Positions 1 through 33,563 of a stretch of 33,563 bases of DNA are shown one piece after another. The first letter of the stretch is position 1, and every line of letters starts with the position of its first letter. The stretch is from Chthonomonadia bacterium. GTDB taxonomy: Bacteria; Armatimonadota; HRBIN16. The stretch covers positions 1 to 33,563 of the forward strand of contig JABUFA010000037.1 of the NCBI GenBank assembly GCA_013314755.1, given 5' to 3'. The notes below the pieces were generated by a model. That model was not told the DNA's origin, did no database searches, and was given only the letters and a program-made list of their open reading frames with translations. Both the position numbers and the translations under genes were made by a program.

Positions 1-142
1 TTTGGCGGTGTGTGGTGTTCAGTGGTGGTAGGGATTTGCGATGATGGGTGGAGGTTTGTGGTTGTTGTGTGTTTTGGCTGTTGCTTTCTTTTTGGTTGCA
101 TTCGCCAACCATCAAAGGAACGCACACAACCACACCGCAGGT

Positions 143-171
143 TTGACAGATGACCACAACTGTGGTATAAT
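143..171 (+). promoter_or_regulatory. sigma70-type rRNA promoter for 23S-5S
   Basis: A perfect TTGACA (143-148) and a perfect TATAAT (166-171) are separated by 17 bp, so transcription should start near 178. The transcript would read directly into the 23S leader. This is the best promoter match I found in the window. It fits an independently transcribed 23S-5S unit, because no 16S lies in the preceding sequence. Confidence 0.9.
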
Positions 172-182
172 GGATACCTGCA

Positions 183-230
183 GGCGGGGGACAGCGTGAA
201 CCCGCCCAAGATGTGAGCACCTTGAAAGTT
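183..230 (+). promoter_or_regulatory. rRNA leader hairpin plus boxA-like antitermination element
   Basis: A 6-bp hairpin, GGCGGG (183-188) with CCCGCC (201-206), is followed by GAGCACCTTGAAAGTT (215-230). The second element resembles the boxA motif usually found in bacterial rRNA leaders and 16S-23S spacers, where Nus factors assemble to prevent Rho-dependent termination. The assignment rests on motif resemblance and on its place between the promoter and the 23S. Confidence 0.5.
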
Positions 231-254
231 GCATAGGGGTTAGGCATCAGAACC

Positions 255-284
255 GGGCAAAGCGTCTGAGTATGCCGGTCAAGC
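255..284 (+). other. 5' strand of 23S processing stem
   Basis: GGGCAAAGCGT (255-265) is perfectly complementary to ACGCTTTGCCC (3955-3965). GGTCAAGC (277-284) is perfectly complementary to GCTTGACC (3941-3948). Together they form the long helix that brings both ends of pre-23S together and is normally cut by RNase III. The inner 8-bp part marks the mature ends, so it fixes the 23S boundaries used here. Confidence 0.85.
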
Positions 285-1413
285 TACAAAGGGCGCACGG
301 TGGATGCCTTGGGGCAAAGGGCCGATGAAGGACGCGGTAAGCGGCGAAACGCCTCGGGGAGCCGCAAACAGGCTTTGATCCGAGGGTCTCCGAATGGGGT
401 AACCCGGCCGTCGTAATAGACGGTCACCCACCGCTGAATCCATAGGCGGTGTGGAGGGCACCCGGGGAACTGAAACATCTTAGTACCCGGAGGAAAAGAA
501 AGCAGATGCGATTCCCCTAGTAGCGGCGAGCGAACGGGGAACAGCCCAAACCGATAGGGTGTCAAAGCGGGCAGCGTTGCCCTATCGGGGTAGTGGGACC
601 TGCCAGCGGGATGGCACCGTCCCGCAGGGAGTTACAAAATCGCCCGTTAGCAGAAGTGCCTGGAACGGCACGCCATAGAGGGTGACAGCCCCGTACGCGA
701 AAACGGAGCGATCTCCCGGCAGGGATCCCAAGTAGCACGGAGCACGAGGAACTCTGTGCGAATCTGCGCCGACCACGGCGTAAGGCTAAATACCCTTTGC
801 CACCGATAGCGCACTAGTACCGTGAGGGAAAGGTGAAAAGCACCCCGGGAGGGGAGTGAAATAGAACCTGAAACCGTGTGCCTACAAGCAGTCGGAGCCC
901 TCTCCAAAGGGTGACGGCGTGCCTTTTGCAGAATGAGCTGGCGAGTTACCGTACGCGGCAAGGTTAAGGCACTCAGTGCCGGAGCCGCAGGGAAACCGAG
1001 TCCGAATAGGGCGTTTAGTCGCGTGCGGTAGACCCGAAACCGCGCGATCTACCCATGGCCAGGGTGAAGCGGGGGTAAGACCTCGTGGAGGCCCGAACCG
1101 GTGTCGGTTGAAGACGGCTCGGATGAGCTGTGGGTAGTGTGGTGAAATGCCAATCGAGCGCGGAGATAGCTGGTTCTCCCCGAAATGCATTTAGGTGCAG
1201 CGTTGCGTGTTTTCTGCCGCAGGTAGAGCACTGGATGGGCTAGGGGCCTCACCAGGTTACCAAACCCAACCAAACTCCGAATGGCGGCAGATGAAGCGCA
1301 GCAGTGAGACTGCGGGGGATAAGCTTCGTAGTCGAGAGGGAAACAGCCCAGACCGTCCGCTAAGGTCCCTAAATGCGAGCTAAGTGTGAAAGGATGTGGA
1401 GCCACATAGACAA

Positions 1414-1444
<31 letters not shown>

Positions 1445-2243
1445 TAAAAAGTGCGTAACAGCTTACTGGTCGACGTGGCTCTGCGCCGATAATGTAAGGG
1501 GGCTCAAGCTCGCTACCGAAGCGACGGGTTCTCCCGAATGGGAGAGCGGTAGGGGAGCGTTCTGCATGCGGTGAAGCCAGAGCGTAAGCACTGGTGGAGC
1601 GTGCAGAAGTGCGAATGCCAGCATGAGTAGCGAGAAGATGGGTGAGAATCCCATCCGCCGAAAGCCTAAGGGTTCTCAAGGAAGGCTCGTCCTCTTGAGG
1701 TCAGTCGGGCCTAAGCCGAGGGCAATTGCCGTAGGCGATGGACACACGGTTGATATTCCGTGACCAGGCAGGCGCGTTTGTACGATGGGGTGACGCCGGG
1801 GAAAGCTCCAAGCGCGGGGTTGGTTGTCCGCGTTCCTTAGTTGGCGGTGTGCGGTAGGCAAATCCGCCGCACGTCAGCCGCTGGCTAAGGACGAGCCGCG
1901 GCTACGGCCAAGGCGAAGTGGGGCAGACTCCGGACGAGAAAAACCTCTAAGGAGTGCCTGTCCTGCCCGTACCGCAAACCGACACAGGTAGGCGAGTAGA
2001 GGATACTCAGGCGCGCGAGAGAACTCCCGTTAAGGAACTAGGCAAAATGGCCCCGTAACTTCGGGAGAAGGGGCGCCACCGCAAGGTGGCCGCAGTGAAA
2101 TGGCCCAGGCGACTGTTTACCAAAAACACAGCTCTCTGCGAAGCCGAAAGGCGACGTATAGGGGGTGACACCTGCCCAATGCCCGTAGGTTAAGGGGAGG
2201 GGTTCGGCGCAAGCCAAAGCCCCAAACTGAAGCCCGGGTGAAT

Positions 2244-2284
<41 letters not shown>

Positions 2285-2292
2285 AGTCGGGT

Positions 2293-3026
2293 AAGCCTGG
2301 ACTTGCCCCACTGCGCTGAAAAGTGCAGTGAAAAACCGGCTCATATCGGGGAAGCCCTCTCCAGACAGGAAGGGTAATCCCGAGGGAAGTTCCCGAACAG
2401 GGAACCCCGTAACGACTGACCCGAAAGGGGAGGCGCGCCGGAAAACGGTGCGCAAAATGCCGGTTCCTCGCCCCTTGCGCCAGCAAGGAAGTGGGGCCTA
2501 TGGAGGCTTGTGATGCAGGAAACAACGCACGCGCTGAACGGCTGGTACGTGACAGGACTTTGCGAAGGCGAAGCCTGCTTCTATGTGGGATTCGCCCTTC
2601 GTAAAAAGCTGAAAGTGGGCATCGAAACGCGCCCATCCTTCAGCCTGTCACTGAACCAGAAAGACCTGCGCCTTCTGCAAAGCGTCGAAGCCTATTTCGG
2701 ATGTGGCGGTATCCGCTACAGCCGAAGCGACCGTACCTACAAATACGAGGTGCGGTCCGTCCGAGACCTGGTGCGGAAAATCATCCCGCATTTTGAGCGG
2801 TATCCGCTTCAGGGCGCGAAAAAGGAAGACTTCGAACGCTTTGCCGACATCTGTCGGAAGGTGCATGCCAACCTTCATCTGAATCGCGAACATCTCAAAC
2901 AGATTATTGAGATAGCTTACGAGATGAACCGTTCGGGCGTGCGCAAGCATCAGAAACAAGACCTCCTAAGGGTACTCGGCGAGGAAAAGGGATAGTCTAC
3001 CACCTCTGGAAACAGAGGATATGGTG
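2293..3026 (+). other. group I intron in 23S rRNA, site L1951
   Basis: The 23S sequence breaks after GTCGGGT (U2292) and resumes at AAGTTCCGACC (3027), matching the uninterrupted E. coli GUCGGGU|AAGUUCCGACC at U1951 (my count, anchored on m5U1939). A P1 helix is visible: GGGUAAG (2289-2295) pairs with CUUGCCC (2302-2308), placing the last exon U (2292) in a U-G wobble with G2305, and the intron ends in G3026. A Q-like element GGGTAATCCCGAGG lies near 2370. Possible P7 strands are GACT 2414-2417 and AGTC 2994-2997, with the latter inside an S-like AAAAGGGATAGTCT. A P9-like hairpin CCTCTGGAAACAGAGG follows near 3003. An ORF for a homing endonuclease sits between the P7 halves. Known relative by site: Coxiella L1951. 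Confidence 0.9.
2513..2995 (+). CDS. LAGLIDADG homing endonuclease encoded in the 23S intron
   Basis: A 160-aa protein of the single-motif LAGLIDADG class, which act as homodimers that cut the intronless 23S allele and so spread the intron. The motif is VTGLCEGEA at residues 13-21. E20 stands in the catalytic acid position, with G15 and L16 at the helix packing positions. Only one copy is present, as in I-CreI-like enzymes. The start is ATG 2513, or GTG directly before it at 2510; GGAGG at 2502-2506 is well spaced for either. The gene must be translated from the rRNA precursor. Its stop TAG (2993-2995) lies inside the S-like element of the intron core, so coding and ribozyme sequence overlap. 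No frameshift is seen, so the enzyme looks intact. Confidence 0.9.
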   Translation: MQETTHALNGWYVTGLCEGEACFYVGFALRKKLKVGIETRPSFSLSLNQKDLRLLQSVEAYFGCGGIRYSRSDRTYKYEVRSVRDLVRKIIPHFERYPLQGAKKEDFERFADICRKVHANLHLNREHLKQIIEIAYEMNRSGVRKHQKQDLLRVLGEEKG

Positions 3027-3277
3027 AAGTTCCGACCCGCACGAATGGTGTAACGATCTGGGCGCTGTCTCAACGGGAGGCTCGGTGAAATTGTAGCACC
3101 GGTGAAGATGCCGGTTACCCACCGCAGGACGGAAAGACCCCGTGGAGCTTTACTACACCCTGGTATTGCGTTCTGGAGTAGTCTGTAGAGCGTAGGTGGG
3201 AGCCGCAAGGCGCCAATGGAACACCACCCTGACTATTCTGGGACGCTAACCCGAGCCGTTATCCGGCGAGGAGACAG

Positions 3278-3332
<55 letters not shown>

Positions 3333-3475
3333 CCAAAGCTTCCCTCAGCGTGGTCGGAAATCACGCGTCGAGTGTAAGGGCATAAGGGAGGCTGACTGTG
3401 AGACCGACTGGTCGAGCAGGGGCGAAAGCCGGGCCTAATGACCCTCTGGTGGCGTGTGGACGCGCCAGGGTTCAC

Positions 3476-3506
<31 letters not shown>

Positions 3507-3536
3507 GATCTTGCCCAAGCGCTCACAGCGACGGCA

Positions 3537-3578
<42 letters not shown>

Positions 3579-3585
3579 GAGCAGG

Positions 3586-3668
<83 letters not shown>

Positions 3669-3940
3669 GGTGGGCGCAGGAGGTCTGAGGGGAGCTGTCC
3701 CTAGTACGAGAGGACCGGGACGGACCGACCTCTGGTGTACCAGTTGTCCCGCCAGGGGCAGACGCTGGGTAGCTATGTCGGGTCGTGATAAGCGCTGAAA
3801 GCATCTAAGTGCGAAGCACACCCCAAGATGAGACCTCCCACGGGGTTAACCCGGTAAGGACCCCGGAAGACAACCGGGTGGATAGGCCGCAGGTGTAAGC
3901 ACGGTAACGTGTTCAGCCTAGCGGTACTAATAGTCCGAGG

Positions 3941-3965
3941 GCTTGACCATATTCACGCTTTGCCC
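3941..3965 (+). other. 3' strand of 23S processing stem
   Basis: GCTTGACC (3941-3948) and ACGCTTTGCCC (3955-3965) pair with 277-284 and 255-265 upstream of the gene. This closes the pre-23S helix. The next 44 nt to the 5S hold no other feature that I recognise. Confidence 0.85.
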
Positions 3966-4009
3966 GTTGCCAACCCCTGTGCAGCTCTCAAGTGGCTCAC
4001 ACCAGATGT

Positions 4010-4129
4010 TTCCTGGTGACCATGGCGGAGGGGAAACACCCGTTCCCATCCCGAACACGGCCGTTAAGCCCTCCAGCGCCGATGGTACTGGCGGGGCAAC
4101 CCGCTGGGAGAGTAGGACGTCGCCAGGAG
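4010..4129 (+). rRNA. rrf: 5S ribosomal RNA
   Basis: About 120 nt with the 5S hallmarks. The terminal helix is TCCTGGTGAC (4011-4020) with GTCGCCAGGA (4119-4128). The conserved CCCATCCCGAACACGG lies near 4046, and the GGGAGAGTAGG segment precedes the 3' strand. It lies about 60 nt after the 23S in the same direction and is followed at once by a terminator. Confidence 0.96.
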
Positions 4130-4135
4130 CTAATG

Positions 4136-4174
4136 AAGCCCTCTGACCGGTTGGTCAGAGGGCTTTTCCCTTTC
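4136..4174 (+). terminator. intrinsic terminator of the 23S-5S unit
   Basis: A 13-bp perfect stem, AAGCCCTCTGACC (4136-4148) with GGTCAGAGGGCTT (4153-4165), has loop GGTT and is followed by TTCCCTTTCT. This ends the rRNA transcript. The convergent gene on the other strand stops at 4183; on that strand the stem is followed by TTCATTAG, so it may serve weakly in both directions. Confidence 0.92.
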
Positions 4175-4182
4175 TGAAGGTT

Positions 4183-7100
4183 TTACTTCACCAGCGCCTG
4201 AATCAACTGATAGACTATCGCCCCGGTGGTGATGGAGCGTATCGCTGCGTCAAACTCCGCCTGACGGTCGCGCAACCGCTCCGCCATCACCTTCGTCGGC
4301 ACAAAGATGATGTCGCCAATCTCTACGTTGCGCACCTTGCCCGCCGGCAGTACCTCACCCGTTGCCCGAATGACCAGCACCCTGTCGCGCGCGGCGTCGC
4401 TGGTGTAGCCGCCGGACTGCTCGATGTAGTAGGATACGCGCTTGCCCGGCGAGTATAGCACCGCAGAGGGAACAACCACCGCGCCAGTCACTGCTACCGT
4501 CGTCGGCTTCTCGGGCACGTAGATGATGTCGCCGTCGCGCACCTCGATGTCCGCCTCACTGCCCGGTTTTTGCAGGGCGTTCGCCAAGTCAATGCGCACG
4601 TTGCCAGCCGGCAGGAGGTCCTCCTCTTTCAGGGGGCGTGCCTGCGAAACCAGGTCGCGAGTAAACAGCGTAGCCGCCTGAGCAACTTTCTCTAAGGAAG
4701 CGGACGATTCTGGGGATGCCGGTTGATTCAGCAACGCAGATGGACTGGTCGGGATGGGAGGCTGTGCCAGCCCTGCCGCGAAGCGCACCCGCTCCACGTC
4801 CGACCGCGCCAGCGCACGCCGGTACTCCTCTTCGTTGACTATTCTGAGCACCTGCAGGATGCGCCCCGTCAGCGTCTTTTGCAGGTCGCTGATCACCTGG
4901 TCGGGACGACGCATCAGGCGCGCCGCTCTGGGATAGGCGGTTTCCAGAAGCCCACCTGCACGCTTCACGATGTCGCTCAACCGCTCGACAGGAGCCTGAA
5001 GGGTGTACGGACCGGGTTCCTTCACCGCCCCGCGCAGGTAAACAGTCAGCGGCTTGAGGCGGAAGTCGCCGCGTGCGCGTACCGTGACCACGTCACCGTC
5101 TTCCAGCAGAGGATTGCTGGCTTCTATCCCCTGCAGCGCTTCGTTGAGGCGTACCTCTATCGGGGGAGTGCCTATCGGTTTTCGCGATTTGGCAATCTCC
5201 ACCCGCTCGGCGGCTTCAGGCAGGGGACCACCAGCCAGCCGGATAAGGTCGGCAAGGCGCATGTTCTCGGCACGCGGATATGTGCCCGGCGACTGCACCG
5301 CGCCGTCGATGGTGACCACGTTTTCGGGCGTGAACTGTGCCTGTTCGCGCGTGTAGACCATCAGCATGTCGCGGTCCTGCAGCATGACGTTATGTTCGGG
5401 GTCGTTCAGCATCGCCTTGCGCAGGTCAATTGCCAGCAAGGGACCGTAACTGCCGTCGGGGTTGCGCCGCTGGAGGAAGGCGCGCTCCACGTAAGCATTG
5501 GGCAGAACGCCACCCGCCTGCAGGAGTAAATCCTGTACCCGCATGTTGTCCGCGCGGTAGTAAACGCCCTGTTTTTGCACAGCGCCCCTGACCTGCACGC
5601 GCCGGTCGCCCATCCACTCCACGTCTTTGATCGCGTACACGACAAGCCGGTCGCGCCTTTGCAGGGGGATATTCGCCTGCGGGTCGCGCTGAAGAGCCTT
5701 AGCAAGCTGCACGGGAATCAACGTCTGAGTGTCGTCGGGATTGGTGCGGAACAGGTCGGCGCGGTCGATATAGGCGTCTTCCAGCAAGCCGCGCGCTCTC
5801 TCCACCAGGTCGGCAACAGTCATGCCCTCCATCAGCGCATAACTGCCCGGCTGGTCCACCGCCCCCTCAATGGTGACGATGTTCGCGAAAACGGGACGAA
5901 TGCTGTACACCTCCACCCTGTCGCCATCGTACAGTGGGGGGTTGTTGGCGTCGCTGGCATCCAGCAGGTTAGCATCAATCAGCTGGCGCACCTCGCCGGG
6001 GCGAACCGAAACCACAGACACCCTCTGGGCGACGCCGGAGGGCTTAACGCCTCCAGCAAACCCAATCACATCGCGCAATCGCTCTTCGGGCAGAAGCTCG
6101 TAGATGGCGGGGCGGTGAACCTCGCCCGAGACGCTGACACTCACCTCTACCGGTGGGATGAAAATCACATCGCCGGGCTGTAGAGGCACATCCTGAGAGC
6201 CATCGCCCTGCAGGAGAAAGCGGTAAAAGTCAAAAGTGCGCACCGAACCATCTGCACGCTTGAGCTGAATACGGCGCAGGGAGCCGTTATCACTGGGACC
6301 ACCGCAGGCATACAGGGCGTTGAACAGCGTGGCGACGGCGGGCATCTGGTAGCTGCCGGGAGCGTAAGCCTCGCCGGCGACAATGATGGTCATGGTGCGC
6401 AGTTCGCGCAGGGTCAGTGTCACCTGAACGTCGCGGATAACACGCGACAGCGATTTGCGCACCGTCTCCTCCAGCTGCGCCAGCGTTTGCCCTCTGGCGA
6501 TAATCCTGCCGCCCATAGGCAGGTTCAGCGCGCCCTGCGGGTCAACACGAAGGGTCACCTCGCGCGGCTCCAGCGTTTCGCTCCAGTAGCGCAGGGTCAG
6601 CAGGTCGCCCGGTCCCAGCTGATAGCGTTCAGGCGCAGGCATCAGCACATTCATCCACAGCATGGCGTCGGGACCGACGAAGTTTTTCATCGCGTCGGCA
6701 GGAGGCAGAACGAACGGCGTGTTTGGTGTCGTCGCTGGCTGGAACGGAGCAACAAAGTACGGTGCAAGCGGAACGAACTGCGTTGCTGTCATCGGTTGCT
6801 GCGAACCCGCTGGAGCTGGTGCGATTGCTGTTCCGCCTTGCTGGGGTGTTGCTGGTTGCTGCGCGCCCGCTGAAGCTGGTGCGATTACTGCTCCGCCTTG
6901 CTGGGGTGCCGTTTTGTTCGGGGAGGTCTCTTCCTCGCCGGCGGTTTGTGTCTGTAAAGGCGTTTGGATGGTAGAGGCTAAAGGAACTTGGCTGGATTGC
7001 AGTGTGCCCTGCAATAGCATCTGGAAATAGAGTCGGCGCAGAGCGATAGCCTCCCGTGCCTGTCTGAAATAACTGTAGCCGAACCTTTCCAGAGGAGCCA

Positions 7101-7299
7101 TCGGTCGCGGGCGAGCTTCGGCGGACATCGCTTTAGCGTTGTTGTTGGTCTGGCTCGTAGAATCCCCGTTGTTGACGGCTTGCGGGGCAGAATCTATCCG
7201 GGCAGGTGAAGTTTGCGGTGAGGCGGGCTGTCCGTTTTGTGCAAAGGATAACGCGCCGAGCAGAACCCACAAGCACAGCGAAATCCCGACTTTGCGCAC
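4183..7299 (-). CDS. large polysaccharide-export protein with seven SLBB domains
   Basis: A 1038-aa secreted protein of the polysaccharide biosynthesis/export (Wza-like) superfamily. It likely forms part of the periplasmic or outer-membrane conduit for an extracellular glycan. It has an N-terminal signal peptide (residues 1-21, ending SFAQ). A low-complexity linker carries a 20-residue duplicated unit (PQQGG..IAPA.AG.QQP at 131-170). A Poly_export domain starts near 225 (YQLGPGDLLTLRYW). I then count seven SLBB domains, recognised by recurring xxxGAVxxPGxY starts such as VTIEGAVDQPGSY and VQVRGAVQKQGVY. Wza has only two or three, so this protein is unusually long. The start is GTG 7299; AGGAGGAG lies 8 nt upstream. 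No Wzc kinase or polymerase is nearby, but glycosyltransferases diverge from it. Confidence 0.88.
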   Translation of the reverse strand: MRKVGISLCLWVLLGALSFAQNGQPASPQTSPARIDSAPQAVNNGDSTSQTNNNAKAMSAEARPRPMAPLERFGYSYFRQAREAIALRRLYFQMLLQGTLQSSQVPLASTIQTPLQTQTAGEEETSPNKTAPQQGGAVIAPASAGAQQPATPQQGGTAIAPAPAGSQQPMTATQFVPLAPYFVAPFQPATTPNTPFVLPPADAMKNFVGPDAMLWMNVLMPAPERYQLGPGDLLTLRYWSETLEPREVTLRVDPQGALNLPMGGRIIARGQTLAQLEETVRKSLSRVIRDVQVTLTLRELRTMTIIVAGEAYAPGSYQMPAVATLFNALYACGGPSDNGSLRRIQLKRADGSVRTFDFYRFLLQGDGSQDVPLQPGDVIFIPPVEVSVSVSGEVHRPAIYELLPEERLRDVIGFAGGVKPSGVAQRVSVVSVRPGEVRQLIDANLLDASDANNPPLYDGDRVEVYSIRPVFANIVTIEGAVDQPGSYALMEGMTVADLVERARGLLEDAYIDRADLFRTNPDDTQTLIPVQLAKALQRDPQANIPLQRRDRLVVYAIKDVEWMGDRRVQVRGAVQKQGVYYRADNMRVQDLLLQAGGVLPNAYVERAFLQRRNPDGSYGPLLAIDLRKAMLNDPEHNVMLQDRDMLMVYTREQAQFTPENVVTIDGAVQSPGTYPRAENMRLADLIRLAGGPLPEAAERVEIAKSRKPIGTPPIEVRLNEALQGIEASNPLLEDGDVVTVRARGDFRLKPLTVYLRGAVKEPGPYTLQAPVERLSDIVKRAGGLLETAYPRAARLMRRPDQVISDLQKTLTGRILQVLRIVNEEEYRRALARSDVERVRFAAGLAQPPIPTSPSALLNQPASPESSASLEKVAQAATLFTRDLVSQARPLKEEDLLPAGNVRIDLANALQKPGSEADIEVRDGDIIYVPEKPTTVAVTGAVVVPSAVLYSPGKRVSYYIEQSGGYTSDAARDRVLVIRATGEVLPAGKVRNVEIGDIIFVPTKVMAERLRDRQAEFDAAIRSITTGAIVYQLIQALVK
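6791..6910 (-). repeat. 60-nt tandem duplication inside the export-protein gene
   Basis: Two imperfect 60-nt units encode the 20-residue Q/A/P-rich repeat at residues 131-150 and 151-170 of the SLBB protein. Both read as TGGTGCGATT.CTG.TCCGCC on the plus strand. This is a flexible linker that may vary in copy number between strains. Confidence 0.75.
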
Positions 7300-7339
7300 G
7301 CTGTTTCTCCTCCTGTAGCCACGAGTGTGTTGCGCTCAC

Positions 7340-7369
7340 AGTATATCACGCCCCTGCGGGTTTCGTCAA
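7340..7369 (-). promoter_or_regulatory. promoter of the SLBB export gene
   Basis: Read on the minus strand, TTGACG (7369-7364) and TATACT (7345-7340) are spaced 18 bp. Transcription would start near 7333, leaving a leader of about 34 nt that contains the AGGAGGAG ribosome binding site. The element lies in the 171-nt divergent gap shared with the MerR gene, a plausible place for that regulator to bind. Confidence 0.65.
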
Positions 7370-7470
7370 AACCTCACAGCACGCTATAGATTACCTGCGG
7401 AATCGCCGATAATCTGCGTGGAAGCACCTCGCAGGATTGCGGGGCAACATCATTCTCATGGAGGAGAACG

Positions 7471-7755
7471 ATGCGACGGTCGCCATTGTACAACGGAGGG
7501 TCAATGTCGATTGGCGCGGTCAGCGCACTCACTGGCGTGGAAGTACACACCCTGCGCTACTGGGAGAAGGAGTTCAGCGAGTTCCTCCAGCCCAAGCGCA
7601 CCGGGGGCAAACAGCGGCGTTACTCGGCGGATGACGTGACGCTTATCCTGGAGATTAAACGATTGCTGAAACAGGAGATGTACAGCATCGCTGGGGCGCG
7701 GCGGGTGCTGGCACAAATCTACCGCGATCATTCCTCTACCCGCAATACTGTATAG
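7471..7755 (+). CDS. small MerR-family transcriptional regulator
   Basis: A 94-aa protein made up almost entirely of a MerR winged-helix DNA-binding domain. After SMSIGAVSALTGVEVHTLRY (helix-turn-helix) come the wing residues KRTGGKQRRYSADDV and a helix ending RRVLAQIY. There is no effector-binding domain and no metal-binding cysteine cluster, so the inducer, if any, cannot be read. Two starts are plausible: ATG 7471 (GGAGGAG upstream, better spacing) and ATG 7504 (GGAGGG only 3-4 nt away). It diverges from the export gene and precedes the glycosyltransferase genes by 41 nt. It is therefore a candidate regulator of this locus, by context only. Confidence 0.85.
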   Translation: MRRSPLYNGGSMSIGAVSALTGVEVHTLRYWEKEFSEFLQPKRTGGKQRRYSADDVTLILEIKRLLKQEMYSIAGARRVLAQIYRDHSSTRNTV

Positions 7756-7796
7756 ACCGTGACGGCGTAGGGGAAGTCTCAGAGCAGGATAACAAC

Positions 7797-10700
7797 ATGA
7801 GCACAACAACATCGGCAACCCGGTGGGATATTTTCATCCCCTACACAGAGCAGGACGTAGAACACTTTGTGCGCGCGGGCGTTGAGGGTGCGGTGGTACA
7901 GCGGATACGCTTCGAGCGCGACAGACAATCTCTATATACGGCAGACGTGTTTCTTTTCCACCGCAAGCTGAACCGCCGCATGGTATGGCAGTTCATCGCG
8001 CTGGATGTGTCCGAGGGGAACCTGCATCTGGACCTCCCCACGCCGTTTCGCAACCTGCCCCTCGCCTGGCAAAATCTACTGGCGGAGGCGGTGACCAGGG
8101 CGCTGTGGACGGTGCAGGCGCACCCCAACGGAGCACAGGGGTTCATCCTGAACGCCGATTTCTCCGTGCCGGACGATGTACCCGGACTGGATGGGGGTGG
8201 CGAGAACAGGGTTGCGCCCGGCTTCGCGTGGAACGAGCTGTACGTGCACAGCGCCAAACGTTACCTGTTCGCCAGCGAGCGCGTGCAAGCGATGCGGGTA
8301 CTGGACCTCGGCTGTGGAGTGGGCTACGGCGCGAAGTTTCTGGCGAAGAGTGCACACCATGTCGTCGCCGCCGATGTGGATGTCCATCCCCTGCGCTATG
8401 GCGAGTTGACCTACCCCGATGCAAGGATACAGCGCGTGCACATCGCGCCCATCACCGCCGAGCAGGGTTTGCCGTTTGAGGACGGCTGTTTTGATGCAGT
8501 GGTGTGCTTCGAGGTGGTTGAGCACGTGCCGGTCGAGCAGATGGAGCCGTTCTTCGCGGAGATTGCCCGCGTGATGAAGCGGGATGGCATTCTCATCCTC
8601 TCCACGCCCAACAAGCACGTTTATATCAACTATCCTGACCCCTATCACGTTTCGCTGATGACGCTGGACGAATTCCGTCGCCTGCTGGAGAGCCGATTCG
8701 GGCGGGTGCAGGTGTTTGGGCAGGTGCGCTCGCGCCAGCTACCGCACACCGCGATGGAGTTTGAAATCGTGCCCGAAGCGGATGACGGACAAGAGATTTA
8801 CGTAGCGGTATGCGCCGATTACGTCGGACATAGCCGAACCATTGCCCTGCCCTCGCCGACCGTATGGTATGATCCAGAGGAGGGCAAGCACACGGTGGCT
8901 GAACAGGGCAGGTTGCCCATCAGCGTGATTGTGCATACGCGTAACGAAGAGCACAACATCGCTGAATGTCTTGAACGGGTGAAAGACTGGGCGGGCGAGA
9001 TTATCGTGATGGACATGGAGAGCACCGACCGGACGGTGGAGATAGCCCGCCGGTATACCGACAGGGTGTATGCCCACCCGCTCATTCCCAACTTCGATGA
9101 GGCACGCAACGTCAGTGCACAGCACGCACGTTACGAATGGATTCTGTATGTGGACGCCGACGAGCGCGTCCCTGCGGCGCTGGTGGAAAGGCTGAAAGGC
9201 CTGCTTCCCTCGCTTGGTGAAGAAGTCGCCGCCGTCAGGCTGGTGTATAAGAACCACTTTCTGGGCAAATGGATAAGATACGCAGGGGAATGGTATCCGG
9301 GCTACAAGGCGCCGATGCTATTGCGCAAAGGCAGGTTTGAATGGCTGGCGACGGCGCATGAGGGAGTTCGCGTGTACGGGCAGGTGTTTCACTTTCCCCC
9401 CGATGACCCCGACTGCGCCATTGAACACCATTCGATGCCCACGCTCAATGAATACCTGCGCAAGATGGTTCACTATTCGCAGAGCGCGGCAGAGCAGATG
9501 GTGCAGGAGAATGTCCCCTGCTCCTGGCAGACGCTTGCCGCTGCGATGGGTGTTGCCTTTCGTTTCTATTATGACCACACGCAGGGCTATCGGGATGGGG
9601 CGCACGGTTTTCTGCTGGCTGTCTGCGGAGCAATCAGTGCGCTGATGGACCAGGTGCGCTATGCGGAACTGCGCCTGCGTGAGGGTTGGGAAGGGAGCGG
9701 CCTCCTGCCCGCCAGCGCCGAGGAGTTCCTGCGCTTCGCAGCGGATGTGGCGGCGGGCAAAGTAGCGGTAGAGCAGAGAAAACTGTCGCATATCCTGAGC
9801 GTTTCGGGGGATACCACCACACAGGTTTCACCCCCTTCCTGGTGGCAACGACTGTGGCAAAGGCTTCAACGGCAGGCGGGCGGCAGAGTCGCCATACTGG
9901 GCATGGGCAGCAAACCCCTCATCGCCGGATGGACGGAGGCGGATACAGAAGCGGATGCGCTGATTGCCTTCGGCGCAGGCTGGCGTGAGGCGGCGGACCG
10001 GCTGCGCGAGGGGGGCAGTTTCTTCGTCGGTGTACCGTATGTGCCCGAAGACCCCCAGGCATGGCGCGAAGAGGTGGAACAGGCGTTTTCAGCCACCGCC
10101 CACCTGCTTGATCCCGAAAACAACAGCAACTGGTGCTTCGCCTTCGGCTGGAAGGGGCAGAGGGTGGAACCTATTCGCCGGCGGGTGCTAATGCTAACGC
10201 ATGGGCGTGCGCTGGAGATGCTGGGAGGCGGGGAGACGCAGCTCTTTGAGACGCTGATTGCCCTGCGGGGGCAGGGCGTGGTGGCGGACCTTTCGGTGTC
10301 CATGCGTCTGAGCGAGGAGCCGTACGACCTGATACACGTGTTCAGCCTGTACCATGCCGATAAAATCGCGTCTCTGGAACGCACAGGCAAGCCGATGGTG
10401 GTCTCCACCATCTTTCGGGATAACTCGGCGTTTTATCCGGTCACGGTTGGCGCGGCGGTCTTTCGTCAGGAGACGGCACAGCAGGTGGAGCAGGCTCTGC
10501 AGGCGTGGAAGGAGGGCAGACTGCGCGTGACAGGGCTGGATGCCGGATCGCTGGACGAACCCGAACAGGTGCGCGAGGTCAAGCGCAGGATTATCGAGCG
10601 GGCGCAACTGCTTCTGCCAAACTGTCGGTGGGAGCATTCTGCCCTGCGGCGGTATTTCCAGATGGGCTACAAACCCGTTCGAATAGTGCCCAATGCGGTC

Positions 10701-11606
10701 AGCCCGGAGCGGTTTATCCACGCAACGCCCGATGCTTTCGTGGAGCGTTTTGGCTGGCGTGACTTCGTGCTGTGTGCTGGGCGCATCGAGCCGTTCAAAA
10801 ACCAGCTGATGCTCATCTGGGCGTTGCGGGGTACCGGCATACCGCTGGTGCTGGCGGGGAACATTTCAGACGCGCAGTACGGTGCGCTGTGTCGGCAGTG
10901 GGCGGACGAGAACGTGCATTTTGTCGGCGAACTTCCCCCCGACCTGTTAGCCAGCGCATACGCCACCGCGCGGGTGCACGCCATGCCTTCATGGGCGGAG
11001 ACGCCCGGATTGACCACGCTGGAGGCGGCGCTGGCAGGCTGTGCAGTGGTGGTGGGCGACCAGGGGGCGGAGCGTGAATACTTCGGCGACTTCGCCTACT
11101 ACTGCAACCCGGCGGACGTGGACTCCGTGCGCCAGGCGGTGCTGAATGCCTGGGAGGACGGAGATACCGCCCGGCGTGAAGCCTTTCGGCAGTACATTCT
11201 TCAAAACTACACCTGGCAGAAAACGGCAGAGACCACAGCGGAGGCATACGAACAGGTTCTGCGCGGTGGGCGCACGATACTGGCTCTGCCCGATTGGAGA
11301 GACGCCAACACCTGGCAGACACTGGTGAAACAGTATCTTCAGGAGCACCAGCCGGGCGATGGGTGGTTGTTGCAAGTATACGCAGGAGTGCTGAACGCTT
11401 TCAGCGCAGAGGACGCCTACAGCCTGCTGGCGCAGTATGTGCTCTCTTTGGGATACAATCCCGACCACTGCGCGGATATTGAGGTCATCAGTGAACTGCC
11501 CGAAATTGCCTGCGGACGGGTAGTGCTGGTGGGTGGTCGTTACGACAGCATCCTGCAGACCCGATACGGGACGCGGTGCGAGCGTCTTGAGAAGAAAGCG
11601 GCGTAG
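7797..11606 (+). CDS. trifunctional methyltransferase - GT2 - GT4 glycosyltransferase
   Basis: A 1269-aa fusion. Residues 1-160 are unrecognised. Residues about 165-285 are a class I SAM methyltransferase: motif I VLDLGCGVGYGA at about 168, then DAVVCFEVVEHV. Residues about 375-590 are a GT-A family 2 glycosyltransferase (ISVIVHTRNEEHN, ESTDRTVEIARRY, and DVDADER supplying the metal-binding DxD near 453). After a linker, residues about 795-1190 are a GT-B family 4 enzyme (LGGGETQLFETL; FVLCAGRIEPFKNQ; ETPGLTTLEAALAGCAVVV near 1068). There is no signal peptide or membrane segment, so it should act in the cytoplasm on a growing glycan or glycoprotein. It probably shares a transcript with the MerR gene and the next gene (24 nt away). 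Substrates cannot be inferred. Confidence 0.88.
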   Translation: MSTTTSATRWDIFIPYTEQDVEHFVRAGVEGAVVQRIRFERDRQSLYTADVFLFHRKLNRRMVWQFIALDVSEGNLHLDLPTPFRNLPLAWQNLLAEAVTRALWTVQAHPNGAQGFILNADFSVPDDVPGLDGGGENRVAPGFAWNELYVHSAKRYLFASERVQAMRVLDLGCGVGYGAKFLAKSAHHVVAADVDVHPLRYGELTYPDARIQRVHIAPITAEQGLPFEDGCFDAVVCFEVVEHVPVEQMEPFFAEIARVMKRDGILILSTPNKHVYINYPDPYHVSLMTLDEFRRLLESRFGRVQVFGQVRSRQLPHTAMEFEIVPEADDGQEIYVAVCADYVGHSRTIALPSPTVWYDPEEGKHTVAEQGRLPISVIVHTRNEEHNIAECLERVKDWAGEIIVMDMESTDRTVEIARRYTDRVYAHPLIPNFDEARNVSAQHARYEWILYVDADERVPAALVERLKGLLPSLGEEVAAVRLVYKNHFLGKWIRYAGEWYPGYKAPMLLRKGRFEWLATAHEGVRVYGQVFHFPPDDPDCAIEHHSMPTLNEYLRKMVHYSQSAAEQMVQENVPCSWQTLAAAMGVAFRFYYDHTQGYRDGAHGFLLAVCGAISALMDQVRYAELRLREGWEGSGLLPASAEEFLRFAADVAAGKVAVEQRKLSHILSVSGDTTTQVSPPSWWQRLWQRLQRQAGGRVAILGMGSKPLIAGWTEADTEADALIAFGAGWREAADRLREGGSFFVGVPYVPEDPQAWREEVEQAFSATAHLLDPENNSNWCFAFGWKGQRVEPIRRRVLMLTHGRALEMLGGGETQLFETLIALRGQGVVADLSVSMRLSEEPYDLIHVFSLYHADKIASLERTGKPMVVSTIFRDNSAFYPVTVGAAVFRQETAQQVEQALQAWKEGRLRVTGLDAGSLDEPEQVREVKRRIIERAQLLLPNCRWEHSALRRYFQMGYKPVRIVPNAVSPERFIHATPDAFVERFGWRDFVLCAGRIEPFKNQLMLIWALRGTGIPLVLAGNISDAQYGALCRQWADENVHFVGELPPDLLASAYATARVHAMPSWAETPGLTTLEAALAGCAVVVGDQGAEREYFGDFAYYCNPADVDSVRQAVLNAWEDGDTARREAFRQYILQNYTWQKTAETTAEAYEQVLRGGRTILALPDWRDANTWQTLVKQYLQEHQPGDGWLLQVYAGVLNAFSAEDAYSLLAQYVLSLGYNPDHCADIEVISELPEIACGRVVLVGGRYDSILQTRYGTRCERLEKKAA

Positions 11607-11629
11607 ACGGCGGAAGGAGGTTTACAGCA

Positions 11630-14600
11630 ATGAGCACAGCGGATAACAATCGGGCCGGGCAGACGGCAAGCCCACGCGTTCTGCATATCGTCTGGGAAGG
11701 GGCTTTTCTGGCACGGCATAGCCTTGCGGTGGTGAACAGGGAGCTGGTTTGTGCTCTGCACCACCTGATGCCAGAGTGGGAGTTCTATCTTCTGCCCCAC
11801 GTCACGGATGACGGCGCACTGCGTGGTGAGCCGCGCTGGCGGTTCATTGAAGAGCGGATGCGTCGCCTGCCCCGCCATGTGGACGTGTGGATACGCCACC
11901 ACTGGCCCCCAAGCTGGCAACGCCCTAACGCCGAACGTTTTATCGTGATACAGCCATGGGAGTTCGGCTCTATACCGGTAGAGTGGGTAGACGCTATCAA
12001 CCAGAACGTGGACGAGCTGTGGGTTCCGTCCACCTTTGTGCGTGATTCTTACGTGCGCGACGGCGTGCGAGCAGAGAAGGTATTTGTGGTGCCCAACGGC
12101 GTTTCGGAGGTCTTTTTTGAGGAGGTTCCTCCTCTACAGCTGCCCACCCAGAAGCGGTTTCGCTTCCTGTTTGTGGGAGGCACGATACCACGCAAAGGGA
12201 TTGACATTCTTCTGGACGGCTACACGCGCACCTTCACCCGTGCCGATGACGTCGCGCTGGTAATAAAAGATTTCGGCACCAATACCTTCTATCGCGGGCA
12301 GAACTTTGTGGAGCAGATTCGCTGGTTCCAGAAACAGCCCGAGGTGCCCGAAATCGTCTACATCGGCGAGGAGCTGGACGACCGGCAGATGAACGCGCTG
12401 TATCGCGCCTGCCATGCGCTGGTGCATCCCTATCGCGGCGAGGGGTTCGGACTGCCGATTGCCGAGGCGATGACGTGCGGGCTTCCGGTCATTGTGACCG
12501 GCTTCGGCGCGGCGATGGATTTCTGCAACGCGGAACGCGCCTGGCTGATACCAGCGGAGGTAGAGTACTTCCCCGATAACCTTGTCGGGGAGATGGAGAC
12601 GGTGAACCGCCCCTTCTGGGCGAAGCCTCAGCGCAACGCGATGGAATCACTGATGGAACAGATTTACCGCGACTATCCCTCCGCCAGAGAGCGAGCTGAA
12701 CGGGCAGCACAGTGGGTTCGGGAGAACCTGACCTGGGCGCGGGCGGCGCAAATTGCGGCGGAAAGATTGCTGGCGGCGTCCAGAACCGGTGCACCTACTG
12801 AGGAAGCGGAAAACATTATCCTTCGCGCTGCCGAGCATGTGGCGCAGGAGGATTACGACTCGGCGATTGTCCTGCTGGAGCGGCTGATTCGCGAACAGCC
12901 TCAGCAGCTGAAGGCGTACTGCGGGCTGGGCGTTGCCTTTTTCCAGTCGGGCAGTATCGCCCGGGCAGAAGGCGTGTTGCGGCAGGGCTTACAGCACGGT
13001 GAGGATTTTGAACTGCACTATCATCTGGCGTACATCCTGATGCAAACGGGGCGTTCGGGCGAGGCACTGCGTCATGCAACTCACGCGGTGGAACTGAACC
13101 CCGACTGCGAAGAGGCTGTGGACCTTCTGCGCAAACTGTGTGCGAAACTCCAGAGGCGGTCGTTGAAGCGGGGCAGGCACGCCCTCCAGCAGGACCTGCA
13201 GAAGGCGAATCGTCTACTGCAGAGCACGGGAACGAGCACATCTTCCACCCAGCCAACCGTCCAGCCGGCGGCGTCGCCCTCTCGCAAGAAACATCCCGCT
13301 ATCTCGCTGTGCATGATAGCAAAGGATGAGGAGGTTTTCATTGAGGACTGCCTGAAGAGTGTGCAGGGGCTGGTGGATGAGATTGTGCTGGTGGATACTG
13401 GCTCAACCGACCGCACGGTGGAAATCGCCCGTCGCTATGGGGCGAAGGTGGTGCATCACGCCTGGCGAGATGACTTCTCGGATGCCCGTAACGTCTCGCT
13501 ACAGCACGCTACCGGCGACTGGATACTGTGGCTGGACGCCGACGAACGTCTGGACCGCGGCAGTGCCGAGGCAATCCGCAACGCCATTCAGGACCCTCAG
13601 TTCGCCGGCTATCTGGTGGAGATTCACAACGAGGTCGGCGAGGGACAGAGCACCAGTACCTTTGTGCACCGCGCCTGCCGCCTGTTCCGACGCCTGCCCG
13701 TCACACGCTTTGAGGGGCGCATCCACGAGCAGGTGGTGCCCTCGCTGGAGCGCAACGGCTACGAGGTGGCTTTCCTGAAGGGCGTGCGCATCTTGCACAT
13801 CGGATACCGGCAGGACATCGTTGCCGAGCGCCGCAAGCATGAGCGTACTATCCGCATGTTGCGCGAAGAGGTGCAGAAGAACCCCGATGACCTCTTCCAG
13901 CGGTTCAATCTGGGCAACGCCTACTACGTTGCCGGTCGGTACGCGGAGGCGGTTCAGGAGCTGGAGCCGATTGTTGACCAGATAGAGTCATACGCCGACC
14001 ATGCTTCCATCGGCTACGTTCTGCTGGCGAACGCCCTGTATGCGCTGGGGCGTCATCAGCAGGTGCTGGAGGTGCACGAACGTGCCCGACAGCGAGGCAT
14101 TGACCATCCGGGGCTGGATTTCGCGGACGGTTACGCCTATCTGGCTCTGCGTCGGTACGAGGAGGCGGTGGAGGCGTTTGGCAAGGCGATTCAGGCAGGC
14201 GGGGATGAGCGTTTCTTCGGCGGAGATACCAGCATCAGCGGCTTCAAAGCGTACTACGGGCTGGCGCAGGCGTATCTGGGACTGGAACGTCTGGAGGAGA
14301 GCGAGGCGGAGTGCCGCCGGGCGTTGCAGGAACAGCCAACCTTCGCCGAGGCTCGTTACCTGCTGGCGCAGCTGCTGTTCGCCCGGGGCGAGTTCGCTTC
14401 CGCGCTGAAGGAGCTGGAACAGGCGTATCAGCACGCGCCTCAGAACCCCGAAATCGCGCGCGAACTGGCGATGCGCTATGAGGAGGCAAAACGCTGGACC
14501 GACGCCTATGCGATATGGCGCAGGCTGGTCGGCACCTTCCAGAACAACCCGGAATGGCGCTGGCACAGTGCAACCTGTGCAGAAAGGCTGAATCTGTGGC

Positions 14601-15016
14601 AGGAGGCGCAGGCGGATTATGCAGAGATTACGGTAACCAACCCACACTTTGCGCCGGCGTGGGTTAACCTTGGCAGGGTGCATCTGGCGCAGGGAGATTA
14701 TGAAGGTGCGCTGTCGTGCTTCACCCGCGCCATCGAACTGAACCCTGAAGACGCGAACGCCTTCTTCAACGCAGGCGACGCGCTGTATCGGCTTGGCGCG
14801 TATGAGGCGGCGGCGGAAACCTACACCGCCGGGCTGCAACGTGACCCACAGAACGCACAGGGCTTCTTCACCCTGGGCAACGCCTACTTCCAGATGGGTG
14901 CGTACGACGCCGCCATCATGGCGTATCAGCAGGTACTCGCCCTCCAGCCTGACCATGCGGAGGCGAAGCATAACCTGCAGCTGGCAAAGGAACAGATGCA
15001 ATATCGGGTGGCGTAA
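11630..15016 (+). CDS. GT4 - TPR - GT2 - TPR glycosyltransferase
   Basis: An 1128-aa cytoplasmic multidomain protein. Residues about 1-385 are a GT-B family 4 enzyme (FLFVGGTIPRKGIDILLDGY near 177; GEGFGLPIAEAMTCGLPVIV near 269). Residues about 395-510 are TPR repeats. Residues about 555-755 are a GT2 domain (ISLCMIAKDEEVFIEDCL, VDTGSTDRTVEIARRYGAKV, WLDADER at about 635). From about 758 to the end come further TPR repeats, with typical A/G/Y/A spacing such as AWVNLGRVHLAQGDYEGAL. TPR-coupled GT2 enzymes are known from protein and peptide glycosylation and from surface glycan loci, where the TPRs hold a partner or acceptor. The ribosome site GGAAGGAGG precedes ATG 11630. Its GT2 module resembles that of the preceding gene, with the GT2/GT4 order inverted. 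Confidence 0.88.
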   Translation: MSTADNNRAGQTASPRVLHIVWEGAFLARHSLAVVNRELVCALHHLMPEWEFYLLPHVTDDGALRGEPRWRFIEERMRRLPRHVDVWIRHHWPPSWQRPNAERFIVIQPWEFGSIPVEWVDAINQNVDELWVPSTFVRDSYVRDGVRAEKVFVVPNGVSEVFFEEVPPLQLPTQKRFRFLFVGGTIPRKGIDILLDGYTRTFTRADDVALVIKDFGTNTFYRGQNFVEQIRWFQKQPEVPEIVYIGEELDDRQMNALYRACHALVHPYRGEGFGLPIAEAMTCGLPVIVTGFGAAMDFCNAERAWLIPAEVEYFPDNLVGEMETVNRPFWAKPQRNAMESLMEQIYRDYPSARERAERAAQWVRENLTWARAAQIAAERLLAASRTGAPTEEAENIILRAAEHVAQEDYDSAIVLLERLIREQPQQLKAYCGLGVAFFQSGSIARAEGVLRQGLQHGEDFELHYHLAYILMQTGRSGEALRHATHAVELNPDCEEAVDLLRKLCAKLQRRSLKRGRHALQQDLQKANRLLQSTGTSTSSTQPTVQPAASPSRKKHPAISLCMIAKDEEVFIEDCLKSVQGLVDEIVLVDTGSTDRTVEIARRYGAKVVHHAWRDDFSDARNVSLQHATGDWILWLDADERLDRGSAEAIRNAIQDPQFAGYLVEIHNEVGEGQSTSTFVHRACRLFRRLPVTRFEGRIHEQVVPSLERNGYEVAFLKGVRILHIGYRQDIVAERRKHERTIRMLREEVQKNPDDLFQRFNLGNAYYVAGRYAEAVQELEPIVDQIESYADHASIGYVLLANALYALGRHQQVLEVHERARQRGIDHPGLDFADGYAYLALRRYEEAVEAFGKAIQAGGDERFFGGDTSISGFKAYYGLAQAYLGLERLEESEAECRRALQEQPTFAEARYLLAQLLFARGEFASALKELEQAYQHAPQNPEIARELAMRYEEAKRWTDAYAIWRRLVGTFQNNPEWRWHSATCAERLNLWQEAQADYAEITVTNPHFAPAWVNLGRVHLAQGDYEGALSCFTRAIELNPEDANAFFNAGDALYRLGAYEAAAETYTAGLQRDPQNAQGFFTLGNAYFQMGAYDAAIMAYQQVLALQPDHAEAKHNLQLAKEQMQYRVA

Positions 15017-15034
15017 GGCTTTGATGCTCTATTC

Positions 15035-15535
15035 TGTCCTTGCGATTGGAAATCGCAGGTATGGAGTGCTGAAGCCATGCTTCAGCATTCCAGAGTAGCC
15101 CGCAACCTCCTGTTGCAGGGTTGCCCTCCCTCCTTTTCTCTGCCCTTGCGATTGGAAATCGCAGGCAACACAGGACAAAACCTGCCAAAGCAGGTTCATA
15201 TGGAGTGCTGAAGCCATGCTTCAGCAAACTCAGCATCCGAAGGAGGCTTCGTCATGAGTAGCCCGCAACTTCCAGTTGCAGGGGTGTTTTTACGGCAACC
15301 TTGCGATTGGAAATCGCAGGCAACACAGGACAAAACCTGCCCAAGCAGGTTAGTATGGGTTGCTGAAGCAAGCTTCAGCACTCCAAAAAGGTCAGCCTAC
15401 CTTTTTATCCTGCCCTTGCAATTAGAAATCGCAGGCTACTCAGGACGAGACCTGCTGGCGCAGGTTCGTGGTTGCTGAAGCAAGCTTCAGCACTCCAAAG
15501 CAGAATGCCTTGCTGAAGCAAGCTTCAGCACTCCA
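15035..15535. repeat. mosaic of four short palindrome families in repeated order
   Basis: This 500-nt stretch holds no gene. It contains 14 short hairpins of four kinds. Family A (TGCGATTGGAAATCGCA) is at 15041, 15147, 15302 and, mutated, 15417. Family B (AACCTGC-loop-GCAGGTT) is at 15179, 15334 and 15449. Family C (TGCTGAAG..CTTCAGCA) is at 15067, 15206, 15361, 15473 and 15511. Family D (GCAAC..GTTGC after AGTAGCCC) is at 15093 and 15258. The order is A-C-D, A-B-C-D, A-B-C, A-B-C, C. It lies between two genes read in the same direction. It is not CRISPR-like: unit length varies, there are no unique spacers of constant length and no cas genes. I see no transposase. Confidence 0.85.
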
Positions 15536-15556
15536 AAGAAGGTCTTACACTCAAGG

Positions 15557-15562
15557 TATAAT
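15557..15562 (+). promoter_or_regulatory. possible -10 element before queG
   Basis: A perfect TATAAT lies 33 nt before the queG start, just beyond the last palindrome. No convincing -35 box lies 16-18 bp upstream, so promoter activity is only plausible. Confidence 0.35.
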
Positions 15563-15594
15563 ACGGACGTTGAAGCGATGCAAAAGGTAAGGCG

Positions 15595-16680
15595 ATGAGC
15601 CGTTCTCTTAGCGTTTTGAGCGATTCCATCTGTGCCTGTGCACGCTCGCTGGGGTTTGACCTGGTGGGTATCGCGCCGGTGCTTCCCCCCGCACATGCCC
15701 TCTTCTTCCGCTGGTGGTTAGAGCAGGGCTTCGCCGGCGAAATGCACTATCTGCTTCGTACCGTCGACAAACGGTGTGACCCTCAGCTGATGCTTCCGGG
15801 CGCAAAGAGCGCGGTGGTGGTAGGGCTGAACTATGCCCCCGCTGTTTCGCCTGTCACCGACGACCCGACCCGCGCCGTCTTCGCTCGTTATGCGCTGGGC
15901 GAGGACTACCATGAGGTCGTAACTTGTAAACTGCAGGAGCTGCTGGAGTTCATTCGCCAGCGGGTGGGCGAATGTCAGGCTAAAATAGGAGTGGATGCCG
16001 CGCCCGTGCTGGAACGCGACCTGGCATGGCGAGCAGGGCTCGGCTGGTTCGGCAAGAACACGATGCTGATCAATACGCGGCTTGGTTCGTACTTCTTCAT
16101 TGGCGAGATTCTGCTGGACATAGAGCTGGAGTACGACCAGCCTGCGTTCGGTGGGTGCGGCACCTGCACGCGGTGCATCGAGGCGTGCCCAACAGGGGCA
16201 ATTGTCGCGCCGTATGTGCTGGACGCAAGCCGATGCATCAGCTACCTGACCATTGAACTCAAAGGCTCCATTCCCGAGTGTCTGCGTTCGCTCATGGGCA
16301 ATCGCGTGTTCGGGTGTGACATCTGTCAGGAGGTTTGTCCGTTCAATCAGCCGCGTGCCCATGCGCCTTTGCGTGCCTCGCCCACTCGAGAGCCGGCGTT
16401 TGCTCCGCGTGAAATCACCCTTGCGCCGCGACTGGTGGACCTGTTGAGGATGCGCGAGGAGCAGTTCCGGGAGGCGTTCCGCAAGAGCGCAGTGAAGCGC
16501 ACCAAGTGGCGAGGCTTGCGGCGCAACGTGGCGGTGGCATTGGGCAACAGCGGCGACCCCTTTGCGCTCCCCGTGCTGAAGGAGGAAGCCGCCGCCGAAA
16601 CCGACCCCGTCGTGCGCGAGCATCTGCAGTGGGCGATAGAACAATACGCTACTCGTCACCCGTCTTCCCGAAGTTCCTGA
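15595..16680 (+). CDS. queG: epoxyqueuosine reductase
   Basis: A 361-aa cytoplasmic iron-sulfur and cobalamin enzyme that reduces epoxyqueuosine to queuosine in tRNA, the last step of queuosine biosynthesis. The family signature is clear. GVDAAPVLERDLAWRAGLGW and FGKNTMLINTRLGSYFFIGE form the cobalamin-binding catalytic domain. Two [4Fe-4S] motifs follow: C188-x2-C191-x2-C194-x3-C198-P, and C241-x2-C244-x3-C248-P. The C-terminal end (about 300-355: VAVALGNSGDPFALPVL...VREHLQWAIEQY) is HEAT-like, as in other QueG proteins. The start ATG 15595 has only a weak AAGG upstream. The 3' end overlaps the convergent PA14 gene by 32 bp. No other queuosine genes are in the window. Confidence 0.95.
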   Translation: MSRSLSVLSDSICACARSLGFDLVGIAPVLPPAHALFFRWWLEQGFAGEMHYLLRTVDKRCDPQLMLPGAKSAVVVGLNYAPAVSPVTDDPTRAVFARYALGEDYHEVVTCKLQELLEFIRQRVGECQAKIGVDAAPVLERDLAWRAGLGWFGKNTMLINTRLGSYFFIGEILLDIELEYDQPAFGGCGTCTRCIEACPTGAIVAPYVLDASRCISYLTIELKGSIPECLRSLMGNRVFGCDICQEVCPFNQPRAHAPLRASPTREPAFAPREITLAPRLVDLLRMREEQFREAFRKSAVKRTKWRGLRRNVAVALGNSGDPFALPVLKEEAAAETDPVVREHLQWAIEQYATRHPSSRSS

Positions 16681-19360
16681 CCAGTATCCCGAAGTCGAAG
16701 AGGGTGACCTCTTCATCGCCGTCCAGGTCGGCGTTCGGGTTCCAGTTCGGGTCGCCGGGCATACTGCCGAACGCGGCAACCAGCTGCCCGAAGTCAAACA
16801 GCGTCACCTCGTTGTCGCCGTCGATATCGCCGCTGGCAAGTTCAAAACGCAGGGGAGCGGTTAGAGGAAACCGCACATTGCGAAGCGTCTGTCGCAACCA
16901 GCGAGAGCCTTTCAGACTCACGTCGTACACGCCTGCGGGGATAGATACCGGGATGCGGAAACGTGCCTGCTCGTCCAGCACCACGTCAAAGGCGGTGTTG
17001 CCCACCTGCATCTGCAGTACAAGGCTTTTCGGCGATACTGCCCATCCGTCCAGCACCACCTCGCCATCGTACAGCAGGCTGAGCAGTTGCCAGTTCAGGC
17101 GGGCGGTGGCGATGTCGCTCTCCTCGAAATACTCTACCACAATGCGGTGAGTGCCTGCGTCCAGTCTACGCTCAAAGGTATAGGTAGTTTCAGGCTGGGA
17201 GAACCACTTATCCAGCACATTCACACCATCTACCCAGATGCGCATCCCGTCACTGGTGGTTGCGGTGAAGCGATAGTTGCCCGGCGCGAAATACCAGTCG
17301 CCCGTCCAACGCACACTGAAACCATCACCGGGGAGGGCAGGGTCGGGTGAGCCGTAGCCGTAGGCATAGTCAATGGCTGTCTCCAGTCGGCTGGTCAGGT
17401 AGCCCTGCAGGTCTCTGGTGGTGTAGTAGTCCGCCCGCCACCCGTTCAGCGGCACCTCGGCGGGAGGCGGCTCGTCCGTCCAGCTGACCTGCACCCGTGC
17501 GGTTCCGGTGTAGTGGCGATAGCGCACCTGAACGCGATGATACTCTCCCTGTGGCGTGGACTGCCCGGGCACCACAAAGGGGGCATCGCGCGAGGTGTAA
17601 ATCACCGGCGTCCATGTTTGCAGTTGCGTGTTATCCCATGCGTCGAAAACCAGCCGGTCGTCGATAATGATCTGTATCCCTCCGTCCGCGGTAATGGTGA
17701 ACTTCTTCCATCCCTCGGTGAAGCGGATATTGCCCAGCCAGTACACGCTGAAGTTATCGGGGTCAACGCCGGAGATGGGCGAGCCGGTCCAGGTGAAGTT
17801 GATGGCGCTGTCCGTGCGGTAGCGTATGAAGGTCTGGAAGTTATTGCCGTTGAAGTAGTTGCCTCTCCAGCGGTCGCGAGGCACGGTGACCGGGTTATCG
17901 CGCAGGTCTATCTGGCGCACGTAATAGCCGTGTGTGAACAGCTGTCCGGGCGGCGCCATCCAGCGTTGCAGGTTGAAGTCGGTAATCTCCTGGAACAGGA
18001 AATAGAGCTGACCGCGATAGCGCAGTTTGAGTATCAGCACTCCCCGATTGACGCTGGGATAGCCGAACGGGTTGCTTCCCAGGTGGATCATGCCGTTTTC
18101 ATCGGTAACAACGCTCATGTCGGGGATGTTATCGTAAGATTTGCCGTATATGCCCGGATACCAGCCCGCCTGATAGATGTCCACCTGCGCCCCGACAATT
18201 GGCACACCGTTCTGGTCAATAAACTGGATGTGATTGGCATCGGGCAGGTCGTTCAGGAACACGCCGATGTCCGGTGGGGCGTTCATGTTGCCTCGTCCGC
18301 GTTTGTGGTGTTTCCAGTTCCATACCGCCGCGCTGTAGGCGTCGTAGAAGGGCGACCCTGCGCCCATGATGTCGCGCCATTTGTTGTAGTAGACGCCTGC
18401 CCATGCGATGTAGGGCATGTAATCTGTGCCTGCGACCAGATTGCCGTAGTCGTCGGTAATCTGGATGGGTAGCGGATAGCCCGAGTAGGCGGACTGGTGA
18501 ACATCCAGACCGTACAGGTCAATATGATAGCGTGCGTGGTTCATTTCATGGATACTGCCAAAGTCAATGAAGAAGGGACCATTCCAGCGGAAGCCATAGA
18601 AGCCGTCGGGCTGAATGTCCTCCGGGCGGTAGGGATAGCCCCACTGCATGTCCACTGTACGGTCTCGCGCGTCGGGGTTGTTGGTGGGCAGACCACCAGC
18701 CAGGGGCAGTGCACCGTCGGGGACAACCACCACCTTATCCAGAGCCACTCTGTCCAGCGCGCCATTTGGCGAGAACGGAGTGACGGCTTTCGCCAGCCAT
18801 TCGTTCCAGCGGCGTATCATGCGCTGTGCCCAGTCCTCAAAACTGTTGGAGCCGTCGTTGAGCAGATACTGATTGTTGTGGAAGTAGTTGTACAGGCTCT
18901 GTTCCACCCACAGACCGACAAGCAGGGCGTTTGTGCGGATGCTGACGCGGTTGTTCAGTTTGGAGATTTCGTAGAGTGTGCCCGCGGGGTCAGCGCGGAA
19001 CTCCAGCGTGTGGTCGGCGTTTTCCCAGAACCAGTAGAAGGGTATCTGCACCGTCTGTCCGGGTAGAATGGTGATCACTCCCGTGCCTGCCTGCCCACCG
19101 TCGAACCACCACTCGTAAGGAACGGTAACTGCCTCGGTACCCCAGTTTTTGACGTGGGCAAGGTAGGTAACCTGCTGTCCGGGCGCGGGCAGTCCGCTGG
19201 AGTAGCTGAGATCATTGGGGTCAAACGCGAGGCGCGGGGTGCGTTCGATATAGAGCACATCCACATCGGGCAGGAAGTTGGTGATGGGCGCCTGGGCGCG
19301 TGAAGCTCCAGCAAGACCGAGACACAGTACTGCGGCGATAGCGATTCTCAACTGTTTCAT
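16649..19360 (-). CDS. secreted metzincin-like protein with CARDB, two PA14 domains and a dockerin-like tail
   Basis: A 903-aa exported protein. The signal peptide is MKQLRIAIAAVLCLGLAGASRAQA. I chose ATG 19360 over upstream in-frame codons because it gives this signal peptide, and GAGGAGGGG precedes it. In order: a CARDB-like adhesion domain (about 30-150); a region with HEMNHARYHID (271-281), which fits a zinc HExxHxxxxxD pattern and is followed by an IMG that could be a Met-turn; two PA14 domains (about 490-625 and 635-770; GWKKFTITADGGIQIIIDDRL and PGNYRFTATTSDGMRIWVDG), which bind carbohydrates; a small beta domain; and two dockerin-like calcium loops (about 841-903). It is probably a surface protease or glycan-binding protein. 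The glycine usual in metzincin motifs is replaced by Y278, so activity is uncertain. Confidence 0.85.
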   Translation of the reverse strand: MKQLRIAIAAVLCLGLAGASRAQAPITNFLPDVDVLYIERTPRLAFDPNDLSYSSGLPAPGQQVTYLAHVKNWGTEAVTVPYEWWFDGGQAGTGVITILPGQTVQIPFYWFWENADHTLEFRADPAGTLYEISKLNNRVSIRTNALLVGLWVEQSLYNYFHNNQYLLNDGSNSFEDWAQRMIRRWNEWLAKAVTPFSPNGALDRVALDKVVVVPDGALPLAGGLPTNNPDARDRTVDMQWGYPYRPEDIQPDGFYGFRWNGPFFIDFGSIHEMNHARYHIDLYGLDVHQSAYSGYPLPIQITDDYGNLVAGTDYMPYIAWAGVYYNKWRDIMGAGSPFYDAYSAAVWNWKHHKRGRGNMNAPPDIGVFLNDLPDANHIQFIDQNGVPIVGAQVDIYQAGWYPGIYGKSYDNIPDMSVVTDENGMIHLGSNPFGYPSVNRGVLILKLRYRGQLYFLFQEITDFNLQRWMAPPGQLFTHGYYVRQIDLRDNPVTVPRDRWRGNYFNGNNFQTFIRYRTDSAINFTWTGSPISGVDPDNFSVYWLGNIRFTEGWKKFTITADGGIQIIIDDRLVFDAWDNTQLQTWTPVIYTSRDAPFVVPGQSTPQGEYHRVQVRYRHYTGTARVQVSWTDEPPPAEVPLNGWRADYYTTRDLQGYLTSRLETAIDYAYGYGSPDPALPGDGFSVRWTGDWYFAPGNYRFTATTSDGMRIWVDGVNVLDKWFSQPETTYTFERRLDAGTHRIVVEYFEESDIATARLNWQLLSLLYDGEVVLDGWAVSPKSLVLQMQVGNTAFDVVLDEQARFRIPVSIPAGVYDVSLKGSRWLRQTLRNVRFPLTAPLRFELASGDIDGDNEVTLFDFGQLVAAFGSMPGDPNWNPNADLDGDEEVTLFDFGILVRNFGKTGDE
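16707..16832 (-). repeat. dockerin-like cassette, copy 1
   Basis: This 126-nt segment encodes two calcium-loop motifs, DIDGDNEVTLFDFG and ADLDGDEEV. I count four nucleotide differences from 19556-19681 in the next gene, although the rest of the two genes is much less alike. This suggests recent duplication or gene conversion of the tail module. Confidence 0.85.
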
Positions 19361-19388
19361 GGCTGCGCTCCCCTCCTCATATCGCCTC

Positions 19389-19417
19389 ATTGTAACACGG
19401 TATTCACCTTCATGCAA
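19389..19417 (-). promoter_or_regulatory. promoter of the PA14/metzincin-like gene
   Basis: On the minus strand, TTGCAT (19417-19412) and TACAAT (19394-19389) are spaced 17 bp, just upstream of the ribosome binding site of the PA14 gene. It lies downstream of a strong hairpin, which supports independent transcription from the preceding gene. Confidence 0.6.
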
Positions 19418-19439
19418 GGTGGATTGCACAGGGCGATTC

Positions 19440-19466
19440 AGGCAGGAGGGGTATTCCCTCCTGCCT
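19440..19466 (-). terminator. hairpin between the two dockerin-tailed genes
   Basis: An 11-bp perfect stem, AGGCAGGAGGG (19440-19450) with CCCTCCTGCCT (19456-19466), has loop GTATT. It lies about 30 nt past the stop of the upstream minus-strand gene. No T-run follows on the minus strand, so it may be a transcript-end stabiliser or a weak terminator. Confidence 0.5.
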
Positions 19467-19497
19467 CGCATTCTGGAAGAGGGGAGGGTATCAAAGG

Positions 19498-20720
19498 TCA
19501 GTCATCCCCAATCGCACCGAAGTTGCGCACCAGCACGCCGAAGTCAAATAGCGTCACCTCTTCATCGCCGTCCAGATCGGCGTTCGGGTTCCAGTTTGGG
19601 TCGCCGGGCATACTGCCGAACGCGGCAACCAGCTGCCCGAAGTCGAACAGCGTCACCTCGTTGTCGCCGTCGATGTCGCCGTTTTGCAGGGTAACCTCCA
19701 CGTACACAGTCCAGTCTCCGGGTATCTGTACGGCTGGCAGTGTTCGTCGGAGCCAGTGGCTGGCTTTGAACGAGAGGTTATACATGCCGGGCGCCACATC
19801 TTCGATTTCGAAATAGCCCATCTCGTTCAGGGTGATTTTCTCTTCGTGGATGCCGCTTTCCGAACGCAGCTGCACAAACACTGGAACCTGCGCAGGGTTG
19901 CCCTGAAAGTCTTGCAGGGTGACAATGCCTGCGATACTGGCGGTCGTGCAATGAACTGTACATAGTCCACCGAGACTGCGCTGGACTGTGGGGCAAAGTC
20001 ATTCTGAGGACCTTCTACCACGTACCGCAATACCACAGCGGTATTGGGAGGTGGCATTGGTAACCACAGTTCGTGCAACTCCCCGGGAGCGACGATGAAA
20101 CTCTCACCGCCGGGCAGAGGCTGTAGCCACTCTTCCAGCATCCTGTTCTCCGCATTCAGCTCCTCGATGGGCACAGGACCGGGTAGCAACGCCATGTGCA
20201 CATTGCTGACCAGTATGGGGCGCGGGTCACCTTCGCCTGGCACGAGTTCGTGCCTCCAGGATAGTATCAGCGCTTCCCGTGCAACCTCATAGCGCCATCC
20301 TGTCGTGATGTTGAACACCACGCTGCCCCGGATGCGCTGACCGGTGGAATCTGTCCAGTACATGTCCTTGATGTGGCTGCTGTGGTCGGCGGTGCTCCAG
20401 CCGACATGAATGGTCTGCCCGGTGTCAATGATGTTGTTGTCGTTGTCCCGGAAGTTGTCCCACCTCATTGCCGTGTTGGAACCGACGGGACCTGTAGCAA
20501 ATGACTGGAAACGCCCAGAGGGGTAACCATCATAGTGGTTGATAACGGTTTCTGCTCCGGAAAGGATGACCGTCAGGTCGTGAGCGGGCGGACCCAGATT
20601 GCGCAGGTCCTTGTTGACATCGTAGCCCAGTACGACGTGTGCTGTGAACAGCAGGAACAGACATGTGCTGAGAGTGCGCACCATGACTGAACACCTCGTG
20701 GTGTAATCCAGGCGTTTCAT
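19498..20720 (-). pseudogene. secreted dockerin-tailed protein, frameshifted
   Basis: One gene read in two frames. The 5' part starts at ATG 20720 (AAGGAGGT 9 nt upstream) with signal peptide MVRTLSTCLFLLFTAHVVLG and an unrecognised beta-rich domain. It runs to SVDYVQFIAR and then goes out of frame near 19940-19950. In the next frame the protein continues ASIAGIVTLQDFQGNP, PVFVQLRSE, a small beta domain with SHWLRRTLP, and the dockerin-like DIDGDNEVTLFDFG tail, ending at 19498. Restoring one nucleotide in the CGACCGCC stretch joins the two parts, so the lesion looks like a single-base deletion. Sequencing error, true decay or programmed shifting cannot be separated here. There is no slippery heptamer. 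The whole protein would be about 407 aa. Confidence 0.8.
19556..19681 (-). repeat. dockerin-like cassette, copy 2
   Basis: This is the partner of 16707-16832: 126 nt with about four substitutions. It encodes the paired DxDGD loops and the spacer AAFGSMPGDPNWNPNADL. The cassette sits at the extreme C-terminus in both genes, as type I dockerins do. Confidence 0.85.
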
Positions 20721-20942
20721 TTGGAAAGCACCTCCTTCCCATATAGAATATGTGCAAGAGGCGTACCATTCGCCCAGAAAATCCTGTTTATGCGAAAAAA
20801 ATCTCATAATTTTCTTATAGCATGTATGAGAGAATGACTACATGACATGCATATAGCACTTTACCCCTGCGCGAGCGCAAGGGAAACAGCAGGAGTTTGC
20901 CCGCACACCGCGAATGCAAAAGGCTGAAGGAGAGCACCGGTG

Positions 20943-21599
20943 ATGGAACGCATTCCCAAAGGATGGCTGGCAGTTGGCGTACTGGTTGTGCTTACCTGCG
21001 GGGTGATGCTGTGGCAGGGAATCTCCACAAGCTACACGCCGGCAGAACTCCAGCTGGCTCAGCCGGGACAGGATCTATCTGCTCCCTCTGACAACACCAT
21101 ACAGTCACCCGAACAGAGTGCACCATCTGCTGAGAAGAGCGAGATTGTAGTGCATGTGGCGGGGGCGGTCAAAAAGCCGGGCGTGGTCAGAGTACCGCGC
21201 GGAAGCCGGGTGGACGACGCGGTCATGGCGGCTGGAGGATTCAGCAGTCAGGCGGACCCCGATTCGGTGAATCTGGCGCAGCCGCTGGAGGACGGCGTGC
21301 AGGTTTATGTGCCCCGCAAGGGCGAATCGGTAGTGGTGGAAGGGCGTGTGGGGGCGGTGGAACCTACGCCAGCACCGGCGCGAGCACGGTCGGAAGGTAG
21401 CACTGGCAGGATAAATATCAACACCGCTACTGCCGAGCAGCTGGAAAGCCTTCCGGGCATCGGTCCGGTCACCGCGCGAGCCATCGTGGAGTATCGCAGG
21501 CAAAACGGCGGCTTCCACTCAGTGGAGGAGCTGCTGGAAGTGCGCGGTATCGGCGAAAAGAGGCTTGAACAGATACGCTCCTTTGTGATGGTGCGATAG
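20943..21599 (+). CDS. comEA: ComEA-like DNA-binding competence protein
   Basis: A protein of about 218 aa anchored by one N-terminal membrane helix (LAVGVLVVLTCGVMLW). An SLBB domain follows (about 67-125; IVVHVAGAVKKPGVVRVPRG, DAVMAAGGF). After a Pro/Ala linker comes a helix-hairpin-helix pair (about 155-218; ININTATAEQLESLPGIGPV, RAIVEYRRQNGGF, VEELLEVRGIGEKRL). This layout is that of ComEA, the surface DNA receptor that feeds DNA to ComEC during natural transformation. ComEC is not in the window. The start is ATG 20943, or GTG 20940 directly before it; AAGGAG lies 7-10 nt upstream. The next gene starts 17 nt after the stop. Confidence 0.9.
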   Translation: MERIPKGWLAVGVLVVLTCGVMLWQGISTSYTPAELQLAQPGQDLSAPSDNTIQSPEQSAPSAEKSEIVVHVAGAVKKPGVVRVPRGSRVDDAVMAAGGFSSQADPDSVNLAQPLEDGVQVYVPRKGESVVVEGRVGAVEPTPAPARARSEGSTGRININTATAEQLESLPGIGPVTARAIVEYRRQNGGFHSVEELLEVRGIGEKRLEQIRSFVMVR

Positions 21600-21616
21600 G
21601 TAGAAGGAGATAACCC

Positions 21617-22717
21617 ATGTGGCGACATGTTCCTGTGAAACGTCCAGAGCCGAACGTGCAGGAGTTCAACGACATCCTGATGGGGCGAGTGCCCCAGCGG
21701 CGCACGCCGCTGGTGGAGTACATCGTGGACGATGTGGTGATGCGTCCCATCGTGACCGAACTGATGGGCAGGGAATGGGTGACGCCCCAGGGCGACCGCG
21801 AATCGCTGAAGGCTTTTCTGGATATGGTGATTGATTTCTGGTATCGGATGGGGTATGACTTCGTGCGCCTCGAGATTGCCCTGCCGTTTCAGGAGAGGCA
21901 TCTAGTGACCGCAGATACCGCTTCCAGCAAACAGCGTGCGTGGGCAGATGAGCACCAGGGAGCCATCGCCAGCTGGGAAGATTTTGAGAAGTATCCCTGG
22001 CCGCGTGTGGAGGACGTGGATTTCTTCATTCTGGAGTACATCAACGACCACCTGCCCGATGGTATGGGCTTTATTTCCTCGCACGGCGCGGGCATCTTCG
22101 AGCACCTCTCGTGGATTATGTCCTTAGAAGGATTGTGCCTCGCGCTGTATGATGCGCCCGACCTGGTGCAGGCGGTCAGCGACCGCATCGGCACGCTCAT
22201 CACGCAGTTTTACGAGCACCTTCTGCAGCTGGACCACCTGGCAGCTGTCTTCCCGGGCGACGATATGGGCTTTCGCTCCGGCACGCTGATTGCCCCGGAT
22301 GCCTTGCGCAAGTATTGCCTGCCCTGGCACAAGCGATGGGCGCAGATGGCGCACGAACGGGGACTGCCCTACTTCCTGCACTCGTGCGGAAACCTTCAGG
22401 CGATTATGGAAGACCTCATTGAGGATGTGCGCATCGACGGCAAACACTCGTTTGAAGACGCCATCATCCCCGTACAGGAGTTTCAGAGGCTGTATGGCGA
22501 CCGCATTGCCGTGCTGGGCGGAATGGACCTGAATATCCTCGCGGCGGGCACGCCCGAACAGGTGCGCCAGCATACTCGCCGGCTGATAGAGGAGTGCGGG
22601 GCGCGAGGCAGATACGCCATCGGTTCAGGCAACTCTATCCCCAGCTACGTGCCGGTGGAGAACTATCTGTCGATGGTGGACGAGGCGCTGGACTGCATGA
22701 AGGTGCGGGGAGGCTGA
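21617..22717 (+). CDS. uroporphyrinogen decarboxylase (URO-D) superfamily protein
   Basis: A 366-aa cytoplasmic protein of the URO-D / MtaA-CmuA superfamily. These are TIM-barrel enzymes that either decarboxylate porphyrinogens or move methyl groups to and from corrinoid proteins. Visible marks are FPGDDMGFRSGTLIAPD, PYFLHSCGNLQAIMEDLIED (the HSCGN stretch typical of the methyltransferase-like branch), DGKHSFEDAI, VLGGMDLNILAAGTPEQVR and GRYAIGSGNSIPSYVPVENY. The N-terminal arginine-rich substrate motif of true HemE is not apparent, so I do not call hemE. AGAAGGAG precedes ATG 21617. One nucleotide separates its stop from the radical SAM gene, which suggests translational coupling and a joint role. 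Confidence 0.85.
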   Translation: MWRHVPVKRPEPNVQEFNDILMGRVPQRRTPLVEYIVDDVVMRPIVTELMGREWVTPQGDRESLKAFLDMVIDFWYRMGYDFVRLEIALPFQERHLVTADTASSKQRAWADEHQGAIASWEDFEKYPWPRVEDVDFFILEYINDHLPDGMGFISSHGAGIFEHLSWIMSLEGLCLALYDAPDLVQAVSDRIGTLITQFYEHLLQLDHLAAVFPGDDMGFRSGTLIAPDALRKYCLPWHKRWAQMAHERGLPYFLHSCGNLQAIMEDLIEDVRIDGKHSFEDAIIPVQEFQRLYGDRIAVLGGMDLNILAAGTPEQVRQHTRRLIEECGARGRYAIGSGNSIPSYVPVENYLSMVDEALDCMKVRGG

Positions 22718-22718
22718 G

Positions 22719-23621
22719 ATGTTAACGGGCGTACACTTTTTGCTTACCTATAAGTGCCCTTACGAGTGCGATCATTGTTTTGTGTACAGTAGTCCACGCG
22801 CAAAGGGCACGTTCACGCTGGCGCAGATTACGACGGTGCTGGCGGAAGCCCGGAAGCTGGGCACGGTGCAGACGATATTTTTCGAGGGCGGCGAGCCGTT
22901 TCTGTATTATCCGCTGTTGCTGGAAGGGGTTCGGCGTGCCCGCGAAATGGGGTTCCAGACGGGCATCGTGACCAACGGCTACTTTGCGACCAGTGTGGAG
23001 GACGCGCTGTTATGGCTGAAGCCTCTGCAGGAGGCGGGTGTTGGCGCCATCAGCTTCAGCGATGACCTCTTTCACAGCGGCTCAGAAGAGGACACCCCTG
23101 CGAAACGTGCGCTGGCGGCGGCTCAGCAACTGGGAATCTCCTGCGGCGTGATTTCCATCAGCCCGCCAACGGTTACTTATTCTGAGGATAACGAGACCGC
23201 CAGAGGCGAGCCGATAGTAGGTGGCGGGGTACGCTTTCGCGGGCGGGCAGTGGAGAGGTTGACTCAGGGACTTCCCACGCGCCCGTGGCAGAGCTTTACC
23301 GAATGCCCCTACGAAAACCTGCGCGACCCCGGACGGGTGCATGTGGACGCCTATGGAAACGTGCACCTCTGTCAGGGGCTGAGCATGGGCAACCTGTGGC
23401 AGACGCCGTTATCCGAACTGGTCAGGGCTTATCAGGCGGAGAAGCATCCGCTCTGTGCTCCGCTGGTTGAAGGCGGACCCGCCGAGCTGGCGAAGCGGTA
23501 CGAAGTGCCTGTCGGGGAGGGGTATATCGAAGCCTGTCACCTGTGTTATCTCGTGCGGCGTGCGCTCATCAGGCGGTTCCCCGAGTACCTCGCTCCCCGA
23601 CAGGTTTACGGCTTGTTATGA
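22719..23621 (+). CDS. radical SAM protein with SPASM-like C-terminus
   Basis: A 300-aa iron-sulfur enzyme. C13-x3-C17-x2-C20 (KCPYECDHC) binds the cluster that cleaves S-adenosylmethionine. FFEGGEPFLYYP is the GGEP motif, and IVTNGYFAT and GAISFSDDLFH are later barrel strands. Further cysteines in ECPYENL, VHLCQGLSMGNL, PLC and ACHLCYL, with the DAYGNV...GNL layout, resemble a SPASM or twitch auxiliary-cluster region. It is coupled to the URO-D-like gene (ATG one nucleotide after that stop). The substrate is unknown. Peptide or cofactor modification is possible, but there is no precursor peptide that I can recognise nearby. Confidence 0.85.
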   Translation: MLTGVHFLLTYKCPYECDHCFVYSSPRAKGTFTLAQITTVLAEARKLGTVQTIFFEGGEPFLYYPLLLEGVRRAREMGFQTGIVTNGYFATSVEDALLWLKPLQEAGVGAISFSDDLFHSGSEEDTPAKRALAAAQQLGISCGVISISPPTVTYSEDNETARGEPIVGGGVRFRGRAVERLTQGLPTRPWQSFTECPYENLRDPGRVHVDAYGNVHLCQGLSMGNLWQTPLSELVRAYQAEKHPLCAPLVEGGPAELAKRYEVPVGEGYIEACHLCYLVRRALIRRFPEYLAPRQVYGLL

Positions 23622-23658
23622 CGCTCAGAAAACACCCAGTCTCCCACCCGAAGCACGA

Positions 23659-25419
23659 CTACTCTATGCGCAGGATTTCGTAGCGAAGCCGATAACTCCC
23701 ATCATCGTCGCTGTTGTCGAAGTTCAGTTCCCCCATATAACGTCGCTGGGAGGTGTTTGTGAGTTCCAGCAGGTCCAAAGCAGACCACGCCAGCGTCCTC
23801 GTACCGAGATTGTCGGGGTCGCCGCCCAGCCACGCTATCAGCTTTTGAATCAGCGGGGTAATCATCTTGATCACGGCGGCAATCTCCTCCTTCTTGAACG
23901 CTTTGAGGATATTCGCCGCCAGGTCGCCAACGAAACCGATAACGTCACTGGCAGCTTTGGCGTCTCCTGCGTCCCACTCGAACACCGTGGTGGAAATCGC
24001 CAGAGCCTGCTTGACCTCGCCGCCACCGGCACCTGGCAGGAACACCGAACGGTCGGCTGGATTGTAGTTCTTGGTATCGCCGTCGTCAAAGCCAGTGTAT
24101 TCTCCGGTGCTCTTGCTCCACGCCATCTCGTCCGCCATGATGACCCACGCCGTAACAATCTCATCGCCTCCCGCCCACTCCGGGTCCGACTCGTCCTTGC
24201 AATGAATGTCCAGGAAGTTCACCTTGTAGCGGAATGGGCGGATTTCGCACTCTGCCCAGTTACTGGGGCTTCCTCCACCCATCTGGGTGACCACCATGTA
24301 GTGTCCGGGCAGGAGGGTAGCGGGCAGGGTCAGCTCCATCTGTGTGGCGTTCAGGATTCGGGCGTTGGTTCGCACGGTGGGTTCGCCCGGCGCGGCGGGG
24401 CAGGAGGTTTCGGAGACCAGAAGGGATTGACCGTCCATCGGCTTGAACCACACCCAGGCATAACCCGTCTGCGCCAGGAAGTTTGCGCCGTTAATCAGCA
24501 CCTTCTTGCCAGCATACTGGGCGTTCGGGCTGATAGACTGGATGACCGGCGCGGGCGGAGGGGGTTCACGCACAGGAAGCACCACCAGATTGCTCTGCTC
24601 CACTTTGCCATCACTGCGGGTGCAGTCTACCCGGAGCATATATCTTCCGGGTGCAAGATTGGACGGCAGGGATAGTTCGATGGCAGTGGGCGAGCAAACG
24701 GAGGGAGTCAACCGGGTCAACTCTCCGAACGAGCCACCCGCCATCTGCTTGAACACGACTACACTGTTGCGTGTTTTGTCGGACTCAAAGTTCTTTCCCT
24801 GCAGGGTAATTGTCTGTCCGGGGTCATAGCCCTGACCGCCCCTCGCCGGCTGGATGGATCGGATATACGGGGTGGACAGAATCTGGAACTGGATCGGGTC
24901 CAGTCTTCGAAGCACGTCGGGCGGAGGGGATTTGGTGATGTCTACGGCACGCACCCTCGGCATTTCGAACCTCTGTGTGGAAGCTCCGTCTGGTGTCAGC
25001 CGAAGGGTTTGCAGGTTAATCGGCTGGTCAATCCTGTCCAGGTTCACTCCAGCTGGGCACAGCTTTGCACGTATCTGGGGAGGCAGTTGCTGGTAATCCT
25101 GTACCAGCTGCTGGAGGACCTGTCGGTTGATACCCGGGTGGCGTTTGAGGGCTTCATCGAAAGCCTTATCCAGCGGCGTGTTGCGCTGTCCTGCGGGCAG
25201 ACTCAACCCTCTCTGGATGGTATGCATCACCACGCCAAACAGGGGGTCACTCTCCTGGGAGACCTCAACAGCGCGAGCCAGCCTCTGCACAGGTTTCAGC
25301 CCCAGTTTCTTGGTCTGGGCGCGCACTTGAGCAGCAGGTTGACCGAAGCAGGGAAAAGCGAAGGGGAACAGCAGGACACCCAGCAACACGACCCTGATAC
25401 TACAAACGTATCGCAGCAT
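23659..25419 (-). CDS. secreted IPT/TIG-domain protein
   Basis: A 586-aa exported protein. The signal peptide is about 1-26 (VVLLGVLLFPFAFPCFGQ). A helical region at about 30-165 holds no known motif. Two IPT/TIG immunoglobulin-like domains follow (about 190-285 and 290-395; TPYIRSIQPARGGQGYDPGQ, APVIQSISPNAQYAGKKVL). Last comes an unrecognised C-terminal domain with acidic DGD/DNSDDDGSY stretches and a hydrophobic segment VIGFVGDLAANILKAF. It is probably a surface or extracellular protein; its role is not evident. AGGAGGAAACG precedes ATG 25419. It converges with the radical SAM gene and diverges from mgsA. Confidence 0.75.
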   Translation of the reverse strand: MLRYVCSIRVVLLGVLLFPFAFPCFGQPAAQVRAQTKKLGLKPVQRLARAVEVSQESDPLFGVVMHTIQRGLSLPAGQRNTPLDKAFDEALKRHPGINRQVLQQLVQDYQQLPPQIRAKLCPAGVNLDRIDQPINLQTLRLTPDGASTQRFEMPRVRAVDITKSPPPDVLRRLDPIQFQILSTPYIRSIQPARGGQGYDPGQTITLQGKNFESDKTRNSVVVFKQMAGGSFGELTRLTPSVCSPTAIELSLPSNLAPGRYMLRVDCTRSDGKVEQSNLVVLPVREPPPPAPVIQSISPNAQYAGKKVLINGANFLAQTGYAWVWFKPMDGQSLLVSETSCPAAPGEPTVRTNARILNATQMELTLPATLLPGHYMVVTQMGGGSPSNWAECEIRPFRYKVNFLDIHCKDESDPEWAGGDEIVTAWVIMADEMAWSKSTGEYTGFDDGDTKNYNPADRSVFLPGAGGGEVKQALAISTTVFEWDAGDAKAASDVIGFVGDLAANILKAFKKEEIAAVIKMITPLIQKLIAWLGGDPDNLGTRTLAWSALDLLELTNTSQRRYMGELNFDNSDDDGSYRLRYEILRIE

Positions 25420-25688
25420 CGTCGTTTCCTCCTCTGGCAGTGCGGAGCCTGCCGTTTTATCCTGTTAGCGAGGCAAGCCTCAACGGGGGCAGTATGGAGA
25501 GTCTGATGCTTGAGCACAAACCCTGTTCTTCACCTTCGGGAGCGGCGTGCCCGCTATCTAAATCTGGCTTTCTGCGGTATCCTGCTGAACTCCTGCTTGC
25601 GCCAGTCGGAATTGGTTCTTAGAACTTGCAGGAGGTGTCTTCAGCGTGTCACAATGATGGAGGAGACGGAGCGCATCGGAGGGAACGG

Positions 25689-26141
25689 ATGCAAGGGACA
25701 ATCACCATACCCCAGAGAAAACGCATCGCACTGGTAGCACACGACCATCGCAAGGCGGACCTGCTGGAATGGGCGCAGTTCAACCGCGACCTGCTGGCAC
25801 AACATATCCTGTACGCCACAGGCACAACAGGGCGGATTCTGGAAGAGAAGCTCGGCTTGCCTGTGATCAAGGTGCAGAGCGGACCGCTGGGCGGCGACCA
25901 GCAAATCGGCGCGAAAATCGCAGAGGGCGAGATCGACTTCCTTATCTTCTTCTGGGACCCGCTGGAGCCCCAACCACACGACCCGGACGTGAAGGCGTTA
26001 CTGCGTATTGCGGTAGTATGGAACATCCCCATTGCCTGCAACCGCGCCTCCGCCGATTTCATCATCTCGTCCCCGCTAATGGAGGGCGAGTATCAGCGCC
26101 TTCTGCCTGAGTATGGGGACTACCTCCAGCGAAGGGTGTAG
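25689..26141 (+). CDS. mgsA: methylglyoxal synthase
   Basis: A 150-aa cytoplasmic enzyme converting dihydroxyacetone phosphate to methylglyoxal and phosphate, a bypass of lower glycolysis. The family is unmistakable: IALVAHDHRKADLLEW (with H18), YATGTTGRILEEKLGLPV (phosphate binding), SGPLGGDQQIGAKIAEG (catalytic Asp) and FFWDPLEPQPHDPDVKALLR, then CNRASADF. I start at ATG 25689, with GGAGGG 5 nt upstream, rather than at an earlier in-frame ATG at 25626, because the extra 21 residues do not belong to the family. The length equals that of E. coli MgsA. The gene is followed by serA after 88 nt. Confidence 0.96.
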   Translation: MQGTITIPQRKRIALVAHDHRKADLLEWAQFNRDLLAQHILYATGTTGRILEEKLGLPVIKVQSGPLGGDQQIGAKIAEGEIDFLIFFWDPLEPQPHDPDVKALLRIAVVWNIPIACNRASADFIISSPLMEGEYQRLLPEYGDYLQRRV

Positions 26142-26229
26142 GTGTGCGTTGCCAGCAGTGCAGGCAGGAGAATGCGCCCTCATTCACAGAATCTTCCGAT
26201 GGCACAACAGAGACGGGGAGGCTTGCTTT

Positions 26230-27822
26230 ATGGCGCGTATTCTGGTCAGCGATCCCATTGCGGAAGCTGGCATCGAGGTACTGAAACAGGCGGGCGAGGT
26301 GGATGTGCGCACCGGTCTGTCCAAGGAAGAGCTTATCGCCTGCATCGGCGAGTATGATGCGCTGGTGGTGCGCAGTGAGACCAAAGTGACGGCGGACGTG
26401 ATTGAGGCGGCGAAGCGTCTGCGCATCATCGGCAGGGCGGGCGTTGGCGTGGATAACATTGACGTGAGCGCAGCCACTCAACGGGGCATCATCGTGGTGA
26501 ACTCGCCCGAAGGCAACACCATCGCCGCGGCGGAGCTGACGGTGGCGATGATGCTGGCGCTGGCACGCAATATCCCACAGGCGGACCGCAGTCTGCGTGC
26601 GGGCGAGTGGAAGCGCAGTAAGTTCGTCGGCTCGGAGGTCTATCGCAAGACGCTGGGCATCATCGGGCTGGGCAAGATTGGGCGCGAGGTCGCCCGGCGG
26701 GCAAAAGGACTGGGCATGAACGTCATCGCCTACGATCCCTTCACGCCCGGCGAGGTGGCGGAACGCATCGGCGTAACCCTGACCGACCTGGACGACCTGC
26801 TGGCGCAGAGCGACTTTGTGAGCATTCATGCCCCCCTCAACGAGCAGACGCGCAGCCTGATAAACGCCGAGCGCATTGCGAAGATGAAGGATGGAGCGCG
26901 CCTGATTAACTGCGCCCGCGGCGGCATCGTGGACGAGCAGGCGCTGGCGGACGCCATCCGTTCGGGCAAACTGGCAGGCGCGGCAGTGGACGTTTTTAGC
27001 AAGGAGCCACCGTCCCCAGATAATCCCCTGCTGTCGTTAGAGCAGTGCGTGCTTACCCCGCACCTGGGCGCTTCCACCACCGAGGCGCAGGTAAACGTGG
27101 CGGTGGATGTGGCGGAGCAGATAGTGTCGGTGCTGAAGGGCGGACCGGCACGCAGTGCGGTGAACCTGCCGCCCATTGACCCCGAAGTGCTTCAGCGCAT
27201 CTCGCCCTACCTGATGCTGGCGGAGAAGATGGGCAAACTGCACGCCCAGCTGGCTCGCGGTCCGGTGGTGCAGGTGGAGGTGCGTTTCAGCCCCGATTTC
27301 GCGGAACTGCCCACGGATATCCTGACCCGCGCGGTGGTCACCGGGCTGCTTCAGCCGGTGTTGAGCGAGCCGGTGAACCCGGTGAACGCCCTGCTGATTG
27401 CGCAGAGCCGGGGAATGCACGTCACCCAAAGCCTGGCTCAACAGGCGGAGGCGCACGAGCTTTACCCCTCGCTCATCACGGTGTCGGTGCGCACCTCCGA
27501 GGGCGACCGTCACGAAATTGCGGGCACGGTGTTCGGCAAGCAGGATGCCCGTATCGTGTATGTGGACGGCTATCGTGTGGACGTGATACCGCAGGGCATC
27601 ATGCTGTTCACCAGCCACACCGACAAGCCGGGCGTCATCGGACGAGTGGGAACCCTGCTGGGCAGCAGGAAGGTGAACATTGCAGGGATGCACCTGGGGC
27701 GCGAGAAGGTGGGCGGCAAAGCGCTGATGGTGCTGATGGTAGACGACCCCATTGACGCCTCCCTGCTGGCGGAAATCCGCGCACTGGACGGCATGGAGAC
27801 CGCGCAGGTGGTGGAGCTTTAG
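26230..27822 (+). CDS. serA: D-3-phosphoglycerate dehydrogenase
   Basis: A 530-aa cytoplasmic enzyme that makes 3-phosphohydroxypyruvate from 3-phosphoglycerate with NAD+, the first step of serine biosynthesis. The substrate and NAD domains include GRAGVGVDNIDVSAATQRGI, LGIIGLGKIGREVARRAKGL (about 137-156), NCARGGIVDEQAL (near 227) and HLGASTTEAQVNVA (near 278). A long intervening (ASB) domain follows, then a C-terminal ACT domain (about 457-530; DKPGVIGRVGTLLGSRKVNI) for serine feedback. This is the long form, as in Bacillus and Mycobacterium. The start is ATG 26230 with GGGGAGG upstream; an earlier in-frame start would overlap mgsA and adds non-homologous residues. Confidence 0.97.
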   Translation: MARILVSDPIAEAGIEVLKQAGEVDVRTGLSKEELIACIGEYDALVVRSETKVTADVIEAAKRLRIIGRAGVGVDNIDVSAATQRGIIVVNSPEGNTIAAAELTVAMMLALARNIPQADRSLRAGEWKRSKFVGSEVYRKTLGIIGLGKIGREVARRAKGLGMNVIAYDPFTPGEVAERIGVTLTDLDDLLAQSDFVSIHAPLNEQTRSLINAERIAKMKDGARLINCARGGIVDEQALADAIRSGKLAGAAVDVFSKEPPSPDNPLLSLEQCVLTPHLGASTTEAQVNVAVDVAEQIVSVLKGGPARSAVNLPPIDPEVLQRISPYLMLAEKMGKLHAQLARGPVVQVEVRFSPDFAELPTDILTRAVVTGLLQPVLSEPVNPVNALLIAQSRGMHVTQSLAQQAEAHELYPSLITVSVRTSEGDRHEIAGTVFGKQDARIVYVDGYRVDVIPQGIMLFTSHTDKPGVIGRVGTLLGSRKVNIAGMHLGREKVGGKALMVLMVDDPIDASLLAEIRALDGMETAQVVEL

Positions 27823-27824
27823 CC

Positions 27825-29126
27825 GTGTCTCGCAGGCGGCGTGTGAAAGCGAAGGCAACGGTGACGGAGCCTCAGGAGGTCTCTCCAGCCCTTCTGTGGG
27901 CGATAGTGGCGGTGTTCGTGGTCTTCAGTCTGATATTCAACTTTCGCACGCCAACCGGTATCAACGGCTACTTCCACACCCCTGATGAGGGGGCGCATCT
28001 GTCGTATGTGCGCTACGTGGCAGAGGAGGGCAGGCTTCCGCGCTTTGAAGGCTACGAGGGAGTGGGCTACGAGGCGCATCAGCCTCCACTCTACTACACG
28101 CTGGCAGGGCAGGTGTGGAAACTGGGCAAGAGCTTGCCCATCGCGCCCGAACGCACGGTGCGGATGCTCTCCATGCTCTTCGGGGTGCTGATGGTGTTGA
28201 CCCTGTATCGGACGGCGCGACTGCTTGTACCCGGACGACCTGCTATTGCGCTGACGGGCGCGGCGACCGTGTCGCTGATGCCGATGCATGTGGCGATATG
28301 CTCGGCGGTAAATAACGATTCGCTGGCGAACCTGCTGTTCGCGCTGGTGCTGATGGAGTTTGCCCTGCTCCACACGCAACCGAAGCCGTCACGCTGGATT
28401 GCGCCGCGAATGGGCTTGTGGGCGGGGCTGGCGGGGCTGACCAAGGTCACCGCCCTTTTGTTGATACCGACGATGGTGGTGGGCTGGCTTCTGGTTCCGC
28501 GTACGCGAGGCACGAGGGTATGGCTGGGTATGCTGGTCAGCGTGGGGCTGGCGCTGGCATTGATGTTTCCCTGGTTTGTGCGCAACATGCAGTTATATGA
28601 TGACCCTCTGCTCCTGCGTGCGTTTGAGCGCACCTTTGCCGGCACTGCCCGCGCCGAACAGTTCCTGAAAGCTGGTGTCAGTATGACCGAATACCTTCAG
28701 CAGGTAGCCGACTGGACGTATCGCTCCTTTTGGTTCGCCTACGGCACGCCCCAGACCGCCGCTAAGGGCGTTCCCAACTTTCTGCCCGACCGTGTGTATC
28801 TGATTCTGGCAATCTGGCAGGTGGTGGCGCTGGCGGGTTTTGCGCTGGCGATGTGGCGAGAGCGAGAACAGTTTGCCGAGGGCGCCCTGCGCTGGTGGGT
28901 GGTGGCAGGGGTGCTTTTCCTGCTGGTGCTGGGGGCGTTTGTGCGCTTCATCCTAACCTACTTTCAGACGCAGGGACGGTATCTCTATCCCGCGCTGGTG
29001 CCGATAGTGCTGGCGTCTGTGCTCGGATGGCGGAGCCTGTTTCCTGCGCACCTGCGTTCGGCAGCGGACGCCATCCTCCTGCTGACCCTTTTCACCATCA
29101 GCGTGCTGGCGGTATCGGTGATTTGA
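27825..29126 (+). CDS. multi-pass GT-C type glycosyltransferase
   Basis: A 433-aa integral membrane protein with about ten hydrophobic helices. The first, LLWAIVAVFVVFSLIFNF, is followed by an outer loop with TPDEGAHLSYVRYVAEEGRL and YEAHQPPLYYTLAG. Acidic residues in this first loop plus a Q-P-P-L-Y motif are typical of lipid-phosphate-sugar dependent GT-C enzymes (PMT/ArnT and DUF2142-like families). It would transfer a sugar from a polyprenyl-phosphate donor on the outer face of the membrane. The start is GTG 27825, two nucleotides after the serA stop, so it is probably co-transcribed. A link to the surface glycan genes upstream is possible but not shown. Confidence 0.8.
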   Translation: MSRRRRVKAKATVTEPQEVSPALLWAIVAVFVVFSLIFNFRTPTGINGYFHTPDEGAHLSYVRYVAEEGRLPRFEGYEGVGYEAHQPPLYYTLAGQVWKLGKSLPIAPERTVRMLSMLFGVLMVLTLYRTARLLVPGRPAIALTGAATVSLMPMHVAICSAVNNDSLANLLFALVLMEFALLHTQPKPSRWIAPRMGLWAGLAGLTKVTALLLIPTMVVGWLLVPRTRGTRVWLGMLVSVGLALALMFPWFVRNMQLYDDPLLLRAFERTFAGTARAEQFLKAGVSMTEYLQQVADWTYRSFWFAYGTPQTAAKGVPNFLPDRVYLILAIWQVVALAGFALAMWREREQFAEGALRWWVVAGVLFLLVLGAFVRFILTYFQTQGRYLYPALVPIVLASVLGWRSLFPAHLRSAADAILLLTLFTISVLAVSVI

Positions 29127-29152
29127 GAGGCTGACGCCCGTTGTGCTACAAT
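29123..29152 (+). promoter_or_regulatory. promoter of the NTase-HepT-MntA operon
   Basis: TTGAGA (29123-29128) overlaps the stop codon of the preceding gene. An extended TGC-TACAAT (29147-29152) follows after 18 bp. Transcription would start near 29159, about 29 nt before the first gene. A private promoter fits a self-contained toxin-antitoxin module. Confidence 0.6.
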
Positions 29153-29187
29153 GGTGTCGGAAACCTGCACCGAATGGAAGCGCGAAC

Positions 29188-30014
29188 ATGGGCGTTCTGT
29201 ACCCGGATACGCATCCCCGAATGGAGAATCTGCAGGTGCAAATGTGGCGACAGGCAAGCCCTGCCCGTAAGATGCACATGCTGGCGCAACTCAACGCGAC
29301 GGTACGCACGCTTGCGCTGGCAGGACTGCGCTCGCGGTATCCTGATGCAGGCGAAGCGGAACTGTGTCGCAGGCTGGCGGACCAGTTATGGGGCAAGGAG
29401 ATAGCCGTCAGGGTAGATGGAGGGGCGAAGGTGCTGATAGAACCTCTGGAAGTGACGTTCCGGGTTGCGGATGTTTTCGAAAGGCTTGGCATTCCTTATC
29501 TGGTAGGTGGTTCGCTGGCGTCTATACTCTACGGCATGGTGCGGAGCACGCAGGGTGTGGACATCGTTGCCGAAATGCGCCCCGAACATATCCCGCCGTT
29601 TGTGTCAGCACTGCAGGAGGAGTTCCTTGTTGATGAACAGATGGTAAGGGAAGCTGTGCAGAACTACTCCAGCTTTAACATGGTGTCCACCGTGAGGGGC
29701 TGTTCAAAGTGGGCGTTTTCATCCCGCGCCCGAGTCCGTTTACACAGTCTCAGCTGGCTCGCGCACAGAGGCAGACGTTTACAGTGGGAGGTCGGGAGGT
29801 CAGTATCCGATTTGCCACCCCCGAGGATGTTATTCTCGCCAAGCTGGAGTGGTATCGCCAGAGCCGTGAGGTGTTGAGCCTGCAGTGGAGGGATGTGCTG
29901 GGCGTGTTGAAGACCTGCGCAGGTTCGCTGGATATGTACTATCTGCGCCGATGGGCGGAGGAACTGAGGGTATCTGACCTGCTGGAACGCGCACTGGAAG
30001 AGGCAGAACGATGA
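29188..30014 (+). pseudogene. nucleotidyltransferase-like protein with fused helical N-terminal domain, frameshifted
   Basis: Read in one frame to VQNYSSFNMVSTVRG, then in the next from LFKVGVFIPRPSPFTQSQL to ALEEAER. The break is in AGGGG at 29695-29699. One extra G would restore TVRG-G-LFKVGVF, so this looks like a one-base loss in a homopolymer. Residues 1-75 form a helical domain (QLNATVRTLALAGLRSRYPD) that I recall as a separate small gene elsewhere. Then PLEVTFRVADVFERLGIPYL-VGGSLASILYG begins an AbiEii/MNT-like nucleotidyltransferase fold. Related proteins have D-x-D after this; here the text is QGVDIVAE, so the first Asp seems replaced. The C-terminal part carries PEDVILAKLEWYRQ and WRDVLGVL. 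Start ATG 29188 is likely but its ribosome site is weak. It overlaps hepT by ATGA. Confidence 0.72.
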
Positions 30015-30430
30015 GTGAGCAGGATATTCGCTGGATACAGCGTTTCAATCACTACGGCAGAGCTCTTTCGCAGTTACGGGAGGCGGTAGAACTGGCACAG
30101 CAACGCCCTCTTTCAAAACTGGAAGAACAGGGGCTAATTCAGGCGTTCGAGTACACCTACGAGCTGGCGTGGAACACGCTGAAAGACTATCTGGAAGCGC
30201 AGGGCGAAACCGCCATTCACGGCAGTCGTGATGCTTTTCGTCTGGCGTTTCGGCGAGGCTTGATCGGGGATGGCGAAGTATGGATGGACATGGTTCGCAG
30301 TCGCACGCTGACCAGCCATACATACAACGAAGAGACAGCACACCAGATAGCCAGAGCGGTCATCGAGCAGTATTTCCCCCTGTATGTGCAGCTTCACCAG
30401 ACCCTGCAGTCTTTGAAGGAGAGAGCCTGA
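30011..30430 (+). CDS. hepT: HepT-like HEPN toxin (HI0074 family)
   Basis: A 139-aa all-helical protein of the HI0074 nucleotidyltransferase-substrate-binding family, the HEPN partner in HepT/MntA (type VII) toxin-antitoxin pairs. HepT acts as an RNase and is inactivated when MntA adenylylates a tyrosine near its active site. The HEPN motif is R98-TLTS-H103 followed by Y105, fitting R-x4-H-x-Y. Family residues FEYTYELAWNTLKDYLE also appear. The start ATG 30011 overlaps the stop of the preceding gene by 4 nt, and its stop overlaps the ATG of mntA by 1 nt, so the three are translationally coupled. Confidence 0.85.
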   Translation: MSEQDIRWIQRFNHYGRALSQLREAVELAQQRPLSKLEEQGLIQAFEYTYELAWNTLKDYLEAQGETAIHGSRDAFRLAFRRGLIGDGEVWMDMVRSRTLTSHTYNEETAHQIARAVIEQYFPLYVQLHQTLQSLKERA

Positions 30431-30753
30431 TGTCCGAGCGTTTCGGTCTCAAGGAAACCACCATTCAGAGAATCTGTGAGGTGCTTGCCAGATATCCGCA
30501 GGTGCAAAAGGCGATACTGTACGGCTCACGCGCCAAAGGGAACTATAAAGAGGGTTCGGACATTGACCTGGTGCTGGTTGGCGGCGAGGACCTGGATGAG
30601 AGGGTGCTCGCCCGAATCGATATGGAGATAGATGACCTGCTGTTGCCCTACATGATAGACCTTTCCATCCTCAGCCATATTACCGACCCCGATGTGCTCG
30701 ACCACATCCGGCGCGTTGGGGTGGTGTTTTACAGTCGGGATGAAGGTTGCTGA
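30430..30753 (+). CDS. mntA: MntA-like minimal nucleotidyltransferase antitoxin
   Basis: A 107-aa protein of the minimal nucleotidyltransferase family. The active site is complete: G32-S33-R-A-K-G, then D44-I-D46, and a third acidic residue D77 in YMIDLSIL. In known pairs this enzyme transfers AMP from ATP to the HEPN toxin and so neutralises it. The start ATG 30430 shares one nucleotide with the hepT stop. The toxin-first order matches described HepT/MntA operons. I infer function from family and context. Confidence 0.88.
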   Translation: MSERFGLKETTIQRICEVLARYPQVQKAILYGSRAKGNYKEGSDIDLVLVGGEDLDERVLARIDMEIDDLLLPYMIDLSILSHITDPDVLDHIRRVGVVFYSRDEGC

Positions 30754-30778
30754 ACGGTATTGTTAATCTGAAGGAAAA

Positions 30779-30880
30779 CCCCTCTCCCAGCCTCTCCCCG
30801 ACGCGGGGAGAGGCGTGTCGAAAGAAGCCCTCACCCTGACCCTCTCCCACAAGGAGAGGGCAAATGGCTCCGCAGGAGCC
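30779..30880. repeat. three-hairpin intergenic repeat (CCCTCTCCC type)
   Basis: Three perfect hairpins stand in a row. The stems are 11 bp (30790-30800 with 30804-30814), 8 bp (30840-30847 with 30853-30860) and 6 bp (30866-30871 with 30875-30880). The text CCCTCACCCTGACCCTCTCC recurs in many bacterial intergenic regions, from memory. It may end the toxin-antitoxin transcript. The 216-nt gap holds no other feature I can support. Confidence 0.75.
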
Positions 30881-30969
30881 TCGCCCCCCAGATCTGCAGA
30901 GGAGAAACCACCTGGGCTGGGGAATCGCTTCCATGCAGAAGGACAACCGCGAACATGGAGGGGCAAACC

Positions 30970-32946
30970 GTGCATAAACTTCGCTTCCGACAGGTTCATT
31001 TAGACTTCCATACTTCCGAAAAGATACCCGGCGTCGGCTCCGAGTTCAACGCAGATGAGTTTGTGGAAACGCTGAAACGGGCGCATGTGAACTCGGTCAC
31101 GCTGTTCAGCCGTTGTCATCACGGCATGATTTATCACGAAACTCGCTTTCCCGCCAAGCATCCGCACCTGACCTGCGACCTGCTGGCGCTGCAGATTGAG
31201 GCGTGTCACCGGCACGATATCCGCTGTCCCATTTACATCACAGTCGGCTGGGACGAATACATGGCGAAACAGCATCCCGAATGGCTGGAGGTGGATGCGA
31301 ACGGCAAACCGGTGGGACCACCGCCCCTGCAACCCGGCTGGCACAAGCACTGCTTCGCGTCGCCATATATTGACTACGTGATTGAACAGACCGACGAGGT
31401 GCTGGAACGCTTCGGCGACGAGGTGGACGGCATCTTTTTCGACATTATCTTCCAGAACGAGGTGTTTAGCGTCTGGGCGTTGCAGGAGTTCGAGCGACAG
31501 GGCTGGGACCCCGCCGACCCCTCTGCTCAGGACGCTATGCGCGACCTGCTGGTCAACCGCACGAAGGAACGCCTGGCGTCCGCGGTGCGCCGACGGAATA
31601 AACACTGCACCATCTTCTTCAACGCCGGGCACGTGAACCCGCGCATCCGTCCGAGCCTGCACACCTACACCCATCTGGAACTGGAGTCTCTGCCGTCCGG
31701 CGGCTGGGGGTACGCGCACTTCCCCATCACCATGCGCTATGCACGCACGCTGGGGCTGGACTGCCTGGGCATGACGGGCAAGTTCGCCGTGTCGTGGGGA
31801 CACTTCAACAGCTACAAACCGCAGGCAGCGCTGGAATACGAGTGCATGCAGATGCTGGCGCTGGGCGCGAAGTGCAGTATCGGCGACCAGCTTCATCCTT
31901 CCGGTAAGCTGGACCGGGCAACCTATGACCTCATCGGCTCGGTGTATGCGAAGGTGGAGGCGGTTGAGGAGTGGTGCACCGATGCACAACCCCTTACCGA
32001 AATCGGCGTGTTTAATGTAGAGGTTTTACAGCCTCAACATGTACGGATTCCGCCTGCCAATCTGGGGGCATATCGTATCCTGCAGGAGGGCAGATACCAG
32101 TTCGATTTTGTGGACGACCAGAGCGACTGGAGCCGCTATCAGGTGCTGGTGTTACCCGACGAGATAGTGCTGGACGAGGCGCGGAGCCAGAAGGTGGAAG
32201 CCTTCCTGCATAGGGGTGGGGCGTTGCTGTGCTCGTATCGCTCGGGGCTGACGCCGGACGGGACGCGCTTTGCCCTGTCGGACTTTCCGGCGGTATACGA
32301 AGGCGACCTGCCCTATCATCCCGACTTTGTGCGTCCACTGGGCGCGCTGGCAGAGGGGCTTGCGGATACACAATATGTGATGTATCAGCGCGGTTTGAAG
32401 GTGCGTGCAGGTGATGGGGCAGAGGTGCTCGGCGAGGTCTGGGAACCCTATTTCAACCGCACCTATCAGCACTTCTGCAGTCATGCCCATACCCCGCCTG
32501 CCCGTCGCTCGGATGCGCCGGCGATACTGCGCAAGGGGCGGGTGATTTACTTCGCGCACCCGGTGTTCAGCACCTTCGCGCAGGTCGGGATGCCCTTCTA
32601 CAAGGGGGTGGTGCTCAACGCGCTGAGGATGCTTATCCCCAACCCGCTGGTGCAGACCGATGCGCCCAGCACCTTGCAGGTGACGTGGAACCGCCAGCCG
32701 GCGCATGGACGCTCGGTGGTGCATCTGTTGCACTATATCCCCGAAAAGCGCACACTTGGCGCGGAGTATCTGGAGGATGTCATACCGCTGTACAATGTGC
32801 CCCTGCGGCTGCGCACCAAGCCGCCCAAACGGGTGTATCTGGCTCCCCAGCGCGAAGAGATGGGCTTCCAGATGGATGGCGATTACCTGTGCCTGACCGT
32901 GCCCGAAGTGCGAGGGCATCAGCTGGTGGTGCTGGAAGAGGGATAG
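30970..32946 (+). CDS. GHL6 / GH42-trimerisation-like glycoside hydrolase
   Basis: A 658-aa protein with no signal peptide. The N-terminal TIM barrel (about 1-340) resembles hypothetical glycosyl hydrolase 6. It has VHLDFHTSEKIPGVG, VNSVTLFSRCHHGMIYHETR, HPHLTCDLLALQIEACHRHD, PIYITVGWDEYM and DGIFFDIIFQNE, with acidic residues at strand ends that may be catalytic. It is followed by a flavodoxin-like segment akin to the GH42 trimerisation domain (about 345-560; YQVLVLPDEIVLDEARSQKV, FLHRGGALLCSYRSG) and a small beta domain. It would act on an alpha- or beta-linked sugar in the cytoplasm; the substrate is unknown. I choose GTG 30970 (GGAGGGG 6 nt upstream) over ATG 30955, which overlaps that ribosome site. 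Confidence 0.8.
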   Translation: MHKLRFRQVHLDFHTSEKIPGVGSEFNADEFVETLKRAHVNSVTLFSRCHHGMIYHETRFPAKHPHLTCDLLALQIEACHRHDIRCPIYITVGWDEYMAKQHPEWLEVDANGKPVGPPPLQPGWHKHCFASPYIDYVIEQTDEVLERFGDEVDGIFFDIIFQNEVFSVWALQEFERQGWDPADPSAQDAMRDLLVNRTKERLASAVRRRNKHCTIFFNAGHVNPRIRPSLHTYTHLELESLPSGGWGYAHFPITMRYARTLGLDCLGMTGKFAVSWGHFNSYKPQAALEYECMQMLALGAKCSIGDQLHPSGKLDRATYDLIGSVYAKVEAVEEWCTDAQPLTEIGVFNVEVLQPQHVRIPPANLGAYRILQEGRYQFDFVDDQSDWSRYQVLVLPDEIVLDEARSQKVEAFLHRGGALLCSYRSGLTPDGTRFALSDFPAVYEGDLPYHPDFVRPLGALAEGLADTQYVMYQRGLKVRAGDGAEVLGEVWEPYFNRTYQHFCSHAHTPPARRSDAPAILRKGRVIYFAHPVFSTFAQVGMPFYKGVVLNALRMLIPNPLVQTDAPSTLQVTWNRQPAHGRSVVHLLHYIPEKRTLGAEYLEDVIPLYNVPLRLRTKPPKRVYLAPQREEMGFQMDGDYLCLTVPEVRGHQLVVLEEG

Positions 32947-32967
32947 CCGAAGCGCGAGCGTCGGCTT
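32945..32967. terminator. possible bidirectional terminator
   Basis: AGCCGA...TCGGCT form a short stem overlapping the stop of the glycosidase gene and 10 nt before the end of the convergent partial gene. There is no long T-run on either strand, so the call is tentative. Confidence 0.3.
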
Positions 32968-32976
32968 GCGGTATGG

Positions 32977-33563
32977 TTACTGCGCCTGTACCGTCAAGCC
33001 CAGCGCCTGCTTGACCTCCTCCAGCGGTGCTACCAGCTGTTCTTTGTAAGGAAACACGGGACGTGACAGCCGGACAGTGCGTCCGTCCCACGTCTTCATC
33101 TGCCAGCCGAACGCCTCCAGCTCCACCCAGCGCTGACCCCACTGCACACGGCTCTTCCAGCGTGCATACACCACACCCGAAAACTGCTGGTTCACCGGCG
33201 CAGGCAGATACTTTGTCCACGACAACTCGGGGCGGTCTTCCTCAAGCGTGCAACCCGCCGCCCGTAAGGCACTCAGAGGCGCCATCCGCACCCCGTTCAA
33301 CACATCGGGATCCGACGGTGGCGACCCCCCTGCTCCATCGGTGAAAAAGCGCGGGAAGCGTTGCAAACGGTAAAGCACCCCCCACACCACTGCCTCCAAA
33401 AAATCTTCGTCAACCGAGGGGATATGAAACACATCTGCGCGAATAACCGTCCTGCCTGCCTGCACGACCAAAGCCCGAGAATAGTCCCAGCGACGATCCA
33501 GATACATCGGCAGTCCAAACGAACGCCCGGAGGGCAGTTGCGCCACCACCTGATTGTCTTTGC
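32977..33563 (-). CDS. hypothetical protein, partial at window edge
   Basis: An open frame that runs off the window: the codons before GTG 33549 (reading KDNQ) remain open to the edge, so the start is outside. The 190+ visible residues are soluble with no membrane segment. The segments VRMAPLSALRAAGCTLE and FPYKEQLVAPLEEVKQALGL recall the VPLR-x-x-x-EALG half-repeats of copper amine oxidase N-terminal-like (stalk) domains, but the match is weak. I do not assign a function. It converges with the GHL6-like gene. Confidence 0.6.
   Translation of the reverse strand, partial: KDNQVVAQLPSGRSFGLPMYLDRRWDYSRALVVQAGRTVIRADVFHIPSVDEDFLEAVVWGVLYRLQRFPRFFTDGAGGSPPSDPDVLNGVRMAPLSALRAAGCTLEEDRPELSWTKYLPAPVNQQFSGVVYARWKSRVQWGQRWVELEAFGWQMKTWDGRTVRLSRPVFPYKEQLVAPLEEVKQALGLTVQAQ

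Follow-up and report, generated by a model that had tools for sequence, protein, structure and literature searches.

Group I introns at the L1951 site of 23S rRNA have been described before. Table 1 of PMC1995217, the paper whose label for the site we use, lists one in Coxiella burnetii, 720 nt long and encoding a LAGLIDADG protein of 157 amino acids; the Coxiella precedent that a sequence-only reading of our DNA had named is thus in print. Other known hosts at this site are organelles, according to the accessible sections of the same paper, and CPR bacteria, for which the available text of the CPR survey PMC11270868 gives the 23S position as 1952. A second set of comparable systems comes from phage T4 introns, in which the ribosome-binding sites (RBS) of the endonuclease genes I-TevI, I-TevII and I-TevIII are hidden by RNA structure (PMC2988022 and PMC3073962, in their accessible parts). 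The locus described here very probably represents a mobile group I intron, with a homing endonuclease gene (HEG) in its P8 loop, that sits in the only 23S gene found in its assembly, excises itself, homes, has moved between phyla and was then inherited within a genus.

The window, that is the whole stretch of DNA analysed, is a complete contig of 33,563 nt from a 3.95-Mb assembly that is 98.7% complete. It begins 276 bases 5′ of a 23S rRNA gene on the + strand (277-3950), and a 5S gene follows at 4012-4128. The Rfam model of bacterial LSU rRNA (RF02541, cmscan, 2750.7 bits) matches the 23S gene from its first to its last position (model 1-2925) despite a 734-nt insertion at 2293-3026 (+). When the end of the 5′ exon, GTCGGGT (2286-2292), is joined to the 3′ exon, AAGTTCCGACC (from 3027), the resulting sequence occurs once in rrlA of E. 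coli K-12, and the exon break lies after base 1952 of this 2905-base gene. We take the one-base gap between L1951 and 1952 to be the usual numbering offset. The single match confirmed the exact rejoining of the exons to conserved 23S sequence that had been noticed at first reading. Of the span given there, 2289-3026, bases 2289-2292 are exon, and the intron proper runs from 2293 to its final base G3026, as defined by exon rejoining, the group I model RF00028 and comparative boundaries.

The host is of the HRBIN16 type. HRBIN16 MAGs were assigned to Armatimonadota in the accessible text of PMC11071339, in line with the host suggested earlier, though bacterium HR16 is left unclassified in the NCBI taxonomy. 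The host is related to lineages known from hot springs. The 23S gene at 277-3950 is the only LSU match in the assembly, and the sole 16S match is found on a separate contig (C60, 373-1901). Two genus mates, G003 and G005, likewise have a single match each for LSU and for SSU. The intron must therefore normally be removed in these genomes, provided that repeats were not collapsed in the assembly, and to all appearances the genus manages with a single, interrupted 23S gene. In both genus mates the 16S and 23S genes lie on the same contig, separated by a gap of 514 bases.

With relaxed thresholds, RF00028 matched 2283-3019 over the whole model (1-253) with 28.6 bits and E=3.2e-5. This is below the curated gathering score of 50 bits, which is a database threshold and not a structural definition, and the model is for that reason missing from a scan at gathering level. 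On the whole genome the match reached only 14.5 bits (E=0.64). The covariance check proposed earlier thus gave a full-length match under the cut-off, and the Rfam score alone is suggestive, so that the comparative evidence is the stronger. In 25 genomes we found 25 introns between the identical two exon patterns, and G was the last base in all of them. For covariation, 23 of these introns were aligned, leaving out the near-copies L004 and L046, and double changes were compared with 1000 shuffles, a null that ignores shared descent. No shuffle equalled the double-change values of P2, P3, P4, P6a, P7.1, P7.2, P8 and P9.0, while P9 was equalled in 12/1000 and P1 in 4/1000. Further pair types rose above the shuffles in few helices, most clearly in P7.2 and P8, and not in P3 and P7.1. 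Pairing was weaker in P8 (66% of cells), P9 (70%) and P2 (72%).

P1 (2289-2308) is present letter for letter as first read, with 2289-2295 pairing with 2302-2308 and U2292 opposite G2305; this splice-site U-G pair is found in 23 of 23 introns, and 147/161 cells of the helix are paired. A possible guide for the 3′ exon, P10, can be read directly as six base pairs between 2299-2304 and 3027-3032 (108/135 cells), though no covariation was seen for it among the 23 introns. P2 (2309-2314 with 2325-2330) is paired in 79/110 cells, with 33 double changes against 13.6 in the shuffles. P3 (2335-2340 with 2459-2464; 122/135 cells) has 14 against 4.0, and P4 (2346-2350 with 2379-2383; 114/115 cells) has 20 against 8.3. 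P5, inside P4, is taken from the RF00028 alignment only and is outside the covariation count, its anchor having been missed. P6 (2384-2385 with 2407-2408) is paired in all 46 cells, and P6a (2389-2394 with 2400-2405) in 108/138, with 24 double changes against 10.6. P7, which we assume to have the guanosine-binding role, is formed by GACU at 2414-2417 and AGUC at 2994-2997 and is invariant (92/92 cells). Between the 5′ strand of P7 and the 3′ strand of P3 lie P7.1 (2420-2422 with 2427-2429; 13 double-change cells against 4.1) and P7.2 (2433-2436 with 2450-2453; 25 against 7.0). P8 pairs 2465-2472 with 2978-2985, and eight of the nine pairs tested (2464-2472) form in the free fold; over these nine pairs 131/197 cells are paired, with 25 double changes against 10.1. 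The 3′ end of the intron is closed by P9.0 (2999-3001 with 3023-3025; 56/67 cells; 17 against 5.3) and P9 (3003-3007 with 3014-3018; 77/110 cells; 14 against 7.4). All core helices, P3, P4, P6, P7 and P8, are thus present, with P6 and P7 paired in every cell and hardly variable. The minimum-energy fold lacked P1, P7 and P9.0, as can be expected from a pseudoknotted core. P7.1 and P7.2, presumably the mark of subgroup IA, point to an IA-like intron.

Intervening sequences that are removed by RNase III without ligation, leaving the 23S rRNA fragmented, are also known from bacterial 23S genes (PMC11270868, accessible text). For the insertion in the window this explanation is extremely unlikely, as such a sequence would not account for a group I core with covariation, the invariant U-G pair, the terminal G and an endonuclease gene. 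The covariance model, the covariation and the terminal G all support the group I intron at L1951 that had been proposed at first, and from its anatomy self-splicing is predicted.

Neither the gene for the endonuclease nor the way it overlaps the core of the ribozyme figures in the first reading. The open frame at 2510-2995 (+) holds 160 codons from ATG 2513, or 161 from GTG 2510; ATG 2513, six bases past a GGAGG, is the better start, giving a LAGLIDADG homing endonuclease gene at 2513-2995 in the P8 loop. Its last codons form the 3′ strand of P8, and its stop codon TAG overlaps the 3′ strand of P7. The protein matched PF00961 (LAGLIDADG_1) with 84.8 bits against a curated cut-off of 23.1 (E=9e-24), and in the PDB 66 sequences were matched at E up to 1, with LAGLIDADG chains from E=2.7e-39. 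The acidic motif residue E21, which we take to be catalytic, is invariant in 13 of 13 endonucleases. Among relatives, 11 of 13 pairs allowed dN/dS to be computed and gave 0.05-0.24; the other two were saturated. The gene is predicted to encode a single-motif LAGLIDADG_1 homing endonuclease that cleaves the intronless site.

From this anatomy, the intron RNA would free itself by cutting after U2292, the site chosen by the U-G pair of P1, and the exons would be joined at G3026. Going by what is known of the family, the LAGLIDADG protein, presumably as a homodimer, would cleave 23S genes without an intron where the two exons meet, with the intron copy as template for the repair. Alternatively, the protein might now serve mainly as a splicing helper (maturase) in an intron that has become immobile, the copies in the genus being inherited. 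Maturase-like activity has been described for the LAGLIDADG protein of the 23S intron of Thermotoga neapolitana (PMC3984707, accessible part), and the intron is present in all five genus genomes that have the genus-type 23S gene, as this alternative would predict. The intact motif and the purifying selection fit either role, but spread across phyla requires mobility at some time, and we regard a protein of this kind as unlikely. Both roles can coexist in the same protein.

Another genus mate, G001, was considered as an intronless relative. Its RpoB is 92% identical to that of the window genome and its 23S fragment is empty at L1951. However, this fragment shows 83.3% identity to the 23S gene of the window, against 97.9-98.5% in the other four genus mates, and its best single piece shows 91% over 922 bases. 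The G001 23S fragment may be misbinned or mosaic, and because of this discordance it was set aside and not used as an empty-site relative. No match to the 23S query was found in G006-G009.

We then looked at where introns of this lineage occur. A scan of genome contigs returned nine loci, all at L1951: HRbin16, three Anaerolineae or Anaerolineales MAGs, Ca. Thermoflexus, one MAG titled Proteobacteria, one Moraniibacteriota MAG, one Margulisiibacteriota MAG and one labelled only as bacterium. Whole-genome searches of Armatimonadota matched the endonuclease in 11/291 genomes; in five of these, all of the window's genus, it lies at L1951. In the phylum of the Anaerolineales MAG 19/400 genomes had a match, and five of them contain an endonuclease-bearing L1951 intron; for the Moraniibacteriota MAG the phylum gave matches in 66/286 genomes, and of the 30 loci returned at least eight were at L1951. 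Relatives of the Proteobacteria-labelled MAG had matches in 7/294 genomes, and L1951 was occupied in that MAG only. All 13 matches with E ≤1.1e-49 in the Anaerolineales- and Moraniibacteriota-phylum searches were at L1951. Introns without an ORF are undercounted, since the searches ask for the protein. The lineage of the window intron also occupies L1951 in MAGs labelled Chloroflexota, Patescibacteria and others, where all phylum names apart from that of the window come from record titles and binning can mislabel rRNA contigs. One genome from the phylum of the Anaerolineales MAG (G531) harbours an ORF-less, group I-like insertion of 242 nt at L1951, a compact relative that would be useful for ribozyme work.

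In an endonuclease tree of 60 rows, built by a quick method without bootstrap, the sequences sorted into five site groups with four changes, the minimum possible. The site labels are derived from exon patterns, and several L1931 rows also fit the L1923 pattern; the near-copy G574 was omitted, and the other rows were picked by hand from the returned loci. The 24 L1951 rows (23 distinct) stand on one side of a branch with SH-aLRT 86, in a tree that does not contain Coxiella. Within this group, the window and its four genus mates group together (support 99), and outside the genus the window comes closest to the Anaerolineales copy G291, in a part of the tree that is partly unresolved. Long branches were flagged at L1923.

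RpoB served as a yardstick. The window and its four genus mates share 90-92% identity in RpoB and 80-84% in the HEG, whereas the comparison with G291, G293, G294, G295 and G574 gave 61-69% for the HEG and 46-55% for RpoB. Little or no HEG excess was seen in G298 (55 vs 52) and G507 (51 vs 51), and G292, G296 and G297 yielded no RpoB. For these values RpoB was the longest open frame per fetched locus, in some cases cut at the locus end, and identities were summed over BLAST pieces. The HEG changes faster than RpoB within the genus and is yet closer across phyla, and transfer therefore fits. An intron that predates the split of the phyla and was inherited vertically with many losses could also explain a presence scattered over several phyla, and it would agree with the two of seven foreign genomes in which the endonuclease is barely or not at all closer than RpoB. 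Such ancient inheritance is nevertheless very unlikely, since the HEG, for all its lower conservation inside the genus, is closer than RpoB in the other five, and since the endonuclease-bearing L1951 introns found among 291 Armatimonadota genomes all belong to a single genus. The horizontal spread suggested at first reading is thus upheld by an endonuclease tree that sorts by site and by the comparison with RpoB, the latter in five of the seven foreign genomes for which both proteins were available. The lineage would have moved between phyla at a single site and later been inherited within the genus.

Further insertions were observed in the 23S genes of these genomes. G005 has a second insertion of 918 nt (1787-2704 of L031) downstream of L1951, also present in G003 (L032), and in G005 it holds an open frame of 227 amino acids with a LAGLIDADG-like motif by eye. 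A second intron of G004 (L012, L017) precedes the L1951 intron by 34 exon bases; it lies at L1917 and encodes an endonuclease of its own, which clusters with other L1917 proteins. An extra L1931 insertion is found 20 exon bases upstream in L006, L007, L008, L009, L045, L046, L067 and L068, so that the two share a 20-base exon. Other Armatimonadota (L018-L024) have 23S insertions at L1923, at L1931 and further downstream, and the 23S gene of G212 (L018, L023) has at least four.

The start region of the endonuclease gene in the window (2502-2515, +) is engaged in a long-range helix. The RBS GGAGG (2502-2506) and the start codon AUG (2513-2515) pair with the 3′ coding stretch of the same gene at 2948-2966 (+). 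In the free fold of 2281-3038 (758 nt), the pairing probability was 0.99-1.0 for 2502-2510 and 2512-2515, and at position 2511 pairing was divided between two partners. GGAG/CUCC pairing had a probability above 0.8 in 13 of 14 folded introns, which were chosen for having both anchors (L005, L010, L065 and L066 are not among them). For eight introns chosen for an A-bulge form of the helix, with the 5′ register of L045 moved by one base to fit, the next five pairs were formed with the own partner in 38/40 cells and with partners from other lineages in 158/260.

Duplex energies were calculated for 18 of 22 introns, as L047, L048, L070 and L071 have no anchor on one or both sides; among the 18, L005, L010 and L066 seem to be wrongly anchored on the 5′ side. 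The own partner was the best among the sampled downstream stretches of the own intron in 12/18 and lay below the mean of the foreign partners in 17/18, while in 12/18 one or more foreign partners, those of near relatives counted among them, were stronger than the own one. After random synonymous recoding of the 3′ coding stretch in 16 introns, an equally stable helix was obtained in 3-59/1000 cases in 13 of them (window: 26/1000) and in 101-324/1000 in the remaining three. Three introns gave no support to the helix beyond chance: L005, L065 and L009, the last with a fold probability of at most about 0.2. A motif expression for comparing the helix at other sites missed 16/20 L1931 and 1/4 L1917 rows. 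Covariation and the controls support the pairing itself, and from it we infer a regulatory role.

With the RBS and start codon paired to the gene's own 3′ coding end beside P8, translation would be turned off once the intron is fully transcribed. That the helix acts in this way, so that ribosomes spare P8 and P7, seems to us evenly poised. The helix might instead be a mere extension of P8 that serves the RNA fold and contains the RBS by accident, a reading to which we give slightly less than even weight. By our reading of the sequences, seven introns (L006, L007, L012, L045, L067, L068 and L069) keep the helix while the likely RBS lies downstream of it, as a structural extension would allow; the lock is therefore not universal. 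In the window, on the other hand, both RBS and start codon are within the helix, and in L002, L003, L008, L014 and L015 the GGAG strand likewise appears to double as the RBS. Phage T4 introns use such locks as well (PMC2988022, accessible part). Taking the helix as a lock, we propose, more tentatively and with some doubt, that the L1951 introns contain a built-in timer. The start would be open only during transcription of the intron and be locked by the gene's own 3′ end once formation of P8 and P7 becomes possible. Within a gene whose RNA is otherwise untranslated, the output of endonuclease would thus be set by a race between ribosome loading and transcription; compensatory changes would have kept the lock in several host lineages. 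A scan of 2200-3060 for promoter-like sites gave none. The helix offers a testable answer to how an rRNA gene tolerates a translated gene within a ribozyme.

The site, the intron class and the protein family are already known (PMC1995217 and PMC11270868, accessible parts). Our literature search found no paper joining a group I intron with Armatimonadetes; papers that pair Armatimonadota, intron and 23S rRNA deal with other subjects, judging by titles and the beginnings of abstracts, and in the Chloroflexota literature none of the matches listed mentions a group I intron. Hence the host record in Armatimonadota appears to be new, and the kind of intron is not. The extended host range claimed earlier stands for this record but was overstated, given that L1951 hosts beyond Coxiella were known from CPR bacteria and organelles. 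A long-range helix that buries the translation start of the endonuclease also appears to be new: in the papers found, by a search that is weak on subscription journals, locking of RBS and start codon by the gene's own 3′ end is not described. Our data reveal one site-bound rRNA intron lineage in several bacterial phyla, one of them mostly uncultured, and between some of these phyla there are indications of transfer.

Compared with the Coxiella burnetii intron, for which the published table row of PMC1995217 is the basis, the window intron shares the site and the LAGLIDADG gene and is similar in size (720 nt and 157 amino acids vs 734 nt and 160 amino acids), but it resides in another phylum. 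The LAGLIDADG_1 insertions at position 1952 of CPR/Patescibacteria (PMC11270868) share the E. coli rrlA site and the protein domain with it; they too belong to another phylum, and the accessible main text of the survey makes no mention of Armatimonadota. At least eight genomes from the phylum to which the Moraniibacteriota MAG belongs have both the L1951 site and the endonuclease clade in common with the window. In contrast, the endonucleases of L1931 and L1917, the sites of the introns of Thermotoga, Synechococcus and Simkania, form separate clades, in a tree that does not include the sequences of these organisms. The T4 endonuclease genes named at the outset lie in the introns td, sunY and nrdB. 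As in our intron, the 3′ end of the I-TevI gene overlaps the ribozyme core (PMC2988022 and PMC3073962, accessible parts), and a td hairpin mutant splices less efficiently (PMC2988022, accessible part). The T4 introns differ in that they use an upstream hairpin and a late promoter, whereas here the translation start pairs with the 3′ coding end of its own gene, at a distance of about 450 nt.

Follow-up and report, generated by a model that had tools for sequence, protein, structure and literature searches.

Between a gene for a glycosyltransferase/TPR protein and queG, the stretch of Chthonomonadia bacterium DNA analysed here (33,563 nucleotides, hereafter the window) carries a dense array of palindromes, which raises the question of what the array is and how it came to be there. 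A preliminary description had counted fourteen hairpins of four palindrome families, A to D, within 500 nt, some of them decayed, and had suggested a composite of non-autonomous mobile elements, recombination targets or a regulatory 3' UTR. It also asked whether the motifs are abundant in the genome, whether their order is fixed and whether a REP-type transposase (RAYT) is present. On the best reading of the results, the array belongs to a known class of bacterial mobile repeats, of which it is a new case with unusual layering, and does not represent a regulatory element.

Structure and dispersal of the array

All fourteen hairpins were found where they had been placed, together with a fifteenth, d (15232-15248), that was absent from the initial list. 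The 15 hairpins extend over 15038-15534 in the order A-B-C, A-D-B-d-C, A-D-B, A-D-B and B, i.e., four A, five B, two C, three D and d. The decayed members were represented by a decayed A copy, TGCAATTAGAAATCGCA, located at 15417-15433. The array starts about 20 nt past the upstream stop codon and was not reported by Tandem Repeats Finder. Its parts and flanking features are as follows (window positions, with the strand where it was assigned).

11630-15016, plus: upstream gene, glycosyltransferase/TPR protein
15038-15059, minus: A1, REP-like hairpin CCTTGCGATTGGAAATCGCAGG; CTAC tag lost, with TATGGAG next instead
15063-15087, plus: B1, GGAG-tagged hairpin, CAT loop, forward
15095-15120, plus: C1, GTAG tag and hairpin CCCGCAACCTCCTGTTGCAGGG, the A family inverted
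15121-15143: long pyrimidine-rich linker, type L
15144-15165, minus: A2 hairpin; tag CAAC (minus strand GTTG) at 15166-15169
15179-15196: D2 hairpin AACCTGCCAAAGCAGGTT
15202-15226, plus: B2, GGAG-tagged, CAT loop, inside the D-d junction
15232-15253, plus: d2 hairpin AGCATCCGAAGGAGGCT, then T-CGTC
15258-15283, plus: C2, GTAG tag and hairpin CCCGCAACTTCCAGTTGCAGGG
15284-15298: short linker, type S, GTGTTTTTACGGCAA
15299-15320, minus: A3 hairpin; tag CAAC at 15321-15324
15334-15351: D3 hairpin AACCTGCCCAAGCAGGTT
15361-15384, minus: B3, AA-loop hairpin, tag CTCC (minus strand GGAG)
15202-15384: REPIN-like unit B>-d-C-S-A-D-<B, GGAG tags pointing out
15385-15413: probable remnant of a d-C half (AAAAAGGTCAGCCTACCTTTTT) with an L-type linker, judged from the sequence
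15414-15435, minus: A4, decayed copy CCTTGCAATTAGAAATCGCAGG; tag CTAC at 15436-15439
15449-15466: D4 hairpin GACCTGCTGGCGCAGGTT
15473-15496, minus: B4 hairpin, AA loop
15511-15534, minus: B5 hairpin, AA loop
15557-15562, plus: TATAAT, common to relatives, immediately 3' of the array
15595-16680, plus: downstream gene, epoxyqueuosine reductase QueG (TIGR00276)

Elsewhere in the window, a tandem repeat of 60-bp period (1.9 copies, 90% match) lies at 6794-6908 within the coding frame 4183-7299 (minus strand), and the 940-aa product of 16649-19471 (minus strand) has PA14 domains as well as segments that resemble CARDB and dockerin at sub-threshold scores.

The four motifs were recovered, but not as four independent families, a view ruled out by the finding that C is an inverted A. 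Indeed, A (CCTTGCGATTGGAAATCGCAGG-CTAC/CAAC) and C (GTAG-CCCGCAACTTCCAGTTGCAGGG) belong to one family in opposite orientations, with compensated stem changes, and D recurs as the paralogous d. The D (AACCTGC..GCAGGTT) and d (AGCCTCC..GGAGGCT-TCGTC) hairpins form a second inverted pair nested within the A/C pair; their geometry, with an AT-ended stem and a tags-outwards dimer, would fit a CGTC REP, but their tag is degenerate (TCGTC, TTGTC, TTGCC or TCGCC). The third, independent family, B (GGAG-TGCTGAAGC..GCTTCAGCA), lacks the canonical GT[AG]G 5'-foot tag, for which it has GGAG or GGAC. A strict count, which replaced a wide-tolerance fuzzy scan that was too noisy, gave 202 A/C hairpins in the genome, 121 tagged GTAG and 43 GTTG; as expected of GTAG REPs, they are short, tagged, intergenic and present in many copies. 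Profiled across all copies, the repeat is almost perfectly dyad-symmetric over about 190 nt, and each local hairpin displays pair-preserving changes on both sides (covariation). A single long A-C stem (T-shaped fold) obtained similar bulk scores but many G-U pairs; local hairpins are hence preferred, although not decisively.

Then, the genome (3.95 Mb in 88 contigs) was surveyed by pattern and BLAST searches and from fetched stretches. The motifs proved abundant, with 72 exact B palindromes and 49 + 38 A sites (87 A-like), against zero matches for the controls in both cases (reversed patterns for B), while BLAST with the array returned 116 matches at E <= 1e-3. Hairpin tokenising covered 81 merged stretches (251 kb); no token with <= 2 edits was obtained from 61 kb of shuffled sequence. 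The order was fixed as well: in 84 arrays comprising 596 tokens, 421 of the 512 adjacent hairpin pairs fit one grammar, whereas 2000 shuffles within arrays gave 285 on average and never more than 319, a result to be read as a measure of consistency and no independent prediction since the grammar was derived from those same arrays. Of 181 cases, 165 had D or d on the side of A/C that bears the tag. Arrays of this kind occupy about 80 intergenic loci (78 of 79 arrays were intergenic according to a heuristic gene caller) and show in tandem the alternating REP orientation and alternating linkers that characterize BIMEs. Two contigs start within near-identical arrays (C52:1-130 and C80:1-190). Arrays at contig starts indicate that they probably break the assembly, and the counts given here are therefore lower bounds.

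The B-less element and the composite

A 107-nt A-D-d-C element without B was found in relatives within the genus and among the copies in this genome. With scoring limited to 150 candidates, a covariance model recovered full-length, sharp-ended A-D-d-C in this genome (G000), G001, G003 and G005; it also matched in G002 and G006-G009, but not in G004. Matches were listed on both strands and thus amount to about twice the number of elements. A search of 40 relatives with the A pattern, allowing one mismatch, gave zero matches. This was misleading, as BLAST and the covariance model recovered diverged copies, ruling out A as a species-only repeat. B-less elements also occur as a tandem pair separated by a short linker, at C25:8932-9161 of this genome.

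Comparison of elements with and without B places B in the D-d junction. In this genome, the junction measures 0-3 nt in eleven copies that lack B and, in most cases, about 31-45 nt when B is present. B can face either way there: most copies are tag-reversed with an AA loop, and fewer are tag-forward with a CAT loop. Around the short S linker, B>(CAT) mostly lies on the left and <B(AA) on the right, tags outwards; around the long pyrimidine-rich L linker, the arrangement is mostly the reverse, <B then B>. Eighteen such units with B at both ends, counting both kinds, were retrieved. One composite of 191 nt stands alone in unique DNA (C73:26189-26379), and the B-bounded units at C80:46751 and C70:14254 have one unique flank each. 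The insertion of RAYT-type hairpins into an older element is well supported.

A rival account would have A-D-d-C spread as the core of a classical MITE by a DDE-type transposase, B and the tandems arising by slippage and recombination with no RAYT involved. It draws on the ~185-nt elements of G003 and G005, in which the 107-nt core lies between the terminal inverted repeats TAGTACTyTGTCAA...TTGACAGAGTACTA (e.g., L258-L294), and on the tandem composites with their regular linkers. However, only the G003 and G005 copies possess the terminal inverted repeats expected of a MITE, and these outer repeats were not seen in the G000 copies examined. Exact matches to the repeat were few, the aligned flanks of the ~185-nt elements showed no clear target-site duplication, and no transposase of this element was found. 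Those G003 and G005 copies that have common flanks (L268/L286 and L277/L287) probably predate the split between the two genomes. That B occupies a single exact junction either way round, that a B-bounded unit stands in unique DNA and that B matches hairpins beside RAYTs in its own and other phyla all argue against this account, which we consider unlikely.

The array is instead likely a BIME-like, layered tandem, in which REPs of the RAYT type entered an older MITE-like repeat, after which the two spread together. The first layer would be the genus-wide 107-nt A-D-d-C, a GTAG/GTTG hairpin pair with inward tags around the inverted D/d pair, tandemly repeated via two alternating linkers. As a second layer, the GGAG-tagged REP B would have inserted into the D-d junction in either orientation. 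The resulting B>-d-C-linker-A-D-<B units, whose GGAG tags point outwards as in a REPIN, would then have spread to about 80 intergenic sites. A REPIN consists of two inverted REPs with their tags outwards, dispersed in a genome that has a RAYT. Here, the RAYT, or a close predecessor, would cut and transfer both B and the composite in single-stranded form. The many arrays that end in A or C, not B, speak against this reading.

The RAYT and its flanking hairpins

The REP-type transposase sought since the preliminary description is present as a single protein of 183 aa (C57:70219-70767, minus strand), which scored 104.6 bits against NCBIfam NF047646 (cut-off 80), carries the motifs NHYH and YVHYNP and matches E. 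coli TnpAREP 4ER8 (E 1.8e-6). A PF01797 search of the genome retrieved it only below threshold, its score against Pfam Y1_Tnp (21.4) being slightly below the cut-off of 23, and no second RAYT was found in the genome. From their translations, the neighbouring genes look like uvrC and dapB. Inverted REPs flank the RAYT, six hairpins on one side and four on the other (TGCGGAAGC..GCTTCCGCA), with GGAC/GGAG tags, a CAT loop in forward copies and an AA loop in reverse ones, and a spacing of about 26 nt. A single compensated base pair (GCGGAAGC vs GCTGAAGC) sets them apart from the dispersed B, and they have the same CAT/AA loop pairing; 10 of the 12 genome copies of the GCGGAAGC variant are at the RAYT, on both sides. 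Hence, B is of the hairpin type of this RAYT without being identical to its own set, and may derive from a lost sister RAYT. We infer that the present RAYT would mobilise B and the composite. This RAYT, the only one of the genome, has B-type flanking hairpins alone, and, as a point against this reading, no RAYT or other transposase belonging to A/C or D/d was found here.

The same association extends to related transposases. A related Ignavibacteriales RAYT (L096) is flanked by a B hairpin, GCTGAAGC-TC-GCTTCAGC, with a GGAGT tag. Of the 43 RAYTs at >= 44% identity, 39 have hairpins with a GGA[GC]T tag no more than 600 nt away, compared with 8 of 43 for far flanks on the same contigs; among more distant RAYTs, GGA[GC]T was found in 2 of 26 and GT[AG]G in 12 of 26. 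In a quick tree, for which SH-aLRT 95 is the sole support value, the GGA[GC]T RAYTs form one group of 34 from about ten phyla, none with GT[AG]G, and the RAYT of this genome groups with that of Chloroflexus islandicus (62-64% identity). This distribution fits a horizontal spread of the clade, although many of the sources are MAGs. A different RAYT, 38% identical, occurs in G005 (L204/L087) with flanking hairpins of its own, GCACGCTAAAGCGTGC and GCAGGCTTTAGCCTGC, and GTAGT nearby. Most TnpAREP subclasses are reported to have GT[AG]G feet, and subclasses 2.6 and 3 atypical ones (PMC6006769). The GGA[GC]T-tagged clade (L090-L133), whose tag is other than GT[AG]G, is apparently not described in the literature examined: the available parts of PMC6006769, PMC2817692, PMC3733652 and PMC8266576 do not contain the string GGAG, and a text search of the RAYT/REP literature found no GGAGT-tagged RAYT REPs, which is no proof of their absence. 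A more far-reaching proposal, which we put forward tentatively and regard as less probable than its opposite, is that a GGAG-guided lineage of RAYTs, having passed horizontally between some ten phyla, prefers the hairpin junction of the older repeat as its target and then mobilises the whole composite as a cargo-carrying REPIN.

Neighbouring genes and known repeat systems

The position of the array, about 20 nt after a stop codon, and its strong, covarying local hairpins could also suggest a regulatory or transcript-stabilising structure (3' UTR or terminator) selected at each site. As a general explanation, the regulatory 3' UTR put forward earlier was not supported. Arrays occupy gaps of all types (divergent 27, tandem 34 and convergent 7, raw counts by the heuristic caller), no terminator-like site was found at the locus, and no Rfam family exceeded its gathering score, all matches being sub-threshold (rsmX, 27.3 vs 56 bits) and judged to be chance. 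Moreover, G001 and G007 keep the gene pair, its order and the TATAAT without the array, with about 28 nt from the TPR stop codon to the TATAAT compared with 540 nt in the window; the array was therefore either gained in the window genome or lost in both relatives. Selection for regulation at each site thus appears very improbable, although the array, which now ends just before the queG TATAAT, may affect that gene. A site-specific recombination array, integron-like or of the phage attachment type, is scarcely credible despite the tandem hairpin-bearing repeats and their conserved order, since no gene cassettes lie between the units and the arrays are dispersed over about 80 sites instead of one platform. 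In contrast, the initial suggestion of a composite of non-autonomous mobile elements is well supported by dispersal in fixed order, by the single RAYT and by the two relatives without the array.

The formation and movement of REPs and BIMEs are still debated. With its series from the B-less element and the B-less tandem to the composite, the standalone composite and the array-free locus, the genus allows the order of events to be put to the test. It also points to a RAYT clade whose guide differs from GT[AG]G and which lends itself to testing whether cleavage sites are chosen by the tetranucleotide, as one model has it; A3G4, which GGAG retains, is proposed to select CT (PMC8266576).

Several known systems resemble individual parts of the array. 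A and C carry GTAG or GTTG like the GTAG-tagged repeats, and D and d resemble the CGTC-tagged repeats in their AT-ended stems, CGTC/TGTC-like tags and tags-outwards dimer (Di Nocera 2013, PMC3733652); the nesting of a CGTC-like dimer in a GTAG dimer, seen here, is not described in the available part of that study. With NHYH and YVHYNP, the RAYT resembles TnpAREP subclass 2.8 (NHYH, YIHYNP; PMC6006769), for which GT[AG]G feet are reported, whereas its own clade has GGA[GC]T. The B>(CAT)...<B(AA) arrangement, as in the pairs beside the RAYT, is that of REPINs (Bertels and Rainey 2011, PMC3116915), but here some 115 nt of a different repeat (d-C-S-A-D) lie between the two B hairpins, whose tag is GGAG, not GT[AG]G. 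Finally, hybrid BIMEs with REPs of two RAYTs have been described in Stenotrophomonas (Nunvar 2010, PMC2817692). Like these and the BIME-2 of E. coli, the array combines alternating REPs, inter-REP linkers, tandem organization, an intergenic location and compensated hairpins; unlike them, it is built from two nested hairpin pairs with a central third hairpin of another class.
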